Shown one piece after another: positions 1-64,000 of a stretch of DNA of 64,000 nucleotides. Under the pieces are notes generated by a model. It worked only from the letters and a program-made list of their open reading frames with translations, did no database searches and had not been told where the DNA came from. This stretch comes from Phycisphaerales bacterium (GTDB lineage: Bacteria > Planctomycetota > Phycisphaerae > Phycisphaerales > UBA1924): NCBI GenBank assembly GCA_029260495.1, contig JAJDDD010000006.1, positions 1-64,000 on the forward strand, given 5' to 3'. Made by a program: the position numbers and the translations under genes. Position 1 is the first letter of the stretch. Each line of letters starts with the position of its first letter.

Positions 1-496
1 CGGCGACACCGCTCCTTCGAGTGGTTTCTTTGGCTTCGATCCGACGCTGGAGTTCGACTCCTTCGTCACGATCGGCGACAAGGACAGCGCTGACGGCGAT
101 GAGACGAACACCGACCCGGCGTTCGCTGATCGCGGTTTCTATGATGAAAACGGCGACGGCCTCATCGACGCAGTCGGTGGTGGCTGGGCCAACGGCAACC
201 CGCCGAGCCTTCAAGGCGCTGCGGGCGACCTCGGTGATGGCAGCTTCGGCACCATCCTCGCTCAGCTGACAATCGTCGGCCTCGATGCGGGCGCTTCTGT
301 TGGTCAGTCGAACAGCCCGACAAATTACGAGAGCGACATCTTCAGCGGTCAGCTTGACGTCTTCCGTCAGGGCGACCTTGCTGGTGGTGAAGATCCCGCG
401 GTTGGCTTTACGGTCAACTTCAAGAAGATCCCGTCTCCCGGTGCTCTCGCCCTCTTCGGCGTGGCTGGGTTGGCGGCCGGTCGCCGTCGTCGCTGA
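1..496 (+). CDS. Secreted PEP-CTERM-like protein, 5' end outside window
   Basis: The 3' part of a gene is read in the frame starting at base 2 and stops with TGA at 494-496. The visible ~164 residues begin GDTAPSSGFFGFDPTLEFDS, closely matching a block in the next two genes (GGDTAPSSGFFGFDATLEFD in the second). It ends with a short proline/glycine linker (KKIPSPGALA), a hydrophobic helix and a terminal RRRR tail. That tripartite C-terminus is typical of exported sorting-tail proteins cut by an exosortase-type enzyme, but the canonical Pro-Glu-Pro is not present. A terminator follows at 551-586. The biochemical role is unknown; it is probably a surface or matrix protein. The signal peptide lies upstream of the window. 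Confidence 0.8.
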   Translation, partial: GDTAPSSGFFGFDPTLEFDSFVTIGDKDSADGDETNTDPAFADRGFYDENGDGLIDAVGGGWANGNPPSLQGAAGDLGDGSFGTILAQLTIVGLDAGASVGQSNSPTNYESDIFSGQLDVFRQGDLAGGEDPAVGFTVNFKKIPSPGALALFGVAGLAAGRRRR

Positions 497-550
497 ATCC
501 AGCGATGATTTTCGGACGCTTTCTGAGCGTTCTGAATAAATGACCATCAA

Positions 551-586
551 AGTCGGCGGACCTTCGGGTTCGCCGGCTTCTTTTTT
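551..586 (+). terminator. Rho-independent terminator
   Basis: A 12-bp stem (551-562 with 567-578, two G.T wobbles) with a stable TTCG tetraloop is followed by a T-rich run. It lies 54 bases after the stop of the truncated sorting-tail gene. Confidence 0.8.
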
Positions 587-730
587 GGAATGTTTTGGGA
601 CGTTGATAAGTAGCGTATCAAGCTGGAATTAGCTCTTTTGGGCCTTTCAACGGCTTCTTGACGGTGATTTGCGAAAATCCCAGCTTTTTAGGGTGGACGC
701 CGGAACACGTTCGGGTATATTTGCATACGT

Positions 731-786
731 CGTACAGGGAGTCCCCCCGTTAGGGACCGTTCCCGTCACCCTGCACAGGTGTCGGG
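731..786 (+). promoter_or_regulatory. Conserved leader motifs shared with next paralog
   Basis: CGTACAGG (731-738), TTAGGG (750-755), TGCACAGG (772-779) and TGTCGGG (780-786) occur here in the same order as at 1872-1944, upstream of the next paralog. Spacing between the second and third blocks differs (about 16 versus 34 bases). They could be remnants of the gene duplication, a shared promoter/operator, or a 5'UTR element. Function is inferred only from conservation. Confidence 0.35.
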
Positions 787-825
787 ATTGAGAGTCAGAA
801 ATCTTAAAAAAGAGGAGAGTCAGGT

Positions 826-1605
826 ATGATTCGCAACCTGTCTGTCATTGGTGCGCTCGCGCTGAGCGCTGGCGCTGCTTCCGCAGCATTTCAAGGTCTT
901 GATGTTCGCGAGGGCAAAACATTGTCTGCGGCTGCCCAGCTGTTGTACCCCGCCGGCGCCCGCACATTTAACCTTTATGGGATCTTTGATGGTGATTCAT
1001 CAGATGACATTCGAAACACGGTTTTGAGTGCGGGCCAGCCTGATGATGTCACCGGCTGGGGGATTGACACGGTCAACAACCCCGGCGCCACGTTCTTCCA
1101 GACCGGCGCCCCATTCGGCGGCGACACCGCGCCTTCCAGCGGCTTCTTCGGCTTCGATGCGACGCTGGAGTTCGACACATTTGTCAGTGTCGGCGTCAAG
1201 GACAGTCTTGGCGGTGACGAAACCAATCCGGACCCTGATTTTGACATGGGTGTGGACACGATCCTGGGTGGCTGGGCGAATGGCAATCCCCCGTCGTTGC
1301 AAGGCGACCCCACCGATAACGGCGGCGTCTTCGAGACGTTCCTGGCGCAGGTGACGATCCTTGGTCTTGACCCTGGCGCGCAGCTTGGCTCGAGTTTGGG
1401 CTTCAATGAGCAAAATGGCACCTGGCAGTTCGCCACGGGCGTGCTCACTGGCAGCTTCACGATCTTCCGCCAGGGCGATCTTGGGGGTGGCGAGACTCCT
1501 GCGATTGCCTTGGATATTGAGTTTGTTCCCGTGCCGGCGCCTGGCGCCGTTGCGACCCTTGGCGTCGCTGGCCTGCTGGGCCTTCGCCGCCGTCGGCGCG
1601 CCTGA
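826..1605 (+). CDS. Secreted PEP-CTERM-like protein (paralog 2)
   Basis: The 259-residue protein has an N-terminal signal peptide (residues ~1-20, MIRNLSVIGALALSAGAASA), an acidic Gly/Asp-rich secreted body without a recognisable enzyme motif, and a C-terminal tail VPVPAPGA, hydrophobic helix, RRRRRA. The start is supported by AAGAGGAGAG upstream. It is closely related to the truncated gene before it and to the gene at 1979; the block GGDTAPSSGFFGFD is nearly invariant. It is followed by its own terminator. It is probably exported and anchored or sorted at the cell surface; an exosortase is not visible in this window. Actual function unknown. Confidence 0.9.
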   Translation: MIRNLSVIGALALSAGAASAAFQGLDVREGKTLSAAAQLLYPAGARTFNLYGIFDGDSSDDIRNTVLSAGQPDDVTGWGIDTVNNPGATFFQTGAPFGGDTAPSSGFFGFDATLEFDTFVSVGVKDSLGGDETNPDPDFDMGVDTILGGWANGNPPSLQGDPTDNGGVFETFLAQVTILGLDPGAQLGSSLGFNEQNGTWQFATGVLTGSFTIFRQGDLGGGETPAIALDIEFVPVPAPGAVATLGVAGLLGLRRRRRA

Positions 1606-1682
1606 TTTCTGACTTGGAATCGCGACGCGCGTCGCTGACGATTGGTTCCTGACAAGGGACTGTCCGACGCAAGAAGATCTTC

Positions 1683-1722
1683 ACGCTGGCGGATGTTTTG
1701 TCCGTCAGCGTTTTTCTTTTTT
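1683..1722 (+). terminator. Rho-independent terminator
   Basis: An 11-bp stem (1683-1693 with 1701-1711, one wobble pair) is followed by TTTTTCTTTTTT. It ends transcription of the sorting-tail gene at 826-1605. Confidence 0.85.
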
Positions 1723-1871
1723 GCGCGGGGAGCGCAGCGGGCATGCAAGTGAGTTTCAAGTCGATTGAAAAACCAGTTGATCGACTCGGGCCATTTCTCC
1801 CAAACCGCATGACCTGACCCCAATCGCAGAGTTTCTTATCGACAGCGGGCCAGGGCGTGATACTCTAACTC

Positions 1872-1944
1872 CGTACAGGATAAGGTCTTAGGGTGCGTAT
1901 GCCCGACAATTTCGTCTCGGCTTCCTTTGCACAGGGTTGTCGGG
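1872..1944 (+). promoter_or_regulatory. Conserved leader motifs, second copy
   Basis: CGTACAGG (1872-1879), TTAGGG (1888-1893), TGCACAGG (1928-1935) and TGTCGGG (1938-1944) repeat the order seen at 731-786 ahead of the paralog. The region precedes the ATG at 1979 and probably lies in the promoter or 5' leader. Regulatory role is inference. Confidence 0.35.
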
Positions 1945-1978
1945 GCTCAAGAAAAGCTCAGGGACAGGAGTTAGAGAA

Positions 1979-2731
1979 ATGATTCGTACACTCTCGGTTT
2001 GCGCCGGTGTGGCATTGGCTACAAGCGTCGCGTCGGCGACTTTCCTTGGGATCGAGCTCCGCACCGATCCCATCGTGAACGCCAGTGCGACCAGCACCAT
2101 TAATGATGGTCAGCAGTATCACGTTCTTCGCATGTTTGCGGTCTTTGATTCAGCGGACGAGGTTCTTTCTGTGGGCCAGCCCGATGACATCACCGGGTTC
2201 GGCGTTCAGGCTTCGGGCGGCGCCTTCTTCCAGACGCCGGGGCCCTTCGGCGCCGACACCGCCCCCAATAGCGGCTTCTTCGCCATTCCAGGCGCCGAGA
2301 CGCTGCCTTATGACACATTTGTCTCGCTGGGAATCACCGACAGCTCAGGCGGCGACTCGACGTTGCTCGACGGCGACTTCGGATTCGAAGATCTTTCCGC
2401 TGGCGACTCGCTGGATGATTTCATTCGCGGCGGCTGGGCCAACTCGGACCCCACCAATACACAGGGCGAGACAATCCCCAGCGGCGGCGCTTTCGAGACA
2501 TTCCTCGGGCAGTTCACGATTACTGGCATGTCCAGCGCGATCCTGCCTGGCGGCCCGGCGATGCTCGTTGAGAACAACGCCCTCGATGGCGAGCTCACCG
2601 TCTTCGTCCAGATTCCCGGCGGCGGCGTCACTCCCTTCACCGTGAACTTCACGTCGGTCCCGACGCCTGGCGCCACGGCGCTCTTTGGTATCGCCGGCTT
2701 GACGTTCTCGCGCAGACGCCGGTCGGCGTAA
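1979..2731 (+). CDS. Secreted PEP-CTERM-like protein (paralog 3)
   Basis: A 250-residue protein. I choose the ATG at 1979 because it gives a signal peptide starting MIRTLSVCAGVALATSVASA and has GACAGGAG just upstream; an in-frame start at 1937 would add 14 unlikely residues. The body shares FGADTAPNSGFF and similar motifs with the two preceding genes. The C-terminus is PTPGATA, a hydrophobic helix, then SRRRRSA. Three related genes in tandem imply local duplication. Likely a surface-exposed or matrix protein processed by an exosortase-like enzyme; no catalytic motif is visible. Confidence 0.88.
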   Translation: MIRTLSVCAGVALATSVASATFLGIELRTDPIVNASATSTINDGQQYHVLRMFAVFDSADEVLSVGQPDDITGFGVQASGGAFFQTPGPFGADTAPNSGFFAIPGAETLPYDTFVSLGITDSSGGDSTLLDGDFGFEDLSAGDSLDDFIRGGWANSDPTNTQGETIPSGGAFETFLGQFTITGMSSAILPGGPAMLVENNALDGELTVFVQIPGGGVTPFTVNFTSVPTPGATALFGIAGLTFSRRRRSA

Positions 2732-2813
2732 GAGGCGGAGTTCGTCTTTCTAAGCGAAACGCTGCGACCCGCTTTGGCGCCACGCGCCAGAGCGCAGCAG
2801 AAGATTGAAAAAC

Positions 2814-2855
2814 ACATCGGCGGCTCCTGCACGGGGGCCGCCGATGTTCGTTTTT
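2814..2855. terminator. Bidirectional terminator hairpin
   Basis: A near-perfect 14-bp stem (2814-2827 with 2834-2847) is followed on the plus strand by a T5 run and preceded by an A-rich run, so it can act on both strands. It sits between convergent genes ending at 2731 and 2908. Its sequence is almost the same as the hairpin at 3814-3855. Confidence 0.8.
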
Positions 2856-2907
2856 GCTGCTGCTCGGCACATGGGGCCAGTCAGGATTGTTCCATCAGTT
2901 CTTAGAT

Positions 2908-3711
2908 TCACTCTTCCCCGCAGGCGCCGAGGTGCGACCGGGCGCCCATTGGTCTGCCTTCGTAGTGCAGCTCGTAGAAGCGATCGAGGCCGGCCATCCC
3001 CTCTTCCGGGTCTGCCCAGCGCTCGATGTCGGGGAAGATCGCCTGGCAGCGCTCACACTGGTCAGCCCGTCCGAAACGCAGCGGGCACCACATGCTTTCG
3101 ATATTGCGAAGCATCTCCGTCCCCAGGCTCCACAGGCCCGTCATCCACTCGCAATACAGACAGAAAATGTAGTCGGCGCCGACCAATCCCTGCGTCTTGT
3201 GCCGGCTGAGCGCGATGAACTCGGCGGTGCGCAATCGCGGCAACCCCCACGCGACATTGAGCGCGGGGTACACCACGACTTCCGCCAGGCGGACCAGCCA
3301 GAACATCGGAACCGCCAGCAGAATCGACCATCCCAGCGCGTAGCGCATCCACCCGTCGCTGCGAATCCAGCGCCGACGGATCGAAAAGCCGCGGCGCTTC
3401 CCGCGCACCGCTTCATCGAGCACGCACCATACGAAGAGGTAGAAGAGCGCCGAAACTCCCGGCGCGATGAGCCACGCTTTCCACCCGCCTTGGCGCACCG
3501 CTGGGAGCGCGATCGCCAGCGCAAAGGGGCCAAGCGTAAACAACCCGATCACAGCGTCCACGCCGAACCCCACGAAGAGCTTGTCCTTGACGAGCCTGGG
3601 CGTGATGACGAGCAGCGCGTTGAGCGCGATCAGCAGCCCGACCGTTGCGCCAGCTGCAAGCAACTCGGGCGGCAGGGCATTGTTCATCGGTTGCGCAGCG
3701 GCGATGATCAT
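2908..3711 (-). CDS. Multi-spanning membrane protein with C-terminal CxxC pairs
   Basis: I start at the ATG at 3711 (MIIAAAQPMNN), which has AGGAG upstream; the open frame extends further but runs through the hairpin at 3814. The 267-residue protein has about four to five hydrophobic segments in its first ~170 residues, a basic loop (GKRRGFSIRRR), and a soluble C-terminal part with two CxxC motifs (FCLYC and QCERC) plus another Cys (WCP) that could bind a metal such as zinc. I do not recognise the family. It is a single gene flanked by two near-identical terminators. Confidence 0.7.
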   Translation of the reverse strand: MIIAAAQPMNNALPPELLAAGATVGLLIALNALLVITPRLVKDKLFVGFGVDAVIGLFTLGPFALAIALPAVRQGGWKAWLIAPGVSALFYLFVWCVLDEAVRGKRRGFSIRRRWIRSDGWMRYALGWSILLAVPMFWLVRLAEVVVYPALNVAWGLPRLRTAEFIALSRHKTQGLVGADYIFCLYCEWMTGLWSLGTEMLRNIESMWCPLRFGRADQCERCQAIFPDIERWADPEEGMAGLDRFYELHYEGRPMGARSHLGACGEE

Positions 3712-3813
3712 CGGGGGTGTCTCCTGCGTGGTGCATCTATAGTACGCCAATCGCTCAGCGGCGCTTGTATAGCGTGCTGACGTGTTCACCACATCGCAGC
3801 GCATGGTTAAAAA

Positions 3814-3855
3814 ACATCGGCGACTCCAGCACAGGAGCCGCCGATGTCTGTTTTT
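3814..3855 (-). terminator. Terminator hairpin, near-copy of 2814-2855
   Basis: A 14-bp stem (3814-3827 with 3834-3847, one wobble) with a six-base loop. Read on the minus strand it is followed by T6, so it ends the minus-strand gene at 3882-4568; a T5 run also follows on the plus strand. Confidence 0.8.
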
Positions 3856-3881
3856 GCTGCAAATCAAGTAAACGCCGGGTA

Positions 3882-4568
3882 TCAGCCTGTGTATCGCCGC
3901 CGTCGTGTGAGCCCGACTATGCCGATCAACATAGTGACGCTTGCAGCCGGCGCGGGGACGATGGACGCCTGATCCAGATCAAAGGCGAACGTCTGGTCGA
4001 CACCCGCGAGCGATTCGGGAACGGAGACGCCGAACTGCACGTTGCCGATATCGCTGAATATGGTGTTGAAATCACTATTCTCAAAAGTGATAAACTGCGG
4101 GCTGAAGGGGCTGATCGGAATGGTCACTTCCGTCCAGGTGTTGGGGAGCACGGGGGCGAACTGAATCCCGACCGCTGCGGGTGTGTTGCCTGTTGGGCCG
4201 CCAGCGATGCGCGCGAAGGGCGTGAGCGGCACGGGGGCGTTGTGCCTGAAGAAGTAGCTCAGCTCTGTGACGCCGCCGGCGAGCCAGTTGCCCGCGAAGG
4301 CGCCGCCGCTGCTGTTGAAAGATTCGTGAGCGCGCAGGAGGACCGGTGTGTCCTCAAAAGCTGATCCAGCAAAGTTGAAGCCGCCGGTGATGTAGGCGCT
4401 CGCGTCCGGGCCGCCAGTGGGAACCCAGGCGGGCGGCGTCTGCCCCGAGGCGGTGCCCCAGTTGGCTGATCCCGCGACGAAGTCTTCGGTGAATGGGTTG
4501 GACAGCGCCAAAGCTGGCGCGGCGGCGAACAAGGCGCCAAGAGCGAACAAACGGGTTGCATGAGCCAT
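3882..4568 (-). CDS. Secreted PEP-CTERM-like protein (unrelated body)
   Basis: The ATG at 4568 has GAGGAGAG upstream and gives a signal peptide (MAHATRLFALGALFAAAPALA). The 228-residue protein ends in VPAPAAS, a hydrophobic helix and LTRRRRYTG, the same kind of sorting tail as the neighbouring genes. The body differs: residues ~25-190 resemble a beta-sandwich domain of the kind common in such exported proteins (EDFVAGSANWGT, a Trp/Phe-rich core), with no catalytic motif that I recognise. Possibly a carbohydrate- or surface-binding protein; this is a guess. Confidence 0.82.
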   Translation of the reverse strand: MAHATRLFALGALFAAAPALALSNPFTEDFVAGSANWGTASGQTPPAWVPTGGPDASAYITGGFNFAGSAFEDTPVLLRAHESFNSSGGAFAGNWLAGGVTELSYFFRHNAPVPLTPFARIAGGPTGNTPAAVGIQFAPVLPNTWTEVTIPISPFSPQFITFENSDFNTIFSDIGNVQFGVSVPESLAGVDQTFAFDLDQASIVPAPAASVTMLIGIVGLTRRRRYTG

Positions 4569-4640
4569 GGAAAGATCTCTCCTCGTCGGTGCCAAAGCTG
4601 TTGAGGTCCGTGGATTGCACTGCAGAAGCTGTGCCCATTC

Positions 4641-4680
4641 CCTATAATAAGGGATAGTTGCGAATGAGTCTCAATCACAA
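4641..4680 (-). promoter_or_regulatory. Possible promoter with Fur-like dyad
   Basis: On the minus strand TTGAGA (complement of 4668-4673) and TATTAT (complement of 4644-4649) could be -35 and -10 boxes of the sorting-tail gene starting at 4568, although the ~19-base spacer is long. The -35 region overlaps TGAGACTCATTCGCA, which partly matches the 7-1-7 Fur-box pattern. Weak evidence only. Confidence 0.25.
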
Positions 4681-4731
4681 TAGCATCTTTGTTGATGTGA
4701 TCCACCCCAAGCCTCAGCGGACCCCTCATCC

Positions 4732-5616
4732 GTGATTCGCACCCAAGAAAACAGACGCCAGTCGCGATGTCCCGCTTTCACGCTCGTCGAGCTGCTGGTG
4801 GTTATTTCCATCATTGCGCTGCTTTTGTCGCTCCTCTCGCCCGCTTTGCGCGGCGCCCGGGAGGCCGCCAGGACCACCCGCGAACTCGCTGCCGCCCAGC
4901 AACTTCAGGTCGGCTTCCAGATTCGAGCGGAAGAGCACGCTGGGATGGTGATGCCCGGCTACGCCCCCCCGCCCAAGCCCAGCGATGGCCCGCTGGCCCG
5001 CGATGAAGCCGGCGTCGCCCTCGATGGTCCCCTCGCGTGGCGCTATCCCTGGCGGCTGTTGCCCTACCTCGATTTCAACATCGCGGGCCTCTACCGCGAT
5101 CTCGATCTCATCGAGCGCCTGCAGCGCGAAGATCGCGCCTCCTACCAATACGCGGTTTCCATCGCGCCGACGCTCGGGCTGAATCAGACATTCATCGGCG
5201 GGAGCGCCGACGCCGACGGCACAGGCCAGGCATTCAACACCCGCGCCCGCGAAGTCTGGGGCACATCGTGGTTCGTGCGCAGGCTCTCTGACCCGGGCCA
5301 GCCGTCATCACTGATGACCTTTGCCTCCGCCTTCTCGCGTTTCCAAACGTATGGCGGGGTCGATCTTGAGGGCAGCTATCGCGTGACGCCGCCCTATTTT
5401 GTCGAGCGCCGCTGGCAGGTGGAAACGCCTGACGAACGCACGCCCACATCCGGCGCTGTCGGCAACACCGCGCTGCGCCACGGCGGCAAGGCGGTGGCGA
5501 GTTTTTTCGATGGGCATGCGAGCACGCTGGACTGGAACGAGTTGCAGGACATGCGTCATTGGGCGCCGACTGCGGATCGTCCCGACTGGACGCTTCCCAA
5601 TCCGCGTGGACGTTGA
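4732..5616 (+). CDS. H-X9-DG (DUF1559-like) prepilin-type pseudopilin
   Basis: The 294-residue protein has a type IV prepilin leader: a short basic N-terminus, then CPAFTLVELLVVISIIALL. Prepilin peptidase would cut before Phe; the residue at -1 is Ala rather than the usual Gly. Near the C-terminus, RHGGKAVASFFDGHA fits the H-X9-DG motif of planctomycete prepilin-processing-associated proteins. Such proteins are secreted pseudopilins of unknown role. The start is GTG at 4732, with no clear Shine-Dalgarno, which makes the exact start uncertain. It is followed after 49 bases by the dockerin gene and may be co-transcribed. Confidence 0.85.
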   Translation: MIRTQENRRQSRCPAFTLVELLVVISIIALLLSLLSPALRGAREAARTTRELAAAQQLQVGFQIRAEEHAGMVMPGYAPPPKPSDGPLARDEAGVALDGPLAWRYPWRLLPYLDFNIAGLYRDLDLIERLQREDRASYQYAVSIAPTLGLNQTFIGGSADADGTGQAFNTRAREVWGTSWFVRRLSDPGQPSSLMTFASAFSRFQTYGGVDLEGSYRVTPPYFVERRWQVETPDERTPTSGAVGNTALRHGGKAVASFFDGHASTLDWNELQDMRHWAPTADRPDWTLPNPRGR

Positions 5617-5665
5617 GCGGATGACATCGCGGCGCACAACAAAACGAAGTTCAAGGAGAACAACT

Positions 5666-6682
5666 ATGAAATCATCTATCCCAACTGCGATGGCTCTTCT
5701 CATGCTGAGCGCCGCGGCGCATGCTGGAAGTCCGCCGATCAATGTGTTCTTTCCCGAGCCCACAATGGATCGCTGGAACTATCCGATGAACTTCACGCCG
5801 GGCATTCGTGAGTCCGCCTCTTCATTTGCTGCATTAAATGAAGTGGATTTTGATGATCGCGATGGTCAGATTCTTCTCGGCTGGGACACCGGCGCTCAGG
5901 CGCCGACAGGCCAGGGCGCCTCCAACTACCAGATTCTTGAAGCTCGCGTCATCATCGGTGTCGCGACGGGAAATCTCTTTCAATATGACCCCACGCATGA
6001 CGCTGTTGAAACCCACTACAACGCCGGCGACCCCGAGTTGATCCCGGACAGTGATGCAGGCCGGCCTGTTGAGCTTTTCGGTGTTGAGTATCGCAATGGC
6101 TTCACCCACGAAACATACCTCGAAAACTCACCATTCAAGAATGGTGAAGCATCAGACACCGGTGTGCGCAACGCCTTTCCGATTGATCTCCTTGCTGGGT
6201 CCACTGCGGATATTTCCAATCAGGTCATGGATCGCTTTGAGGTCGCGCCCTGGGCGATCGGGCGCAGCGGCGCACTCACGCCAGGACAGCTGGTTCCATC
6301 GGAAACCGATCTCACCTTTGAGATTGATGTCTCGAGCCCACATGTGCGCGAGTATCTGCGCGAAGGGCTTGATGAAGGGCGCATTCGTCTGATGATTTCG
6401 TCGCTGCACGGCGCCGTTCAGCAAGGCGGCGTCTTTTCAGACTTCTTCATGCGCGAGAGTTTCTTCAACTTCGATCAATCAGGCCGGCTGGAGATGGTCG
6501 TTGAGATCGGGCCGCCCTGCGATGCGGACTTTGATGGAGATGGCGCTGTGAACTCCGGGGATATGGCGACGCTGCTCGGATCGTGGGGTCAGCAGAATAT
6601 TGCTGCGGATCTCGATCTTTCCGGCGAAGTGGGCTCGCCGGACCTGGCTCAGTTGCTCGGCGCGTGGGGCGCCTGTCCGTAG
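5666..6682 (+). CDS. Secreted GC-type dockerin-containing protein
   Basis: The ATG at 5666 follows a good Shine-Dalgarno (AAGGAG) and encodes a signal peptide (MKSSIPTAMALLMLSAAAHA). Residues ~25-275 form a beta-rich extracellular domain that I cannot assign. The last ~55 residues contain two dockerin-like calcium loops, DADFDGDGAVNSGDMATLLG and DLDLSGEVGSPDLAQLLG, ending WGACP. This is the short dockerin with a terminal Trp-Gly-x-Cys seen in Phycisphaerae, thought to anchor or assemble extracellular proteins. Cohesin partners are not in the window. 338 residues. Confidence 0.85.
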   Translation: MKSSIPTAMALLMLSAAAHAGSPPINVFFPEPTMDRWNYPMNFTPGIRESASSFAALNEVDFDDRDGQILLGWDTGAQAPTGQGASNYQILEARVIIGVATGNLFQYDPTHDAVETHYNAGDPELIPDSDAGRPVELFGVEYRNGFTHETYLENSPFKNGEASDTGVRNAFPIDLLAGSTADISNQVMDRFEVAPWAIGRSGALTPGQLVPSETDLTFEIDVSSPHVREYLREGLDEGRIRLMISSLHGAVQQGGVFSDFFMRESFFNFDQSGRLEMVVEIGPPCDADFDGDGAVNSGDMATLLGSWGQQNIAADLDLSGEVGSPDLAQLLGAWGACP

Positions 6683-6730
6683 CGATGGCGCCGATTTCTG
6701 CGCTCTGTCGCCCTCGATATAATCAAGGCG

Positions 6731-7228
6731 ATGGATCAGGCGACAATCAACTCAATCGAAGCGCAGTGGATTCATTTGCGCAGCTACCTCGAGCGCGCGA
6801 TGGCCGACCTGGCGCCGGATGAGATTGTGATCCAGCCCGTTGCAGGCGTGACAATGAACCATCCCGCGTGGATTTTGAGTCATCTGTCTGCATACGCCCC
6901 GGTATTGGCGGGAATCCTGCGGGGTGAACCGGTCGAAGATCCAATAAACCATCGCTACGGTCGGGAATCGAGCCCCGCCGACAGTTGTGATGAGTACCTG
7001 CCCAAGGATGAGTTAGTCGCGCTTTTTCTTCATTCATATGACGACGCAGTGAAGGCGCTTTGTGCTTCAGCGCCCGAAGTATTCACAAGAGCGAACCCAG
7101 TCGCGCGGTGGAGCAAGCGGTTCCCGGTGATCGGTGACATGCCTGTCCAGTTCATTGTGCAGCACAACGCCTTCCATCTTGGGCAGCTTAGCGCCTGGCG
7201 CCGGGCGGGGGGCAGGCCCTTGGTGTAG
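6731..7228 (+). CDS. DinB/YfiT-fold putative metal-dependent protein
   Basis: A 165-residue protein with the four-helix DinB-like pattern. The likely metal ligands are His51 in HPAWILSH and the pair His145/His149 in VQHNAFHLGQ, which is the typical DinB_2 placement; the C-terminal GQLSAWRR is also characteristic. Family members include bacillithiol- or mycothiol-dependent transferases and many uncharacterised proteins, so the substrate cannot be named. It stands alone on the plus strand between the dockerin gene and the amino-acid catabolism cluster. Confidence 0.75.
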   Translation: MDQATINSIEAQWIHLRSYLERAMADLAPDEIVIQPVAGVTMNHPAWILSHLSAYAPVLAGILRGEPVEDPINHRYGRESSPADSCDEYLPKDELVALFLHSYDDAVKALCASAPEVFTRANPVARWSKRFPVIGDMPVQFIVQHNAFHLGQLSAWRRAGGRPLV

Positions 7229-7357
7229 GGCGGCAACCGGGTGAAAATCAGCCTGTGCGCAGGCGGAGTGCTACACTCCGGCATCGGTCGCTGACCGTCG
7301 CGTCCCGGGCGCTCATGTCAGCGAATCAAGCCCGTTTTTCCGCTTTTTGGAAGATCC

Positions 7358-8632
7358 ATGGCCGTCTCCGTCACCAAACTGAGTGCGTTTGAAGCGGCGC
7401 TGGCGGATCGTCTCCCTTCGCGCGCTGATTCGATGCTTAAAGATCTCGCCCGCTGGGTTGCGATCCCGACGGGCATGAACCATACAAGCGGCCTGGATGA
7501 GCAGCGCGGGCTGCTGACGGATCGCGTCGCGAAGATCGGCGCCACAGTTGAACTTGTCGAAGGCAAGCCCAAGCCGAACTGGCTTCTCGGCGCCGGGGCG
7601 GGGCCGATACCGCCCGTCGCTGTGTGCCGGCGAACGCGCCCCGGCCGGCCTGCGATTTTGATCGCTTGTCACATAGATACAGTCTTCGAGCCAGAGGGCG
7701 CGTTCCGCGAACTCATCGTTTCGCTGGATCGCCAAATGGGTGTCGGCCCCGGGGTTGTCGATATGAAGGGCGGCGTGCTGATCGCGATCAACGCGCTCGA
7801 AGCGCTCGAAGAGGCGGGCGCCGATGTCTCATGGACGCTTTTGTTCACAAGCGATGAAGAGACCGGCTCCTACATGAGCGACCACATTCTCGAGCACGAA
7901 GCGCGGCGGCATCAGTTCGGCATCGCCACCGAACCCGCGCTCCCCGGCGGTGAACTCGCGATCGAGCGCATGGGGAGCGGGCAGTTCCAGATCGAAGCGC
8001 ACGGAAGGTCAGCCCATGTGGGCAGGGCGTTTTCCGAGGGGATCAGCGCGGTCACCGCTCTGGCGGAGGCGATCATCAAGGTTGGCCACATGGCGGATCC
8101 AGCCAGCGGGCGCATTTTGAATATCGGACCCATCGTCGGCGCCAGCGCGACCAACATCGTTCCTGACCTGGCCCGGGCGTGGGGGAACGTTCGCTACCCC
8201 TCGCGCGAGATAGCCGATGAGATCAGCGCGATGCTCGACACGTTGATTCTGAATCCCGCGCCCGCCCCGGCGGAAGCTGCCCATCACGGCGAAGCGCCCG
8301 ACGCTGAGGAGCATGTGCTGCCGCGGGTCATCGTGAGAAAAAGTCTGAATCGCCCCGCCAAACCTCTGACGCCGGAAGTGGAGCAGCTGGCTCTGACAGC
8401 CCGGGGGGCGGCGGAATCGCTGGGCCAGAAGCTCCCCTTTGCGAAAACAGGCGGTGTTTGCGATGGGAACATTCTTCAGGCGGCTGGACTTCCTACGATC
8501 GACACGCTGGGCGTTCGCGGCGGGGGGCTCCACACAACGCAGGAGTGGATAGAACTCGCCAGCCTGGTGGAGAGAAGCCAGTTGATGGCGGTGCTGCTGC
8601 ATCGACTCAGTGAGAGCGGAGAGATTGGATAG
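7358..8632 (+). CDS. M20 metallopeptidase/deacylase, possible succinylglutamate desuccinylase
   Basis: The 424-residue protein has the M20 di-zinc site in order: His105 in CHIDTVF, Asp in GVVDMKGG, the Glu-Glu pair at ~167-168 in DEETGS, Glu in IATEPA, and a late His in GGGLHTTQEW. The dimerisation-domain signature GRSAHVG is also present. M20 enzymes include ArgE, DapE (succinyl-diaminopimelate desuccinylase) and carboxypeptidase G2. It lies 63 bases upstream of astC on the same strand as astC-astA-astD, and no AstE is present. I infer, without proof, that it removes the succinyl group from N-succinylglutamate at the end of the pathway. A general N-acyl amino-acid hydrolase is the alternative. 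Confidence 0.85.
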   Translation: MAVSVTKLSAFEAALADRLPSRADSMLKDLARWVAIPTGMNHTSGLDEQRGLLTDRVAKIGATVELVEGKPKPNWLLGAGAGPIPPVAVCRRTRPGRPAILIACHIDTVFEPEGAFRELIVSLDRQMGVGPGVVDMKGGVLIAINALEALEEAGADVSWTLLFTSDEETGSYMSDHILEHEARRHQFGIATEPALPGGELAIERMGSGQFQIEAHGRSAHVGRAFSEGISAVTALAEAIIKVGHMADPASGRILNIGPIVGASATNIVPDLARAWGNVRYPSREIADEISAMLDTLILNPAPAPAEAAHHGEAPDAEEHVLPRVIVRKSLNRPAKPLTPEVEQLALTARGAAESLGQKLPFAKTGGVCDGNILQAAGLPTIDTLGVRGGGLHTTQEWIELASLVERSQLMAVLLHRLSESGEIG

Positions 8633-8695
8633 GTGTTTGTGCGCCGCAGACGGGGCGCTCGACGAGAGTGGTTTTTAGAGATTGTGAGAGTAAAG

Positions 8696-10156
8696 ATGCC
8701 CCAGGCGACACAGGAACAAGCGATGACCGTTGGCGAGGAGCTACAACAGAGCGAGACCATCGCGAACGCACTGGACGCGATCGTGCGCGAGATTGACGAG
8801 AAGCGCGCGCAGCTTACCGGAGTGCGTGCGCCCAATCCAGGTCTGAAGGAGACACTGGACGATCATCTCACCCGTGTGACGTCCTCGCGCGGGCGCGGGT
8901 TGTATGCGCCGTACATTGGCTCCGGCGTCGGCAACGGCGCGCTGGTTGAGTTGATTGACGGCTCAGTGAAATACGATATGGCGTGTGGCATCGGGCCGCA
9001 CTTCTTTGGGCATTCTGACCCTGATCTTGTCGCAACTGCTATACGCGCCGCTGCGGGCGATGTGACAATGCAGGGGTACTTCCAGCAGAACACCAGCGCA
9101 ATCACCTTCACAGAAACACTGGTCCGGTGCGCATCCCGGAACAGCAAGCTCAGGCACGCTTTCCTATGCAACTCCGGCGCGATGGCGAACGACAATGCGC
9201 TCAAGGTGGTGTATCAGAAGAATCACCCAGCGGATCGGGTGATCGCGTTTGCGGATTGTTTCATGGGTCGGTCCGTCGCGATGTGCCAGATTGGGGACAA
9301 CGCTGCCTATCGCGATGGCGTGCCCACGACGATCGGCGTTGAATATGTCCCCTTCTTTAACGAGGTATCTGCTCGAAGCGCGAGCGCGGGGGATATTTCG
9401 GGGCAGACGCGGCACATTGATATGTGCGTTCGGCGCCTTGAAGAGCACATCAATCGTTATCCGGGGAAATACGCAGCGTTCTGCTTTGAGTTAATTCAGG
9501 GCGAGGGCGGGTACAACACGGCGCCGCGCGAGTTCTTTACGGCGCTCATGGATGTGTGCAAGGCAAACAGCATCGCGGTGTGGACGGATGAAATTCAGAC
9601 ATTCGGGCGGACACTGGAGATGTTCGCCTTTGATGCGCTCAACCTGGGCGAGTATGTGGATATGTGCACGATCGGGAAAATGTCGCAAGTGTGCGCCGCG
9701 ATCTTCACGGAGGAGTACAACCCCAGGGGCGGGCTGCTCTCCGGGACATTCCTGGGGAGTTCGGTGGGGCTTGCGGTCGGGCAGCGGATGATCGAGCGCC
9801 TGGAAGCGGGTGATTATTACGGTCAGAGCGGGCGCATCGCGCAGCACCATCGGGCGTTTGTCGAGCAGGTCAAGGGGCTTGTCGTCAAGCATCCTGAGTG
9901 GTTCCCGGAGTCGGAGAAAGTGACGGCGCCGTACGGCGGGATGGGCGGGATGATGCGCTTTACACCCTTTGGCGGCAAAAAAGACAAAATCATGGCGCTG
10001 ACAAAGGCGCTCTTTGATGAGGGGATGGTGGCGATCGCGTGCGGGCATGATCCGTATCATGTGCGCATTTTAGCGCCCCTGGGTGTGATGGAAGAGTCCC
10101 ATTGGCCCCGTATTTTCGAGGTGATGGAGCGCGGGTTGGCGAAGGTTGCTGGTTGA
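8696..10156 (+). CDS. astC: Class III aminotransferase, likely succinylornithine transaminase
   Basis: A PLP-dependent fold-type I class III aminotransferase (486 residues from the ATG at 8696; the frame is open from a GTG at 8633). Visible signatures are CNSGAMANDNALK in the cofactor-binding region, FELIQGEGGY, AVWTDEIQTFGRT with the Asp that holds the pyridine nitrogen, and the probable Schiff-base Lys in TIGKMSQ. It is longer than E. coli AstC (about 400 residues), mainly through an N-terminal helix region and an internal insertion. Assignment to succinylornithine transamination rests mostly on its position just before astA and astD; acetylornithine-type activity is possible. Confidence 0.75.
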   Translation: MPQATQEQAMTVGEELQQSETIANALDAIVREIDEKRAQLTGVRAPNPGLKETLDDHLTRVTSSRGRGLYAPYIGSGVGNGALVELIDGSVKYDMACGIGPHFFGHSDPDLVATAIRAAAGDVTMQGYFQQNTSAITFTETLVRCASRNSKLRHAFLCNSGAMANDNALKVVYQKNHPADRVIAFADCFMGRSVAMCQIGDNAAYRDGVPTTIGVEYVPFFNEVSARSASAGDISGQTRHIDMCVRRLEEHINRYPGKYAAFCFELIQGEGGYNTAPREFFTALMDVCKANSIAVWTDEIQTFGRTLEMFAFDALNLGEYVDMCTIGKMSQVCAAIFTEEYNPRGGLLSGTFLGSSVGLAVGQRMIERLEAGDYYGQSGRIAQHHRAFVEQVKGLVVKHPEWFPESEKVTAPYGGMGGMMRFTPFGGKKDKIMALTKALFDEGMVAIACGHDPYHVRILAPLGVMEESHWPRIFEVMERGLAKVAG

Positions 10157-10200
10157 TTGTTCGTCGTACATGTGGCTTTGATTGTTGAGGTGGGACACGC

Positions 10201-11418
10201 GTGACATTCATCATTCGACAAGCTGAGCCGCGCGATGCGAGCACGCTGTTGAAGCTCGCCAGGATGGTGCACTTCATCAATTTGCCGCCGGATCGTGACA
10301 TTATCACTGAGAAGATTCGCTGGAGTCGGCAATCGTTTCGGGCTGCGCGCCAGGGGAAAGGGGCGCTCGATAAGCTTGCCCACTCTTCTTCGGGTCTGGG
10401 CGGAAGCCCCGGAGCGCGTTCGCCGCAGTTCATGTTTGTGATCGAGGATGACTCAACGGGCAACACACTGGGGACGAGCGCTCTGATCGCGGGGATGGGG
10501 GCAAAAGGATCGCCGAACGTTTCATTGCAGCTGCGCAAACGTGAGTTTTTTAGTGAAGACCTTCAGATCGGCGCGACGCATGTGACGGCGCAGGTTGTGC
10601 TTGATGAAGATGGACCAACTGAGATTGGCGGGTTGATTCTCGGGCCCAGCTCGCGCGGGCACAAAGCCAAGCTCGGCAAGCATCTGAGCATGATTCGCTT
10701 TCACTACATCGGACTGCAACGAGCGCATTTCAGCGATCGCCTCCTGGCGGAAATGATGGCGCCGATTACGCCTGACGGGCGCAACACGATGTGGGAGTAT
10801 TTCGGGCGGCGGTTCATTAACCTGACGTATGACGAAGCGGATCGGTTCTGTGCGCACTCGCGTGAGTTTATGACATCACTTTTGCCGCGCGAGGAGATTT
10901 ACCTCACTTTGCTTCCGCCTGAGGCGCGGGCGGTAATCGGTCAGGTGGGGCCGGACACGAGACCCGCGCGGGCGATGCTTGAGAGATTGGGTTTCGTGTA
11001 TCGCGATCGGATTGATCCATTCGATGGCGGCCCGCACATGGAGGCGGTGACGGATGATGTTCCGCTGGTGAAAGCGACTGTCCGTGTGGAGTTGGAGGGA
11101 ACATGCCCGGTGAAGTCAGCGAAGAAACATGGGTATGTCAGCTTTGAGGGCGGGCCGGCGGGTTTGAACTTCCGCGCGGTGTATGGTGAGTATGCCGAAG
11201 CCGGCGCCGGCGCGATCCGGCTTCCCGCGGCGACGATGCGGGCGCTTGAAGCGGAGCCTGGCGCAACGCTGGGGTTGACGCCGATTGAAGTGAAATCGAG
11301 AACTGCGCCGAGCGAGGTGGCGTCGCGCAACGGTCGGGCGGGTTCAGTGTCCAGGAAGAAGGGCGCTGGTTCTTTGCGCAAGAGCGTGAAGAAAAAGAAA
11401 GGGAGTAAGAAGGGGTGA
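10201..11418 (+). CDS. astA: Arginine/ornithine N-succinyltransferase
   Basis: The 405-residue protein matches AstA along its length: the N-terminal FIIRQAEPRDASTLLKLA, FVIEDDSTG, and the hallmark VIGQVGPDTRPARAMLERLG then IDPFDGGPHMEA. The family transfers succinate from succinyl-CoA to the alpha-amino group of arginine or ornithine, the first step of the AST route. It starts with GTG at 10201 and ends overlapping astD by four bases (GTGA), indicating translational coupling. About 60 extra C-terminal residues, very Lys/Arg/Ser-rich (KKKKGSKKG), have no counterpart in the E. coli enzyme and are probably disordered. Confidence 0.92.
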   Translation: MTFIIRQAEPRDASTLLKLARMVHFINLPPDRDIITEKIRWSRQSFRAARQGKGALDKLAHSSSGLGGSPGARSPQFMFVIEDDSTGNTLGTSALIAGMGAKGSPNVSLQLRKREFFSEDLQIGATHVTAQVVLDEDGPTEIGGLILGPSSRGHKAKLGKHLSMIRFHYIGLQRAHFSDRLLAEMMAPITPDGRNTMWEYFGRRFINLTYDEADRFCAHSREFMTSLLPREEIYLTLLPPEARAVIGQVGPDTRPARAMLERLGFVYRDRIDPFDGGPHMEAVTDDVPLVKATVRVELEGTCPVKSAKKHGYVSFEGGPAGLNFRAVYGEYAEAGAGAIRLPAATMRALEAEPGATLGLTPIEVKSRTAPSEVASRNGRAGSVSRKKGAGSLRKSVKKKKGSKKG

Positions 11419-12989
11419 ATCGCGCTGGTGTTGACAACATGCCTTTGAAACATGGCCCGTCGTCGCTGATTGCGGGCGAGGCGATTCCGCTCGTGGGTGA
11501 GGCGATACGTTCGCACAATCCTGCGAGGCCGGACGAGACGGTGTGGCGGGGTGGCGATTCACTTGAGCATGTTGATCGGGCGGTCGCCGCCGCGGTTGAT
11601 GCGCAGGCGCAATGGGCGCTGGCGCCGCGCGAGGATCGGTTTGCAGCATTGCGCGTGTATCAGGAGCTTGCAAAGGAGCGAGCCGAGGATGTGGCGCAGC
11701 TGATCGCGCTTGAGGTTGGAAAGCCCTTGTGGGAGGCGAGGCAGGAGGCGGCGCTCCTGGCGGCGAAGGTGGAGGGCACGCTGAGCGAGGCGGCGGATGC
11801 GGCGCTGCATCGAGTAACGGGGTATGAGACAGCGATTAGTGAAACGCGGGTCGGGCGGTGTGCATTCAGGCCGCACGGCGTGATGGCGGTGCTGGGGCCG
11901 TTCAATTTTCCTGCGCATTTGCCGAATGGGCATATTGTTCCGGCGCTGGCGCTGGGGAATGCGATTGTGTTCAAGCCATCGGACAAGACGCCTGCGGTGG
12001 GGCAGCTTCTTGGTGAGATATTGATTGAGGCTCTTGATCGCGCCGGTGCGCCGGCGGGGCTTGTCAACGTGCTTCAGGGCGGCGCGGATGTGGCGCAGCG
12101 GCTTACATCGCATGCCGGAGTGGATGGAATTCTGTTTACGGGGTCGTGGCAGGTCGGGCGGAAGATTCTTGAAGCGAATCTTGACACGCCGGGGCGCATC
12201 GTCGCGCTGGAGCTCGGCGGGAACAATCCTGCGGTTGTCATGGATGACGCGAATCTTGAGCAGGCGGTCATCGAATGCGCGCGGGCAGCCTTTGCGACAA
12301 CGGGGCAGCGCTGCACATGCACCCGGAGAATTATTGTGCATGAGCGAGTCGCGGGTCGCTTCATCCCGGCGCTGTGCAAGGCGGCGAGCGCGTTGATCGT
12401 GGGTGAACAATTTGCGGAGCATCCTGTTTTCATGGGGCCGATCATTCGGGCGGAATCGCAGGAGGCGACTGTGAACTTTGCGCAGAGCTTGGCCCGCTCC
12501 GGGGGGAGCATTCTGGTTGAACCGACAATACCTGACGATATTCCCGGCGGGGAAAGAGGGCATTTTGTCACGCCGGGTGTGGTGCGGGTGGCTGGTTTTT
12601 CAACTGCGAGCTCGATTGATCAGGACGCGGGGTGTGACATTGAAGTCTTCGGGCCGGTGGTGCGCGTGAGCACGGCGCGGTCTTTGGATGAAGCGATCGA
12701 TCAGGCGAACGCGACGCGGTACGGATTGGCGGCTTCGATCTTTACGAAGAGTCAGGAGAATGTTGCAGCGTTTCTTGCGCAGGCGCGGGCGGGATGTGTG
12801 AATGTCAACACCGGGACCGCGGGAGCGTCGGGAAAGCTACCCTTCGGGGGGCTTGGGCTTTCGGGGAATCATCGTCCCGCTGGCGCGTTTGCGCTGGATT
12901 ACTGCGCGTATCCGGTGGCGAGTTTGATCGAGAGCGCCGAGTCGGCGCCGCTGAGCCCCGGAATGACTTTTCACTCTGATTGGCTGTGA
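11415..12989 (+). CDS. astD: N-succinylglutamate 5-semialdehyde dehydrogenase
   Basis: An aldehyde dehydrogenase of 524 residues with strong AstD signatures: VLGPFNFPAHLPNGHIVPAL, ALELGGNNPAVV with the general-base Glu, catalytic Cys300 in TTGQRCTCTRR, and near the end FGGLGLSGNHRPAGAFALDY. It oxidises succinylglutamate semialdehyde with NAD+. The start is GTG at 11415 overlapping the astA stop, or the ATG at 11442. Together with astC and astA it carries succinylornithine to succinylglutamate; the AstB dihydrolase that would open succinylarginine is missing from the cluster. Confidence 0.93.
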   Translation: MNRAGVDNMPLKHGPSSLIAGEAIPLVGEAIRSHNPARPDETVWRGGDSLEHVDRAVAAAVDAQAQWALAPREDRFAALRVYQELAKERAEDVAQLIALEVGKPLWEARQEAALLAAKVEGTLSEAADAALHRVTGYETAISETRVGRCAFRPHGVMAVLGPFNFPAHLPNGHIVPALALGNAIVFKPSDKTPAVGQLLGEILIEALDRAGAPAGLVNVLQGGADVAQRLTSHAGVDGILFTGSWQVGRKILEANLDTPGRIVALELGGNNPAVVMDDANLEQAVIECARAAFATTGQRCTCTRRIIVHERVAGRFIPALCKAASALIVGEQFAEHPVFMGPIIRAESQEATVNFAQSLARSGGSILVEPTIPDDIPGGERGHFVTPGVVRVAGFSTASSIDQDAGCDIEVFGPVVRVSTARSLDEAIDQANATRYGLAASIFTKSQENVAAFLAQARAGCVNVNTGTAGASGKLPFGGLGLSGNHRPAGAFALDYCAYPVASLIESAESAPLSPGMTFHSDWL

Positions 12990-13000
12990 AAATAGAGAAA

Positions 13001-14167
13001 TCAGGCGCGGATGGCGGCCAAACCCGCTGCGATGAACTCGTCTTCAACATTTTCGACGACGCGCGCAACGCCGATCGATTCAAGCAGCACAAGGCGCAGT
13101 GAGCCGGCGTGAGCTTTCTTGTCGTGGGCCATCAGGTGAAGGATGGTTGCATCGTCGGGAAGGTTGGCGATGGTGGTTGGGAGCCCGGCTGTGTTGACAA
13201 TGTCGGTGATGAGCTGGACAGCATTTTCATCGAGCATGTTGAGTTCGCGTGAAGTATAGGCAGCTGCGATGAGGCCCAGCGCGACGGCTTCACCATGTAC
13301 GAGCGGGGCGTTCTCGGGATTGTCATCGGGAGAGAGGTTGGGGATGGTTTCGATGGCGTGGGCGAACGTGTGGCCGAGATTAAGCAGGGCGCGTCCGCCG
13401 ACGGTTGAGCTTGCCTCTTCACGCTCATCGCTGGCGACGACGGCAGCTTTGACGCGAACATTGCGAGCGACGAGTTCGATGAGCGCCTCTTGATCGCGAG
13501 CGATGGCGCGCGGGATGATGCCCTGGGTCCATTGAAACATGTCGCGCTCTTCGATTGCATTTTCAGCGATGAGCGCATGCTTGATGCATTCTGCGAGGCC
13601 GGCGCGGAGGTGGCGATCATCGAGTGAGTCAAGCGTGCGCACATCCGCAAGCACGACGGATGGTTGATGGAAGGCGCCGACGAGATTTTTCATCAGTCCG
13701 GCGCGAGTGTTCAGGTTGACGCCCGTTTTGCCGCCGACGCTGGCGTCGACCATCGAGAGAAGTGTGGTGGGACACTGAATGACTGCGATGCCGCGCTTGT
13801 AGCTGGCGGCGACGAAGCCGGCGACGTCTCCAACGATGCCACCGCCGAGCGCGACGACGAGATCGGTGCGATCGAGCTGTTCATCAGCAGCGGCGATGAG
13901 CAGGCGCTGCGTTTCAGCGAGCGTTTTGTTGGTTTCGAGGGCATGGAGATGGGTGGTGGCGAGGGCGAAGCCTGCGTGAGAAAGAGCAGTGACCGCGGCG
14001 CCGATGGTTCGATCGGGGAGCTGATCATCGATGACAAGCAGGGCCCGGCGTCCTTTGACAAGGGAGGCGGCTTGTTCACTCAGCACATCGAGCGCGGTGG
14101 CGCCGACGAGAACATTGTAATGTGCGCTCGGAAGCTGGACGGGGATTGATATGGTTGGTTTGGTCAT
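13001..14167 (-). CDS. aroB: 3-dehydroquinate synthase
   Basis: Shikimate-pathway enzyme (388 residues) turning DAHP into 3-dehydroquinate with NAD+ and a divalent metal. Family blocks visible are ALGGGIVGDVAGFVAASYKR (nucleotide and substrate site), CPTTLLSMVDASVGGKTGVN, AGLAECIKHALI with the metal-binding Glu, and NLGHTFAHAIE plus VHGEAVALGL with metal-binding histidines. Length is close to the usual 350-390. It converges with astD with only 11 bases between stops. No obvious operon partner; guaA lies 85 bases downstream of its start region on the same strand. Confidence 0.95.
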   Translation of the reverse strand: MTKPTISIPVQLPSAHYNVLVGATALDVLSEQAASLVKGRRALLVIDDQLPDRTIGAAVTALSHAGFALATTHLHALETNKTLAETQRLLIAAADEQLDRTDLVVALGGGIVGDVAGFVAASYKRGIAVIQCPTTLLSMVDASVGGKTGVNLNTRAGLMKNLVGAFHQPSVVLADVRTLDSLDDRHLRAGLAECIKHALIAENAIEERDMFQWTQGIIPRAIARDQEALIELVARNVRVKAAVVASDEREEASSTVGGRALLNLGHTFAHAIETIPNLSPDDNPENAPLVHGEAVALGLIAAAYTSRELNMLDENAVQLITDIVNTAGLPTTIANLPDDATILHLMAHDKKAHAGSLRLVLLESIGVARVVENVEDEFIAAGLAAIRA

Positions 14168-14252
14168 TGCGATGTGCAGATTCTATTGTTGATGAGTCAG
14201 CGTTGGAACAGCGCGATCAATGGTACCGACACTGGACATGCCCGGCCCGGCT

Positions 14253-15833
14253 TTACTCCCATTCAATCGTAGCGGGTGGTTTGCTTGAGATGTCATAGAC
14301 GACGCGGTTGACGCCGCGCACTTCATTGGTGATTCGGCTGGACATTCGCGCAAGAAGCTCGTGTGGGAGTCGGGCCCAGTCGGCGGTCATAAAGTCCTGG
14401 CTTTCGACCGCGCGGATCGCGACGACATGCTCATAGGAGCGTCCGTCGCCCATGACGCCAACGGAGCGAATCGGCAGCAGGACAGCGAAAACCTGGGCAA
14501 GCTGCCTTTGAAGATTGGAAGCGATGATCTCCTCTTGAACGATGACATCGCATTCGCGGAGGAGATCGAGGCGATCGCGGGTCACTTCGCCGACGATGCG
14601 GACACAGAGACCGGGCCCGGGGAAGGGGTGGCGCCAGACGATGTGCTCGGGCACGCCGAGCGCTTCGCCGAGCTTGCGCACTTCATCTTTGAAGAGATCA
14701 CGCAGGGGTTCAATGAGTTCAAAGCCGAGTTCCGCGGGGAGCCCGCCGACGTTGTGGTGGAGTTTAATGCCTGCGGATTCGCCAGCGTGGCCGTGCCCGG
14801 ACTCGATGACATCGGGATAGAGAGTGCCCTGGGCGAGGAACTTCGTCGGGGGCAGGCTCTTGGATGCGGCGCGGAAAACATCAATAAACCGACTGCCGAC
14901 ACGCCGGCGCTTTTCCTGCGGTTCTTCAACACCGACGAGGTCCGAGATGAAGTCGTCTGCGGCATCAACGACATGAAGATCGATTTGAAAGTGATCGCGG
15001 AAGGTGATTTCGACGAACTCGCGCTCGTTCTTGCGCAGGAATCCGTTGTCGACGAACACGCATGTCAGCCGATCGCCAATCGCGCGGGCAAGAAGGGCTG
15101 CACAGACAGCAGAGTCCACACCGCCGGAGAGGCCGCAGAGCACTCGGTCATCGCCGACGGTGTGTTTGATTTGTTTGACAGCGGTGTTGAGAATGTCAGC
15201 CATGCGCCACTGGCCGCGGCATCGGCAGACTTCGTAGAGGAAGTTGTGGATGATCTCGGCGCCGCGCGGCGTGTGTGCGACCTCGGGGTGGAACTGCACA
15301 CCTCGGAAGGGAAGCTCGCGATGGCGCAGGGCTGCATGAGGACAAGTGTCTGTCGAAGCGATGGTCTGGAACTGATCGTCAACCCTGCGGAGTTGATCGC
15401 CATGACTCATCCACACGGTCATGTGATCGGGAAGGGCAGTGAAGAGGGGGTCGGGGCGAGAGACATTGAGCTTGGCGGCGCCGAACTCTCTGGCGGGCGC
15501 CGGGGCGATGTCGGCGCCGAGCAGTCGGCAGGAAAGCTGCATGCCATAACAGATGCCGAGGACGGGAACGCCCAGCCGGAGAATGTCGGGGTCCATGGTT
15601 GGCGCGTGGGCAGCGTCGACGCTGGCGGGTCCGCCCGAGAGAATGACGCCGGCCGGCTTCAGGCGGGCGAGCTCCGATGGGCTGATATCCGGTGAGAGGA
15701 GCATCGAATAGACACCCGCCTCGCGGACGCGCCGCGCGATGAGCTGGGCGGTCTGCGAGCCGAAATCAATGATGGGAACCACTTCGTCGTTGGGGAGTTG
15801 GTCCGGTAAGCGGGATGGCGTCTGTGTAGTCAT
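14253..15833 (-). CDS. guaA: GMP synthase (glutamine-hydrolysing)
   Basis: Converts XMP to GMP using glutamine and ATP. I place the start at the ATG at 15833, which yields 526 residues, the family's usual size; the open frame extends upstream but has no family similarity. The N-terminal class I amidotransferase has PVLGICYGMQL with the nucleophilic Cys and GVQFHPEVAHT with His/Glu. The central PP-loop ATPase has LSGGVDSAV. The C-terminal dimerisation domain ends VYDISSKPPATIEWE. Standard single-chain bacterial form. It is transcribed divergently from the anti-sigma gene at 16110. Confidence 0.96.
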   Translation of the reverse strand: MTTQTPSRLPDQLPNDEVVPIIDFGSQTAQLIARRVREAGVYSMLLSPDISPSELARLKPAGVILSGGPASVDAAHAPTMDPDILRLGVPVLGICYGMQLSCRLLGADIAPAPAREFGAAKLNVSRPDPLFTALPDHMTVWMSHGDQLRRVDDQFQTIASTDTCPHAALRHRELPFRGVQFHPEVAHTPRGAEIIHNFLYEVCRCRGQWRMADILNTAVKQIKHTVGDDRVLCGLSGGVDSAVCAALLARAIGDRLTCVFVDNGFLRKNEREFVEITFRDHFQIDLHVVDAADDFISDLVGVEEPQEKRRRVGSRFIDVFRAASKSLPPTKFLAQGTLYPDVIESGHGHAGESAGIKLHHNVGGLPAELGFELIEPLRDLFKDEVRKLGEALGVPEHIVWRHPFPGPGLCVRIVGEVTRDRLDLLRECDVIVQEEIIASNLQRQLAQVFAVLLPIRSVGVMGDGRSYEHVVAIRAVESQDFMTADWARLPHELLARMSSRITNEVRGVNRVVYDISSKPPATIEWE

Positions 15834-16046
15834 GGTGCAGATCTGTGGGGGGCTGTCTGGATTCTCGCAGATCGTTGCTCTGAATGCTCGGGGGGATTCT
15901 GCCGTCGAAAGCCCGCCTAGCGAAAGACGAACAAGGAGGAGGCCATCGCGACGGCGCCCGCGCCAGCCGGTTATGACGCCAGGAGCCGAAGCTATCGGGC
16001 GAGGAGCGTTGAGCTTGCCTACTGTTCTGACCAAAGGCTTTGCATT

Positions 16047-16113
16047 AGGAGGAATAAGAATGAGCCGATTCAAAAGAGACCTACGGGCAGCTGAGTCGGC
16101 GACACGGACATGA
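16047..16113 (+). CDS. 17-codon leader ORF with strong Shine-Dalgarno
   Basis: AGGAGGA at 16047-16053 lies seven bases before an ATG at 16060. The frame encodes MSRFKRDLRAAESATRT and stops with TGA at 16111-16113, sharing ATGA with the start of the next gene at 16110. The downstream gene has no Shine-Dalgarno of its own, so ribosomes finishing this small ORF probably start it by coupling. This is one of the best ribosome-binding sites in the window. It may be a leader peptide or only a coupling device; the basic 17-mer has no recognised homology. Confidence 0.55.
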
Positions 16114-16631
16114 ACATGGGCAACGGAAGCAACAACGGAACGCCTCATATCGAGCTGAGGCTGCTCAGCCAGCCGCGCTATCTGTGTGGCGCAAGGCAGA
16201 TGGTTTCGGCGATCGCCAAGCGCATTGGCTTTGGCGATCTGGAGTGCAGCCAGATTGCGCTGGCGGTGGATGAGGCGCTCGCGAACATTATGAAGCACGG
16301 ATACGAAGGCCGCCCCGATGGGCCGATCTGGCTTCGCGTGTGGCCGATCTCTGGGTCTGGTGATGAAAGCAGATGCAGCGACGCGGAGGAGGGGGAGCCG
16401 GCGCGGGGGCTCCGGATCATCATCGAAGATGAAGCCCAGCAGGTGGATCCCTCGAAGATTCAGAGCCGCGATCTGGCGGAGATACGCCCGGGGGGACTGG
16501 GCGTTCACATCATTCGGCATGTGATGGATGAATGCCGTTATGAGAAGCGGCGCCGGAAGGGCATGCGGCTGACTCTGGAGAAATGCGTCGTGACGATGGC
16601 GGATGAAGGGGATGAGCAGATCGAGGCATAG
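16110..16631 (+). CDS. RsbW-like anti-sigma factor / serine kinase (HATPase_c_2)
   Basis: A 173-residue GHKL-fold ATP-binding protein. The N-box is seen in ALAVDEALANIMKHGY (Asp-Glu and Asn for Mg-ATP), the DxxP-like region around IIEDEAQQVDPS, and the G-box in PGGLGVHIIRHVMD. Such proteins bind and inhibit alternative sigma factors and phosphorylate an STAS anti-anti-sigma partner. No sigma or STAS gene is adjacent, which suggests a dispersed partner-switching system. Its ATG overlaps the stop of the 17-codon leader ORF. mnmG begins 53 bases downstream. Confidence 0.82.
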   Translation: MNMGNGSNNGTPHIELRLLSQPRYLCGARQMVSAIAKRIGFGDLECSQIALAVDEALANIMKHGYEGRPDGPIWLRVWPISGSGDESRCSDAEEGEPARGLRIIIEDEAQQVDPSKIQSRDLAEIRPGGLGVHIIRHVMDECRYEKRRRKGMRLTLEKCVVTMADEGDEQIEA

Positions 16632-16684
16632 CGCGTGTTTTTGCGCTCCATTCTGGCTCGTTGCTCGCATACCATGATCGGCTG

Positions 16685-18553
16685 ATGCGCAATCAATATG
16701 ACATCATCGTGGTGGGGGGCGGGCACGCGGGCCTTGAGGCGAGCTGGGCGGCGGCCAACCTTGGCGCGCGCGTTGGGCTCGTCACACTTGATCCCACGAA
16801 GATCGGCGTGATGAGTTGCAATCCAGCGATCGGGGGATTGGCCAAGGGGCAGATTGTTCGGGAAATCGACGCGCTGGGCGGGATGATGGGCGTGGTGACG
16901 GACAAGACGGGGGTTATGTTCAAGACGCTGAACTCGTCGCGCGGGCCAGCGGTGCGCGGGCCTCGGGCCCAGTGCGACAAGCACGCCTATGCGGAGACGG
17001 CCCGGGCGATGGCGACTTCGCGCGATGAAATAACGATTCTCGCAGGGGCGGTTGAGGAAATCTTGCTTGACGGGACACGCGTGCGCGGCGCGCTGATGCG
17101 CGCGGGTGATGATGTTATTGAACTGTTGGCGCCGGCAGTGGTGCTGACGACGGGCACATTCATGCGCGGGTTGATGCATCGCGGACAGGTGCGCACGCCG
17201 GGCGGGCGTGTTGGCGAGGCGCCGGCCGTTGGCATCAGCGCGGCGCTGGAGCAGATGGGCTTTGAGCTGGGCCGGCTGAAGACGGGGACGCCGCCGCGAC
17301 TTCGGCGCTCGACGATTGATTGGGACGGGCTTGACGCGCAGTTGGGCGATTCGCCACCGACGCCGTTTTCGGAAATGACGAACGACGGCGTGTGGAATGT
17401 GCGCACGGGGGAGCCAGGGATTCCGAGAGCGAGCTTTCCCGCGATTGGGCAACTCGAGTGCCGGATCACGAGGACGACGGCTGAGGCGCATGAAGCGATC
17501 CGCGCGAATCTGCATCGAGCGCCGCTCTATAACGGCCAGCTTGATTCAACCGGGCCGCGGTATTGCCCGTCGATCGAAGACAAGATCGTGCGGTTCCCCG
17601 ATCGGGAAAGCCATCATGTGTTTCTAGAGCCTGAGAGCCATCGCGACGAATCGGTCTATTGCAATGGAATTTCATCTTCGCTTCCTGACGAAGTGCAGCA
17701 GCAGATTGTCCATCTGATGCCAGGGTGTGAGCGGGCGGAGATTCTGCGCTACGGGTATGCGGTGGAATACGACATGGTCCGGCCGCACCAGATTGATGCG
17801 ACGTGCATGACCAAGCGCTACGCGGGTTTTTTCCTAGCGGGGCAGATTAATGGAACAACCGGCTACGAAGAGGCCGCCGGGCAGGGATTGCTCGCGGGGC
17901 TGAACGCAGCAAAGTTTGCTTCGGGAGAGTCGCTGGTGACGCTGGGGCGCGAGGAAGCGTACATCGGCGTGATGATGGATGATCTTGTCACCAAGACGCC
18001 GACCGAGCCCTACCGCATGTTTACGAGCCGGGCGGAGCATCGGCTGACGCTTCGGGCTGACAACGCAGCGGATCGGCTGACGGAAAAGGGGCGCACGCTC
18101 GGATTGATTGACGACCATCGATGGGAGCGCTTCACGACGAGACGCAGAGAAGTCGCGCACATTGACACAATCATTGAAGAAGCGGTGGCGGATGGTCGCC
18201 GGCTTCGAGAGTTGGTGAAGCAGCCGCACTTCGGAATTGATGATCTTGTCGCAACGATTGGAACGGAGTATTCACGAGGCGCCGCGCTCACAGCGCTGGC
18301 GGAGCGACAATACGCGGGATACATCGCGCGGCAGCAGGCGGAAACACGCCGGCAAGCTGACATGGAGCATCGACGGATACCCGGCGCCATTCAAATTGAA
18401 TCGATCCCGGGTTTGCGGGCGGAGGCGCGCGAGGCGCTGGCAAAGTTTCAACCCGCGACGATCGGCCAGGCGGGCCGGCTTGAGGGCGTGAATCCAGCCG
18501 ACGTCTCTCTGCTCTTGGTGGCGATGCGCCGGCGGGCTCAACGTTCGTCGTAA
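16685..18553 (+). CDS. mnmG: tRNA uridine-5-carboxymethylaminomethyl modification enzyme MnmG
   Basis: FAD-dependent partner of MnmE that modifies the wobble uridine of several tRNAs. The start at 16685 (MRNQYDIIVVGGGHAGLEAS) gives 622 residues, the standard length. Visible signatures are the N-terminal dinucleotide fold GGGHAG, SCNPAIGGLAKG, the RGPAVRGPRAQCDK block, RYCPSIEDKI, and INGTTGYEEAAGQGLLAGLN. The C-terminal helical domain is intact. The 3' end overlaps the convergent gene at 18538 by 16 bases. No mnmE or rsmG is nearby. Confidence 0.96.
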   Translation: MRNQYDIIVVGGGHAGLEASWAAANLGARVGLVTLDPTKIGVMSCNPAIGGLAKGQIVREIDALGGMMGVVTDKTGVMFKTLNSSRGPAVRGPRAQCDKHAYAETARAMATSRDEITILAGAVEEILLDGTRVRGALMRAGDDVIELLAPAVVLTTGTFMRGLMHRGQVRTPGGRVGEAPAVGISAALEQMGFELGRLKTGTPPRLRRSTIDWDGLDAQLGDSPPTPFSEMTNDGVWNVRTGEPGIPRASFPAIGQLECRITRTTAEAHEAIRANLHRAPLYNGQLDSTGPRYCPSIEDKIVRFPDRESHHVFLEPESHRDESVYCNGISSSLPDEVQQQIVHLMPGCERAEILRYGYAVEYDMVRPHQIDATCMTKRYAGFFLAGQINGTTGYEEAAGQGLLAGLNAAKFASGESLVTLGREEAYIGVMMDDLVTKTPTEPYRMFTSRAEHRLTLRADNAADRLTEKGRTLGLIDDHRWERFTTRRREVAHIDTIIEEAVADGRRLRELVKQPHFGIDDLVATIGTEYSRGAALTALAERQYAGYIARQQAETRRQADMEHRRIPGAIQIESIPGLRAEAREALAKFQPATIGQAGRLEGVNPADVSLLLVAMRRRAQRSS

Positions 18554-19068
18554 TCTTCATCCGGCGTTGTGCGCGCGGGTCGAAGTCTTTTTCCCGGGCG
18601 CGTCGCGAGCATCGCGACCATCGCCAGCGCGCTGAACCCCATCAGAATCCAGAGCGTGTTGCCGAGATAGGCTTTGGAATGGTCAGGAGCGTTTCTTGCT
18701 TCAAAGAAGGCGATTTTGGCTTCGGGTGAGTCTTCGATATCGTTGGTGGTGACAGCGGTTTGCCATGCTGACTGCGCGGTGATGTAGGCGCCCTGCGCTT
18801 TGGCGGCGCTCGTGGCGCGGAAGCCGAACGCGATCGCAAAGACAAGCGCAAGGACAATAGCTGCAATATGAACACGTTCTGCGCTCTTTGGATTGTCAGG
18901 CATGGCCGAGACAATGATGAAGCCAAGCACAATCATCACCGCAGCACAAGCGCCGGGCACAATCAGCGCGGTTGCTGCGTTGGCCCCTTCGGGAGCCCCC
19001 AGAAACGCATACACGCCGCCTGTAACCAAAATAGCAGCGTAGGCAAAGAGCACCAGTGCGCTTTTCAT
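18538..19068 (-). CDS. Small four-helix membrane protein
   Basis: The ATG at 19068 has GGGAGGA upstream and overlaps the stop of the upstream lipoprotein gene (ATGA), so the two are translated together. The 176-residue protein has four hydrophobic segments (residues ~5-25, 35-60, 70-95, 137-158), with a soluble loop between the third and fourth and a charged C-terminal tail. The first two helices recall small TMEM14-like proteins, but the similarity is too weak to name a function. Confidence 0.7.
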   Translation of the reverse strand: MKSALVLFAYAAILVTGGVYAFLGAPEGANAATALIVPGACAAVMIVLGFIIVSAMPDNPKSAERVHIAAIVLALVFAIAFGFRATSAAKAQGAYITAQSAWQTAVTTNDIEDSPEAKIAFFEARNAPDHSKAYLGNTLWILMGFSALAMVAMLATRPGKRLRPARTTPDEDYDER

Positions 19069-19811
19069 GGCTGATCCTCCCAATCGTCTGCATGGGAGTG
19101 ACCGCTGGCCTTGGTCTGGCGCTGGTGAATACTGCGAAGCATCTGCTCAAAGCGGGCTTTGTTCGTGCGGACGATGTCCTCCGGGCCGGCGAGCCTGATG
19201 AAAGAGGGCCCGACGGGGGAGCCATCAATCTTCGCCGCCAGAAGCATCCAGTTCTCCATCGGAGTCGGTTCGCTGCCCGGCATTCCTGAAAGGAACGTGC
19301 CGACACCGGTGAAGTATGCGATGGACAAGCCGTTTGACTCGAACTCTTCAACAGCTGATTCGCGCGGATTCTGAAGTTGACCGCGCCACCGCGCGATATT
19401 GCTTTCGGTCGTGCCGGCGCCTTGCGGCCCCCAATAGCTCACGACAGCAGCGATAGGCGCCTGGCCTTCGGGCGCCTCCTGCGCGGGCACGAACTCAATC
19501 ACACGCATCGAGTTGGATGGTGTTTGTGTGGTCCAGCCTTCGGGCAGGCGCCAATCGAGGCCGGTCCGCATGAGGTTCTGATCTTCGATCTTCGTCATGG
19601 GCCCGGGAGGCGCCTCGGGCGCCGAGCGCTGGGCCGTGCTTTGAGCTGTGCTTGAAGAAGCCTCGGTGGGCGCCAACTGGTCTTCTTCAGCGACGATGTA
19701 CTTGGCTTCGGGCTCTTCCCCGCCGCACCCAGCGACGCCCAGCAGAACGAGCGCCAGACCGAGGGAGGCAGCATTGCGATTGCGAACGCGTGGTTTTTGT
19801 TTTGGATTCAT
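19065..19811 (-). CDS. Predicted lipoprotein of unknown function
   Basis: The 248-residue protein begins with a basic N-terminus, a hydrophobic stretch and a lipobox LGVAGCGG (Cys at ~29), so it is probably an outer-membrane or periplasmic lipoprotein. A Ser/Thr/Ala/Glu-rich linker follows (residues ~35-75). The domain after it begins GLDWRLPEGWTTQTPSNSMR, a pattern of planctomycete secreted proteins without known activity. It is co-translated with the membrane protein at 18538. Confidence 0.75.
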   Translation of the reverse strand: MNPKQKPRVRNRNAASLGLALVLLGVAGCGGEEPEAKYIVAEEDQLAPTEASSSTAQSTAQRSAPEAPPGPMTKIEDQNLMRTGLDWRLPEGWTTQTPSNSMRVIEFVPAQEAPEGQAPIAAVVSYWGPQGAGTTESNIARWRGQLQNPRESAVEEFESNGLSIAYFTGVGTFLSGMPGSEPTPMENWMLLAAKIDGSPVGPSFIRLAGPEDIVRTNKARFEQMLRSIHQRQTKASGHSHADDWEDQP

Positions 19812-19914
19812 GGCTCAGAATGGTACGCCAAGGATTCCGGGCGTGTTCAGTGGGCTCTTATCGGGGCTGCGGGCATTTGCTGGATTTCGCTCGTGGATGT
19901 CGTAAACTTGAGGC

Positions 19915-20175
19915 ATGTCATGCTGCCCCGAACCCAAAGATGGAAAGCCGTTCGACCCGGAATGCGAGGGGCCGAGCGCTGCGGATCTGGATCGATTCGG
20001 ATCGGATGTAGCGCGATGCCCGAACTGCTCCGAGGAGGTGTATCACGACATCGCGATGTGCCCGGAGTGCGGCGTCGCGATTGAGGATCGGGCAGTGGCT
20101 GGCAGGCCCAAACCGTGGGTGTTGGTCGCAGGTGTGCTGGGGCTGGCAGCCTTCGTGCTTGTGATCGTCCTCTAG
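19915..20175 (+). CDS. Small zinc-ribbon membrane protein
   Basis: An 86-residue protein with a double CxxC zinc ribbon (RCPNCSEE and MCPECGVA, residues ~34-54), a short basic link and one C-terminal membrane helix (PWVLVAGVLGLAAFVLVIVL). The N-terminus carries extra cysteines (MSCCPEP). It is transcribed divergently from the lipoprotein operon. The zinc ribbon followed by a single helix is common in small planctomycete proteins; no function is known. Confidence 0.7.
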   Translation: MSCCPEPKDGKPFDPECEGPSAADLDRFGSDVARCPNCSEEVYHDIAMCPECGVAIEDRAVAGRPKPWVLVAGVLGLAAFVLVIVL

Positions 20176-20186
20176 GGCAGCAGCGA

Positions 20187-22889
20187 TCAGTTGGCGTTTT
20201 CACGCAGGGCGCGCAGGCGGGCGAGCCGTTTCTTGTGTATGTCGCGATCAGGCTCAAGTTCGACGAGCGCAGCGATGTGCCGCTCGGCGGTTTCGTAGTC
20301 CTTGCGCAACAGCGCAATGGTGGCGACCGCTTCACGGCGGCCGGCGTCGAAAGGCGCGATCTGTGTGGCCCGGGTCGCCTTGGCAGCAGCGAGGTCCAGA
20401 TCGTTCAGCGAGCGAGCCAGGCGCGCAATCTCCACCGCGTACACCGGCGAGTTCTGCTCGCGAACATCAAGGTAGTCAAGATGCTCAATCGCGCGGCGGG
20501 CAGCCTCTTCGCCTTCCTGCTTCAGGAAGTATCGAGCCAGACGCCGGTGAGGCATGGGATCAACAAAGCGAACGCTGGCGTACTCTTCAAGCTGTCGGAC
20601 AGCTTCGGGAGTCAGGCTTTCGTCACCTAGGTCGCGCAGCGTGAAAATGGCGCGAAGCTCCAGAAGATCAGCATGGTCCGGGTGTTCCTGGAGCCAGCCT
20701 TCAACAAGCTCTGCAGTGGGGCTGATGAGATCAAAGGACAGTGACGCCCGGCTCGCGACACCCGAAACACGAAGACCCAACCCGCGCGAAAACTTCGCCA
20801 GCGCCAGACGCGCCTCCGCTCGGGCTTCATCGTCATTCAGTGTCGCTTCAAATCGAAGCTCGCGCATGGAAGGTTCCTGAAGCATGCCCCATGTGTGGGC
20901 TTGGGCTCGGGCCCATTCCTTGAAAGTTGTAAGAAAGTCTTCAGAGGAAATGCCAAGCACGGATTGCATCGCCTGATCTTCACGCAGGCCTTGCGCGTAG
21001 AGGTCCATAAGTTTGAGCGGTGCGTCGGCGCCGAACCGTTCGACCATGTGCTCATACATCCAGTGCCCCTGCGCATACGCCTGGCTGCGATCGCTGGCTT
21101 TCTTCGGGCGGACAAAGGCGATGTTGATTTCGTCCATATCAAAGAGGCTGTCAGTCTCCAGCGCATTGACGAGCAGCCGGCAGGTGTTGTAATCGCGCTG
21201 CGAGCCTTCCAGATAGACAGCCGCCGCTTCAGTGAACCAATGCGGGATGCGATTGTTGGTGCGCGAGAGTGTGACAGTATGGACATACTCATGGCGAATA
21301 ACGCGAATCCAGTCATACTCGCCCTGATGGCGCGGACCGATTTTCGGCGCCTCCATCGCGATGACCGGGCCAGTCGCCGCTGCGATCGTATGCAGCGCAG
21401 GCATGCCCGTGATGCGCACAGCAAACCACTGATGATCGGGCATGAGCTCGATGACAGTTTTTTGCGATGGCTCATGATCAATCGCGGTTGAAACAATGGT
21501 GTGGATCGCTTCAAGAGGCGCAAGCATGTCCTGCGCCATCACGCGATCGACGCCCGGCTGAAAACGAACAATGAAATGTTCACTCTCGATGGTGTCGTAC
21601 GTCAGGAGCTCTTCGATAAGAACAAGGCTGTTGGATGCGCGCACATTGAAGGGATCAAGCTCAGCGACCCGGCGCAACGCCGACGCGGCCCGAGCGTCAC
21701 GCCCGGATTGAAGCTCAAGCAATCCAAGCTCGACGAGCGGCGGCGGCCAGTTCTCCTGGCGGGCTGCAGCGCGTTCAAGAAAGTTCGCAGCCTGCTCATA
21801 TTGACGGGCGCTGGAAAGAGCTTTGCCGACTGCAAAAAGAGCGTTGGGAGAGCCGGGACTCAGCGCGTCGTATTCCTCCAAACACGCTTCAGTCTTGTCA
21901 ATGTCATAGCGAATCGCCTCAATAGCGCAGCGGAGCGCCAGGGCGCGGCGCATCTTTGGAAAATGCGCCAGCGTCGGCGCAAGATCGGGCTCCGCAAGAT
22001 CAGGTTCAGACTGGCGCAACCAGACGCGAGCCATGAAAAGGTCCGCCAGAGGAGAGAAGGCATCGTCATCGTCAGCGAATCGTTGGGAGAGCGCATCGAG
22101 TTTTTCGCCAATCGCGGTCGCTGTGTCGAAATCGAAAAAATCAACCGAGAGTTCAGCGCGCAAAGCCCAGGCTTGCGCGCATGACGGGTTCAGGCGAAGA
22201 ACATCTTCAATCGCGCGAACTGCTTCTGCGTTATTGTCTTTGGCGTGCAGAAGCTGGGCCTCGGTGAGGTTGGCCGGCCAGTAGAGGCGGTCAAGCTCAT
22301 CCCGGGCCCGCGCCAGCAGGGACATCATGAGGTGATAATCAGAAGCGGGCTGGCCGTTGATGCGCGCGCGGATGATAAGCGCGCGCACGCCTTCAACCAG
22401 ATCTTCAGCAGACGTCGTGCGCTGGCGCGCCAGTTCGGAGGCGATGGGGCCGATCGCTGCGTCGGCTTCTTCAAATCGGCCCAGCCCTTCGAGCGCTTCT
22501 GCCCGAATCCTGCGCGCGCGGATGGACGCGGCGCCGACAAGCAACTCCAGCGACTCTTCAAGGTCGCCGCGCTGCAGCGCCGCTTCGGCCCGATCTTCAG
22601 CGGCTGCATCTGGATTGGCGAGGGCGGGATCGTCGTAGGCGCCGACAATGAGGGCGGCTTGTGCGCGCCGGCGCGGGCTTTCGAGATCTTCCGGGCGCCA
22701 GACGCCATGAAATGTGCGCAGGTCCGCGCCCTCTTCGGGCGTGAGGTAGGGCGCTTCCAACGCGCGGAGCACGTTCTCAGCAAGATCAGGAGTCCGAACA
22801 CCCTGCGCACGAACAAGGGACAGAGGCGCCAGGGCGACGAGGAAGACGAGTAGTATGAAAGCACTGGCGCGCATGAGTGGGGTCGTCAC
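20187..22889 (-). CDS. TPR-repeat protein with HExxH gluzincin-type peptidase domain
   Basis: A 900-residue exported protein with a signal peptide (MRASAFILLVFLVALAPLSL, after MTTPL). Residues ~60-460 are Ala/Glu-rich helical repeats of TPR type, including LNPSCAQAWALRAELS and AELDPFNVRASNSLVL. Near residue 533 it has RHEYVHTV, an HExxH zinc site, and about 20 residues later HWFTEAAAVYLE, whose Glu fits the third ligand of gluzincins (peptidase MA superfamily). The C-terminal third has further TPR-like repeats. Likely a periplasmic or surface metallopeptidase or a scaffold built on this fold; substrate unknown. Confidence 0.8.
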   Translation of the reverse strand: MTTPLMRASAFILLVFLVALAPLSLVRAQGVRTPDLAENVLRALEAPYLTPEEGADLRTFHGVWRPEDLESPRRRAQAALIVGAYDDPALANPDAAAEDRAEAALQRGDLEESLELLVGAASIRARRIRAEALEGLGRFEEADAAIGPIASELARQRTTSAEDLVEGVRALIIRARINGQPASDYHLMMSLLARARDELDRLYWPANLTEAQLLHAKDNNAEAVRAIEDVLRLNPSCAQAWALRAELSVDFFDFDTATAIGEKLDALSQRFADDDDAFSPLADLFMARVWLRQSEPDLAEPDLAPTLAHFPKMRRALALRCAIEAIRYDIDKTEACLEEYDALSPGSPNALFAVGKALSSARQYEQAANFLERAAARQENWPPPLVELGLLELQSGRDARAASALRRVAELDPFNVRASNSLVLIEELLTYDTIESEHFIVRFQPGVDRVMAQDMLAPLEAIHTIVSTAIDHEPSQKTVIELMPDHQWFAVRITGMPALHTIAAATGPVIAMEAPKIGPRHQGEYDWIRVIRHEYVHTVTLSRTNNRIPHWFTEAAAVYLEGSQRDYNTCRLLVNALETDSLFDMDEINIAFVRPKKASDRSQAYAQGHWMYEHMVERFGADAPLKLMDLYAQGLREDQAMQSVLGISSEDFLTTFKEWARAQAHTWGMLQEPSMRELRFEATLNDDEARAEARLALAKFSRGLGLRVSGVASRASLSFDLISPTAELVEGWLQEHPDHADLLELRAIFTLRDLGDESLTPEAVRQLEEYASVRFVDPMPHRRLARYFLKQEGEEAARRAIEHLDYLDVREQNSPVYAVEIARLARSLNDLDLAAAKATRATQIAPFDAGRREAVATIALLRKDYETAERHIAALVELEPDRDIHKKRLARLRALRENAN

Positions 22890-22974
22890 GATTGGTTGCT
22901 CCTTGCGAGAGATCGTATGCGCGCCGGGAGGCGAAAGAGGCCTCCGGTGTGACCCTGAGCGCAGGCGATCGCCG

Positions 22975-23907
22975 CTATTGGTCTGCTACTGCATCGACCA
23001 GCGCGGGGTCTTCTTTGAAGTCTTCGATGATTTGGACATCCCAGCCGGCGTCTTCTGAAGGTTCTGCGACGTTGAAGAGTTCTTCGTCGAGAGTTTCGTT
23101 GACGCGGACGTTGATGAGCTGAACGAAGGAGACATCGCCGGCGTGGTTGATGGTGCGCGACATGCGGGGGAGGAACCTGCCGGTCTTGTCCCAGCGGTAC
23201 CAGAGGCGCAGCTCGGTGAACTCGGCGTTGTCTGCGAGGTGGGGTTTGGGTGTGAGGAGGAGTTGCTTGGAGTCTTTGACGGCGCGGGCGAGTTGAGGCT
23301 GGCCGTCGAAGAGGTTGTCAGCTGGCACAAGCTCGACGTCGTAGCGGGCGCGGATGTCGTCGGCGCGCTGGCCGATGGGAATGGGCATAGGGCCTTGACC
23401 AATGCGCAGGGGGTCGAAGCCGTCATCGGGCCGAGCGATGCGGCGTTTAATGAACGAACGGCGGGCGGGGCGTTTCTCGATGAGCCACTCGCCATCAAAG
23501 ATCCATTGCTCGGGATCATCCTGCTGGCGCTCCCCGACCCAGAGTCGGTTGAAATCGACGGCGAAGGCGCGGCGGGTGGGAAGGGCGGAGTCGGGGTTTC
23601 CGGTTCCGGAGGCGGGGAGGGCGCGGTAGAGGAGAACGCCTCGACGAACGTGGCGATCACCTTGCAGTTTGAGACGGCGGTCGTACTGAATGTCGGCGCG
23701 GAGGGTCAGCAGGCCTTCGTCAGCCTGCTCGAGGGCAGCGAGGAGATCGTCAGCGGTGTAAATGGAAGGCGGCTGCTGGGGGGCGGCAGCCGTGATCGGG
23801 AGCATCGGGCTGAGGGAAATCATCAAGAGGAGCAGCGGGAGGGCTGCTCGCTGGTAGAGGGCGATGAGTCGGGATGGATGCGTTGATGCGGCGAATAGGT
23901 TGGGCAT
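22975..23907 (-). CDS. Secreted LolA-like protein
   Basis: The start at 23907 gives 310 residues with an N-terminal signal sequence (residues ~12-43, ALPLLLLMISLSPMLPITAA). The mature part runs TADDLLAALEQADEGLLTLRADIQYDRR, the start typical of LolA/LolB-like outer-membrane lipoprotein carriers and MucB/RseB-like proteins that bind acyl chains in a half-barrel. Later strands such as FDGEWLIEKRP and LRLWYRWDKTGRFLPRMSR fit the same fold. No Shine-Dalgarno is seen, so the start is uncertain. A lipid- or lipoprotein-binding periplasmic role is inferred. Divergent from the YceI gene. Confidence 0.6.
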   Translation of the reverse strand: MPNLFAASTHPSRLIALYQRAALPLLLLMISLSPMLPITAAAPQQPPSIYTADDLLAALEQADEGLLTLRADIQYDRRLKLQGDRHVRRGVLLYRALPASGTGNPDSALPTRRAFAVDFNRLWVGERQQDDPEQWIFDGEWLIEKRPARRSFIKRRIARPDDGFDPLRIGQGPMPIPIGQRADDIRARYDVELVPADNLFDGQPQLARAVKDSKQLLLTPKPHLADNAEFTELRLWYRWDKTGRFLPRMSRTINHAGDVSFVQLINVRVNETLDEELFNVAEPSEDAGWDVQIIEDFKEDPALVDAVADQ

Positions 23908-24052
23908 GGCGATTGTTTGTATTGGCTCAGGGGTTTGAGGGTTCAGGCGTGATACTCCTGCCTGGCGAGCGATTCGCCGGATAGTTGACCATACTACTCT
24001 GCGCATTGAGCAGGCGGCTGAATCACCAGAAAGGCGAAAACGGAGGATTGTG

Positions 24053-24787
24053 ATGAGAAATGGGAATCGGATGGCGAGCGTTGTGGTTGTGCTCGGGCTT
24101 GCTGGGGCGATGTGGATCGCGGGCGCGAGCGCTACGGGCAAGGCGGAGAGGACGGAGTCGGGCGCGACGCTGGTGATTCCAGCAGACCATGCATCTTTGG
24201 GGAAGGCGTATTACGTCTTGACGGGGAAAGACGCGCAGGTGACGTTTGCCTCTGATGCGCCGCTGGAGCACATCAAGGGGACGTCGAGCAAGGTGGTGGG
24301 GTACGCAGTTGTTGACAACTCGGGCGAGGCGCCTGCGATCAAGGCGGGCGAGTTTCACCTGCCGATCGAGACAATCGATACTGGAATCCCAATGCGCGAT
24401 GGGCACCTGCAGAGCGAGCGCTGGATGAACGCAGCGGAATATCCTGATGTGCATTTTGTGATCGCGGAGACGCGGGACGCGAAGCTTGAGAAGGAGACAG
24501 ACGAGTTTCGGACGTATTCGATGACGCTGGTTGGCGATATGACGGTGCGGGACGAAACGCGGGAGATGAAGATTCCCGCGATGGTGACATTGATGCCTGC
24601 GAGTGAACGAACGAAGTTCCGGGCGCCTGGCGACTTGCTTGCGATTCGGTGTGACTTTGAGATTCTGCTTTCGGAGTTCAAGATTTCCGATATGGCGGTG
24701 GGCTTGAAGGTGGCGGAGACAATCGAACTTGAAACGAGGCTGTTTTTGTCGACGGTTTCGCCCGATGAAATGCGCAAGAGCAGATAA
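24053..24787 (+). CDS. YceI-family secreted protein
   Basis: A 244-residue protein with a signal peptide (residues ~5-28) and the YceI lipocalin-like fold. Characteristic elements are the first strand ASLGKAYYVLTGKDAQVTF, then IPMRDGHLQSERWMNAAEYP followed by DVHFVI, and LVGDMTVRDETREMKIPA. Family members bind isoprenoid or amide-type lipids in the periplasm and are often stress-induced. GGAGG at 24042 sits six bases before the ATG at 24053. The small gene at 24811 follows after 23 bases and may share its transcript. Confidence 0.85.
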   Translation: MRNGNRMASVVVVLGLAGAMWIAGASATGKAERTESGATLVIPADHASLGKAYYVLTGKDAQVTFASDAPLEHIKGTSSKVVGYAVVDNSGEAPAIKAGEFHLPIETIDTGIPMRDGHLQSERWMNAAEYPDVHFVIAETRDAKLEKETDEFRTYSMTLVGDMTVRDETREMKIPAMVTLMPASERTKFRAPGDLLAIRCDFEILLSEFKISDMAVGLKVAETIELETRLFLSTVSPDEMRKSR

Positions 24788-24810
24788 GAACTACGCTGAA
24801 AGGACTACAG

Positions 24811-25188
24811 ATGCTGCGATGGATTGCCCGGATCGTGATAGTGACGTGTTGCCTGGCGGTGATGGTGGAGGCGGCGGTGTTGTGGCGCGCAACCGGCGCG
24901 GAGGGGTATACGAAATATCCAAAGCCGGCAGAAGAGGAGAGCGCCGAGTCGGGCAGTGAAGATGGCGGGTTGTCTGACTTGTTTTCGGATACAGGGTTAG
25001 AAGATGCGCATGGCGAGCTGGAGGAGCTGCCCAACAAGTTTGCGTTGGGGCTCGCGCCGTCAGGGCCGGACAAGCATGTTGTGTCGTTACTCACGCTCGC
25101 GGGGCCGGCGGGATTGGCGGCGCTTTTGACGCTGGTGATGCCGGCGCTTGGCAAACGAGGAAAGAAGAACGGCGCCAGCGAGGAATAA
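24811..25188 (+). CDS. Small membrane protein, unknown
   Basis: A 125-residue protein with an N-terminal membrane helix (residues ~4-23), a long acidic Ser/Glu/Asp-rich middle (EEESAESGSEDGG), a second hydrophobic segment (~88-107), and a basic tail (GKRGKKNG). AAGGA precedes the ATG. It follows the YceI gene closely. No family recognised. Confidence 0.6.
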   Translation: MLRWIARIVIVTCCLAVMVEAAVLWRATGAEGYTKYPKPAEEESAESGSEDGGLSDLFSDTGLEDAHGELEELPNKFALGLAPSGPDKHVVSLLTLAGPAGLAALLTLVMPALGKRGKKNGASEE

Positions 25189-25214
25189 CGCGGAGCAAAT
25201 GAGCGCGGCAGAAG

Positions 25215-25628
25215 TTAGAGGGTTTCGAGAAAGTCGCGCAGTATTTCAGCGGCGGCGAGGGCGTCGCGACGGTTCTTCTTTTGCTTATGGGTCAGACCTG
25301 TCTGCGCCATGCGCGCGTTGGCGCTGGCGCTGGTGAGACGCTCATCTTGAAAATGGATAGGCAGTTTTAGATAAGCCGCCAGCTGATCGGCAAAGGCTCG
25401 CGTCAGTTTGGCGCGGGGGCCTTCGGTGTCATCCATGTTCAGGGGAAGGCCGACGACGAGGACGGCCGCGTCGTAGTCATTCGCAGCGTCGGCGACAGCT
25501 TCGATGAGGTCATCCTCGCGGGCGCGGGGGATTTCAATGACGGTGAGCGGGGAGGCGAGGCGGGTTTCGTCGTCGGCGACGGCCAGGCCGGTGCGTTTGT
25601 CGCCGAGATCGATTGCAAGGTAGCGCAT
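25215..25628 (-). CDS. ruvX: RuvX/YqgF pre-16S rRNA nuclease
   Basis: A 137-residue RNase H-fold protein. The N-terminal MRYLAIDLGDKRTGLAVAD carries the catalytic Asp, AAVLVVGLPLNMDD is the central motif, and HFQDERLTSASA holds the remaining acidic residues. The C-terminal RRDALAAAEILRDFL is typical. The family processes the 5' end of 16S rRNA (YqgF). Start at the ATG at 25628 rather than the TTG one codon earlier. It lies 49 bases downstream of nuoH on the same strand. Confidence 0.92.
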   Translation of the reverse strand: MRYLAIDLGDKRTGLAVADDETRLASPLTVIEIPRAREDDLIEAVADAANDYDAAVLVVGLPLNMDDTEGPRAKLTRAFADQLAAYLKLPIHFQDERLTSASANARMAQTGLTHKQKKNRRDALAAAEILRDFLETL

Positions 25629-25677
25629 CAAAGGAAGGTTGGCGGGCGAGACGTGGAAGAAAGAGTCCGCCGGCGAG

Positions 25678-26961
25678 TCAGGCGCCGACCGTTTCGCGGC
25701 TGGGGACAGCGGGGGCTTGATCGTCGCGGGCAGCGGAAGATGTTGGCGCGGTGGAGACTTGTTCGCCGGGAAGAGGGCTGAAGCGTGAGCCGGCGAGTTG
25801 GGCTTTGCGGTTGGTTTGGCTGCGAGGCAAAAGGGGCATGAGGGCGATGATGAGGACGGTGAGCAGAGCGTTCATGCCAAGCAGTTGCCACCAGGCAGTC
25901 CAGCCGAGATAGACCCAGACGCTGGTGATGATGAGCAGCGCAATGCCAGCAGGGATGAGGTTGTTCCACGCGAGCTTCATGACCTGATCCCAGCGGATGC
26001 GCGGGACGGTCCAGCGGATGACCATCATGAAGCTGATGACGAGAAGAACTTTGAAGTAGAGGACGAAGAACTTGGCGCCGACCGCGAGCAGGCCGGTGGC
26101 TGCGGGATGGGTGAGGCCTATGAAGGGGAGGTGATAGCCGCCAAAGAAGAGAACGATGAGGAAGGCGGAGCTTGTGACCATGTGCGAGTATTCAGCCATG
26201 AAAAAGAGGGCGAAGCGCATGGATGAATATTCGGTGTGGTAGCCCCCGACGAGCTCCTGCTCAGCTTCCGCGTTGTCAAAGGGGGCGCGGTTGGCTTCAG
26301 CGAGAATACAGACAAAGAAGAGGAGAGCAGCGATCGGCTGGGAGATGATGTACCAGCCGCCAGCGACCTGCGATTCGATGATGGACTGCGGGTGGACGGT
26401 GCCAGCGACGAGAAGGATCGCGAGCAGCGACAGGCCGAGCGGGATTTCGTAAGAGATCATCCCAGCCGAGGCGCGGAGGGCGCCGAAGAAGGAATACTTG
26501 TTGTTGGAAGCCCAGCCGCCGAGCGTGACGCCGTAGACGCCGAGCGATGCGACGGCGAGAAGATAGATGATGCCGATATTGACATTGGCGGCGGCGATGA
26601 GAACGCGCGACGGCTCAAGCACCCAGCCGACGAGCGGAACGGTGAAACCGGGGAAGTCCCAGTAGCCGCCCCAGGGAATGACCGCCCAGCCGATGAGCGC
26701 GGGGATGATGATCGCGATGGGGGCGAGAGAAAAGAGGTACTTGTCCGCGCCGTGGGGCTGGTAGTCCTCCTTAATCATGAACTTGATGCCGTCCGCGAGC
26801 GGCTGGAGCAGACCGAGCGGCCCGACGCGATTGGGCCCGACGCGGTCCTGAATGTAAGCCGAAATCTTGCGTTCGAGATAGATGAGGTAGGCCACGGTGA
26901 TGAGGATCACATGGATCACGATGAGGATGATGTGGATGGAGATGAAGAGCTGGGAGTTCAT
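25678..26961 (-). CDS. nuoH: NADH-quinone oxidoreductase subunit H
   Basis: Membrane subunit of complex I lying at the quinone site. The start at 26961 gives 427 residues and the normal N-terminus. Family blocks are YLERKISAYIQDRVGPNRVG, EPSRVLIAAANVNIGIIYLL, ISYEIPLGLSLLAI, and EANRAPFDNAEAEQELVGGY then HTEYSSMRFALFFMAEY. About eight transmembrane helices follow the usual pattern. The last ~50 residues form a soluble Ser/Pro/Ala-rich tail absent from most NuoH. No other nuo gene is nearby, unlike the usual nuoA-N operon. Confidence 0.95.
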   Translation of the reverse strand: MNSQLFISIHIILIVIHVILITVAYLIYLERKISAYIQDRVGPNRVGPLGLLQPLADGIKFMIKEDYQPHGADKYLFSLAPIAIIIPALIGWAVIPWGGYWDFPGFTVPLVGWVLEPSRVLIAAANVNIGIIYLLAVASLGVYGVTLGGWASNNKYSFFGALRASAGMISYEIPLGLSLLAILLVAGTVHPQSIIESQVAGGWYIISQPIAALLFFVCILAEANRAPFDNAEAEQELVGGYHTEYSSMRFALFFMAEYSHMVTSSAFLIVLFFGGYHLPFIGLTHPAATGLLAVGAKFFVLYFKVLLVISFMMVIRWTVPRIRWDQVMKLAWNNLIPAGIALLIITSVWVYLGWTAWWQLLGMNALLTVLIIALMPLLPRSQTNRKAQLAGSRFSPLPGEQVSTAPTSSAARDDQAPAVPSRETVGA

Positions 26962-27192
26962 GGGAGAAGCATCGTAAGCGAGGTGGGCGTTCTGGGGAAG
27001 TGGCGGGCCGATAAGAGGAGCGGGTGATCCACCTAAGCCGGACAGGACGGCGCGAGGCGTGGGGATGTGGGAGCGGGGGATGCAGCAGGGGCGAGCGATA
27101 GACGAATGCGTGGAGGTGAGCATTGTCCCGCCACGACTCCAATGGGGAGTCCATCGAGGGAGCGAGGGACCGAGCCTTTGGGGAGATTCACG

Positions 27193-27525
27193 ATGAATGA
27201 GAAGTCACCCGTCGTCGCTTACCTGCTTTGGTTTTTCCTTGGCGGGTTTGGCGCACATCGCATGTATATGGGAAAGATCGGCTCCGGCATCGGTATGGCG
27301 GCGCTCACTGTGGGTTCGATTGTGCTTTCAGCAATCGTGATCGGGCTGCTTGGGTTCCCGATTCTGTTTGGCTGGCTGGTGGTCGATGCGTTCCTGCTGA
27401 ACAAGTGGCTCAAGGGTGAGCAAGGCGCGATGGCGAGCGCTGCGATGGAGATGACGGGTTCGCCGCTCGCGGGGCGCGGACCTGCTCCGGAGGCGGCCCC
27501 CGAGCCTGTGAGCGAGGCAGCGTAA
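27193..27525 (+). CDS. TM2-domain protein
   Basis: A 110-residue protein with the TM2 domain: MNEKSPVVAYLLWFFLGGFG then AHRMYMGKIGSGIGMAAL, with the conserved short turn between two hydrophobic segments, and a further hydrophobic stretch to residue ~75. The C-terminal ~35 residues are Ala/Pro/Glu-rich and probably disordered. GGGAGA precedes the ATG at 27193. TM2 proteins are small membrane proteins of unknown role, found in many bacteria. Divergent from nuoH. Confidence 0.85.
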   Translation: MNEKSPVVAYLLWFFLGGFGAHRMYMGKIGSGIGMAALTVGSIVLSAIVIGLLGFPILFGWLVVDAFLLNKWLKGEQGAMASAAMEMTGSPLAGRGPAPEAAPEPVSEAA

Positions 27526-27578
27526 ACGTTCTCGCTGCGCTTTTTCGCTCTAGACATCATTGAATGTTGATTGAATCG

Positions 27579-27609
27579 GCGCATCGCGCAATATGCGATG
27601 TGCTTTTTT
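27579..27609 (+). terminator. Rho-independent terminator of TM2 gene
   Basis: A 9-bp stem (27579-27587 with 27595-27603, one wobble) with a seven-base loop is followed by T6. It lies between the convergent TM2 and aroC genes. Confidence 0.75.
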
Positions 27610-28807
27610 ACGCCAGTTCTTTGCCTTCGAGCGGCGGCTCAAGGGGGAGCTGGCGGGCTTTTTCCAGAAAGCTCTGATGGTTCTCGTACATTTCCAGCAG
27701 TGAATCACCAGCAAACTTCTCGCGCATGGCGCGGGCAATCTCGAAGGCGACGACGTTTTCCATCACAACGCTCGCCGCGGAGACCGCGCAGACATCGCTG
27801 CGCTCGTATTGGGAATCTTCGGGGTCTTTGGTGTTGAGGTTGACGCTGGGCAGGCCGCGCAGGAGCGTTGAGATGGGTTTCATCGCGCCGCGCACGACGA
27901 CGGGCATGCCATTGGTCATGCCTCCTTCGAGTCCGCCAGCGTTGTTGGAGTCGCGCGTGAAACCAAGGGATGGTGTTTCGGTCAGATCGCGATCGAAGCG
28001 GATTGGATCGTGAACTTGCGATCCGGGGCGGGCGGCGCACTCTTTGCCCAGGCCGATCTCGACAGCCTTGAACGCTTGAATGCCCATGACAGCGCCAGCC
28101 AGGCGGGAGTCGAGCTTGTCGCGCCAATCCATGGATGAGCCCAGGCCGATCGGAAGATGGAAGACGTGAGCTTCGACGAGTCCGCCGACGGTGTCCTTGT
28201 CGACCTTTGCCTGGCGGATGTGCTCGATCATCGCGGCGCTGGTCTTTTCACAGGGGCAATAAACTTCGCTCGCGTCACGTTTATCGCGCAGTGGGAGCCA
28301 GTCGTCAGCCGGAACATCGCCATCCCAGTGGGCGTCGCGAATGGAGCGGACGAAGCCGAAAACTTCGATGTCAAAGACGCGAAGCAGGCAGCGCGCGATC
28401 GCGCCAGCAGCCGTGCGGGCAGCGGTTTCGCGGGCGCTGGCGCGCTCGAGGGTTTCTCTGCAGTCGGTCGTCAGCCATTTGACACTGCCCGCCAGGTCCG
28501 CATGGCCGGGCCGGGGACGATAGACAGGAGGCGTCCGCGAGAGATCATCCAGGCGCGAGTCTTTGTTGGCGATGCGCAGCGCGAGCGGGGAGCCAATGGT
28601 CTTGCCGCGCCTGACGCCGGAGAGGATTTCGATTGAGTCAGTTTCGATGCGCTGGCGCCCGCCTCGTCCGTAGCCCCCCTGGCGTCGGAGGAGTTCAGTG
28701 TTGATGAAGTCGAGATCGAGTTCAACGCCAGCAGGGAGGCCCTGGATAAGCGTGATGAGCGCAGGGCCGTGTGATTCGCCAGCGGTGTGATAGGTGAGGT
28801 CGGGCAT
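27608..28807 (-). CDS. aroC: Chorismate synthase
   Basis: Last shikimate-pathway enzyme; it makes chorismate from EPSP with reduced FMN. The start at 28807 (MPDLTYHTAGESHGPALITL) matches the family N-terminus; 399 residues. Conserved blocks seen are RRQGGYGRGGRQRIETDSIE, SGVRRGKTIGSPLAL, RPRPGHADLAGSVK, RASARETAARTAAGAIA and NNAGGLEGGMTNGMPVVVRG. The C-terminus is slightly extended compared with the ~360-residue short bacterial form. aroB lies elsewhere in this window, so the pathway genes are dispersed. Confidence 0.96.
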   Translation of the reverse strand: MPDLTYHTAGESHGPALITLIQGLPAGVELDLDFINTELLRRQGGYGRGGRQRIETDSIEILSGVRRGKTIGSPLALRIANKDSRLDDLSRTPPVYRPRPGHADLAGSVKWLTTDCRETLERASARETAARTAAGAIARCLLRVFDIEVFGFVRSIRDAHWDGDVPADDWLPLRDKRDASEVYCPCEKTSAAMIEHIRQAKVDKDTVGGLVEAHVFHLPIGLGSSMDWRDKLDSRLAGAVMGIQAFKAVEIGLGKECAARPGSQVHDPIRFDRDLTETPSLGFTRDSNNAGGLEGGMTNGMPVVVRGAMKPISTLLRGLPSVNLNTKDPEDSQYERSDVCAVSAASVVMENVVAFEIARAMREKFAGDSLLEMYENHQSFLEKARQLPLEPPLEGKELA

Positions 28808-28881
28808 GGAAGACAGGATACCGGAGCGGAGGGGGTGGGTTGGCGGAGGTGTGGTCGGGGGGCGGGATGATCGTGAAAAAC

Positions 28882-28912
28882 AAAAAAACCCGTCGCGGTG
28901 GTGCGCGACGGG
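28882..28912 (-). terminator. Rho-independent terminator
   Basis: A perfect 9-bp GC-rich stem (28889-28897 with 28904-28912) has, on the minus strand, a T7 run after it. It ends the minus-strand sorting-tail gene at 28969-29721 before aroC. Confidence 0.85.
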
Positions 28913-28968
28913 CTTCATTTATTGCTGCAAGCAGACTTTGAGGAATGCCGGCCGGAATACGGTCTTTA

Positions 28969-29721
28969 TTAACGGCGACGGCGTGTGAAGCCGATCGCAC
29001 CGATCGCAAACAGAGCAGCGCTGGCGGGCGCCGGGATGAACCGAACGTTATCAAGTCCGCCCGAGCCATTGAAGCTCACGCTCATTTGAATGACATTGCT
29101 GGGATCGAAGAGCGCGGTCTCGGACGCGGTGGCGGTAGAGCCGCCTTCGCCGAGCTGATCTGCAAGGGTGGTGAGATCAAGCGTGTCAAAGCCATTGGGG
29201 CCGGCGACGTCAATGTCCTTCGTCCAGCTGCTGGGGACGTCATAGGTGCGCGTCTCGCCGGTGGAGTCCGTGAGAATCAGCAGCACGTCCTGATTGTTGC
29301 CGTTGATGTCGATGAGGTCGATCGACTCCATCGTGACGGGCTGAAGGAAATCAAACAGAATGGCTCCGCCGCCGGCGTCATCGTTGGGCGTATCAAAGAT
29401 GCCCGGCACGGTTTGCGTTGTTGTGCCGCCATCTTGAACGATCAGGATGTTGCCAAGCCCGACGATGAGATCGGGATCGGGGCCGCTGGCGTTGGGGCCG
29501 GCAAAGCTGGAGTCAAAGATCGCCGGTCCGGCGTTTCCGGCGCTCGGCACGCCGTTGATGTTGACAAGATTGCCAAACTCAGGGGGCGAACTGATGTCCT
29601 GCCCGTTGAGCAATGGCACGCCGCCGTCATCGGTTGAAAAATCGATGAGAATGCTTGCGTGTGTCATGGCGCCCAGCGCACAGCACGCGCTGATTGACGC
29701 AACAAGGTGAGTGAGTTTCAT
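28969..29721 (-). CDS. Secreted PEP-CTERM-like protein
   Basis: A 250-residue protein with a signal peptide (MKLTHLVASISACCALGAMTHA), a Gly/Asp/Asn-rich beta-sandwich body, and the sorting tail IPAPASAALFAIGAIGFTRR ending RR. The stretch ESIDLIDINGNNQDVLLILT resembles carbohydrate-binding-like or discoidin-like jelly-roll domains seen in secreted planctomycete proteins, but the assignment is tentative. It has its own terminator. Probably surface-sorted with the five similar proteins in this window. Confidence 0.8.
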   Translation of the reverse strand: MKLTHLVASISACCALGAMTHASILIDFSTDDGGVPLLNGQDISSPPEFGNLVNINGVPSAGNAGPAIFDSSFAGPNASGPDPDLIVGLGNILIVQDGGTTTQTVPGIFDTPNDDAGGGAILFDFLQPVTMESIDLIDINGNNQDVLLILTDSTGETRTYDVPSSWTKDIDVAGPNGFDTLDLTTLADQLGEGGSTATASETALFDPSNVIQMSVSFNGSGGLDNVRFIPAPASAALFAIGAIGFTRRRR

Positions 29722-30038
29722 GGTCCCCTCTGACGTTTCTTTTTTCTACCTCCGCACCGGCTGTCAGACTCGCCATCTGACCCCACACACCGGGCATGTT
29801 TCTTCCACATGGGATTGTCATGGTCCTATCACCCCCCGTCAACTAAAAAATCAGCGGTTTACCCCGCTGACATGTCCCGGGCGAGAATGAGTCACAAAAA
29901 GCGGCTGGGGAGGCAGAAAACGGGAAATTGCCTATTTTGACACAGCCAATATTTACCGAAGATTTTTTCGCCGGGGTCGAAGGACTCAACAAGCAGCCAG
30001 CGAGCTGGTCGGCGTCCCAAAGGCCCTACGATTGACCG
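29722..30038. other. Intergenic region with a minus-strand hairpin
   Basis: This 317-base gap lies between two divergent genes and contains the hairpin at 29845-29870. I see no other gene, tRNA or repeat in it. Confidence 0.5.
29845..29870 (-). terminator. Probable minus-strand terminator
   Basis: A perfect 7-bp stem (29851-29857 with 29864-29870) has A6 before it on the plus strand, hence T6 after it on the minus strand. It may stop read-through from the minus-strand genes at 30347-33852, because the gene between is on the opposite strand. Confidence 0.5.
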
Positions 30039-30326
30039 ATGGACGCTGACGATCATGTCTGCTTGTGCTACCGGGTTTCGCTGCGGAAAATCCGCGCGTA
30101 TCTCGCGCGCGAGGATCCACAGGTGGCGTCGCTCATCAGCGAATGTCTGGACGCGGGAACGGGGTGCCAGTGGTGTGTTCCTTTTCTCAAGGAGTTGCAT
30201 CGGCAGCACATGCATGGCGAAGAGCCGGACCTAAAGGTGTCGCCGCAGCAGTACGCCACAGAGCGGCTGGAGTTTCACAAGACCGGCGAGAGGCCGAGCG
30301 TGTCGGGGGAAAAACCGGACTCCTAG
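30039..30326 (+). CDS. Bfd-like [2Fe-2S] ferredoxin
   Basis: A 95-residue protein with the cluster ligands of bacterioferritin-associated ferredoxin: Cys8-x-Cys10 in VCLCYRVS and Cys43-x2-Cys46 in GTGCQWCVP, with the helical spacer between them. Family members reduce iron in bacterioferritin or serve as small [2Fe-2S] domains in reductases. The C-terminal ~40 residues (HRQHMHGEEPDLKVSP onward) are extra compared with Bfd (~64 residues). No bacterioferritin gene is nearby. Convergent with the gene at 30347. Confidence 0.82.
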   Translation: MDADDHVCLCYRVSLRKIRAYLAREDPQVASLISECLDAGTGCQWCVPFLKELHRQHMHGEEPDLKVSPQQYATERLEFHKTGERPSVSGEKPDS

Positions 30327-30346
30327 CACGCAGGGCGACCCGAAAG

Positions 30347-31405
30347 CTATTCCTCAATCTCGATCGTGAGCCCCGGCAGATTTAGCGATCGCATGGTCTC
30401 CATGATTTGTTCGAGTGTGAAGATTTCGTCAGGCAGCACGAGGCCGCAACGACAACTCAGCGATTCGCGTTGAGCGACTACAGCTGCGATCGCAGCGCCT
30501 GTCGCGATAGCGCCGTGATTCACACGCATGGCGCGCACAACTGTGGCACTGTCGTCTCCTGAGATCGACGCGCGTGCGCACAGGGCGATCGCTTCCGGCG
30601 CCCAGCGCAGCAGCACCGCCCGCATGAATGTCATGCCGACTCTCGCGGAGCCGAGAACTACACGGCGCGCTCCGCGATGTCGCGGCAGCAGGCGACCGAC
30701 AGGCGTGACCACCGGCTGAAAGATGGCCGGCGCGACGGCAGTGTGCGTTGATGTCGTCGAGGCGCCAAGGCTGTAATGGAGCATGATCGCTTCGGAAAGT
30801 CCCACGCGGGCGCACGTCCGGTGACGGCCGTGCAGGGGCAGCGTCGCGCCGGGGCCGATCGCTGGCTCCTCGATGCGTCGCCCCTTCTCATAGCGCACCG
30901 CAGGGTGATTGAGTGCGTCCGTCATGAGGCGGCAGATGCCGGCGCCGGCGCCGGTGAGCGGGGGCAGGCGCACGCCGACCTCGATCGTGTCCGCTCCTTC
31001 GCATGCTTCCCAGGCGCTGCGTGCGAGAAGGTTGCTGACCCCCGGGAAGAGTCCCATGCCGAGCAGCACCGCGCCCGCCGATTTGGCTTGATCGGCGCGA
31101 TGTTCACACAGGGCGCGCTCGATCACGCCGGGCTCAGCGGCGGTTTCGATGAAAGTGTTTCCCACGTTCAGACAGTGTCGGATCGCCCCATCCGACGGGG
31201 CTGTGAGCGAATCGGAGCAGTTGATGATGACATCAAAGTCATTGAACACGCTGAAAGTGGATGGATCATTGAGATCGATCCGGACAAAACGGCCCGGAAC
31301 TGCCCGGCGACCAGCGATGGTCGTTTCAACCCCACCGACGCGATCGAGCGCGGCGCGCGTTTGAGCGCCGATGAATCCGCGACCACCGATGAGCAAGACG
31401 CGCAT
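30347..31405 (-). CDS. Saccharopine dehydrogenase-like NAD(P)-binding protein
   Basis: The 352-residue protein starts MRVLLIGGRGFIGAQTRAAL, a Rossmann dinucleotide-binding site, followed by FDVIINCSDSLTAPSDGAIR then HCLNVGNTFIETAAEPG, which is typical of the saccharopine dehydrogenase/carboxynorspermidine-synthase-like group. GLFPGVSNLLA is also characteristic. The substrate cannot be told. It follows the VIT protein gene by 57 bases on the same strand, and both may belong to the glyQS transcript. Confidence 0.75.
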   Translation of the reverse strand: MRVLLIGGRGFIGAQTRAALDRVGGVETTIAGRRAVPGRFVRIDLNDPSTFSVFNDFDVIINCSDSLTAPSDGAIRHCLNVGNTFIETAAEPGVIERALCEHRADQAKSAGAVLLGMGLFPGVSNLLARSAWEACEGADTIEVGVRLPPLTGAGAGICRLMTDALNHPAVRYEKGRRIEEPAIGPGATLPLHGRHRTCARVGLSEAIMLHYSLGASTTSTHTAVAPAIFQPVVTPVGRLLPRHRGARRVVLGSARVGMTFMRAVLLRWAPEAIALCARASISGDDSATVVRAMRVNHGAIATGAAIAAVVAQRESLSCRCGLVLPDEIFTLEQIMETMRSLNLPGLTIEIEE

Positions 31406-31462
31406 GAACACAGTGTATGGATAAAGCCTGCGGTGGGAACAGCCACGCCGTCAGACGCTCGT

Positions 31463-32227
31463 TCACCCAGCCAAACTTTTGAGAAACATGCCGATCAGAT
31501 AGGCGATCGCGGCGGCCGCGCCTCCGATGCCAAGTGTTTCAAGACCCGCGAGCCACCAGCGTTGATCGATGAAGCGGCTCTTGCAGGCGCCAACAATAAA
31601 AAACGCAATGCAGGTCAGCGTCATCGCAACCGCGAAAGGCGCCGCGATCGCGCCAGGCGAAATCATATTGAGTGTGAACGTCAGCAGCGGGACGGCGCCG
31701 ACCACGAGAAATGCGATGAACGTGACGCTCCCCGCTTTGATCGGCGATGGGCCCGCGAGCGGCAGCCCGAGTTCGTCCTGCATCATCGTGTCGATCCAGC
31801 GCTCGACGTCTGATGTGATGATGTCAACAGCGTGTTCGAGGTCGTCGCCCTCGAAGCCTTTGTTCTTGAAAATCTGACGGATTTCCTCGCGCTCACCCGC
31901 AGGAAAACGTTCGATGTGCCGGCGCTCCTGCTGGCGGGCCCGCTCGCGCTGCTGATGTTCCGCCCGGGTCGCGAGATAGTTGCTCGCCGCCATGCTGAAA
32001 CCGTCGGCGACAAGATTGGCGATGCCGAGAATGATGACGATGCCGGCGCTGAGCCCCGCCCCCGCGACGCCGGCGACGACGGCGAAGGTCGTCACCGCGC
32101 CATCAATCGCGCCGTAAATGAAGTCACGCAGATAACTGTGCCCCGGCCCGTCAGAAAGCCGCCGACGGATGGCGTCGGGCGTGTGCTCCGCTTTCAGCGC
32201 TTCCAGACTTTTCTTTTCATCTGCCAT
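31463..32227 (-). CDS. VIT/CCC1-family metal transporter-like protein
   Basis: A 254-residue membrane protein. The first helix region HSYLRDFIYGAIDGAVTTFA VVAGV-type pattern and LGIANLVADGFSMAASNYLA are classic for VIT1/CCC1 iron/manganese carriers. A cytosolic helical hairpin rich in charged residues (EHQQRERARQQERR) holds the metal-sensing part in the family. Three C-terminal membrane helices follow. Such proteins move Fe2+ or Mn2+ out of the cytosol. It lies 14 bases after glyQS. Confidence 0.85.
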   Translation of the reverse strand: MADEKKSLEALKAEHTPDAIRRRLSDGPGHSYLRDFIYGAIDGAVTTFAVVAGVAGAGLSAGIVIILGIANLVADGFSMAASNYLATRAEHQQRERARQQERRHIERFPAGEREEIRQIFKNKGFEGDDLEHAVDIITSDVERWIDTMMQDELGLPLAGPSPIKAGSVTFIAFLVVGAVPLLTFTLNMISPGAIAAPFAVAMTLTCIAFFIVGACKSRFIDQRWWLAGLETLGIGGAAAAIAYLIGMFLKSLAG

Positions 32228-32241
32228 AGGCTCAATCGCGT

Positions 32242-33852
32242 TCAGACCTGGAGTTTGTCAGCGACGAAATCGCAGACGTTGTCGATATTCATGCGCTCCT
32301 GGCTCGCGGTGTCGCGGTCGCGCATCGTGACGGTCTGGTCCGTGAGTGTGTCGCCGTCAATGGTGAAGCAGAAGGGGCAGCCGGCTTCATCCATGCGGGC
32401 GTAGCGCTTGCCGATGGATTGTTTCACATCAAACTCGATCGCCCCGAGATGCCCGAACCGGGCGAGCAACTCCGCGTGAAGCTTCTCCGCGACTTCGGGC
32501 ATGCCGTCCTTGTTGACCAGAGGGAAAACAGCCGCCTTGATCGGCGCCAGCCTCGGGTGAAAGCGCATGAAGACCTTGCTCGGCCGCTCCGGGTCCGGCG
32601 TGAAGGCTTCACAGAGCACCGCCAGCGTGCCGCGATCAAGCCCCGCGGAGGGCTCGATGACGTTGGGGGTAAACCATTCACCCTTGGGCTGGCCGTTCTT
32701 GGCGATCTCGCCGCGCTCCTGATCGAAAAATTGCAACTTCGATTTCGACTCAGTTTCATGTTGGGTGAGGTCGTAGGTGGAGCGATCGGCGACGCCTTCC
32801 AGCTCGCCGAAATCCGGCGCCGTGAAGGGGAAGCGGTATTCAATGTCGCTGGTTCCCGCGCCGGCCTTAGCATAGTGCGCGAGTTCATCGCAGTCATGCT
32901 CGCGCAGGCGCAGGTTCTCGCTGGTCAGGCCGACGGAATGCCACCACGCCATACGCCAATCGCGCCAGAAAATGTACCACTCTTTCGCCTGATCGGGATG
33001 GCAGAAGAACTCGATCTCCATCTGCTCAAACTCGCGCGAACGAAACGTAAAGTTGCGCGGCGTCACCTCATTGCGAAACGCCTTGCCCACCTGCGCGATG
33101 CCGAAGGGGACTTTGACGCGCATCGTGTCCACGACGTTTTTGAAGTTGATGAAGATGCCCTGCGCGGTCTCGGGGCGCAGGTAGGCGACGTCATCCTCGG
33201 TCGCGTTGGCGCCGACGTAGGTCTTGAACATGAGGTTGAAGGCGCGCGCTTCCGTCAATGTTCCTGGCTTGTCTGTGTCAGGCCCGACAATGCAAGCGCC
33301 AAATTTATTCCAATCAAACGATAGAAAATCTGATCGTCTAAGAGGTGTATTGATCGGAACGTTTTCATATCGAAGATGTTTCTCGAGTCGATCCACCGCG
33401 CGTTTGCGTGATTTGTCGTCTCCATTGATAAAAACACATATGCGGTCAGGGTCAAAGTCGCCCCCATTCGATACCGTTGAGAGATGGTCAGCGCGATAGC
33501 GCGCCTTTGTTTCTTTGCAGTCAACCATCGGATCGTTAAACCCACCAACATGCCCCGACGCCTGCCACACACGCGGATTCTGAATAATGCAACTATCCAC
33601 CGGCACAATCCGCACCGGCTTGCCGTCCGGCCCAGTGGGCGGGGTCATCACGCAATCGCGCCACCAGGCTTCGCGCAGGTTTCGTTTCAGGGCGGCGCCA
33701 AGGGGGCCGTAATCCCAAAACCCGTTGATCCCCCCATAGATTTCCGAAGCAGGGAAGATGAAACCCCGGCGTTTACACAGAGAAACAATCTCCTCCATGG
33801 ATTTCTCAGTCGCAGGGGTCGGCGGCGGGGTTGGTGCAGCGGCGCTGGTCAT
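32242..33852 (-). CDS. glyQS: Glycyl-tRNA synthetase, class II dimeric type
   Basis: The 536-residue enzyme charges tRNA-Gly. Motif regions visible are IYGGINGFWDYGPLGAALK near the N-terminus, PETAQGIFINFKNVVDTMR, the motif 2 region GKAFRNEVTPRNFTFRSREF, and the motif 3 part SAGLDRGTLAVL, followed by the anticodon-binding domain. In the insertion between ARYRADHL and LTEARAFNLMFKTY most of the paired CxxC zinc ligands of relatives are not present. That stretch (33,270-33,540) is also clearly more AT-rich than the rest of the gene. Probably the first gene of a transcript with the VIT and saccharopine-like genes. Confidence 0.95.
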   Translation of the reverse strand: MTSAAAPTPPPTPATEKSMEEIVSLCKRRGFIFPASEIYGGINGFWDYGPLGAALKRNLREAWWRDCVMTPPTGPDGKPVRIVPVDSCIIQNPRVWQASGHVGGFNDPMVDCKETKARYRADHLSTVSNGGDFDPDRICVFINGDDKSRKRAVDRLEKHLRYENVPINTPLRRSDFLSFDWNKFGACIVGPDTDKPGTLTEARAFNLMFKTYVGANATEDDVAYLRPETAQGIFINFKNVVDTMRVKVPFGIAQVGKAFRNEVTPRNFTFRSREFEQMEIEFFCHPDQAKEWYIFWRDWRMAWWHSVGLTSENLRLREHDCDELAHYAKAGAGTSDIEYRFPFTAPDFGELEGVADRSTYDLTQHETESKSKLQFFDQERGEIAKNGQPKGEWFTPNVIEPSAGLDRGTLAVLCEAFTPDPERPSKVFMRFHPRLAPIKAAVFPLVNKDGMPEVAEKLHAELLARFGHLGAIEFDVKQSIGKRYARMDEAGCPFCFTIDGDTLTDQTVTMRDRDTASQERMNIDNVCDFVADKLQV

Positions 33853-34149
33853 GGCCTGTCAGGCTCCGGTTTGGTGTAGCAGGGCAGTTTCCTGATAATC
33901 AGAGCCGATGCTACCCGGGTTGACGGAGAGCGGCGAGCGCAGGCAGCGACGCTGCACGTTCCGTCGCATTTCGCAAGTCGTGGCGACACGCAGGCGGCTG
34001 TCGTTTCAGTGATTCTTCAAGGCGCAGACAAAAGAGCGTGATAGACTCCCTTCGACCGCAGGCCAGCGCGGCGACGGGAGAGAGCGGCCCAGGTGGGTCG
34101 GGCGCCCCTATGTTTGGGCGCCTCGCGCGTGGCACGGGAGAGAGAACCT
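33853..34149 (+). other. Intergenic region with GC hairpin before a sorting-tail gene
   Basis: Divergent promoter region of glyQS and the gene at 34150. A 7-bp perfect stem (34101-34107 with 34116-34122) lies about 30 bases before the start codon and has no T-run, so it may be a 5'UTR structure. Nothing else recognised. Confidence 0.4.
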
Positions 34150-34908
34150 ATGCACAGGCGATCCGTTCTTGCCACCGTTGTGGCGCCATTCGTTTGCATT
34201 GTTTGTATGGACAGCATTGCCCATGCGGAGTCGGCGGGATTTTTTCGTATAGACACGCTCTACGAGCCGGCGCCGCGCGAACCAAACGTTCGCGGCACGC
34301 TGGTCACCGCCTACGACAACATCGCTGCGGGATTCACGGGTGAATCGATTTCCTCGACCTCGTTCGTAGCAGATGACCTTGTGCTCGCCGGCACAGGGCT
34401 GCTTTCGGAGGTGACGTTCACATTTCTCAACCTCACCGGCGCGACCGCGAGCACAGATGTGACGATTGCGCTCTTTTCCGATGCTGCGGGAACGCCCGAT
34501 GGCGACGGCAGCGGGGGGCTCGACAACACCGACCCCAACTTTCTTGGTGAAGCCAATTTCAATGTGTCAGGCGTGCCGGATGGCGGGCCTTTTAACTCAC
34601 CGTTCAATGTCGCTTCGATGAATATCAACGTGACCACAGGCCAGACGATCTGGGCGGCGCTGCGGATTGAAAACTCCGGATTTGCCCATCCGTTGTTCGG
34701 GCCAGCGACGATCGGCTCTTCGACAAGCTCGCTCTTCAGCTCCGGCGGCCTGCTGACAGCGCGCGGAAATGGGAACTTGCCCGAGGGCTCGGGACCGGGC
34801 TGGCGCGCCATCGTGCGCGGCTCGGGTGAGATCATCCCGCTTCCCACGGGCGGTGCGTTGGGATTGGCGGGGCTGGGCGTAGTGGCGCTGCCTCGGCGTC
34901 GCCGTTGA
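34150..34908 (+). CDS. Secreted PEP-CTERM-like protein
   Basis: I start at the ATG at 34150, preceded by GGGAGAGAG, giving 252 residues with a signal peptide (residues ~3-27, RRSVLATVVAPFVCIVCMDS). The body is beta-rich with VADDLVLAGTGLLSEVTFTF and MNINVTTGQTIWAALRIENS, as in secreted choice-of-anchor-type proteins. The tail is IPLPTGGALGLAGLGVVALP followed by RRRR. Same sorting class as the cluster at 1-4.6 kb but a different body. No catalytic motif. Confidence 0.82.
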   Translation: MHRRSVLATVVAPFVCIVCMDSIAHAESAGFFRIDTLYEPAPREPNVRGTLVTAYDNIAAGFTGESISSTSFVADDLVLAGTGLLSEVTFTFLNLTGATASTDVTIALFSDAAGTPDGDGSGGLDNTDPNFLGEANFNVSGVPDGGPFNSPFNVASMNINVTTGQTIWAALRIENSGFAHPLFGPATIGSSTSSLFSSGGLLTARGNGNLPEGSGPGWRAIVRGSGEIIPLPTGGALGLAGLGVVALPRRRR

Positions 34909-35084
34909 GGGGGACTGATTCGCAGGGTTCTACACAGGTCTTCCGTGGCTTCACTTCCTATGATGCGTGACCTCTCGTCCCGCACCTCCCGGAAGTGAGT
35001 CCGCCCATGAGTTGCTCGTCTGCATCCGCCGCTATCCGCCCAGCTGACGCTTTGCCCGATGAAGAGGAAGATCCTGGCACGACG

Positions 35085-36140
35085 ATGCGAGCGCTGGTGA
35101 AGTCCGCTGATGGACCCGGGCTCACACTGGACACTGCCAGGCCAATCCCCGGCGGCGGTAAGCCGGTAGCGAATGATGTTTTGATCCGCGTCACCCACGC
35201 AGGCATATGCGGCACGGATCGGCACATCTGGGAATGGGATGATTGGGCTCGCGGGCGCGTGCCCGTCGGGATTGTGACAGGCCATGAGTTTGTTGGCGTG
35301 GTTGAGAAGATCGGCCCCGCGGTGACGACTGTCGAAACAGGATGGCGCGTCAGCGCCGAAGGGCACATCACATCCGGGCATGATTACAACTCGCGCACGG
35401 GAAATGCGCACATCGCCCGCGATATGCAAATCATCGGCGTGGATCGTGATGGATGCTTCGCGGACTACATCATGATGCCCGAGTCAAACGTCTGGCGCGT
35501 GCATGATTCAATCCCCGACCGCGTCGCCGCAGTGATGGATCCACTGGGCAATGCGGTGCATACGGTGATGGAGGCGCAGGTGAGCGCCAAGAGCGTGCTC
35601 ATCACCGGGGTTGGGATGATCGGACTGATGGCGGTGACCGTGGCGCGGGCAGCGGGGGCGGCGCGCATTTTTGTTGTGGATGTCAATCCCAAGCGACTCG
35701 AACTCGCCAAGCGTTTGGGCGCCGATGAGGCGTTTGACGGGCGCCAGAGCACGGAAGAGATGATCCGTGAGATTCAGCGAGCCACGCGCGGGGAGGGCGC
35801 CGACGTGCTGCTTGAAATGTCGGGAGCAGAGGCCGCGATTGATGCGGGCTTCAGCGCTCTGCGCAACGGCGGGACGGCGGCGATGTTGGGTTTGTCAGCC
35901 CGACCGATCACGCTGAACCTCAACAAACATGTCATCTTCAAAGGCGCGAAGGTGCTCGGCATCAACGGAAGGCAGATGTTCCAGACGTGGTACCAGATGG
36001 AAGATCTGCTCCTCGCAGGGCGGGTGGAGCTAGATGAGATCATCACGCATGAGATGGCGCTTGAGGAGTATGAGCGGGCGTTCGGGCTGATGGAGTCCGG
36101 CGAGGCGCTCAAGATCGTTTTGAAAATCGGGGGCGTGTGA
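35085..36140 (+). CDS. tdh: L-threonine 3-dehydrogenase (zinc MDR) lacking structural-zinc cysteines
   Basis: Oxidises threonine to 2-amino-3-ketobutyrate with NAD+. From the ATG at 35085 it has 351 residues, close to E. coli Tdh. Catalytic zinc ligands Cys42 (GICGTDRHIWEWD) and His67-Glu68 (GHEFVG) are present, and so are MDPLGNAVHT, the Rossmann VGMIGLMAVTVA, and VIFKGAKVLGINGRQMFQTW. The four Cys of the structural zinc loop are replaced by Ser97, Asp100, Ser103 and Ala111 (GHITSGHDYNSRTGNAHIAR). An upstream start at 35007 is possible. No kbl gene is adjacent. Confidence 0.88.
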   Translation: MRALVKSADGPGLTLDTARPIPGGGKPVANDVLIRVTHAGICGTDRHIWEWDDWARGRVPVGIVTGHEFVGVVEKIGPAVTTVETGWRVSAEGHITSGHDYNSRTGNAHIARDMQIIGVDRDGCFADYIMMPESNVWRVHDSIPDRVAAVMDPLGNAVHTVMEAQVSAKSVLITGVGMIGLMAVTVARAAGAARIFVVDVNPKRLELAKRLGADEAFDGRQSTEEMIREIQRATRGEGADVLLEMSGAEAAIDAGFSALRNGGTAAMLGLSARPITLNLNKHVIFKGAKVLGINGRQMFQTWYQMEDLLLAGRVELDEIITHEMALEEYERAFGLMESGEALKIVLKIGGV

Positions 36141-36217
36141 AGCGCCGAACAGACCGAGCCTGTGCGCCATCAAGCGGGTGTTGCCCGGTTTTGTGTTGAC
36201 GAACAGCGCTGGCTCGT

Positions 36218-37300
36218 ATGATGTATCCCATGCGAGCATTACTTCACTGTATTTCTTCTCTTGTTGTGTTTCTTTCGGTGGTCCTGGTGATTTCAGCGTG
36301 CGCTGCTTGGTCTGAGCCCGAGGGCCGGACGAGTGAGCGCGTTGTGACGCCGCGGGGTGGAGAACCTCGGGGGCCGGTTGTGGTTCGAGCGCCGATGTCC
36401 GGGCCGGCGGGGGGAAGCGTTGGTGCAGCGCGAGAAGGCGTCAGCGCCGATTTTGTGCCGGATCGCAGACCTGTGCGCGCGATCAACTGTTTCAACGGAA
36501 CGAAAACGAATCAATTCGGGCTTCATCCTCGGTGGTCAGCGGATGATCGGTCAGCCTTCGCCTGGCTTGAAAGTGAGCTTGCGCGTGGAGTGCAGGAGGG
36601 ATTTACGCGGTTCGTATGCATTCTCCCTGCGGGGAGAATGCGAGAGCTTTCGCGCACGACCGGCCGAGGAGCTCCGATGGCGTCATCGCAGTGGGAGCCC
36701 CAATCTGAAGCCAGGCAGCAGGCGTGGCGCGAGTTTCTGCCGCGCTGGCTGGCAAACCACCCGGGATGCACTGTTGGCGTGTATGCAGGGTTTGATATTG
36801 ATCCGAATCCGAAGGATGTGAGTTTTCGGGATCATCGGGCGCCGAACAGCGCCAAACTGGAAGATGTGCGCGATATGAAGCGGTTGGCGACGCCCTGGCT
36901 GGATATCGGGATGACGGAAATTTGGTGGGATACAGCTGGCAAACCAGATCGCCGGCGGCACGCGATGGCAATCGCGCAAAACCTGCGTGAGCTTGGGATG
37001 CAGGCGGGCGGGGAAGCGATGCCTCGTGACTTTTCAAGCCCCGGCAAGCGCGAGCTTGATAGAGAGGCGGTTCACGCCATGCCCTGGATGGCGCTCGTTC
37101 CATACTTCAGACAGTGGGACAAGAATCACAGCTGGCGGGGTGATCCAAACGAAACAGAGCTGTTCATCGGGCTGCGCGGTGGTGACAAACCAACTGACGC
37201 GGAGATGCGATCCGCCTTTGAACGCGGGTTTGTCCCCTGGGTGTATTCACCAACATTGAGCGAGCGGGCGCTGCGGATTTGGGGTCGTATAGGAAAGTAG
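36218..37300 (+). CDS. Predicted lipoprotein of unknown function
   Basis: The 360-residue protein has a signal peptide with a lipobox-like LVISACAA (Cys ~28). A low-complexity Gly/Pro/Arg stretch runs to residue ~85. The rest is a globular domain with PVRAINCFNGTKTNQFGLHP, VGVYAGFDIDPNP, GMTEIWWDTAGKP and MPWMALVPYFRQWDKNHSW. The repeated acidic-aromatic strand ends are reminiscent of a TIM-barrel glycosidase-like fold, but no family is recognised. Three near-adjacent ATGs (36218, 36221, 36230) leave the exact start open. Confidence 0.65.
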   Translation: MMYPMRALLHCISSLVVFLSVVLVISACAAWSEPEGRTSERVVTPRGGEPRGPVVVRAPMSGPAGGSVGAAREGVSADFVPDRRPVRAINCFNGTKTNQFGLHPRWSADDRSAFAWLESELARGVQEGFTRFVCILPAGRMRELSRTTGRGAPMASSQWEPQSEARQQAWREFLPRWLANHPGCTVGVYAGFDIDPNPKDVSFRDHRAPNSAKLEDVRDMKRLATPWLDIGMTEIWWDTAGKPDRRRHAMAIAQNLRELGMQAGGEAMPRDFSSPGKRELDREAVHAMPWMALVPYFRQWDKNHSWRGDPNETELFIGLRGGDKPTDAEMRSAFERGFVPWVYSPTLSERALRIWGRIGK

Positions 37301-37321
37301 AGATGCGTCAGATGACAGCAG

Positions 37322-37993
37322 CTATTTCTTGATGTGTGTAAACGTGCGCCAGAAGTCAAGAAAATCAATTTCTTCGACTGCGGTTGTGATTTCACGCTGA
37401 ACTTCGTGGTAATCGCGGATGTCAGGCACGGCGGCGAGAGGGGTTTCTTCATCGGCGCTCGCCCGGGCCAGCCCCAGCGCGCCGGCGCCCGTCACGCTGA
37501 CGATCCACCGGCCCTCATCCAGACTACGGTACACCGCTTTCCCAACAGCGAACCTTGGATCTTTCCAGTTGATCCCTTCGAGCATGGGGTCAATGACGAG
37601 GCCTTGCCACGGGGCGGTCTTGGCGTCGAAGATGCGCCGGATCCAGAGCCGGCCGTTCAGCACGACATAATCCACATAGATTTCGCCAGCAGGGTCGAAA
37701 TCTGTCTCGATTGTGCGCTCGATCGCTTCGGCTGTGCGCACGCGGACGGAAAGTTCGCCTTTTTCGACGATGAGTTCGGTGACAGCGGTTCGTTTGACAG
37801 CTTCGTTGTATTGGCTGCGCAGGGTCTGATATTGGGCAGAAAGATCTTCGAGGCGCTGCTGATAGATATGGGCAGCGACCTGCGCCCGGGCGAGGCGCAT
37901 GCCGACCATGCTCGCGATGACGCCGACGAGCGAGAGCGCGAGCAGGAGCGCAAGAGGGAGAACCCAGCGCAATGTGAAGAATGAGCGCAGCAT
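37322..37993 (-). CDS. Membrane-anchored coiled-coil protein, unknown
   Basis: The start at 37993 gives 223 residues: an N-terminal membrane helix (~residues 8-30), an Arg/Gln-rich coiled-coil segment (residues ~35-70, QVAAHIYQQRLEDLSAQYQT), then a soluble domain with IYVDYVVLNGRLWIRRIFDA and VIDPMLEGINWKDPRFAVGK. No family recognised. Convergent with the lipoprotein gene upstream (22 bases between stops). No Shine-Dalgarno is visible. Confidence 0.65.
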   Translation of the reverse strand: MLRSFFTLRWVLPLALLLALSLVGVIASMVGMRLARAQVAAHIYQQRLEDLSAQYQTLRSQYNEAVKRTAVTELIVEKGELSVRVRTAEAIERTIETDFDPAGEIYVDYVVLNGRLWIRRIFDAKTAPWQGLVIDPMLEGINWKDPRFAVGKAVYRSLDEGRWIVSVTGAGALGLARASADEETPLAAVPDIRDYHEVQREITTAVEEIDFLDFWRTFTHIKK

Positions 37994-38324
37994 CGCGCCA
38001 CAAATATCGGCAGGCGCCCGGGCTCCGCGAGAAGGTGTAATGCCAACCGGACGGATGGGGGGGGTGTTTGCACCAATGAAAACCCCGGATTGTGTTTCTT
38101 GGATCAGGCGCCGGGATGAATGCAATGCCTGGTGAAAGTGCTTCAAACTGTGTGTTTGCAGGCGGTAATGAGCGCACGGGGGTTGAGCGGGGCTGTGACA
38201 GCGACATTTAAATCGCTCACAAAGTCTTGTGTACGTAGAAACGCTGAAATAGGCTGCCAGACGCATCGCTAAGACGGCGCGGATGGACCGCGTCGGGCGA
38301 TGCGTACTTCGAAAGGAGATTGCG
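37994..38324 (+). other. Intergenic region upstream of Cys-rich peptide
   Basis: The 331-base gap between divergent genes has a good Shine-Dalgarno (AAGGAG) at its right end for the gene at 38325. I see no other gene, RNA or repeat. Confidence 0.45.
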
Positions 38325-38546
38325 ATGAATCGTGTGACGAAGTTGATGTGCTGCCTGGGTGCGAGCGCTGCGATGACGGCTGGAATCGCGTCGGTTGCCG
38401 AGGGCACGCCTGCAGAAACTCAGGCGACGGCTGGAATTATCTCCTGCGGCCCGTGCTCCGGACCGTTCTTCCTGAACGGCCAGATCTGTTTTATGTACAG
38501 CTGCAATGGCGGTCCGTGCGACCTGATTTTGTGTTTGAACTTCTGA
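38325..38546 (+). CDS. Small secreted cysteine-rich peptide
   Basis: The ATG at 38325 follows AAGGAG. The 73-residue protein has a signal peptide (MNRVTKLMCCLGASAAMTAG, cut near residue 25-30) and a mature part with six cysteines at 41, 44, 55, 60, 65 and 70 (CGPC, ICFMYSC, GGPC, LILC), ending LNF. This suggests a disulfide-bonded mini-protein or a metal-binding peptide. It is a single-gene unit followed by a possible terminator. I do not recognise the family; it could be a toxin-like, structural or signalling peptide. Confidence 0.7.
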   Translation: MNRVTKLMCCLGASAAMTAGIASVAEGTPAETQATAGIISCGPCSGPFFLNGQICFMYSCNGGPCDLILCLNF

Positions 38547-38556
38547 ATAAACCCAT

Positions 38557-38593
38557 CAAACCCGTGCGCTGCGAAAGCGGCGCTCGGGGTTTG
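38557..38593 (+). terminator. Possible terminator hairpin after Cys-rich peptide
   Basis: CAAACCC (38557-38563) pairs with GGGTTTG (38587-38593), and GCGC repeats can extend the stem around a bulge. There is no T-run after it, so termination is uncertain. Confidence 0.4.
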
Positions 38594-38620
38594 TCGGCGC
38601 AGACGTTGCGATAGCTGACT

Positions 38621-40051
38621 CTAGCTTGTCGCTTTCACGCCCGTCGTCAGCTGCACCTTCGCTTCAACTTCCGCTGAAGATTGAATATGCAGCTTCCGGG
38701 CGCGATGTTCGGACCAATCTTCAACAACGCGGTCGGGCGCGTCTGCCCCCTCTTTGACAGAGAGAATGTCGTAGACATTGTCGCGCTGGGCGGGGGTGAA
38801 GCCGGCTTCACGGATGAGTCGGCAGAGGACGGCTTCATTCAGGCAATACGTTGTGCCGGCGGACGACACGACGTTTTCCTCCATCATGACCGAGCCCATA
38901 TCGTTGGCGCCGAAGGAGAGAGCGACCTGTCCGATGTGCGGGCCCATGGTCACCCAGCTGGCGCCGATGGAGTAGATGTTGTCGAGGTAGAGGCGGCTGA
39001 CAGCCTGCGTGCGGAGGTAGTCGGTCGCGCCAGCCATGCGGACGCGCCGGCCGAAGTCCTTGTGGGCTTTGGGGTTGCCGTCGCCGGCGAGTGTCGCGAC
39101 GACATCGCCGGGGAAGGGCGCGTTGGTTTCGCCTGGCGCCTCGCCCCAGTTTGGGACGCGGCCGAGCGGCGTGTTCTCGCGCTGGAAGGGCCAGGCGATG
39201 AAGGCTTTGTAATGCCCGGGGCTGGAGCCCGCGCCGCTGGAGCCCGCATAGGCGCGATCCTGCCATTCACGGACGAGATCCATGTGGTGGATGCGGTCAG
39301 CGAGTCCTTCGATGTGGCCGAACATCATGGTCGCGCTGGTGAACATGCCAAGCGAGTGAGCGACGCGCATGATGGTGAGCCATGCTTCAGCGTCGCACTT
39401 GCCGAGGCCGATCTTCCTGCGGACGGGGGCAGCGAATATTTCGCCGCCGCCACCTGGGAGTGAATCAAGGCCGGCTTCGCGCAGGCGAAGCATGATCCAG
39501 CGTGTTTTCTCTTCGAGGTCAGCGCCGGGCGGATTGAAGAAGTTGACGAACTCGAGAAACTCGGGCGGGCTGAATGCGTGAACGTGGACTTCGGGACAGC
39601 GGGCTTTGATTCCTGTCAGGAGGTCGAGGTACCACTCAAGGGGAAGCTCTGGGTTCATGCCGCCTTGCATGAGAATCTGCGTGCCGCCGATAGCGCGAAG
39701 CTCTGCGATTTTTTCGTAGATGTCTTCGTATTCGAGCGTGTAGGCGTCGGCAGCGTCAAGATCGCGGCGGAAGGCGCAGAAGGTGCAGCGGGCGGTGCAG
39801 ACATTGGTGTAGTTGATGTTGCGATCAATGACATAGGTGCGCAGATGATCGCCATGCAAAGCCCGGCAGCGTGCGTCGGCGAGGCGTCCGAGCTCAAAGA
39901 GCGGGGTTGATTGGAGTATCTGAAGGCCTTGTTCCGGCGTCAGGCGGGCGCCGCCAGCAACGACAGCGCGAAGCAGGCCGGGATCGGCGGCGTCGTGATG
40001 CGCATGAGTTGGCGGCGGGGCAGCGATGGGCATGGTTGGCTTGGCGAGCAT
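38621..40051 (-). CDS. mqnC: Cyclic dehypoxanthine futalosine synthase (radical SAM)
   Basis: Radical SAM enzyme of the futalosine route to menaquinone. The 4Fe-4S site is CTARCTFCAFRR (CxxxCxxC), preceded by VIDRNINYTNV as in MqnC. Other conserved blocks are IGGTQILMQGGMNPELPLEW, HVHAFSPPEFLEFV, GLDSLPGGGGEIFAAPVRRK, and IGASWVTMGPHIGQVALSFG followed by ANDMGSVMMEENVV. About 40 residues are inserted after AWPFQRENTPLGRVP compared with typical members. The start at 40051 gives 476 residues, longer than the usual ~370-400. No mqnA, mqnB or mqnD is nearby. Confidence 0.9.
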   Translation of the reverse strand: MLAKPTMPIAAPPPTHAHHDAADPGLLRAVVAGGARLTPEQGLQILQSTPLFELGRLADARCRALHGDHLRTYVIDRNINYTNVCTARCTFCAFRRDLDAADAYTLEYEDIYEKIAELRAIGGTQILMQGGMNPELPLEWYLDLLTGIKARCPEVHVHAFSPPEFLEFVNFFNPPGADLEEKTRWIMLRLREAGLDSLPGGGGEIFAAPVRRKIGLGKCDAEAWLTIMRVAHSLGMFTSATMMFGHIEGLADRIHHMDLVREWQDRAYAGSSGAGSSPGHYKAFIAWPFQRENTPLGRVPNWGEAPGETNAPFPGDVVATLAGDGNPKAHKDFGRRVRMAGATDYLRTQAVSRLYLDNIYSIGASWVTMGPHIGQVALSFGANDMGSVMMEENVVSSAGTTYCLNEAVLCRLIREAGFTPAQRDNVYDILSVKEGADAPDRVVEDWSEHRARKLHIQSSAEVEAKVQLTTGVKATS

Positions 40052-40586
40052 CGTGTGCGACTGGGTCCGATAGGTTCTGTCATCTATTTTCAGGAACTTT
40101 TGAAATGATATGCGATTACGGCTGGTGAGGCCACTTTGTCGGGTGGAGGTTGATATCTGCGGGCATCCGCGGATGGCTGAAACTCGGCCCCGGGCCACTC
40201 GGCCTGAAATGCTCTCATTGTGAGAATTTGAAAGAAATTGAAGGATTGTTTGTCACAAAAGTCCCGTTTTTGTCACTTACTTAATGACCACTTGCCCCAT
40301 TACGCTCACCGCCGGCGATATTCGTCCGCGGGCAATGACTGCCTGCCGACGATGTCGGCGGTGGGCGCGCGCGGAGTTTGCCCAGTGCGGCTCAGTTTCG
40401 CGCCCAGCAGTTGGAATCATTCACGTCCGGGAATGGCGCCGCCCCGCCGGAGGCTGGGAGCTGGCATCGTGTGGGTGGGCTGCTTCCGATAACGGGGCTT
40501 CAGTCTCGGTTGGTGAAGGCCGATAGCGAAGGTTGGGCCGGGCTTCCGGTTTCGTTTATGTGGCCACTAGCTGACGGAGCGTTGCG
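40052..40586 (+). other. Intergenic region with spaced direct repeats
   Basis: The 535-base gap between divergent mqnC and the gene at 40587 contains the direct repeats TTTGTCAC at 40250-40257 and 40270-40277. Short open frames here lack ribosome sites and recognisable products. Promoter elements cannot be placed with confidence. Confidence 0.4.
40250..40277 (+). promoter_or_regulatory. Direct repeats TTTGTCAC, 20 bases apart
   Basis: Two copies of TTTGTCAC lie with a 20-base period, about two helical turns, in the divergent promoter region. They could be operator half-sites for a DNA-bending or tandem-binding regulator. Chance cannot be excluded. Confidence 0.25.
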
Positions 40587-41567
40587 GTGCTCAACAACCA
40601 GCCAAAGCTTTATGTCTCCCCTGCGCTTTGCCGGCTGCGCACAAGTGTTGTAGCTGTCGCGCTTGTGCTGGGATTGTGTTTGGTCCTTCATATGTTTGTG
40701 TATGCGTTTGTGCATTTCACAGACCTCCGCTGGACAACGCTGGGCGCTGACAATGCGCGTGCGAATACGCAGGTGATCCTTGCTCATAGTGATGAGAGCG
40801 CGCTGAAGAATCCGGAGTTCGCTGCGCGTCTCGCTGAAGGGGGCGCGCCCCCTGATGGGAAAGCTGTAGTGACGGCGGATGTCAATCAAGTGCTGAGCAG
40901 AAATGATTACTGGTTTGAGTCAATCACCGGGCTTGCAAATACAGCAGGCGGGATTGCTGCGCTCGCGCTTGTGATTTTCATGTTCCAGGGAGTTTCGATT
41001 GCAGCCGGCGCCGCAGTGCCCGGCGTCGAGCGCGCGGTATCCGCGAGCTCATGGGCGGTGATTCTGGCGCTCCTTGCGCTTCCGATTTCAGATGTGTTCC
41101 CGTCGTTTCCATTTGGCGGCGCCTTCGCGCCGTATGAGCAGATCACACAGACGAGTGAGATGATTATCGCCAGTGATGCCGGTGCGATTTCGGGGTTTCA
41201 GTTCTTCGCCGAGCGCGTGCTGATGCCGCTGGCGCTGTTGGCGGGGGCCGTGGTGATGGTCCTGAGGTTCAACACCGGGATTGAAAAGGGCGCCATCGCG
41301 ACGAGCATGAGCGAGCTTGATGAGCAGCTTGAGAAGGAGATGGCGTCAATCAAGCTTGTCTCGACCGGATCCACACGAGCGGGCGGCGCCCTGAATCATG
41401 CAATTGGTGAGCCTCCGGCTGACCGACTGTCGCCGAGTTTGCTCCGCGGAGCCAACGCGGGGCCGGGGTCCAGCAAGCCGAAGAAGAATGGCGCGAGCAA
41501 TGCGCCGGACGCCGAGCGGCGGATTGGCGCCCCCAATCCAGGCGACCCGATGGCCCGCCCCATCTGA
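40587..41567 (+). CDS. Multi-spanning membrane protein, unknown
   Basis: From the GTG at 40587 the 326-residue protein has hydrophobic segments at ~18-42 (VVAVALVLGLCLVLHMFVYA), ~117-141, ~150-170 and ~208-228, a soluble loop (residues ~45-110), and a polar C-terminal ~85 residues rich in Gly/Ser/Pro/Lys. No family recognised. It is followed after 45 bases by the SpoU methyltransferase. Confidence 0.6.
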   Translation: MLNNQPKLYVSPALCRLRTSVVAVALVLGLCLVLHMFVYAFVHFTDLRWTTLGADNARANTQVILAHSDESALKNPEFAARLAEGGAPPDGKAVVTADVNQVLSRNDYWFESITGLANTAGGIAALALVIFMFQGVSIAAGAAVPGVERAVSASSWAVILALLALPISDVFPSFPFGGAFAPYEQITQTSEMIIASDAGAISGFQFFAERVLMPLALLAGAVVMVLRFNTGIEKGAIATSMSELDEQLEKEMASIKLVSTGSTRAGGALNHAIGEPPADRLSPSLLRGANAGPGSSKPKKNGASNAPDAERRIGAPNPGDPMARPI

Positions 41568-41612
41568 CCAACGCGCAGCAATTCCCGATGCCCTGTTGCG
41601 GTATGGTTGTGC

Positions 41613-42458
41613 ATGCGCAGTGAGATGATCGAGTCAACTGAAGACGTTCGGGTGGAGGCGTATCGAAACGTGCGCGAGCGTGATTTGGCGGGGCGCTCAG
41701 GGCTTTTTATCGCTGAGGGCTTGTTCGTTGTGCGCACGCTGCTCTCGGAGGCTTCGCTGTATGAGCCCGACTCGCTCCTGATCGCCCGACGCCGTGTCCA
41801 GGAGCTGCGCGAAGACATTGAAAAGTGTCAGCATGAACCGCCGGTCTATGTTGCCTCCCAGCAGGTGCTCAACGACATCGCAGGGTTTGATATCCATCGC
41901 GGCGTGTTGGCAGCGGGGAGGCGGCTCGCGGCGGTGATGCGTGTGGATGAAATCATCGCTGCCTGTGATCGAACTGGCGCAAGAACACTTATCGCGATTG
42001 AAGGGTTGACGAATCATGACAATATTGGCGGTATTTTTCGCAATGCAGCAGCCTTTGGAGCGGGCGGCGTGCTGCTCTCTGAGCGATGTTGTGACCCCTT
42101 GTATCGGAAGGCGATCCGGGTTTCGATGGGTGCGGCGTTGCGCGTGCCGTTCGCGCGGGCGGAGCGATTTGAGGATGCAATTGGTGAACTGTCAAAGCGT
42201 GGATGGCGCGTGATGGCGCTCACGCCCGCAGCCGACGCGATAGAGATCAACGAGTTTGTCACAACGCTTGAAAACAAAGAGACAGATGCTCGCGTGGCGG
42301 TTGTGCTCGGCGCCGAGGGAGACGGGCTTGGCGCTAGCGCCCTGCAGGCAGCCGAGGCGCGCGTGCGCATTGCCATTGAGCCGGGTGTTGATTCATTAAA
42401 TGTGGCGGTGGCGTCAGGGATCGCGCTGCATGCGTTGAGCGCTCTGCAGCGCGATTGA
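41613..42458 (+). CDS. TrmH/SpoU-family RNA 2'-O-methyltransferase
   Basis: A SAM-dependent SPOUT-fold RNA ribose methyltransferase. The three family motifs are in order: TNHDNIGGIFRNAAAFG (motif 1), VVLGAEGDGLGA (motif 2), and IEPGVDSLNVAVASGIALH (motif 3, trefoil-knot SAM site). An N-terminal ~100-residue substrate-binding domain (RSGLFIAEGLFVVRTLL) resembles the L30e-like domain of rRNA methyltransferases of the RlmB/TsnR type. The target nucleotide is not predictable. The start is ATG 41613 or 41625. Confidence 0.9.
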   Translation: MRSEMIESTEDVRVEAYRNVRERDLAGRSGLFIAEGLFVVRTLLSEASLYEPDSLLIARRRVQELREDIEKCQHEPPVYVASQQVLNDIAGFDIHRGVLAAGRRLAAVMRVDEIIAACDRTGARTLIAIEGLTNHDNIGGIFRNAAAFGAGGVLLSERCCDPLYRKAIRVSMGAALRVPFARAERFEDAIGELSKRGWRVMALTPAADAIEINEFVTTLENKETDARVAVVLGAEGDGLGASALQAAEARVRIAIEPGVDSLNVAVASGIALHALSALQRD

Positions 42459-42463
42459 GGCAG

Positions 42464-44494
42464 CTATATCTGCACTTTGCGGTTGTAGATGAACCATTCG
42501 AGCATAACGAACCCGATCGCGATCATGATAAGCCACGGCCAAAGTGTGCGTGTGGAAAGGCCCCGTGTTTCATCAGCGGAGGCGGTTTCCACAGTGCGCG
42601 ACGCAAGCTCCAGAGTTTCGATCGCGCCAACCTGAGATTCAGCGGCGTCCAGAAGATTCGCAGCAATCACTCGCTGCGGCTTGCCATTGACCACAACATC
42701 ATTCGCGCCCGGCGAGCCGCTCCAGCGCAGGCGGTACAGCCCGCCCGTGCGCAAGGGGCCGAACGTCACCCGGCCGTCAGGCGCTGCGGTGAGGGCGAGC
42801 GTCGAGCCATCAGGCTCGGTGAGTTCAATATCACTCGCATCGGAAGGCAGGCGTGTTGTGACGGCGGCGCCCGGCTGGGCGGTTGAAGACTCAAGCGAGC
42901 CGCCGGTTCCCGCAAGATGCCGCAGCGCCATACCGACAAAGAGAACGTAGTTGTGATCGAACAACCAGTTGGAGTCAGCTACATCAAACGCAAGCATCAT
43001 CGTGCGCACGCCAGCGCCGGTCGTCTCTGCGATCACCGGTCCCGCCTGCGTTTCCGCAAGCACGCTGACGGTTTCATTGAGTTTGAGAGTCAGTTGCTTT
43101 GCAATAAAAAGATTCTCAAGGCTGACAGATCGCATCGCAGGATGATCGCGCATCCAGTCAATGATGATATTGACGGATTCATCTTCATCAGGCGCTGTGC
43201 CCGAAAGCTCAACGCCGGGCAGGTTGGGCGCAGCGCCAGCGATGAAATACCGCCCGGGCGGGAGTGTTTCATCTGGCGCCCAGCGATCGAGAACGATGAC
43301 GTCATACCCGGCGTCATCGCCAGCGCGGGACATCTGCTGGTACTGCGTTGGAGTAACGGAGCGGATTTCTGAAAGGTCCTGCGCCCGCAGGCCGTCAAGC
43401 AGCAAGCCCGGGCGGGGCGCCACATAAAGCACGCGAAGCTGGCGCGCCGGCGGGAGAAGCAACCAGGCGGAATCGTCCGCTTGGAGCGCATCGGTTGCAA
43501 GCAGGCGGGCGCGAACAACCGCCCCTTCCGGCCGCGCAAGCTTGAAGATAACTCCGCTGGTCGTCGCAGAAATGTTGGCATCGAGATCAATCGACGGCAG
43601 CCGAACCGTGCGAATCGCAGTGACCAAACCGTTGATTGCGAGTTCAACATCAACATCTCGTTGTTCAGCGCTGGTGGACTGCACGCCGACGAAGATCGAA
43701 GCCTGCTCCGGCTCTGCGAAAGCACGCTCTGCGCGGAAGGCGGTGATCGCGGTGTTCGCTGTATCGGGCGCGCCGACCGCGCGATACAGGAGCGATGTTT
43801 CCGGATTAATCGCCACCGATCCAGCGTCAGGAAGTTTTCCATCGGACCACAGATGAATCGGCGCCGTCTGCGTGTTGACCAGCCCGCGATTCTCCTCGAA
43901 CGTCGGCATGGCGTAGGCGCCCGCGAGACGCATCGCCTCATCGAGGCGCGATGGCGCATCGCTCGGCTCAATAGATTTGATCGCAGCCCGCAGGCGCGCC
44001 TTATCACTTGTAAACGCCTGTGTCACAACGCCGGTGGTGTCAAATGCGATCACCATCGCCTCATCGCGCGCGTTCGGCGAAAGCAAGCCCGGTTCGCGCA
44101 GATTCTCCACAAACTCAATCGCTTCTTCTTTAGCGCGATCCAAGCGAGAAATCAGAACACCCTCAGCAGATTCCACATCGCGCGTCGACATGCTGGCGGA
44201 GCGATCAATCACAATGACAGACTGCGCCCCTGCAGAAGCGCCCGTTTGCAGCTCCGGCTGCGCGATCGCAAGCAGAACAGCGGCCAGCGCAAGCAACTGA
44301 AGAAAAAGCAAAATGTTCTTGCGCAGCTTCTGAAACGGCGCGTTGGCCTGAAGATCCTGAATCGCTTTTTTCCAGAGAAGCGTTGTCGATACTTCAAGAT
44401 CGCGCCGCTTGAGCTTGAGAAAGTAGAGCAGGAGCAACGCCGGAATGGCAATCGCAGCCGCGCCCGCCGCCAGCAAGGGTGTGGCCCACGTCAT
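42464..44494 (-). CDS. BatA-like VWA membrane protein
   Basis: The 676-residue protein begins MTWATPLLAAGAAAIAIPAL and has two N-terminal membrane helices (residues ~7-26, ~60-80) around the BatA N-terminal region LLLYFLKLKRRDLEVSTTLL, then a VWA domain whose metal site is DRSAS at 97-101. A large extracytoplasmic part and one C-terminal membrane helix (WPWLIMIAIGFVMLEWFIYN) follow. Its start overlaps the DUF58 gene stop by ATGA. It is the last gene of the long MoxR operon. The family acts with MoxR AAA+ ATPases in envelope stress or protein maturation, by inference. Confidence 0.85.
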   Translation of the reverse strand: MTWATPLLAAGAAAIAIPALLLLYFLKLKRRDLEVSTTLLWKKAIQDLQANAPFQKLRKNILLFLQLLALAAVLLAIAQPELQTGASAGAQSVIVIDRSASMSTRDVESAEGVLISRLDRAKEEAIEFVENLREPGLLSPNARDEAMVIAFDTTGVVTQAFTSDKARLRAAIKSIEPSDAPSRLDEAMRLAGAYAMPTFEENRGLVNTQTAPIHLWSDGKLPDAGSVAINPETSLLYRAVGAPDTANTAITAFRAERAFAEPEQASIFVGVQSTSAEQRDVDVELAINGLVTAIRTVRLPSIDLDANISATTSGVIFKLARPEGAVVRARLLATDALQADDSAWLLLPPARQLRVLYVAPRPGLLLDGLRAQDLSEIRSVTPTQYQQMSRAGDDAGYDVIVLDRWAPDETLPPGRYFIAGAAPNLPGVELSGTAPDEDESVNIIIDWMRDHPAMRSVSLENLFIAKQLTLKLNETVSVLAETQAGPVIAETTGAGVRTMMLAFDVADSNWLFDHNYVLFVGMALRHLAGTGGSLESSTAQPGAAVTTRLPSDASDIELTEPDGSTLALTAAPDGRVTFGPLRTGGLYRLRWSGSPGANDVVVNGKPQRVIAANLLDAAESQVGAIETLELASRTVETASADETRGLSTRTLWPWLIMIAIGFVMLEWFIYNRKVQI

Positions 44495-45456
44495 CGAAGC
44501 AGTCCCTTCCGGCGCAAATAATCAACAACCAGCGTTTCAATCGCCATATCCGTTTGCACCGTCACATGCGTAATCTCACGCCGAGCGCAAAACGCCCGAA
44601 GCTGATCACAATACGCCGCCAGAGTCGCTTTGTATCGCTTCAGTAAAGCCGCACTGATGGTCACTTCCGCAACGTCAGCGTCTTCAACATCCCGCAGCCG
44701 TAAATCCCCGCCGAGCGTCGGCTCAACCTCCTGCGGGCTGAGCGTTTGAATAATGAAAACGTCATAACCGCGCCCAAGCAACAGGCGCAAGCCTTCCTCG
44801 TACCCTTCCTTAAAGAAAAAATCGGAGATCACAATCATCACACCCTTGCCCTGTCGCGTGAGCGCAATTCTTCGGGCGGCTTCGTGAAAACTCGTTCCCC
44901 CTGCAGGCTCCAATCCGCACAACCACGCGCCCATGTCATGCACGCGCCTGCGCCCGCGAAGATTGCGAATCGCCGAAAGCACGCCGGCGGATGAATCCTG
45001 ACCAGTGTTGGAATCGTCAATGTCTTCAAGCGCCCGCTCTGCCAGCGCCGTCAGTGAAACACGGTTGAGATTCACCAACCCGATGTACCCAAGCGCCGCC
45101 GCCAGCCGCTGCGCAAAGAGAAACTTATTCGGCTCGCCACAATCCATCGACTCCGAAGCATCAACAATAATGTGCAGCGAAAGGTCTTCTTCCTCAAGAA
45201 AAAGTTTCATAAACAGGCGATCAAGCCTGCCGAATATATTCCAGTCCACATGCCGAAGATCATCGCCGGTGACGTATGGCCGGTGGTCAGCAAACTCCAC
45301 ACTCTCGCCGCGCTTCTTGCTCCGGCGCTCACCTTTGAGCTTCCCCGCAAAGACCTTGCGTGAAGAAACATCGAGCTGGGAAAGCCGCGAGATCAGCTTC
45401 GCGTCAAGCAGCTGATCGATCGTGCGCGGCCGGGTTGTGCGTTCGGTGCGCTGCAT
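44491..45456 (-). CDS. DUF58 protein with VWA-like domain
   Basis: A 321-residue DUF58 protein. The N-terminal RGESVEFADHRPYVTGDDLR then HVDWNIFGRLDRLFMKLFLE is the diagnostic motif, and HIIVDASESMD at 95-105 is the VWA-like metal site. The C-terminal part retains the Rossmann-like strands (GVMIVISDFFFKEG, GYDVFIIQTLS). DUF58 proteins always accompany MoxR ATPases. Here the genes are moxR, a secreted EF-hand-like protein, DUF58, BatA-like, with overlapping start and stop codons (TGATG upstream, ATGA downstream). Confidence 0.92.
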   Translation of the reverse strand: MQRTERTTRPRTIDQLLDAKLISRLSQLDVSSRKVFAGKLKGERRSKKRGESVEFADHRPYVTGDDLRHVDWNIFGRLDRLFMKLFLEEEDLSLHIIVDASESMDCGEPNKFLFAQRLAAALGYIGLVNLNRVSLTALAERALEDIDDSNTGQDSSAGVLSAIRNLRGRRRVHDMGAWLCGLEPAGGTSFHEAARRIALTRQGKGVMIVISDFFFKEGYEEGLRLLLGRGYDVFIIQTLSPQEVEPTLGGDLRLRDVEDADVAEVTISAALLKRYKATLAAYCDQLRAFCARREITHVTVQTDMAIETLVVDYLRRKGLLR

Positions 45457-46868
45457 CAGTTGTCTTCAATCGAGTGAGCGATCCAGTCGTATGTGGGAAG
45501 CGTGCTGCCATTCTTAAGGCGCAGGCCAGCCGGATTGGCCGGCGAACCATCCTCGGTGGTGATCGCTCGCGTTGAAATCGCTTCGATGTCAGTCTCTTCG
45601 ATCAAGACGAGTTCACCCGGATCAGAAACGCCGTCTGAGTTATGATCGCGCCAGATCGCCATGCCGACCATCTCATCGCCCCTCAGCCAGCCGTTTCGAT
45701 CATCATCAAGCGCATCCAATGCGCGATACCCATCAGGCAAAAAGAGCCACCATGTCACAGAGCCAAAGAGCTGTCTGCCTGAAGTGATTTCACCAGTTCC
45801 AAAGGGATCCCAGCACAAAATTGCAGTGTCAGGTTTGACCCAGGGCCACCGTTGCGCTCGGCCTGTGCCGTCAAGATCGAAGTTAACGACGGTTGCTGGG
45901 GAAAGGAGGTCGGCAAGAAAGCTGGGATCATTGAGCGAGAATATAATGGGTGTGACCCAGCCGCCCCGATGCGTATTTTCAAGCTGTTTCATGCCATCAG
46001 TGACGCGCTGGATCGCTATTTCATCACTGAGTCGCGGGTTGGTCTCGACAAGGCGTAGATAGGCCCGGCCCGCCTCGTAGCCGACGAGCGACTGGTAAGA
46101 CCCCATGACGACGAGTTGCTTCAGTTCTTCGTCAATTGAACTGTCAAATGCAGCCAGATAGTGATGAGCTGCAACGGTCTTCCAGTAATTTTGCAGGGAC
46201 TCTCGAGCTAAATCTCTGATCGCAGGGCGTGGGTCATTTCGATGCTCGAAGAAAGCCGGTGCAGCATCCGCCGGCAACACGTTGGGCGCACGCAGTGCTG
46301 CTCTTCGGAATTCAGCGTCCGCAAGTTGCTCTACAAAGTCTTCAAGTTCAGCTCGCCTTGTTTCATCCAGAGATTGGCCGTCCGGGTGCGCAGGAAGCAC
46401 GCCCACTTTCGCGGAAAACTCGATGCCTTTATCCAGCACATAAGCGAGGCTGAGATGCGGAGCGGCGTATTCGGCTTCGAATCCGATCTCGATTGCCCGC
46501 TGAATACTGATGATGGCCTGTTCCAAGTGGCGCAGACGCTCTTCCTCAGAAATATCGCCCACAAATTTCGCTGATCGCACAAGCTTCGGCTGAATCCCTG
46601 GATGTGATACATCGTCCGGGATATTTCTCGGCCCGATGCCATCATCAGGTCGATAGGCATCAAGCATTCCACTTCCCGTAACAAAGGCCATGCTGTGCAC
46701 TCGACCAAGTGCGTAGTAGCCGGCTGCGTCATCGGGGTGTTCTTCAATAAAAGCGCTGAGATTGTCAACAAGCCTTCGTAATGACACAGGCTCCGGCCCC
46801 ATGAAATCTCCTTGCGCCGCAGTGCATGTCAGAAGCAATACAACAACTCGAATGAAAAATTTCATCAT
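45456..46868 (-). CDS. Secreted protein with EF-hand-like calcium loops, unknown
   Basis: AAGGAG precedes the ATG at 46868. The 470-residue protein has a signal peptide (FFIRVVVLLLTCTAAQG), then helical repeats resembling TPRs (residues ~30-135, PDDAAGYYALGRVHSMAFVT and EAEYAAPHLSLAYVLDKGIE), a central domain without clear family, and near the C-terminus two Asp-rich loops (LDDDRNGWLRGDEM and RDHNSDGVSDPGEL) that look like EF-hand/dockerin calcium loops. It sits between moxR and DUF58, a place usually without an extra gene, and its stop overlaps the DUF58 start. Confidence 0.7.
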   Translation of the reverse strand: MMKFFIRVVVLLLTCTAAQGDFMGPEPVSLRRLVDNLSAFIEEHPDDAAGYYALGRVHSMAFVTGSGMLDAYRPDDGIGPRNIPDDVSHPGIQPKLVRSAKFVGDISEEERLRHLEQAIISIQRAIEIGFEAEYAAPHLSLAYVLDKGIEFSAKVGVLPAHPDGQSLDETRRAELEDFVEQLADAEFRRAALRAPNVLPADAAPAFFEHRNDPRPAIRDLARESLQNYWKTVAAHHYLAAFDSSIDEELKQLVVMGSYQSLVGYEAGRAYLRLVETNPRLSDEIAIQRVTDGMKQLENTHRGGWVTPIIFSLNDPSFLADLLSPATVVNFDLDGTGRAQRWPWVKPDTAILCWDPFGTGEITSGRQLFGSVTWWLFLPDGYRALDALDDDRNGWLRGDEMVGMAIWRDHNSDGVSDPGELVLIEETDIEAISTRAITTEDGSPANPAGLRLKNGSTLPTYDWIAHSIEDN

Positions 46869-46877
46869 CAAATCTCC

Positions 46878-47909
46878 TTACACACTCGTTCCCAGCACCG
46901 GCTCGCTTGGCGTTCTGTCAAGAATCTGCTTGACAATCGCGTCCGGATCAACGCGATCCGCCTCTGCCTCAAAGTTGAGAATTATGCGATGCCGCAGCGC
47001 CGGCAGCGCCGCTGCTTGCACATCCGCATGTGATGCGTGATACCGGCCGTCCGTCAGCGCCATCACCTTCGCAGCGAGAATTAGCGCCTGCGCCCCGCGC
47101 GGGCTGGCGCCGACACGGATGTACCGATTTGTGATCTCCGGCGCAAACTGCCCATCGGGGTGCGTCGCGAGCGCCAAACGCGCCGCATACTCCTTCACAT
47201 GCGGCGCGATGATCGCCTGCCGCACCAGCTCCTGCGCATCAAGAATCGTAGCCCCATCCATCATCGCTTGGACCGCAGGCGTCGTTCCCCCCGTCGTGCG
47301 ATCCAGAATCGTCATCAAGTCGTCAAGCTCGGAATAGCCAAGATTCAGCTTGAAAAAGAAGCGGTCAAGCTGCGCTTCAGGCAGTGGATACGTCCCCTCC
47401 TGCTCAATCGGATTCTGCGTCGCGAGCACAAGAAAGGGTTGATCGAGCCTGTACGTCTCGCCGCCAACCGTTACAGATCGCTCCTGCATCGCTTCGAGTA
47501 GCGCGGATTGCGTCTTCGGCGTCGCCCGGTTGACCTCATCAGCAAGAACGATCTGCGCAAAGATCGGACCGCGCTGAAACTCAAACTTCCGGCGCCCGGT
47601 GTCCGGATCCTCCATCACTATGTTGGTCCCGACAATGTCCGCCGGCATGAGATCAGGCGTGAACTGAATCCGCGAAAACGGCAGTGAAAGACACTCCGCC
47701 AGCGTGCGCACCAGCATCGTCTTGCCTAGCCCCGGAACACCTTCAAGCAGAACATTCCCACCCGCAAAGAGCGTCGTAAGCACGCCTTCAACAATGTCTC
47801 GATGTCCGACAATCACCTTGCCAATTTCGTCCGCCAGGCTATTGAACGTTTGTTGAAACTGCTGACAGCGTTTCTGAACATCTTCGGGTGTGTTAAGTAG
47901 GTCGGTCAT
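46878..47909 (-). CDS. MoxR-family AAA+ ATPase
   Basis: A 343-residue ATPase. Walker A is GVPGLGKT (57-64), Walker B ends VLADEVN (121-127), and sensor 1 is VLATQNPIEQEGTYPLPEAQ, the family signature. The N-terminal region GKVIVGHRDIVEGVLTTLFA and the lid domain ASPRGAQALILAAKVMAL are also typical. MoxR proteins act as chaperones for metal-cofactor insertion or VWA-protein assembly. It lies 63 bases after the large VWA gene and nine bases before the EF-hand-like gene. Confidence 0.93.
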   Translation of the reverse strand: MTDLLNTPEDVQKRCQQFQQTFNSLADEIGKVIVGHRDIVEGVLTTLFAGGNVLLEGVPGLGKTMLVRTLAECLSLPFSRIQFTPDLMPADIVGTNIVMEDPDTGRRKFEFQRGPIFAQIVLADEVNRATPKTQSALLEAMQERSVTVGGETYRLDQPFLVLATQNPIEQEGTYPLPEAQLDRFFFKLNLGYSELDDLMTILDRTTGGTTPAVQAMMDGATILDAQELVRQAIIAPHVKEYAARLALATHPDGQFAPEITNRYIRVGASPRGAQALILAAKVMALTDGRYHASHADVQAAALPALRHRIILNFEAEADRVDPDAIVKQILDRTPSEPVLGTSV

Positions 47910-47972
47910 TGTGATGGTCGCCTTCTGGTTTCGGTTCGTAAATCACGAGCGCCGGTTCGCGCTGATCGGTTT

Positions 47973-50900
47973 CTAAGTGTCAGAATTATCATCGCGCATT
48001 GAGTCGCGCGCACGTTGTTTTGCCTTGCGAAGCCGGCTGATGGCGCTGTCCTCTTCGCCAGCCGGTTCAGGATTGGGCTGCTTTTTCTTCGTGACGATCG
48101 GCGCCGCCCCGGGCGAATCAACGATCGGCCCAGCAGGCTTGCGAATGTCTTCTGCGCGAACCTCAAACTTCGTCGCAGCTGCTTTCCGCGCTTTGGCAGC
48201 GGTCGCAGGATCAGCCCCGCGCTTCGCCAGACGCTCGCTCGTGCGCTGCCGCGCCGTGCGCAGAGCGCCAATCTGTTTCTCCGAGGCCTTCTCCTGCTTG
48301 CGGCCAGCCTTGCGAATCGCCGCCCCAATCGCGCGCACATCAATGCGCACGCGCCGAACCGCCACGTCAGCGAGAAACAAACCAATCGTCGCCAGCGCCA
48401 GCGCCAGCCAGATCAACTGCGTCGCAACTGGCTTCGTGAGGTCTGCCCTATTAAAAAGCTCAGCCTGCGCAGGATCCATCGGCAGCACGCGCCCGCCAGT
48501 AATCTCAGCCACCTGCGCCAAAAGCGGCGCATTGTCACGCAGTGCGCGATGCTCATCGGCAAAGGGTCGCGTTACCGCCGCCTGCGCGTTCCCTCGCTCA
48601 ACCCGCGCCGGCTCGCCATTCGCGCCGGAAACCGTCGCGCGGTACTGCAGCCCGATCACATACGCCCCCGCCCCGGATGATTCAAACCGTCCTTCATACC
48701 GGCCAGCCCCCGCCTGTCGCAGAGGCAACTCAAGAACACCGCCGTCCGGTTTCACAATGCGCCCCGTAAAGTTTGCAAAGTTCAGCCGCTCACCCGCAGC
48801 GTCCACCGCGTCAACAATCACCCGGGTTTCATCGCCATCCGTTTCCGTAATGACGTTCACCGTCGCCGACCCCGACGGTCGCATCGCCCACCGAATATGC
48901 TGCGCCCAGAACGCGTCGTAGCTGTCCCACGCAACCCACGCAGAGTTCCAGCGCGTCGCAGCGTCAGAGGTATACGCGACCACGCGCCCAAGCCCGTACT
49001 GCCACTGCGCAAGAATCGGATCATTCTCCGGCCCGCGCAAGGGAACAAGCGACAGCCCCTCACGCTCAGCTGTCACAACATATCCCGAGATCGGCGGCGC
49101 CGGCGTCGCAATGCCGCGCATTGCCTCAGAGCCAATATTTTGAAAAGTCGGCGAGAAAGGATCGCCTTCCCAAATCAGCGAACGCCGAATCGTTTGCGCT
49201 TCCTTAATAAATATTTGCGGCAGATCCCCGAGCTGATTCTGCCGCGTAATCTGGTAGTGCGCCCCGCCCGTCACCTGCGCAAGCTGCTGCATCTTGGTGA
49301 GATCGCTCAACCCGGAGTGCGGAAAAACCGCAACAGTGCTAATGGTGATGCTGTTATTTATGTACTGCTGCACAAGCTGCGCCGACGGCGGCGAGGGATC
49401 ACCATCGGAAATAATAATGCAATGCCGCTGAGAAGCATCCGTCGCCAGCAGCCCCTGAAGCGTAAGCTGCATGGCGCTGGCAAAATCAGGCATATCGCCG
49501 AATGTTAAATTGTTAATAGCTTTGTTCACGGCCGCCCCGTCGCCTTTAAGCGCCATCGGGTACAGCCAATACGCCCCGCCCTGTTGCCAGCCATATTCAG
49601 CTACGCCAACAAGATCAAGCCGGCTCACCGCATTGACGGCAGCAATCGCCGTCTGCTTCCCCCAGTAGTTTCCCTCTGGCATCTCGCACGAATGCATAAT
49701 CAGCGCCAGCGCGCCCTTCGGCATATGACGCTTCTGCGGCGGATCAAGCTTCACAGGGAATGCGTCAGCGAGCGGCGACCCGATCCAACCCCCGGCGCCA
49801 AAGGAGTTCGGCCCGCCCACAACAAGCAGCCCGCCACCAAGATCGTGAATATAGCTCTTGAGCTCTTCCTGTTGCTCCAGCGTAAAGGAGTACGCAGAAG
49901 TGTCGACAAGAACAACAGCGTCGTACGCGCCAAGATCAATGAGAGAGACGTGCCCCTCGCCCGGCGCCGTCACTTCAATCTCAAGGTCCGAGCGATTCAA
50001 GGCTCGCACCAACGGGCCAATCGCCAGCTCCTCCTCAGCGTACACAAGAACGCGCCCCTTGCCCTCGACAAATGTCACAGCCATCGCACTGTTGTTCTCA
50101 AGAAGCGAGTCATCAGCGCGAATGAGCGGCTCAAAAACAGCTTCATAACGCTGCGGACCCGAGCGAGCCAGCGTAATCGGCACAGTGAGATGATTGGGCC
50201 CGGGCTCAAGTTCAACATCAACGGAGACACCCGGGGCAGCCGGATCGAGATCAACAGGAACACTGTTGGCGCGCAAAGTCACCCGGCCGCGCGTCGCTGA
50301 ACGCGCATTGATCACAAACCGAAGGTTCACCGTCTGGCCCCGCCGCGCCGTGGGGGGCGCAATCAGCCGATCGAATATGACTTCACGCTGAAGGTTGTAG
50401 GTCGCCGGCAGAACATCAATGGGAATGCCCGCAGCCTCTGCTTCGCGCGCAGCGGCAAGAATGCTCCCCGTTGTCTCGTTGCCATCTGAGACAAGAACAA
50501 TGCGCCCCGCAGCGTCTTCGGGTAGCACCGCCATCGCGAGGCGCACCCCCGAGGCAATATCGGTCGCATCCAGATTGCCTTGCGGAGAAACGTCCGGCTC
50601 GCGCAAGAGCGAACTGGGCAGCGCCAAAACAAAACTATCCTCAGCCGCGGAGACAATCCCGAGCCGATCCTCCGGCTTGGCGTTCTCGCTCGCTCGCCCA
50701 ATATATGCCTTGAGATTCTCCGCATATTCCGGCGGCATCGACTTGCTCGCATCAACAACCAGCATGACTGCAAGATCATCGCTTTCGCGGCGCCAGCGCG
50801 GCTCCGCCAGCACAACAGTCAGCATCAGCAAAACAATCAGCCGCAGCCCGATCGCAACAATGCGCGTCCGCGGACCCAGACCTGTCAGACTCCTTCGCGC

Positions 50901-50978
50901 AATCCAGAACACAGCGACAGTCAACGGCACAAGCAGAATGAGCCACAACGGGCGATCGAGTTGAAGCGGGCCGAACAT
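47973..50978 (-). CDS. Large VWA membrane protein with amidotransferase-like region
   Basis: The 1001-residue protein starts at the ATG at 50978, overlapping the stop of the permease-NHL gene by ATGA. It has two N-terminal membrane helices, a VWA-like domain with DASKS near residue 75, and a GATase1-like segment DLGGGLLVVGGPNSFGAGGW (~390-410). A second VWA-like domain contains IISDGDPSPP, followed by beta-sandwich parts. One C-terminal membrane helix (~880) precedes a basic coiled-coil tail (KAGRKQEKASEKQIGALRTA). This architecture is known from large VWA proteins beside MoxR operons; function in the envelope is inferred. Confidence 0.85.
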   Translation of the reverse strand: MFGPLQLDRPLWLILLVPLTVAVFWIARRSLTGLGPRTRIVAIGLRLIVLLMLTVVLAEPRWRRESDDLAVMLVVDASKSMPPEYAENLKAYIGRASENAKPEDRLGIVSAAEDSFVLALPSSLLREPDVSPQGNLDATDIASGVRLAMAVLPEDAAGRIVLVSDGNETTGSILAAAREAEAAGIPIDVLPATYNLQREVIFDRLIAPPTARRGQTVNLRFVINARSATRGRVTLRANSVPVDLDPAAPGVSVDVELEPGPNHLTVPITLARSGPQRYEAVFEPLIRADDSLLENNSAMAVTFVEGKGRVLVYAEEELAIGPLVRALNRSDLEIEVTAPGEGHVSLIDLGAYDAVVLVDTSAYSFTLEQQEELKSYIHDLGGGLLVVGGPNSFGAGGWIGSPLADAFPVKLDPPQKRHMPKGALALIMHSCEMPEGNYWGKQTAIAAVNAVSRLDLVGVAEYGWQQGGAYWLYPMALKGDGAAVNKAINNLTFGDMPDFASAMQLTLQGLLATDASQRHCIIISDGDPSPPSAQLVQQYINNSITISTVAVFPHSGLSDLTKMQQLAQVTGGAHYQITRQNQLGDLPQIFIKEAQTIRRSLIWEGDPFSPTFQNIGSEAMRGIATPAPPISGYVVTAEREGLSLVPLRGPENDPILAQWQYGLGRVVAYTSDAATRWNSAWVAWDSYDAFWAQHIRWAMRPSGSATVNVITETDGDETRVIVDAVDAAGERLNFANFTGRIVKPDGGVLELPLRQAGAGRYEGRFESSGAGAYVIGLQYRATVSGANGEPARVERGNAQAAVTRPFADEHRALRDNAPLLAQVAEITGGRVLPMDPAQAELFNRADLTKPVATQLIWLALALATIGLFLADVAVRRVRIDVRAIGAAIRKAGRKQEKASEKQIGALRTARQRTSERLAKRGADPATAAKARKAAATKFEVRAEDIRKPAGPIVDSPGAAPIVTKKKQPNPEPAGEEDSAISRLRKAKQRARDSMRDDNSDT

Positions 50979-53611
50979 CACTGCAAGGTGGCGCCTTCTT
51001 CATGAGTCGTCATTGAAGCCCGGATTGGCCGCGGGTTTTTCTTCGGCGCAAACGCAAGGAGCCGGCTGTTGCCTGAGTCCACAACAAACGCCCGCCAGCC
51101 GAGCGTGGCAATCGCCCACGGGTAGGCAAGCTCTCCCTCGTCCCGACCCGCCACACCGTACAACCCGAGCGAACTGCCACTGGCGGGATCGATGCGCTGC
51201 ACGCGATTATTTCCAAACTCAGCCACAAGAACTGTTCCATCGGGAAGGATCGCAAGTCCATAAGGATAGTTGAAGGCGCCCGGCGCAGAGCCGGGAGTCG
51301 CCCCGGGCAATCCAAGCCAGCGCACAAGCTCGCCATCAAGTGAAAAACGCCCGACGCGGTGATTCGCAGCGTCCGCAACGATTAACTCGCCAAGCTCAGG
51401 ATGAATCAGGATGGATTGCGGCCGCCGAAACTGAATTCTCTCAGCTGATTCACTTGCGCCTTCAGAGCCAAATGAGAATAGAAAATTGTGCTCCGCATCA
51501 AAGGCGCTGATGCGATCATTCCCGCCATACTCCGAAACATAGAATCGTTCCGGCGTCACACCATCATCACCTGGAAGAATCGCGATGTCAGTGGTGTAGT
51601 AAAACTCGCCCGGACCGTCGCCATACGACCCCCAGGAGTCAATCTGAATCGCAGACCCGTTCTGCGCAGGCTTGTATACAATCACGCGTTGTTGATGCGT
51701 GTCCGGAATATAAACAAGCCCGTCGGACCCGCAGGTCACACCGACCGGAAATCCCTGCGAGATATCAGGAACAGGCCAACTGCCAATCGGCGCCCCTTCC
51801 GCGCTGAGCGTTTGAATGCGCCCCGATTTATCAACGACATACAACCGGTCATCACGCGCATCGACCGCCCGCGGGTAAACAAACTGCCCCGGCGCCCGCC
51901 CGACTTCTCCAATTTCATGCGAAACCACAATGGGAATAGCTTCGGATGACGGCTCAGCCTCACAACTCGACATCACGAGAGGCGTGATGACCAGAAGCAG
52001 CGCGGGCGCGGCGCGCATGAAGCGCAGTGTTCTGGATCCGAACAGCGACGCCATGAATCCAAGCCCAAGTGTTATCGCCAATATTAATGCGCACGCAGCG
52101 CTGAGCTCTTCCATGCGGTTGTAGTGTAGATAGCTGAGCATTCGCTGCGGAAGATTATCAGCGCCCGGAGGCGCTAGGATGACAGAGGCTTCGATTTCAT
52201 GGAAGCTCAGCGCGAAAATGGCCAGGGCGATCGCGCCCATCCCGCCAGCCTGAAGTGGCGCTGACGTGCGCAGCCAGGAAGCAAATGAAAGCGGTCCAGC
52301 AAGATCGCGAACCTCCGCCAGAGATCGCGGCTCCATGCGCGCAAACACAAACCCTGCTACTGCAGCGAGCGCACAAAAACGAGCAATGTGCGCGCCAGCA
52401 ACGCCAATCCGCGTCTCCCCGATCCACCCGCCTCCCGGAAGCGTTGAGGCGCTCAGCAGCGCCGACCCAATCAAAACGCCGGGAGTCAGCAGCAGCGCAA
52501 TCCAAAATAGAAGCGTCAAACGAGCGCACACCGGCGCCGCGGTCCGAGGCGCTGTCGCAAGCCACAGGGACATCGCAGCGCATACAAAAATCCCTGCAAC
52601 CCCCGCTGCGAGCGCCACACCGGCGCTGACGCCGGCGGCCTCACTCACAAGACGCCAGACGCGGGTGAAGGAGTGCGCACTCTTGATGTTGATCAAAAAA
52701 AGCGCGAGCGGCGCCAACGTGGAAAGTGCCCAGATAAGCCAGGCCGCGATGAGCCAGAAGAGATGGATATTTCGGTCTGGTGCGCACTGGGTGCGCGCTT
52801 CGGCGCGTGTGGTTCGATCAAGGAGCCGCGCCAGTGCGCACGCGGCGACGATCGCGATCATCAGAAGCGGGGTAGCTGCGATCCAGGCGCCGGCGGCGCC
52901 CCCCGTTTCATCGAGCAGCCGCCAGATGACAATCGCGTAGGTCTCAACCTGCGCGACATGCAGCGGGACGGCGCCGCTGAGCATAATAAGCGTGACGAGT
53001 GCGATTGAAATAGCGATGGCGCCGCGCATCGAGGTGAGCACGACGCGCGCCCGCGACCAGGTGCTGGCGGGCGCCAGGCGCATGGAGTCCAGAGTTACGT
53101 TTTCGATTGTGCGCGCGCCCGCGCCCATCACGACGGCGGCGATCGGCCACGCCCACAGCGCCAACGCGAGGATTGCGTGCATTTTCGTGACGAAAGGCGC
53201 CCAGGTGGGGGCGTCGCGGAGAAGAAGATCGCCAGCCCATGTGCCGGGCGCGCGCGCCAGACCCCAGCCGGCGTAAACGATGTAGTTGGGCACGAAAATG
53301 GGCGCCACGAGCAGAACGGTCCAGCCGGGGCGCAGGCGGCGCATGGACCAGGCGGCGGGGAAAGCAAGGACTGTGGAAATAAAGCCGATAAGCAGCGTTA
53401 CGCTGAGTGTGCGCACAAGGAGGGGAGCGTTGGCGATGGTGACACCGAGGGCATGGCCGATGGAGGAAGCCGGCGTGTCGGGAGATTGTGTGACCCCGAG
53501 GATGACTCCGAGCGCGATGATCGCGGTGAGAAGAGCGCACAGAGCGGCGCTGGCGGTGACGATGATGGCGATCGCGGGCGAATGCCGAAGGCCGGCGAGG
53601 CCGGGGATCAT
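50978..53611 (-). CDS. ABC-type permease fused to NHL-repeat beta-propeller
   Basis: From the ATG at 53611 (overlapping the upstream stop by ATGA) the protein has 877 residues. Residues ~10-530 carry about 12 hydrophobic segments and resemble a double-domain iron(III)-type ABC permease (FbpB-like), e.g. LVRTLSVTLLIGFISTVLAF and VVMGAGARTIENVTLDSMRL. At residue 532 a new MRAAPALLLVITPLVMSSCE begins, a complete lipoprotein signal with lipobox SSC, and then NHL repeats (VGRAPGQFVYPRAVDARDDR, YVSEYGGNDRISAFD, VADAANHRVGRFSLDGELVR). The frame is open throughout. Either a true fusion or two genes with a lost stop codon; internal initiation at 52018 is possible but has no Shine-Dalgarno. Confidence 0.8.
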   Translation of the reverse strand: MIPGLAGLRHSPAIAIIVTASAALCALLTAIIALGVILGVTQSPDTPASSIGHALGVTIANAPLLVRTLSVTLLIGFISTVLAFPAAWSMRRLRPGWTVLLVAPIFVPNYIVYAGWGLARAPGTWAGDLLLRDAPTWAPFVTKMHAILALALWAWPIAAVVMGAGARTIENVTLDSMRLAPASTWSRARVVLTSMRGAIAISIALVTLIMLSGAVPLHVAQVETYAIVIWRLLDETGGAAGAWIAATPLLMIAIVAACALARLLDRTTRAEARTQCAPDRNIHLFWLIAAWLIWALSTLAPLALFLINIKSAHSFTRVWRLVSEAAGVSAGVALAAGVAGIFVCAAMSLWLATAPRTAAPVCARLTLLFWIALLLTPGVLIGSALLSASTLPGGGWIGETRIGVAGAHIARFCALAAVAGFVFARMEPRSLAEVRDLAGPLSFASWLRTSAPLQAGGMGAIALAIFALSFHEIEASVILAPPGADNLPQRMLSYLHYNRMEELSAACALILAITLGLGFMASLFGSRTLRFMRAAPALLLVITPLVMSSCEAEPSSEAIPIVVSHEIGEVGRAPGQFVYPRAVDARDDRLYVVDKSGRIQTLSAEGAPIGSWPVPDISQGFPVGVTCGSDGLVYIPDTHQQRVIVYKPAQNGSAIQIDSWGSYGDGPGEFYYTTDIAILPGDDGVTPERFYVSEYGGNDRISAFDAEHNFLFSFGSEGASESAERIQFRRPQSILIHPELGELIVADAANHRVGRFSLDGELVRWLGLPGATPGSAPGAFNYPYGLAILPDGTVLVAEFGNNRVQRIDPASGSSLGLYGVAGRDEGELAYPWAIATLGWRAFVVDSGNSRLLAFAPKKNPRPIRASMTTHEEGATLQ

Positions 53612-54705
53612 TGGCTGAAGACCTTGGCGCACAAAGCGATCGCAGCGTTATCTGCCTCAGCGACGCGCTCAAAGGTCAGCGACTGGATGGGGTCGGGGAT
53701 AGCGAGGTCGGGGAACTCGCGCTTGAGTTCTTCGCGGATGGGGATGTTGCGCGAGTCACTCTGCGCGAGCATGCGCTCAACGCGGGCGCTGGTGAGGAAG
53801 GCGACGAGCTCTTCGGCCGCATCGGGGTTTGGCCCGCCCGCGATCCGCGAGACAGCGTTTGGAATCATCAAAGCGCCGGCGCGGAGTTCATCACGATCGT
53901 GGCGAATGTAGACAAGGTCAATGGGCCAGTCGTTGCGTTGGCCTGCCCAGACATCGTCGGTGTCGGTGAGGCCAATGTCCGCTTCGCCGTAGGCAACTGA
54001 TCGGACGACAGCGGAGTTGCCATCGAGGAGGCGCACGTTGTTTTCTTGAAGGGCGTTCAGCCATTCGTGGGCAGCGTCTTCACCCCAGATCGCGACGAGC
54101 GCAGCGATGTGCCCTCGTGTTGTGCCGAACTGTGGGCGGGCGATGACGATTCTGCCGCGCCAGCGGGGATCCGTAAGGTCTGTGAGATTTCGGGGCGCGT
54201 CTTCGGGTGTGACTCGTTTGGTGTTGTAGACAAGCACGCGGGCGCGCTGGGCGAAGCCGACCCAGAAGTTGTCTTCGCCACGAAAGGCAGCCGGCCTGCT
54301 GGTCAAGCTTGCCTGTGATTCAATGGGAGCGAGGATGTTTTCCTGAGCGAGGCGAATTGTCTGGAACACTTCGCTGGACCAGAAGACATCGGCGCGAGGA
54401 CTCGCGCGTTCGATGCGGAGTTTTTGGACGAGACCGGTGTTCTTGGTTGCTTCGGTGTCGCCGCGCGCGAGGACGCGGATGCCGGTTTCTTCTTCGAAGG
54501 CCGCGATGATCGGCTGGGCGATGGGCTCGTCGGCGGAGTAATAGAGGACAACCTCGCGCGGGGCGTCTTTGGGGGCGTTGCGTTCACAGGAAGAGATGGC
54601 GACGAACATCAAGAGCGCACAAAGACTGATGAGCGCGATGCGGAGGCCAGTCCGGAAGTCATATATTGCAGTTATTGACACGTCGGCGGTGGGGGGTGGT
54701 TCCAT
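53608..54705 (-). CDS. ABC transporter solute-binding lipoprotein, iron(III)-type
   Basis: A 365-residue protein with an N-terminal helix and lipobox VAISSC (Cys ~39). The mature part begins VVLYYSADEPIAQPIIAAFE, the pattern of FbpA/AfuA iron(III)-binding proteins (family 1 solute-binding). Later blocks such as PRADVFWSSEVFQTIRLAQE, RVLVYNTKRVTPEDAPRNLT and MIPNAVSRIAGGPNPDAAEE are also typical. It binds an anion or metal complex outside the cell and delivers it to the permease. The permease gene follows with a 4-base overlap. The ATPase is not in the window. Confidence 0.88.
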   Translation of the reverse strand: MEPPPTADVSITAIYDFRTGLRIALISLCALLMFVAISSCERNAPKDAPREVVLYYSADEPIAQPIIAAFEEETGIRVLARGDTEATKNTGLVQKLRIERASPRADVFWSSEVFQTIRLAQENILAPIESQASLTSRPAAFRGEDNFWVGFAQRARVLVYNTKRVTPEDAPRNLTDLTDPRWRGRIVIARPQFGTTRGHIAALVAIWGEDAAHEWLNALQENNVRLLDGNSAVVRSVAYGEADIGLTDTDDVWAGQRNDWPIDLVYIRHDRDELRAGALMIPNAVSRIAGGPNPDAAEELVAFLTSARVERMLAQSDSRNIPIREELKREFPDLAIPDPIQSLTFERVAEADNAAIALCAKVFSQ

Positions 54706-54726
54706 GCTGTCGAAGGCGCCGCGAGT

Positions 54727-56427
54727 TTACTTGTCGTCAGGTTGATCTTGAGAAGAGTCGGTGTTTTCAGCTTCTTCAACGCCTTTGCGTTCGAGGTTGC
54801 CAAAATAGCGTTTGACAGCGTCGTGGAACTCGCGAGGAATTGCTTTGTTGTCGATGGCTTCGGCGGCGGTAGCCTCGCCGGCTTCGACAGCTTCGGCAAA
54901 CTCAGCCCGGGATTCACCGCGGACCTGCGTATCGTTGACGAGGCGGCGAGCAATGATGGCGCCGGGAACTGTCTTTGTTTTTGATTTTTCCTTGCGTGTG
55001 GTGAAGTCCGCTTCGGCTTCTTCCATTTGCATACCGCCTTCGCCGCGACCCTTGGGCGCGAAGAGGTCGAACATATCAAAGGGCTTGGAGGCGCCTTGTC
55101 CGCCGCCTTCACCGAACATTTCGCTGAGCGACGCCAACTGTTGGGTGATCTGTGATTGGGCGGCGCCGGCGGCTTCGAGCTCGGACTGCATCATGTCCAT
55201 CTCGCTGAGCATGTCGCCCATGTTCTGCATCGCTTGTTGCAGTCCTTCGCCGTTGTTCATGCACTCGGCGCACTGCTGCATTCCATCAGCAAGCTGCTCC
55301 ATCGCGCCTTTGGCTTCCTGCACAGCTTTGGCGGCGTCCATGATCTGCTGGCGCTGCTCGTCGTTGAGGCCTTCGAGCTGGTCGAGCGCGTCCTGGAGCG
55401 CCTTGGGATTACCAGCGAGTTCAGGATCAAGACCCATTTGTTCGAGCTGGTTTTCCAGAGCGTTTTTCTGCTCAGCGAGCTTGTTGAGTTGCTCAGCAAG
55501 TTGTTCAAGTTGCTGGGCGAGTTCGGCTTTGTCTTCGTCGGACATTTCACCGTTGGCGAGATTTTCAGCCAGTTTGGAAAGCTCTTCGCGGGCGCCGGAA
55601 AGATTGCCTTTCTGCATCTCCTGGCTGAGTTTGGTGAGCGGGCCCTGCCCTGGGACGCGGAGTTTTTTGAGTTGATCCTGCAGGGCTTCCATTTTGAGCC
55701 CATCTGCGCTTTTCTGAAGTTGACTGAGGCGATCGCGAATCGAAGTGAGCTTCTTGATCGCAGCGCGGCGGACGGTTTCAGGATCGCGGGCATCGGGCTG
55801 AGTGAGTTGCTCAAGATTCTTTTCAAGCTCGGGATCGTCGATGCTGGCGAGCGTGTCGCGCAGCTCTTTCTCAACGGATTCAACCTTGGCGACGGCTTCC
55901 TGGAGATTTTGTTGTTCTGTTTGGTCGGCTCGGGCTTTGGCGAGCCAGCCGAGCGCGTCGCCTTGCGGGGCGATGAGCCAGACAAGACCGAAGAGGGCGC
56001 CGGCGATCAGCGGGAGGGCCCAGGAGTTCGGAGTTCGAGAGGGGAACGCCTGACGAACCAGAACGCGCTGAGCGACACCCTCCGCGCGGCGGACGGTCGC
56101 CTGGCTCCAGGGATCGGAGTTCTTCGCGACACAGAGCGCGGTGCTGAGTGTTTCGCGCAGGCCGGCGCGTTCATCGACGGCGCGAGCGACGGCGAGCTGG
56201 CTTGGCGCGGAGATCAGCGCCCAGAGGATCGCGAGGATGACAGAGGCGGCGCCGGCGCCAATCCAGAGTTCGCGCCAGGGCGGCGTGATTGCGAAAATGC
56301 GCTCGACAGCGAGTGTGATGAGGAGGGCAGCGATAAGGGCGGTCGTGATGAGGAGCCAGGCGCGGACGGAGCGTCCGATGAGGATTCGTATGCCGGCGCG
56401 TCGAAGCACGCTGTTAATCTGCGTCAT
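54727..56427 (-). CDS. Membrane protein with long Glu/Gln-rich coiled coil
   Basis: The start at 56427 gives 566 residues. Hydrophobic segments are at ~28-46, ~55-75 and ~140-158, and the region from ~175 to ~420 is a long coiled coil rich in Gln, Leu, Glu and Lys (e.g. LAQQLEQLAEQLNKLAEQKN). The tail has Met/Gly-rich low complexity (GEGGGQGASKPFDMFDLFAP) and a final basic domain (PREFHDAVKRYFGNLERKG). Similar DUF4175-like proteins accompany MoxR/VWA clusters in planctomycetes. It precedes the solute-binding gene by 21 bases and probably belongs to the same transcript. Function unknown. Confidence 0.72.
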   Translation of the reverse strand: MTQINSVLRRAGIRILIGRSVRAWLLITTALIAALLITLAVERIFAITPPWRELWIGAGAASVILAILWALISAPSQLAVARAVDERAGLRETLSTALCVAKNSDPWSQATVRRAEGVAQRVLVRQAFPSRTPNSWALPLIAGALFGLVWLIAPQGDALGWLAKARADQTEQQNLQEAVAKVESVEKELRDTLASIDDPELEKNLEQLTQPDARDPETVRRAAIKKLTSIRDRLSQLQKSADGLKMEALQDQLKKLRVPGQGPLTKLSQEMQKGNLSGAREELSKLAENLANGEMSDEDKAELAQQLEQLAEQLNKLAEQKNALENQLEQMGLDPELAGNPKALQDALDQLEGLNDEQRQQIMDAAKAVQEAKGAMEQLADGMQQCAECMNNGEGLQQAMQNMGDMLSEMDMMQSELEAAGAAQSQITQQLASLSEMFGEGGGQGASKPFDMFDLFAPKGRGEGGMQMEEAEADFTTRKEKSKTKTVPGAIIARRLVNDTQVRGESRAEFAEAVEAGEATAAEAIDNKAIPREFHDAVKRYFGNLERKGVEEAENTDSSQDQPDDK

Positions 56428-56498
56428 TAGAAAGACCCTTCGGCAGACGGACTCAGCTTGTTCACCATTGTTTGGTACGCGGGAAGGGCGCGAGAGTT

Positions 56499-57428
56499 TC
56501 AATCGGTGACGGATGTTGGGTCTTCGCCGCGTTCGATGGCGTCAATCTTATGCACCCTGCGGGCGTGGCGACCGCCGTCAAAGGGCGTGGAGAGCCATTT
56601 TTCGATGATTCGCTCGATAAGCTTGCTTCTGATGAAGTCGGCGGGGAGGCAGAGAACATTGGCGTCGTTGTGGCGGCGGCTCATTTCAGCGGTGATCTCG
56701 TCGTAGGCGACGGCGGCCCGGACACGGGGGACTTTATTGGCAGCGATGCACATGCCGATGCCGGTTCCGCACAGGAGCAGGCCGCGCGAAGCGGCTCCGG
56801 TGGAGACGGCGACGCCGACATGCCAGGCCATATCGGGGTAATCGCAGCTGCGTCCTTCGGGGCAGGGGAAGGCGTTGATCTCGAAGCCGTCCTTTCGGAG
56901 GGTGGCGACGATGTGATCAAGCATTTCGACGCCGCGATGATCGGAGCCGATGGCGAGTGTGCGATCAGACATTTCGAGACCTCGTTGCAGCCTGGCGCTG
57001 ACATGCTTTTTGAGCAGGCGGGCCGTTTCATCGTAGAGGGTTTGGTCGCCGCCGATGGGGTCCGGGATGTTCGCCCCATTGGGATCGAGGAGCTCGATTT
57101 TTGCAAAGGCGTCGGGGGCGATGGCGTGAAGCTGCTCAACATGGGAGGCGGTCATGGCGTAGATGTGGTCAGCCCCGGCGATCATGTCCCGGGAGATGGG
57201 GGTTGAGCGATGATGGTGGGGCTCGATTTTGAGGCGGCGAAGTGCTTCGGCGGCTTCGGGCGTCATGGGGGCGCCGGGGCCGGCGGCGACGCCGGCTGAG
57301 AAGGCTTGCACGGAATGGAATGAGGTTTTTTCAGCGGCGATGAGGTGCAGGGCGATTGCTTCTGCCATGGGGCTTCGGCAGGTGTTTCCTGTGCAGACGA
57401 AGAGGATGGTGTTCGGGCTGGTCGCCAC
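56499..57428 (-). CDS. Fusion of low-molecular-weight phosphatase and RpiB
   Basis: A 309-residue protein with two domains. Residues ~1-150 are a low-molecular-weight tyrosine/arginine phosphatase: VCTGNTCRSPMAEA with catalytic Cys12 and Arg18, and the general-acid region DPIGGD (~123). Residues ~155-300 are ribose-5-phosphate isomerase B: RTLAIGSDHRGVEML, CGTGIGMCIAANKVPRVRAA with the active-site Cys, and SRRHNDANVLCLPADFI. Fusion joins a pentose-phosphate enzyme to a phosphatase (RpiB next to Wzb/YwlE-like genes is known in some lineages). It opens the long minus-strand operon. Confidence 0.9.
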   Translation of the reverse strand: MATSPNTILFVCTGNTCRSPMAEAIALHLIAAEKTSFHSVQAFSAGVAAGPGAPMTPEAAEALRRLKIEPHHHRSTPISRDMIAGADHIYAMTASHVEQLHAIAPDAFAKIELLDPNGANIPDPIGGDQTLYDETARLLKKHVSARLQRGLEMSDRTLAIGSDHRGVEMLDHIVATLRKDGFEINAFPCPEGRSCDYPDMAWHVGVAVSTGAASRGLLLCGTGIGMCIAANKVPRVRAAVAYDEITAEMSRRHNDANVLCLPADFIRSKLIERIIEKWLSTPFDGGRHARRVHKIDAIERGEDPTSVTD

Positions 57429-57613
57429 GGGGAGGGATGTCCGCTGAGGGTTCTATCAACTGAGCCTGAAGCCGACTGAGAGTCAGTATCTATCGGCGGG
57501 GCGTGTCGGGCAAAGCGCATGGTAATCTGGGGGACGGCGCTGTACCTTACTTCAGGAGTTGATCTTAGAGTTGGCGGCACGAAGCTGCCTGAGGACTTGA
57601 TGGACCCGCACGG

Positions 57614-58198
57614 GTGGAATTTCTCAACTACAACGAGATTGTCGAGGAACTGGCGGAATGGGGCGTTGTTCCGGAGCTGGCGGGCGATCTTGTTCATTTT
57701 AAGCTGACCGAGACAGATCGTGACGTGGAGAAGCCGGTGTGTCTGGCGGTTGGGCCGGCGGAGGCGATCGCGGAGGCGGGAAGCGATCTTGGCGACGCGA
57801 GGCGGATTGAATCCAGCGCAGATCGGATTCCGGGATTCATCGAGGACGTCATCCACGACCATCACATCAGCGAAGTGGTGATTGTGCCGGCGTCGAACTG
57901 GGGCGCGATTGTCAATCTCGTTGTGTATGACCTGACGGAAGATGCGTCATGGCAGCAGATTGATGCGGAGGCTTCGTTGCATCAGACCCGGCGCGATCCG
58001 CTGGCGGTGGGCGCCGCAGACATGCACCTTGTCAAGACAGTCGCTACATCGCTCATCAAACACGCTGACGAGAAATCCGAGGAGATCAACATCCTCGCGA
58101 CGGGGTCTGCGCTGGTGATGCGGCTGGAGCGTCAGGGGCTGGTTCGGGTGTGGTGCCCGACCCGGGTTGTGGCTGACGCGATCGCTGAGATTGTGTAG
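57614..58198 (+). CDS. Conserved-looking soluble protein, unknown
   Basis: A GTG at 57614 begins a 194-residue protein that is acidic and lacks membrane segments. It has a repeated pattern of Asp/Glu and hydrophobic strands (PAEAIAEAGSDLGDARRIES, SEVVIVPASNWGAIVNLVVY, EINILATGSALVMRLERQGL). No family recognised; a small alpha/beta or nucleotide-binding fold would fit. It is divergent from the phosphatase-RpiB gene and 55 bases before the next gene. Confidence 0.55.
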   Translation: MEFLNYNEIVEELAEWGVVPELAGDLVHFKLTETDRDVEKPVCLAVGPAEAIAEAGSDLGDARRIESSADRIPGFIEDVIHDHHISEVVIVPASNWGAIVNLVVYDLTEDASWQQIDAEASLHQTRRDPLAVGAADMHLVKTVATSLIKHADEKSEEINILATGSALVMRLERQGLVRVWCPTRVVADAIAEIV

Positions 58199-58253
58199 CG
58201 GCGGGCCCGGCGGTGAGTGGATGATCTCATCAACGGCCTGCTAAGCTCATGTG

Positions 58254-58793
58254 ATGATGAACATGCGCAACGTCGTGTCTCGTTTACAACTCGGAATCGG
58301 ACTTGTGGTTTTGTTGTGCATGGGGGGGTGTGTTCAATCCAAGGGTCTTGATGTCCGGCGAAGTGAAGCAGGCGAGCAATCCCAGTCATCGAGCACGGCG
58401 CAAGCGAATCCGTTTGCTCCAACTGTGATGGAAGTGCATGCGTTGACTCGGTGGTCCGTTGATGCGCAGGGGCTCCGGGCGGTGGAGGCGCATCTGGAGC
58501 TTTTTGACAAGTTTGGCGACACCGTGAAGGGCGCGGGGCGTCTGATCGCAATGCTTCGAGCAGAGGGCCCGCCGGGATCAACAGACGAGCGCCAGTATCG
58601 CTGGGATATTGATCTGTCGAATCCGAAGCGCGCGACGCGGGAGTATTACAACTCGACAACGCGAACATATGCAATCTCACTCAGCCTGGGTGAAGAGGTG
58701 GAAGCGCCGGCGCGAGCGCGGCTCACTGTGACGCTGATCACTGTCGAAGGTCGGCGCCTGACGGCGGAGCATGTGCTTGAGCGCAGCGGCTAA
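58254..58793 (+). CDS. Predicted lipoprotein, unknown
   Basis: Starts at one of the closely spaced ATGs at 58254-58263. The 179-residue protein has a signal peptide with lipobox LCMGGCVQS, a Ser/Gln/Ala-rich linker, and a beta-rich domain (ALTRWSVDAQGLRAVEAHLE, RQYRWDIDLSNPKRATREYY, RARLTVTLITVEGRRLTAEH). No family recognised. Convergent with the adaptor gene. Confidence 0.7.
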   Translation: MMNMRNVVSRLQLGIGLVVLLCMGGCVQSKGLDVRRSEAGEQSQSSSTAQANPFAPTVMEVHALTRWSVDAQGLRAVEAHLELFDKFGDTVKGAGRLIAMLRAEGPPGSTDERQYRWDIDLSNPKRATREYYNSTTRTYAISLSLGEEVEAPARARLTVTLITVEGRRLTAEHVLERSG

Positions 58794-58837
58794 ATCGTAC
58801 GCTGAGCGCCAGCGTGAAAGAGCCGGTCGGTTGCAAC

Positions 58838-59704
58838 TCAATCTCTCGAAAGAGTCGCGGGCTTTACAAATCGCACGCGGACGATTCGTCCTGCGGGAAG
58901 TTTGTTCGGGTTGGCGACTTCGATGTGAACCAGCCGTGTGTCGCTGGCAGCGTCAGCAACCTGGGCAAGGTATGTAATGCGCCCCTGCAGGACAGAGTCG
59001 GCGCCGCCGATGTCATACAACGCCCATGCGGGATCACCCACATGAAGCGGCAAGGTGTCTTCAGTTGGCGTGGGCGCCTCGATGATGAGGGGGTCTGTCG
59101 CAACGATGCGCACGACAGCGCGAAGCTGTTCGACCGTTTCGCCCGGCGAGATCAACACGCGCTCAACCACGCCCGCGATGGGCGAGCGAAGCGTGTAGGC
59201 ATCGTGACGCGCGCGGGCCTGGTCGAGCTGGGCTTGCGCTTCTGCCTGCGTTTGTCTGGCTGCCTGCAGCTCAAGCTCCGACCGGCGTGTTCGCAGCTTG
59301 GCGCTTTCCACTTCAAACTGGGCGGCGGCGTTTCGCTCGAAAGAGTCAAGCACGCGCTGCTCTTCAATACGCGCCATCGCAAGCTCAGCTTCTGCAAGGT
59401 CTATGGAAAGCGTGCTCCCGGCCCGCAGCTCGTGGTACGAGATCAACGCAACGCCTTCGGCCGCCTCAAGTCGCACCAGCGTCCGGCCAGGCTCGATCAC
59501 GTCGCCGGGCGAAACCAGCACATCCGCGACACGTCCCGGAATCGTGAAGCCCAGCTCAACATCATGCTTCGCTCTCGCGACCGCCTCGACTTCAACGATC
59601 GGCTGTTCCTCGGCGCCCGTGTGGCTTGGGGCGAGGATGAGCAGGCCGAGTGCAAGCATCAGGGCGCCGCCGAAGGTCTGCGTTTGGTTATGTGAGATTG
59701 GCAT
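58838..59704 (-). CDS. Periplasmic adaptor (RND/HlyD-type membrane fusion protein)
   Basis: A 288-residue secreted protein: signal peptide, first half of a barrel-sandwich (lipoyl-like) hybrid motif VELGFTIPGRVADVLVSPGD VIEPG, a coiled-coil hairpin (residues ~90-160, EVESAKLRTRRSELELQAAR), the second half YTLRSPIAGVVERVLISPGE, and a beta-barrel ending VRVRFVKPA. This is the architecture of AcrA/HlyD-type adaptors that link an inner-membrane pump to an outer-membrane channel. It is divergent from two related HlyD-type genes, with 137 bases between starts. No TolC gene is visible. Confidence 0.88.
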   Translation of the reverse strand: MPISHNQTQTFGGALMLALGLLILAPSHTGAEEQPIVEVEAVARAKHDVELGFTIPGRVADVLVSPGDVIEPGRTLVRLEAAEGVALISYHELRAGSTLSIDLAEAELAMARIEEQRVLDSFERNAAAQFEVESAKLRTRRSELELQAARQTQAEAQAQLDQARARHDAYTLRSPIAGVVERVLISPGETVEQLRAVVRIVATDPLIIEAPTPTEDTLPLHVGDPAWALYDIGGADSVLQGRITYLAQVADAASDTRLVHIEVANPNKLPAGRIVRVRFVKPATLSRD

Positions 59705-59841
59705 GGCGTTGCTCCAGCACAGGGTGGCGGTGTGTCGAAGAGTTCATCGGCGATGGTGGGGCGCTAGAATCGCTGATTCGCGCCTTCGGCTTGCCCATCG
59801 GCGGGCCGACATAGTAAGGATAGACGGGGAACGTCCGCGAA

Positions 59842-61734
59842 ATGGCCCACGAGCACACGATGACAGCGAGCACACCCGGGCAGCCGGCCACAGCGGGCGC
59901 CCTTCTGGAAGAGCTTGCGCGCTTCGATGGACCCATGCCCGAGTTTCTCGCCAGCCTCGTCGAAGCGCAGCGCGCGCTGGTCGGCGCCCGGGAGGCCGTC
60001 ATCCTTTTTGCCCGAGTTGAAGATGGCTCGGTCGACGCGGTCGCCGCAAGTCCGACGAGCATTGTGGAAGGCGAAGCGCCGGACTGGCTCGCCCGGGCAG
60101 CCGCCGCGTGTCCGGGGGTCGCGAAGCGTCAGCAAGCAGAGACGCTTGTGCTCCAGTCATCGGACGGTTTGTATGACGAGGAGCGGGGCCGGCGGCTTGT
60201 GCTGACGCCTATTTCACGATCGAATCCTCACGATGCGCCATTCGTGGGCGCCTTCGTTCTGGATCGCGCGACAAACGATGGCGCTGCTGCTGCGATTGGT
60301 CAACTTGCGCTCACCGCGCTGCTTGCGCCTGCGTATGAAGCGCGAGCCGGGGCAGCGGCTCATATCGATTTCGCTGCTCGCCTGCGGGCTCCGATTGAGA
60401 CGCTCGGGAGTGTCAACGCGCACGACCGATTTGGCGCCGCCGCGATGGCGCTGTGTGATGAAGTTATGGCGCGATACAAATGCGATCGCGCCAGCCTGGC
60501 GTTGCTCCGGGGCGCCACGCTCAAGCTTGAAGCGATGAGCCACACGGAGCGCATCGTCCGTAAGACGAATATGGTCCAGCAGCTTGAAGCAGCGATGGAG
60601 GAGTGCCTCGATCAGGATGTCGAAACGGCGCATCCCGCGACTTCACAGGCGACCTTCATCAACCGCGCGGCGCGCGAATACGCGATGGCGCATGGTCCTC
60701 GTTGTTTGCTCTCGCTTCCGCTGCGCCGAGACGGGCAGGCGGTGGGCGTGCTGACGGTCGAGCGCAGCATTGATGAGCCGTTCTATCTGGAGGACGTTGA
60801 ATCTTTGCGACTGTGTTGTGATCTTCTGGCGCCGCGCCTGCTTGAACTGCACGATCGGGACGCCTGGTTCGGTGCACGGGCGGCTCGGCGAGGGCGCAAG
60901 CTGTTGGCGAATGTCTGGGGAGCTGAGCACACCTGGATTAAACTTGCAGCGGTGCTGACTTCCGCGCTGCTGCTCTTTTCAATCTTTGTTCATGGAACGC
61001 GCTACGTTCGCGCCCCCTTTACGATTGCGCCGGGCGCGGTGCGCATCATTCCAGCGCCCTTTGACGGCCGGCTCGCGCGTGTGAGCGTGGATATCGGCGA
61101 CAGAACGCAGGCCGATCAGACAGTGCTCGCTGAGCTTGACGCATCTGACCTTCGTTTGGAGCTCGCCGCACAACAGGCGGAGCTGACGACGCATCAGCGC
61201 GCCCTGGCGGCAGCCCAGCGCGAGGGCGACGCAGTCCTCGGTCAAATTGAAACAGCGCGCGCAGATCAATCCCGCGCTCGCATTGCGCTGCTTGAACACA
61301 GAATCGAATCCGCAACATTGCTCGCCCCGATTGACGGCGTTGTGGCTGCGGGTGATTTAAAATCGCGCGTCGGCGCCCCTGTCCAGGCTGGGGAGACACT
61401 TTTTGAGATCGTAAGCAACGAAGACAATCGCGAAGCTCGTTTGCAGATTCCCGAATCACGCGTCGCGGAGTTGCCCGCGGGCGCCGCTGGCCAGCTCGTG
61501 ATCCCCGCCTATCCCGATCAACCCGTCGCGTTCACCATCGAGCATATTGACCCTGTCGCGCGCGTTGTTGGCGGTCACAACGTGTTTACAGCTCGCGCAC
61601 AGTTAGAGACTCCTCCCGACTGGCTGCGCCCAGGCATGGAAGGCGCTGCCCGGATCAACGTTGGCAGAGCGCGATACATTCAGCTCTGGACCAAACCCAT
61701 TCTTGACTGGCTCCGCCTGAGGCTCTGGCTCTGA
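59842..61734 (+). CDS. GAF-domain/HlyD fusion membrane protein
   Basis: The 630-residue protein has a cytosolic N-terminal half with a GAF-like sensory domain (~residues 195-345, FGAAAMALCDEVMARYKCDR, RCLLSLPLRRDGQAVGVLTV), a membrane helix near residue 370-395 (IKLAAVLTSALLLFSIFVHG), then a HlyD part: the barrel-sandwich IIPAPFDGRLARVSVDIGDR, a coiled-coil hairpin, ATLLAPIDGVVAAGDLKSRV and a final beta-barrel. It combines a small-molecule sensor with an export adaptor. Followed 28 bases later by the M50 protein gene; probably co-transcribed. Confidence 0.85.
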   Translation: MAHEHTMTASTPGQPATAGALLEELARFDGPMPEFLASLVEAQRALVGAREAVILFARVEDGSVDAVAASPTSIVEGEAPDWLARAAAACPGVAKRQQAETLVLQSSDGLYDEERGRRLVLTPISRSNPHDAPFVGAFVLDRATNDGAAAAIGQLALTALLAPAYEARAGAAAHIDFAARLRAPIETLGSVNAHDRFGAAAMALCDEVMARYKCDRASLALLRGATLKLEAMSHTERIVRKTNMVQQLEAAMEECLDQDVETAHPATSQATFINRAAREYAMAHGPRCLLSLPLRRDGQAVGVLTVERSIDEPFYLEDVESLRLCCDLLAPRLLELHDRDAWFGARAARRGRKLLANVWGAEHTWIKLAAVLTSALLLFSIFVHGTRYVRAPFTIAPGAVRIIPAPFDGRLARVSVDIGDRTQADQTVLAELDASDLRLELAAQQAELTTHQRALAAAQREGDAVLGQIETARADQSRARIALLEHRIESATLLAPIDGVVAAGDLKSRVGAPVQAGETLFEIVSNEDNREARLQIPESRVAELPAGAAGQLVIPAYPDQPVAFTIEHIDPVARVVGGHNVFTARAQLETPPDWLRPGMEGAARINVGRARYIQLWTKPILDWLRLRLWL

Positions 61735-61762
61735 TGCCAGGCTGCTCTTCGGAATCGCGATC

Positions 61763-63928
61763 ATGAGTGTCGAACGGCCGACATTTCACGAGTCATGGAA
61801 TCGCGTTGCGAACCTGCGCCCGCGCCTGCGCTCAACGACGCAAATTACCCGCGCCAACTTCCGAGGTGAGCACTGGCGCATTGTTCAGGATTCCACCGGC
61901 GCCCGCTTCTTTCGGCTCAACAACTCCGCGTACCGATTCGTCGGTTTACTCGATGGCAATCGCACCGTCGTCGAGGCCTGGCGCCTCGTCAATGATCAGC
62001 TCGGCGATGACGCGCCAACACAGGGCGAAGTCATCCAGCTTCTCGGGCAGTTGCACACTTCCAATCTGCTTCACGCTGACATTTCGCCCGATACAGCAGC
62101 AGTCTTTCGCCGTCAGCGCAAAAGGACGCAGCGTGAGCTGACCCAGCGCCTCACCAACTTCTTCTATGTGCGCATTCCGCTTGTCGATCCCAATCGCTTT
62201 CTCGATCGCTGGGCCTGGCTCGTTGGGTGGTTATTCACGCCGGTCGGCCTTGCGCTCTGGTGCATTCTTCTGCTCGTCGGTGCGTTTCATCTCATCGGCG
62301 CTGGGCAAGGGCTTATCGAGGGGGCTGAGTCAGCATTGGCGCCGCGAAATCTCTGGCTGCTCTATGTGAGCTACGCCGTCATTAAAGGTGTGCATGAGCT
62401 GGGGCATGCGTTTGCGTGCAAGGTCTTTGGCAAGCGCGATGGGGATTCCGGAGGCGAAGTTCACGCGCTCGGCATCATGCTGCTCTTCTTCATGCCTGTT
62501 CCCTACGCAGACGCATCCAATGCCTGGACGCTGCGCAGCAAATGGCAGCGCATCGTCGTGGGGGGCGCCGGCATTATCGTTGAGCTTGCTATCGCCTCGG
62601 TCGCCGCTGTCATCTGGACGCGCACGGCGTCGGATTCCACACTCCATGCCCTTGCGTATAACGCCATCCTCATCGCCGGTGTCTCCACGCTCTTCTTTAA
62701 TGGCAACCCGCTGCTGCGCTATGACGGCTATTTCATTCTGTCGGATCTTCTGGAAGTTCCAAACCTTGCCCAGCGCAGCAAAGAACAGCTCTACTACCTC
62801 GTTAAGAAACACATCTGGCGCGCCCCGCGCCTGCGTGAGTCCGCCCACACCCCCGGCGAGCGCATCTGGCTTCCCATCTACGCTGTCGTGTCGGGTGTCT
62901 ATCGCATCTTCGTCAGCGTCGCCATTCTCTTCATGCTCGCGACACGATTTCTCTTCGTCGGCGCCGCCCTCGCGGCGCTTTCGATTGTGCTCTGGCTCAT
63001 CATCCCCGCCAGCAAGTTCTTCCACTATCTCGCGACGCACTCGGAAATTCAACGTGTCCGCACTCGCGCGGTCAGTTCTACGCTTGCGTTCGCGATCATC
63101 ATTCTCGCAGCGATAACTCTTATCCCTGCGCCCGATCGCGCCAAAGCCGAGGGCGTCGTCGAGCCGGCCCGTCTCGCGGTCATCCACGCGGAAGTCCCGG
63201 GTGTTCTCGAGGAGATGGAGCCCACAGGCTACATCATTGATTCTGACTCGAGCGCCTTGCTCAGGCTGAAAGATCCTTCGCTGCTCGCCCGAGTCGATGA
63301 GCTGCGCGCAGCTGTCCGGGAGGTGGAGCATCTGCGCCGGCGCGCGATCACGACTGATCCAGCCAGGGCTCTTGCCCTCGCCAGCCGTGCAAACGTGCTT
63401 CGTGAACAACTCGCCCGCGCTGAAACCGACGCAGCCTCTCTTGCTATCAACGCGCCCTTCCACGGCGTGTGGATCGCGCCTTCATCCTCCGAAATAGTCG
63501 GCAAGCACTTTGCTCGCGGCGAAGTTGTCGGCATTGTTGCGGACCTCGATCAACTCATTATCCGTGCCGCAGCGACGCAGCAAATCGCCGCCCGCCTTTC
63601 TCAAGCAGGCAAATCTGTGGAAGTTCGGACTGCGGCAAATCCGGGTCAAACCATTCAAGGCGCCATTCTCAAGATCGCTCCCGCTGGAGAAGACATCCTC
63701 CCGTCCGCGGCGCTCGGCTATCTCGGGGGCGGCGCGATCGCTGTCGATCCCAATGACTCAACCGGCCGGCGCGCCGCCCAGCGCTTTTTCGAGATACGCA
63801 TCTCTCTTCCGCCCAATACGAATCTTCTCCCAGGTCAGCGCGTCACCGTCCGCTTTGACACACCCAACAAACCCCTGCTCGCCCAGTGGACCCGCGCCAT
63901 TCGTCAACTGCTTCAGCGAACATCGTAG
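61763..63928 (+). CDS. PqqD-like/M50 metalloprotease/HlyD fusion membrane protein
   Basis: A 721-residue protein with three parts. Residues ~25-110 resemble the PqqD/RRE peptide-binding fold (TTQITRANFRGEHWRIVQDS, ARFFRLNNSAYRFVGLLDGN). Residues ~150-430 form an M50 site-2-protease-like membrane domain: HELGH at 211-215 with catalytic Glu212, and the third ligand Asp321 in NPLLRYDGYF. Residues ~455-715 are a HlyD-type adaptor with a coiled-coil hairpin and beta-barrel. This combination occurs in export systems near RiPP or peptide maturation. It is probably an intramembrane peptidase coupled to secretion; substrate unknown. Confidence 0.85.
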   Translation: MSVERPTFHESWNRVANLRPRLRSTTQITRANFRGEHWRIVQDSTGARFFRLNNSAYRFVGLLDGNRTVVEAWRLVNDQLGDDAPTQGEVIQLLGQLHTSNLLHADISPDTAAVFRRQRKRTQRELTQRLTNFFYVRIPLVDPNRFLDRWAWLVGWLFTPVGLALWCILLLVGAFHLIGAGQGLIEGAESALAPRNLWLLYVSYAVIKGVHELGHAFACKVFGKRDGDSGGEVHALGIMLLFFMPVPYADASNAWTLRSKWQRIVVGGAGIIVELAIASVAAVIWTRTASDSTLHALAYNAILIAGVSTLFFNGNPLLRYDGYFILSDLLEVPNLAQRSKEQLYYLVKKHIWRAPRLRESAHTPGERIWLPIYAVVSGVYRIFVSVAILFMLATRFLFVGAALAALSIVLWLIIPASKFFHYLATHSEIQRVRTRAVSSTLAFAIIILAAITLIPAPDRAKAEGVVEPARLAVIHAEVPGVLEEMEPTGYIIDSDSSALLRLKDPSLLARVDELRAAVREVEHLRRRAITTDPARALALASRANVLREQLARAETDAASLAINAPFHGVWIAPSSSEIVGKHFARGEVVGIVADLDQLIIRAAATQQIAARLSQAGKSVEVRTAANPGQTIQGAILKIAPAGEDILPSAALGYLGGGAIAVDPNDSTGRRAAQRFFEIRISLPPNTNLLPGQRVTVRFDTPNKPLLAQWTRAIRQLLQRTS

Positions 63929-63931
63929 CGC

Positions 63932-64000
63932 ATGACTCAACTCACACTCACATCCTACGAAGCCCTCGCCCGCTGGCCGGCGCACAAGCCGCTCCCCAAG
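63932..64000 (+). CDS. Start of next gene, cut by window end
   Basis: An ATG at 63932, three bases after the M50 stop, opens a frame of 23 codons to the window edge (MTQLTLTSYEALARWPAHKP then LPK). The close spacing suggests it is a further member of the export cluster. Too little is present to name it. Confidence 0.55.
   Translation, partial: MTQLTLTSYEALARWPAHKPLPK

Follow-up and report, generated by a model that had tools for sequence, protein, structure and literature searches.

In a 64,000-nucleotide stretch of a Phycisphaerales genome (the window), one minus-strand gene at 50978..53611 joins an ABC importer permease to an NHL β-propeller, and it is probably a natural polyprotein to which Lgt adds a lipid and which signal peptidase II then cuts. 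The minus-strand frame from 53632 to 50978 contains no stop for 884 codons and opens at a GTG (53632), from which residues are numbered throughout. The likely start of the fused gene is the ATG at 53611, which gives a protein of 877 residues and overlaps the stop codon of the upstream substrate-binding protein gene as ATGA. Within this single frame, a 12-helix FbpB-type permease is followed by a complete lipoprotein signal and then by the NHL propeller. The in-frame permease–NHL fusion reported in a preliminary description of this DNA is confirmed, and it occurs far more widely than in this window.

Both halves were assigned by profile, fold, and structural model. The permease half (52034..53611, minus strand; last helix at residues 507–533) matched 9j4r_A, the solved FbpB of Thermus thermophilus FbpBC, over profile positions 37–532 (E = 1.9e-23), and by fold a Foldseek search placed the same chain at rank 14, with a target-based TM-score of 0.75. 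The AlphaFold2 model of the fused protein (mean pLDDT 88.5) shows twelve long membrane-type helices, counted by eye, followed by an extra helix at residues 535–554; the permease half shares the 12-helix fold of the solved FbpB. The likeness to PDB 9j4r covers the fold and nearly the full length of the profile: The Thermus chain, about 490 residues long, is spanned by the permease match (3–490) and, unlike the window protein, carries no NHL or lipobox extension. The Pfam family PF00528 (BPD_transp_1) is absent from the window protein and present in 14 of 46 members of one family alignment (A2; best E = 2e-11). A Pfam match assigns the NHL half to PF01436 (E = 1.6e-17), and its propeller, at 51050..51925 on the minus strand, is predicted to be periplasmic.

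A lipoprotein signal is normally regarded as belonging at the N terminus; here the signal occupies residues 534–557 of 884. It opens with a positively charged n-region, R534–R540 (52013..52033, minus strand), which is predicted to be cytoplasmic and holds the ATG at 52018 (Met539). A short hydrophobic h-region and the start of the lipobox follow, up to Ser556 (51965..52012, minus strand), and the sequence S555-S556-C557 ends at Cys557 (51962..51964, minus strand), the predicted site of Lgt lipidation, with LspA predicted to cut just before it. The features of a lipoprotein signal—positive n-region, short h-region, and small −1 residue before Cys—are all found at the joint, and the SSC lipobox and the ATG at 52018 are present as first described. 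The hydrophobic region is modeled with low confidence (block means of 69 for residues 541–550 and 56 for residues 551–560).

The even number of helices, again counted by eye, implies a cytoplasmic end for helix 12; together with the arginines at the joint, it fits an N-in signal in the AlphaFold2 model. The permease half would then be an FbpB-type importer subunit, inserted through 12 helices and with a cytoplasmic C terminus, and the Arg-rich stretch after helix 12 would stay inside. The hydrophobic segment, as an internal lipoprotein signal peptide, would run outward and thread the NHL propeller into the periplasm, bringing Cys557 to the periplasmic side of the membrane, the site of Lgt and LspA action. 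Lgt would add diacylglycerol to Cys557, and LspA (signal peptidase II) would cut between Ser556 and Cys557. The cut would free a lipid-anchored propeller and leave the signal helix on the permease C terminus. We infer the modified cysteine and the cut from sequence, with the steps ordered as in the established lipoprotein pathway. The genome holds one match to each enzyme (LspA, E = 1.8e-27; Lgt, E = 1.3e-57). The preliminary description had proposed a topology in which an extracytoplasmic propeller is attached to the transporter; the permease–lipobox–propeller joint is real and fits that proposal.

We compared this joint across 198 nonredundant loci, nearly all from the class Phycisphaerae, that comprise 105 fused proteins and 93 unfused NHL proteins, a census that left out 21 repeat retrievals of loci, 38 duplicate sequences, and 5 loci without NHL. 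The sampled loci came from 120 stretches of 3.7–20 kb from near genomes and the order, from 80 named public loci (Phycisphaerales, Sedimentisphaerales, and Phycisphaerae), some of which belong to the same genomes, and from 40 further stretches, most of which represent other orders of the class (locus L346 not included); nearly all public records are, by title, metagenome-assembled genomes. Because 105 nonredundant fused proteins were found, from many genomes, a read error or assembly artifact as the source of the fusion is effectively ruled out. The source genome is a draft in 22 contigs, the only point found that would favor an artifact.

The joint Cys is kept in all 105 fused proteins, preceded by G in 93, S in 6, A in 5, and N in 1, as located by a finder that begins 8 residues past the permease match and prefers a Cys preceded by G, A, S, or N; the fused genes share ancestry and do not stand for 105 independent events. 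The 80 named loci (56 fused, 22 split, and 2 with NHL alone) gave the same picture, with [GASN]C in the joint region of 56/56 fused proteins. All 105 joints passed the hydropathy cut, 104 had net positive charge upstream of the Cys, and 104 had an uncharged run of 9–26 residues; one joint (L234) has a net charge of −1, counted by hand. Residues around the Cys vary freely among fused proteins. Cys557 itself is invariant in two alignments, of 42 (A1) and 46 (A2) sequences. In A1, which contains 42 fused proteins at a mean column identity of 31%, it is the sole invariant column between H503 and G578, and identity to the window protein outside the window's own family is only 25–31%.

A strict lipobox test was passed by 81 of 88 joints, vs. 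2 of 491 permease-half cysteines, 0 of 273 NHL-half cysteines, and 6 of 1,017 other open reading frames; with passes so rare in the controls, the lipobox at the joint is not a product of chance. Inspected by eye, the seven failures comprised five joints with P, C, or N at −3, one with N at −1, and one with a net charge of only +1. The signals of fused and separate proteins are similar: In a comparison of 88 fused and 75 split sequences, made without the last 40 stretches, the median uncharged run was 16 residues at the joint vs. 17 in separate NHL proteins, and hydropathy was 2.37 vs. 2.22. Among the 93 unfused NHL proteins, 92 keep a Cys preceded by G, A, or S, and 90 pass the hydropathy cut, 88 the run-length cut, and 83 the charge cut. 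The lipobox is not an absolute requirement, since one separate NHL protein (L322) lacks a Cys.

Stop loss between neighbors is a common route to gene fusion, and the joint might on that account be an unprocessed fusion whose lipobox is a relic of the formerly separate gene and whose hydrophobic segment serves only as helix 13. Exactly one in-frame stop divides 14 of 72 unfused pairs, which speaks for such an origin, at a frequency no higher than chance frame agreement allows. A relic would be expected to decay, yet every fused protein has kept the Cys while its surroundings changed and overall identity fell to the low level seen in A1. We consider this reading hardly credible.

Of 41 near genomes, 35 gave a match to the fused protein (E = 0.001), in some cases through weak NHL matches alone. 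In the order, 163 of 251 genomes gave a match (E = 1e-25), and fused and separate forms both occur in these two sets. Wider searches matched 153 of 298 genomes of the class (E = 1e-30) and 115 of 343 genomes of the phylum (E = 1e-40); among the matches listed, almost all of those outside the class cover the NHL part only. At unfused loci, the two halves are mostly adjacent separate genes. Uniformly separate orthologs, which the preliminary description would have counted against the fusion, were not found; both fused and split forms occur, so that objection does not apply.

On a tree of 86 rows that takes in more of the class, the fused/split state has switched at least seven times: Seven changes are required, and seven are forced by branches with SH-aLRT ≥ 95. 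This tree uses 86 of 167 usable rows, with 19 loci of short or weak permease matches left out. A tree of 108 rows required three changes; its outgroup rows were all chosen from fused loci, so its rooting is biased and says little about the ancestor. Both trees come from quick searches of subsets, include one long row (L308), and do not polarize the changes. A fused ancestor was considered and set aside, given the biased rooting of the 108-row tree and the presence of both states in other orders in the 86-row tree. The suggestion that a stop was lost between two ancestral genes is too simple for a fused state that is widespread and has changed at least seven times. Repeated switching, together with the Cys kept in nearly all unfused NHL proteins, indicates that the stop is optional and the lipobox hardly so. 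For the same reasons, covalent linkage seems unneeded for function. One gene and two genes appear to be interchangeable, as expected if the fused product is cut.

The preliminary description also raised the possibility that the NHL part is made separately, and the gene might then yield two overlapping products, the full-length fusion and an NHL lipoprotein initiated internally at the ATG at 52018. Two in-frame ATGs do lie 30 and 18 codons before Cys557 in the window, the second of them at 52018, and near the joint an ATG followed by a positive charge is present in 38 of 88 fused genes, and some such ATG, GTG, or TTG in 72. Requiring a Shine–Dalgarno (SD)-like motif as well reduces these counts to 0 and 1 of 88, vs. 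13 and 19 of 75 split genes (46 and 60 without the motif). A qualifying ATG is missing from 50 of the 88 fused genes, and any qualifying start from 16. Neither window ATG has an SD-like motif, and RNA folding around the joint is unremarkable (z = 0.30). Because split genes also make little use of SD motifs, this comparison is suggestive rather than final. A separate NHL product by internal initiation is unsupported by these counts, and we regard the two-product reading as improbable.

A more serious alternative, though still a rather unlikely one, is that the fused protein is a lipidated but uncut tether: Lgt would act on Cys557, and LspA would not, since the signal sits in a polytopic protein. 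Lipidation alone would place the lipobox under the same selection, fused genes persist widely, and the signal helix, modeled with low confidence, directly follows helix 12. OpuA-type importers provide a precedent, in which an extracytoplasmic domain is held on the permease chain after a hydrophobic membrane helix (PMC11065425). There the fused domain is the substrate-binding domain, whereas here it is an NHL propeller and the binding protein is a separate gene. The joining segments also differ: The sequences of the OpuA anchoring helix and linker are described as not conserved among Lactobacillales species (PMC11065425), whereas in the family studied here the lipoprotein signal is conserved, its Cys is invariant, and G stands at −1 in 93 of 105 proteins. 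A permanent tether also fits poorly with a pair that has repeatedly tolerated the change between one gene and two. Given how strictly the lipobox is retained and how often the state has switched, we favor cutting by signal peptidase II over a permanent tether.

Bradyrhizobium FbcH, a cytochrome b/c1 precursor, reportedly carries a polytopic and an exported protein on one chain that signal peptidase cuts at an internal signal; it is said not to be a lipoprotein, hence to use a different peptidase, and its proteins are different ones. We know of no internal lipobox in FbcH, in OpuA, or in the Streptomyces Rieske protein. The last of these is polytopic with an internal Tat signal, and it resembles the present case in that a C-terminal domain crosses the membrane by means of an export signal located internally, behind membrane helices (PMC13186574). 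It differs in using the Tat rather than the lipoprotein pathway, and the part of that report available to us mentions no lipobox (PMC13186574). In openly licensed literature on processing, on fusion, and on this gene pair, we found no report of a bacterial polytopic fusion with an internal lipobox.

The neighboring genes provide a functional context for the proposed importer. An FbpB-type importer calls for a substrate-binding partner, and one is encoded immediately upstream of the fused gene (53608..54705, minus strand). This protein is of the ferric/2-aminoethylphosphonate/thiamine kind; it scores with the specific 2-aminoethylphosphonate and thiamine models, below their curated cutoffs, and the imported substrate may be iron, for example. 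Among loci with room for one, 80 of 86 fused loci have a binding-protein gene upstream, vs. 2 of 57 split loci. Genomes with split genes have a related binding protein elsewhere, mostly 43–50% identical to that of the window, a similarity that does not imply orthology. The related binding protein and the permease co-occur almost completely: By hand tally of 41 genomes, 26 have both, 13 have neither, and 2 are discordant (G021 with the permease only and G028 with the binding protein only).

The fused gene is followed by a gene for a von Willebrand factor A (vWA) protein (47973..50981, minus strand), whose GTG at 50981 or ATG at 50978 overlaps the fused gene's stop, and by a MoxR-type AAA ATPase gene (46878..47909, minus strand). 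A 591-residue protein with no Pfam match is encoded upstream of the binding protein (54727..56502, minus strand). Among 137 loci, these neighbor families occur at 107 (vWA), 67 (MoxR), and 54 (591-residue protein). The neighbors suggested a MoxR–vWA–β-propeller ternary system (PF20030), a reading that we did not adopt: The MoxR gene matches bpMoxR over that model's cutoff and far more weakly than the general AAA_3 model (5.2e-10 vs. 1.4e-63).

An importer ATPase in the same operon was considered and rejected: An uncalibrated motif scan picked one up at 2 of 201 loci (a count that includes duplicates), in each case on the opposite strand, and PF00005 has no match in the window and 31 in the genome. 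The best FbpC/PotA-like candidate is unlinked, at positions 38116–39189 of contig C11. At E = 1e-90, 36 of 41 relatives have it, some of them genomes that lack the permease, so it may be shared among importers; it is missing from three permease-bearing genomes (G008, G021, and G026). Under the polyprotein reading, both cut products, the binding protein encoded upstream, and an ATPase encoded elsewhere would form one importer, in which the propeller would serve as an extra lipoprotein.

On balance, the evidence leans toward a polyprotein retained in fused form in much of the class, in which signal peptidase II, acting at an internal lipobox, would separate a transporter subunit from its partner lipoprotein, leave the spent signal as a thirteenth helix, and fix synthesis of the two at 1:1. 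Lgt and LspA would then have to act on a substrate presented at the end of a protein with 12 helices. If the internal signal is lipidated and cut, other proteins of the same layout may be misread as uncut membrane fusions. The same pair, fused or split many times, would also constitute a natural experiment on the joining and separating of partner genes. The arrangement is found in many members of one bacterial class, the Phycisphaerae, and suggests that a transporter subunit and its partner are made there as one chain and then cut apart.

Fused loci, in which permease and NHL propeller form one gene, differed from split loci in their association with the substrate-binding gene. Where the fetched stretch left room for it, this gene lay directly upstream in 80 of 86 fused loci, whereas it was present in only 2 of 57 split loci (those of the window's family include, e.g., L039–L047). 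Split lineages instead carried a related substrate-binding gene elsewhere in the genome, away from the permease/NHL locus. The importer genes of the window also adjoin vWA and MoxR genes (46878–50981); across 137 loci of relatives, a vWA gene was found in 107 and a MoxR gene in 67.

Within one family, one in-frame stop separates the permease and NHL halves in loci L291 and L293, whereas L292 lacks such a stop. One genome, G038, has two copies (G038:C29:22808-25141 and G038:C79:1186-3636), one of which is L308, on a long branch. At locus L322, the separate NHL protein has a hydrophobic N-terminal segment without the lipobox Cys, and has perhaps switched from a lipoprotein to a different export type.

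At G000:C11:38116-39189 (L343:1492-2568), the source genome, G000, encodes a single PotA/FbpC-like ATPase that also carries a TOBE domain. By our own reading of the 4 kb viewed, it is flanked by a redoxin and a histidine kinase, with no permease gene beside it in that stretch. This ATPase had one match apiece in 36 of the 41 near relatives searched, and it may drive several importers.
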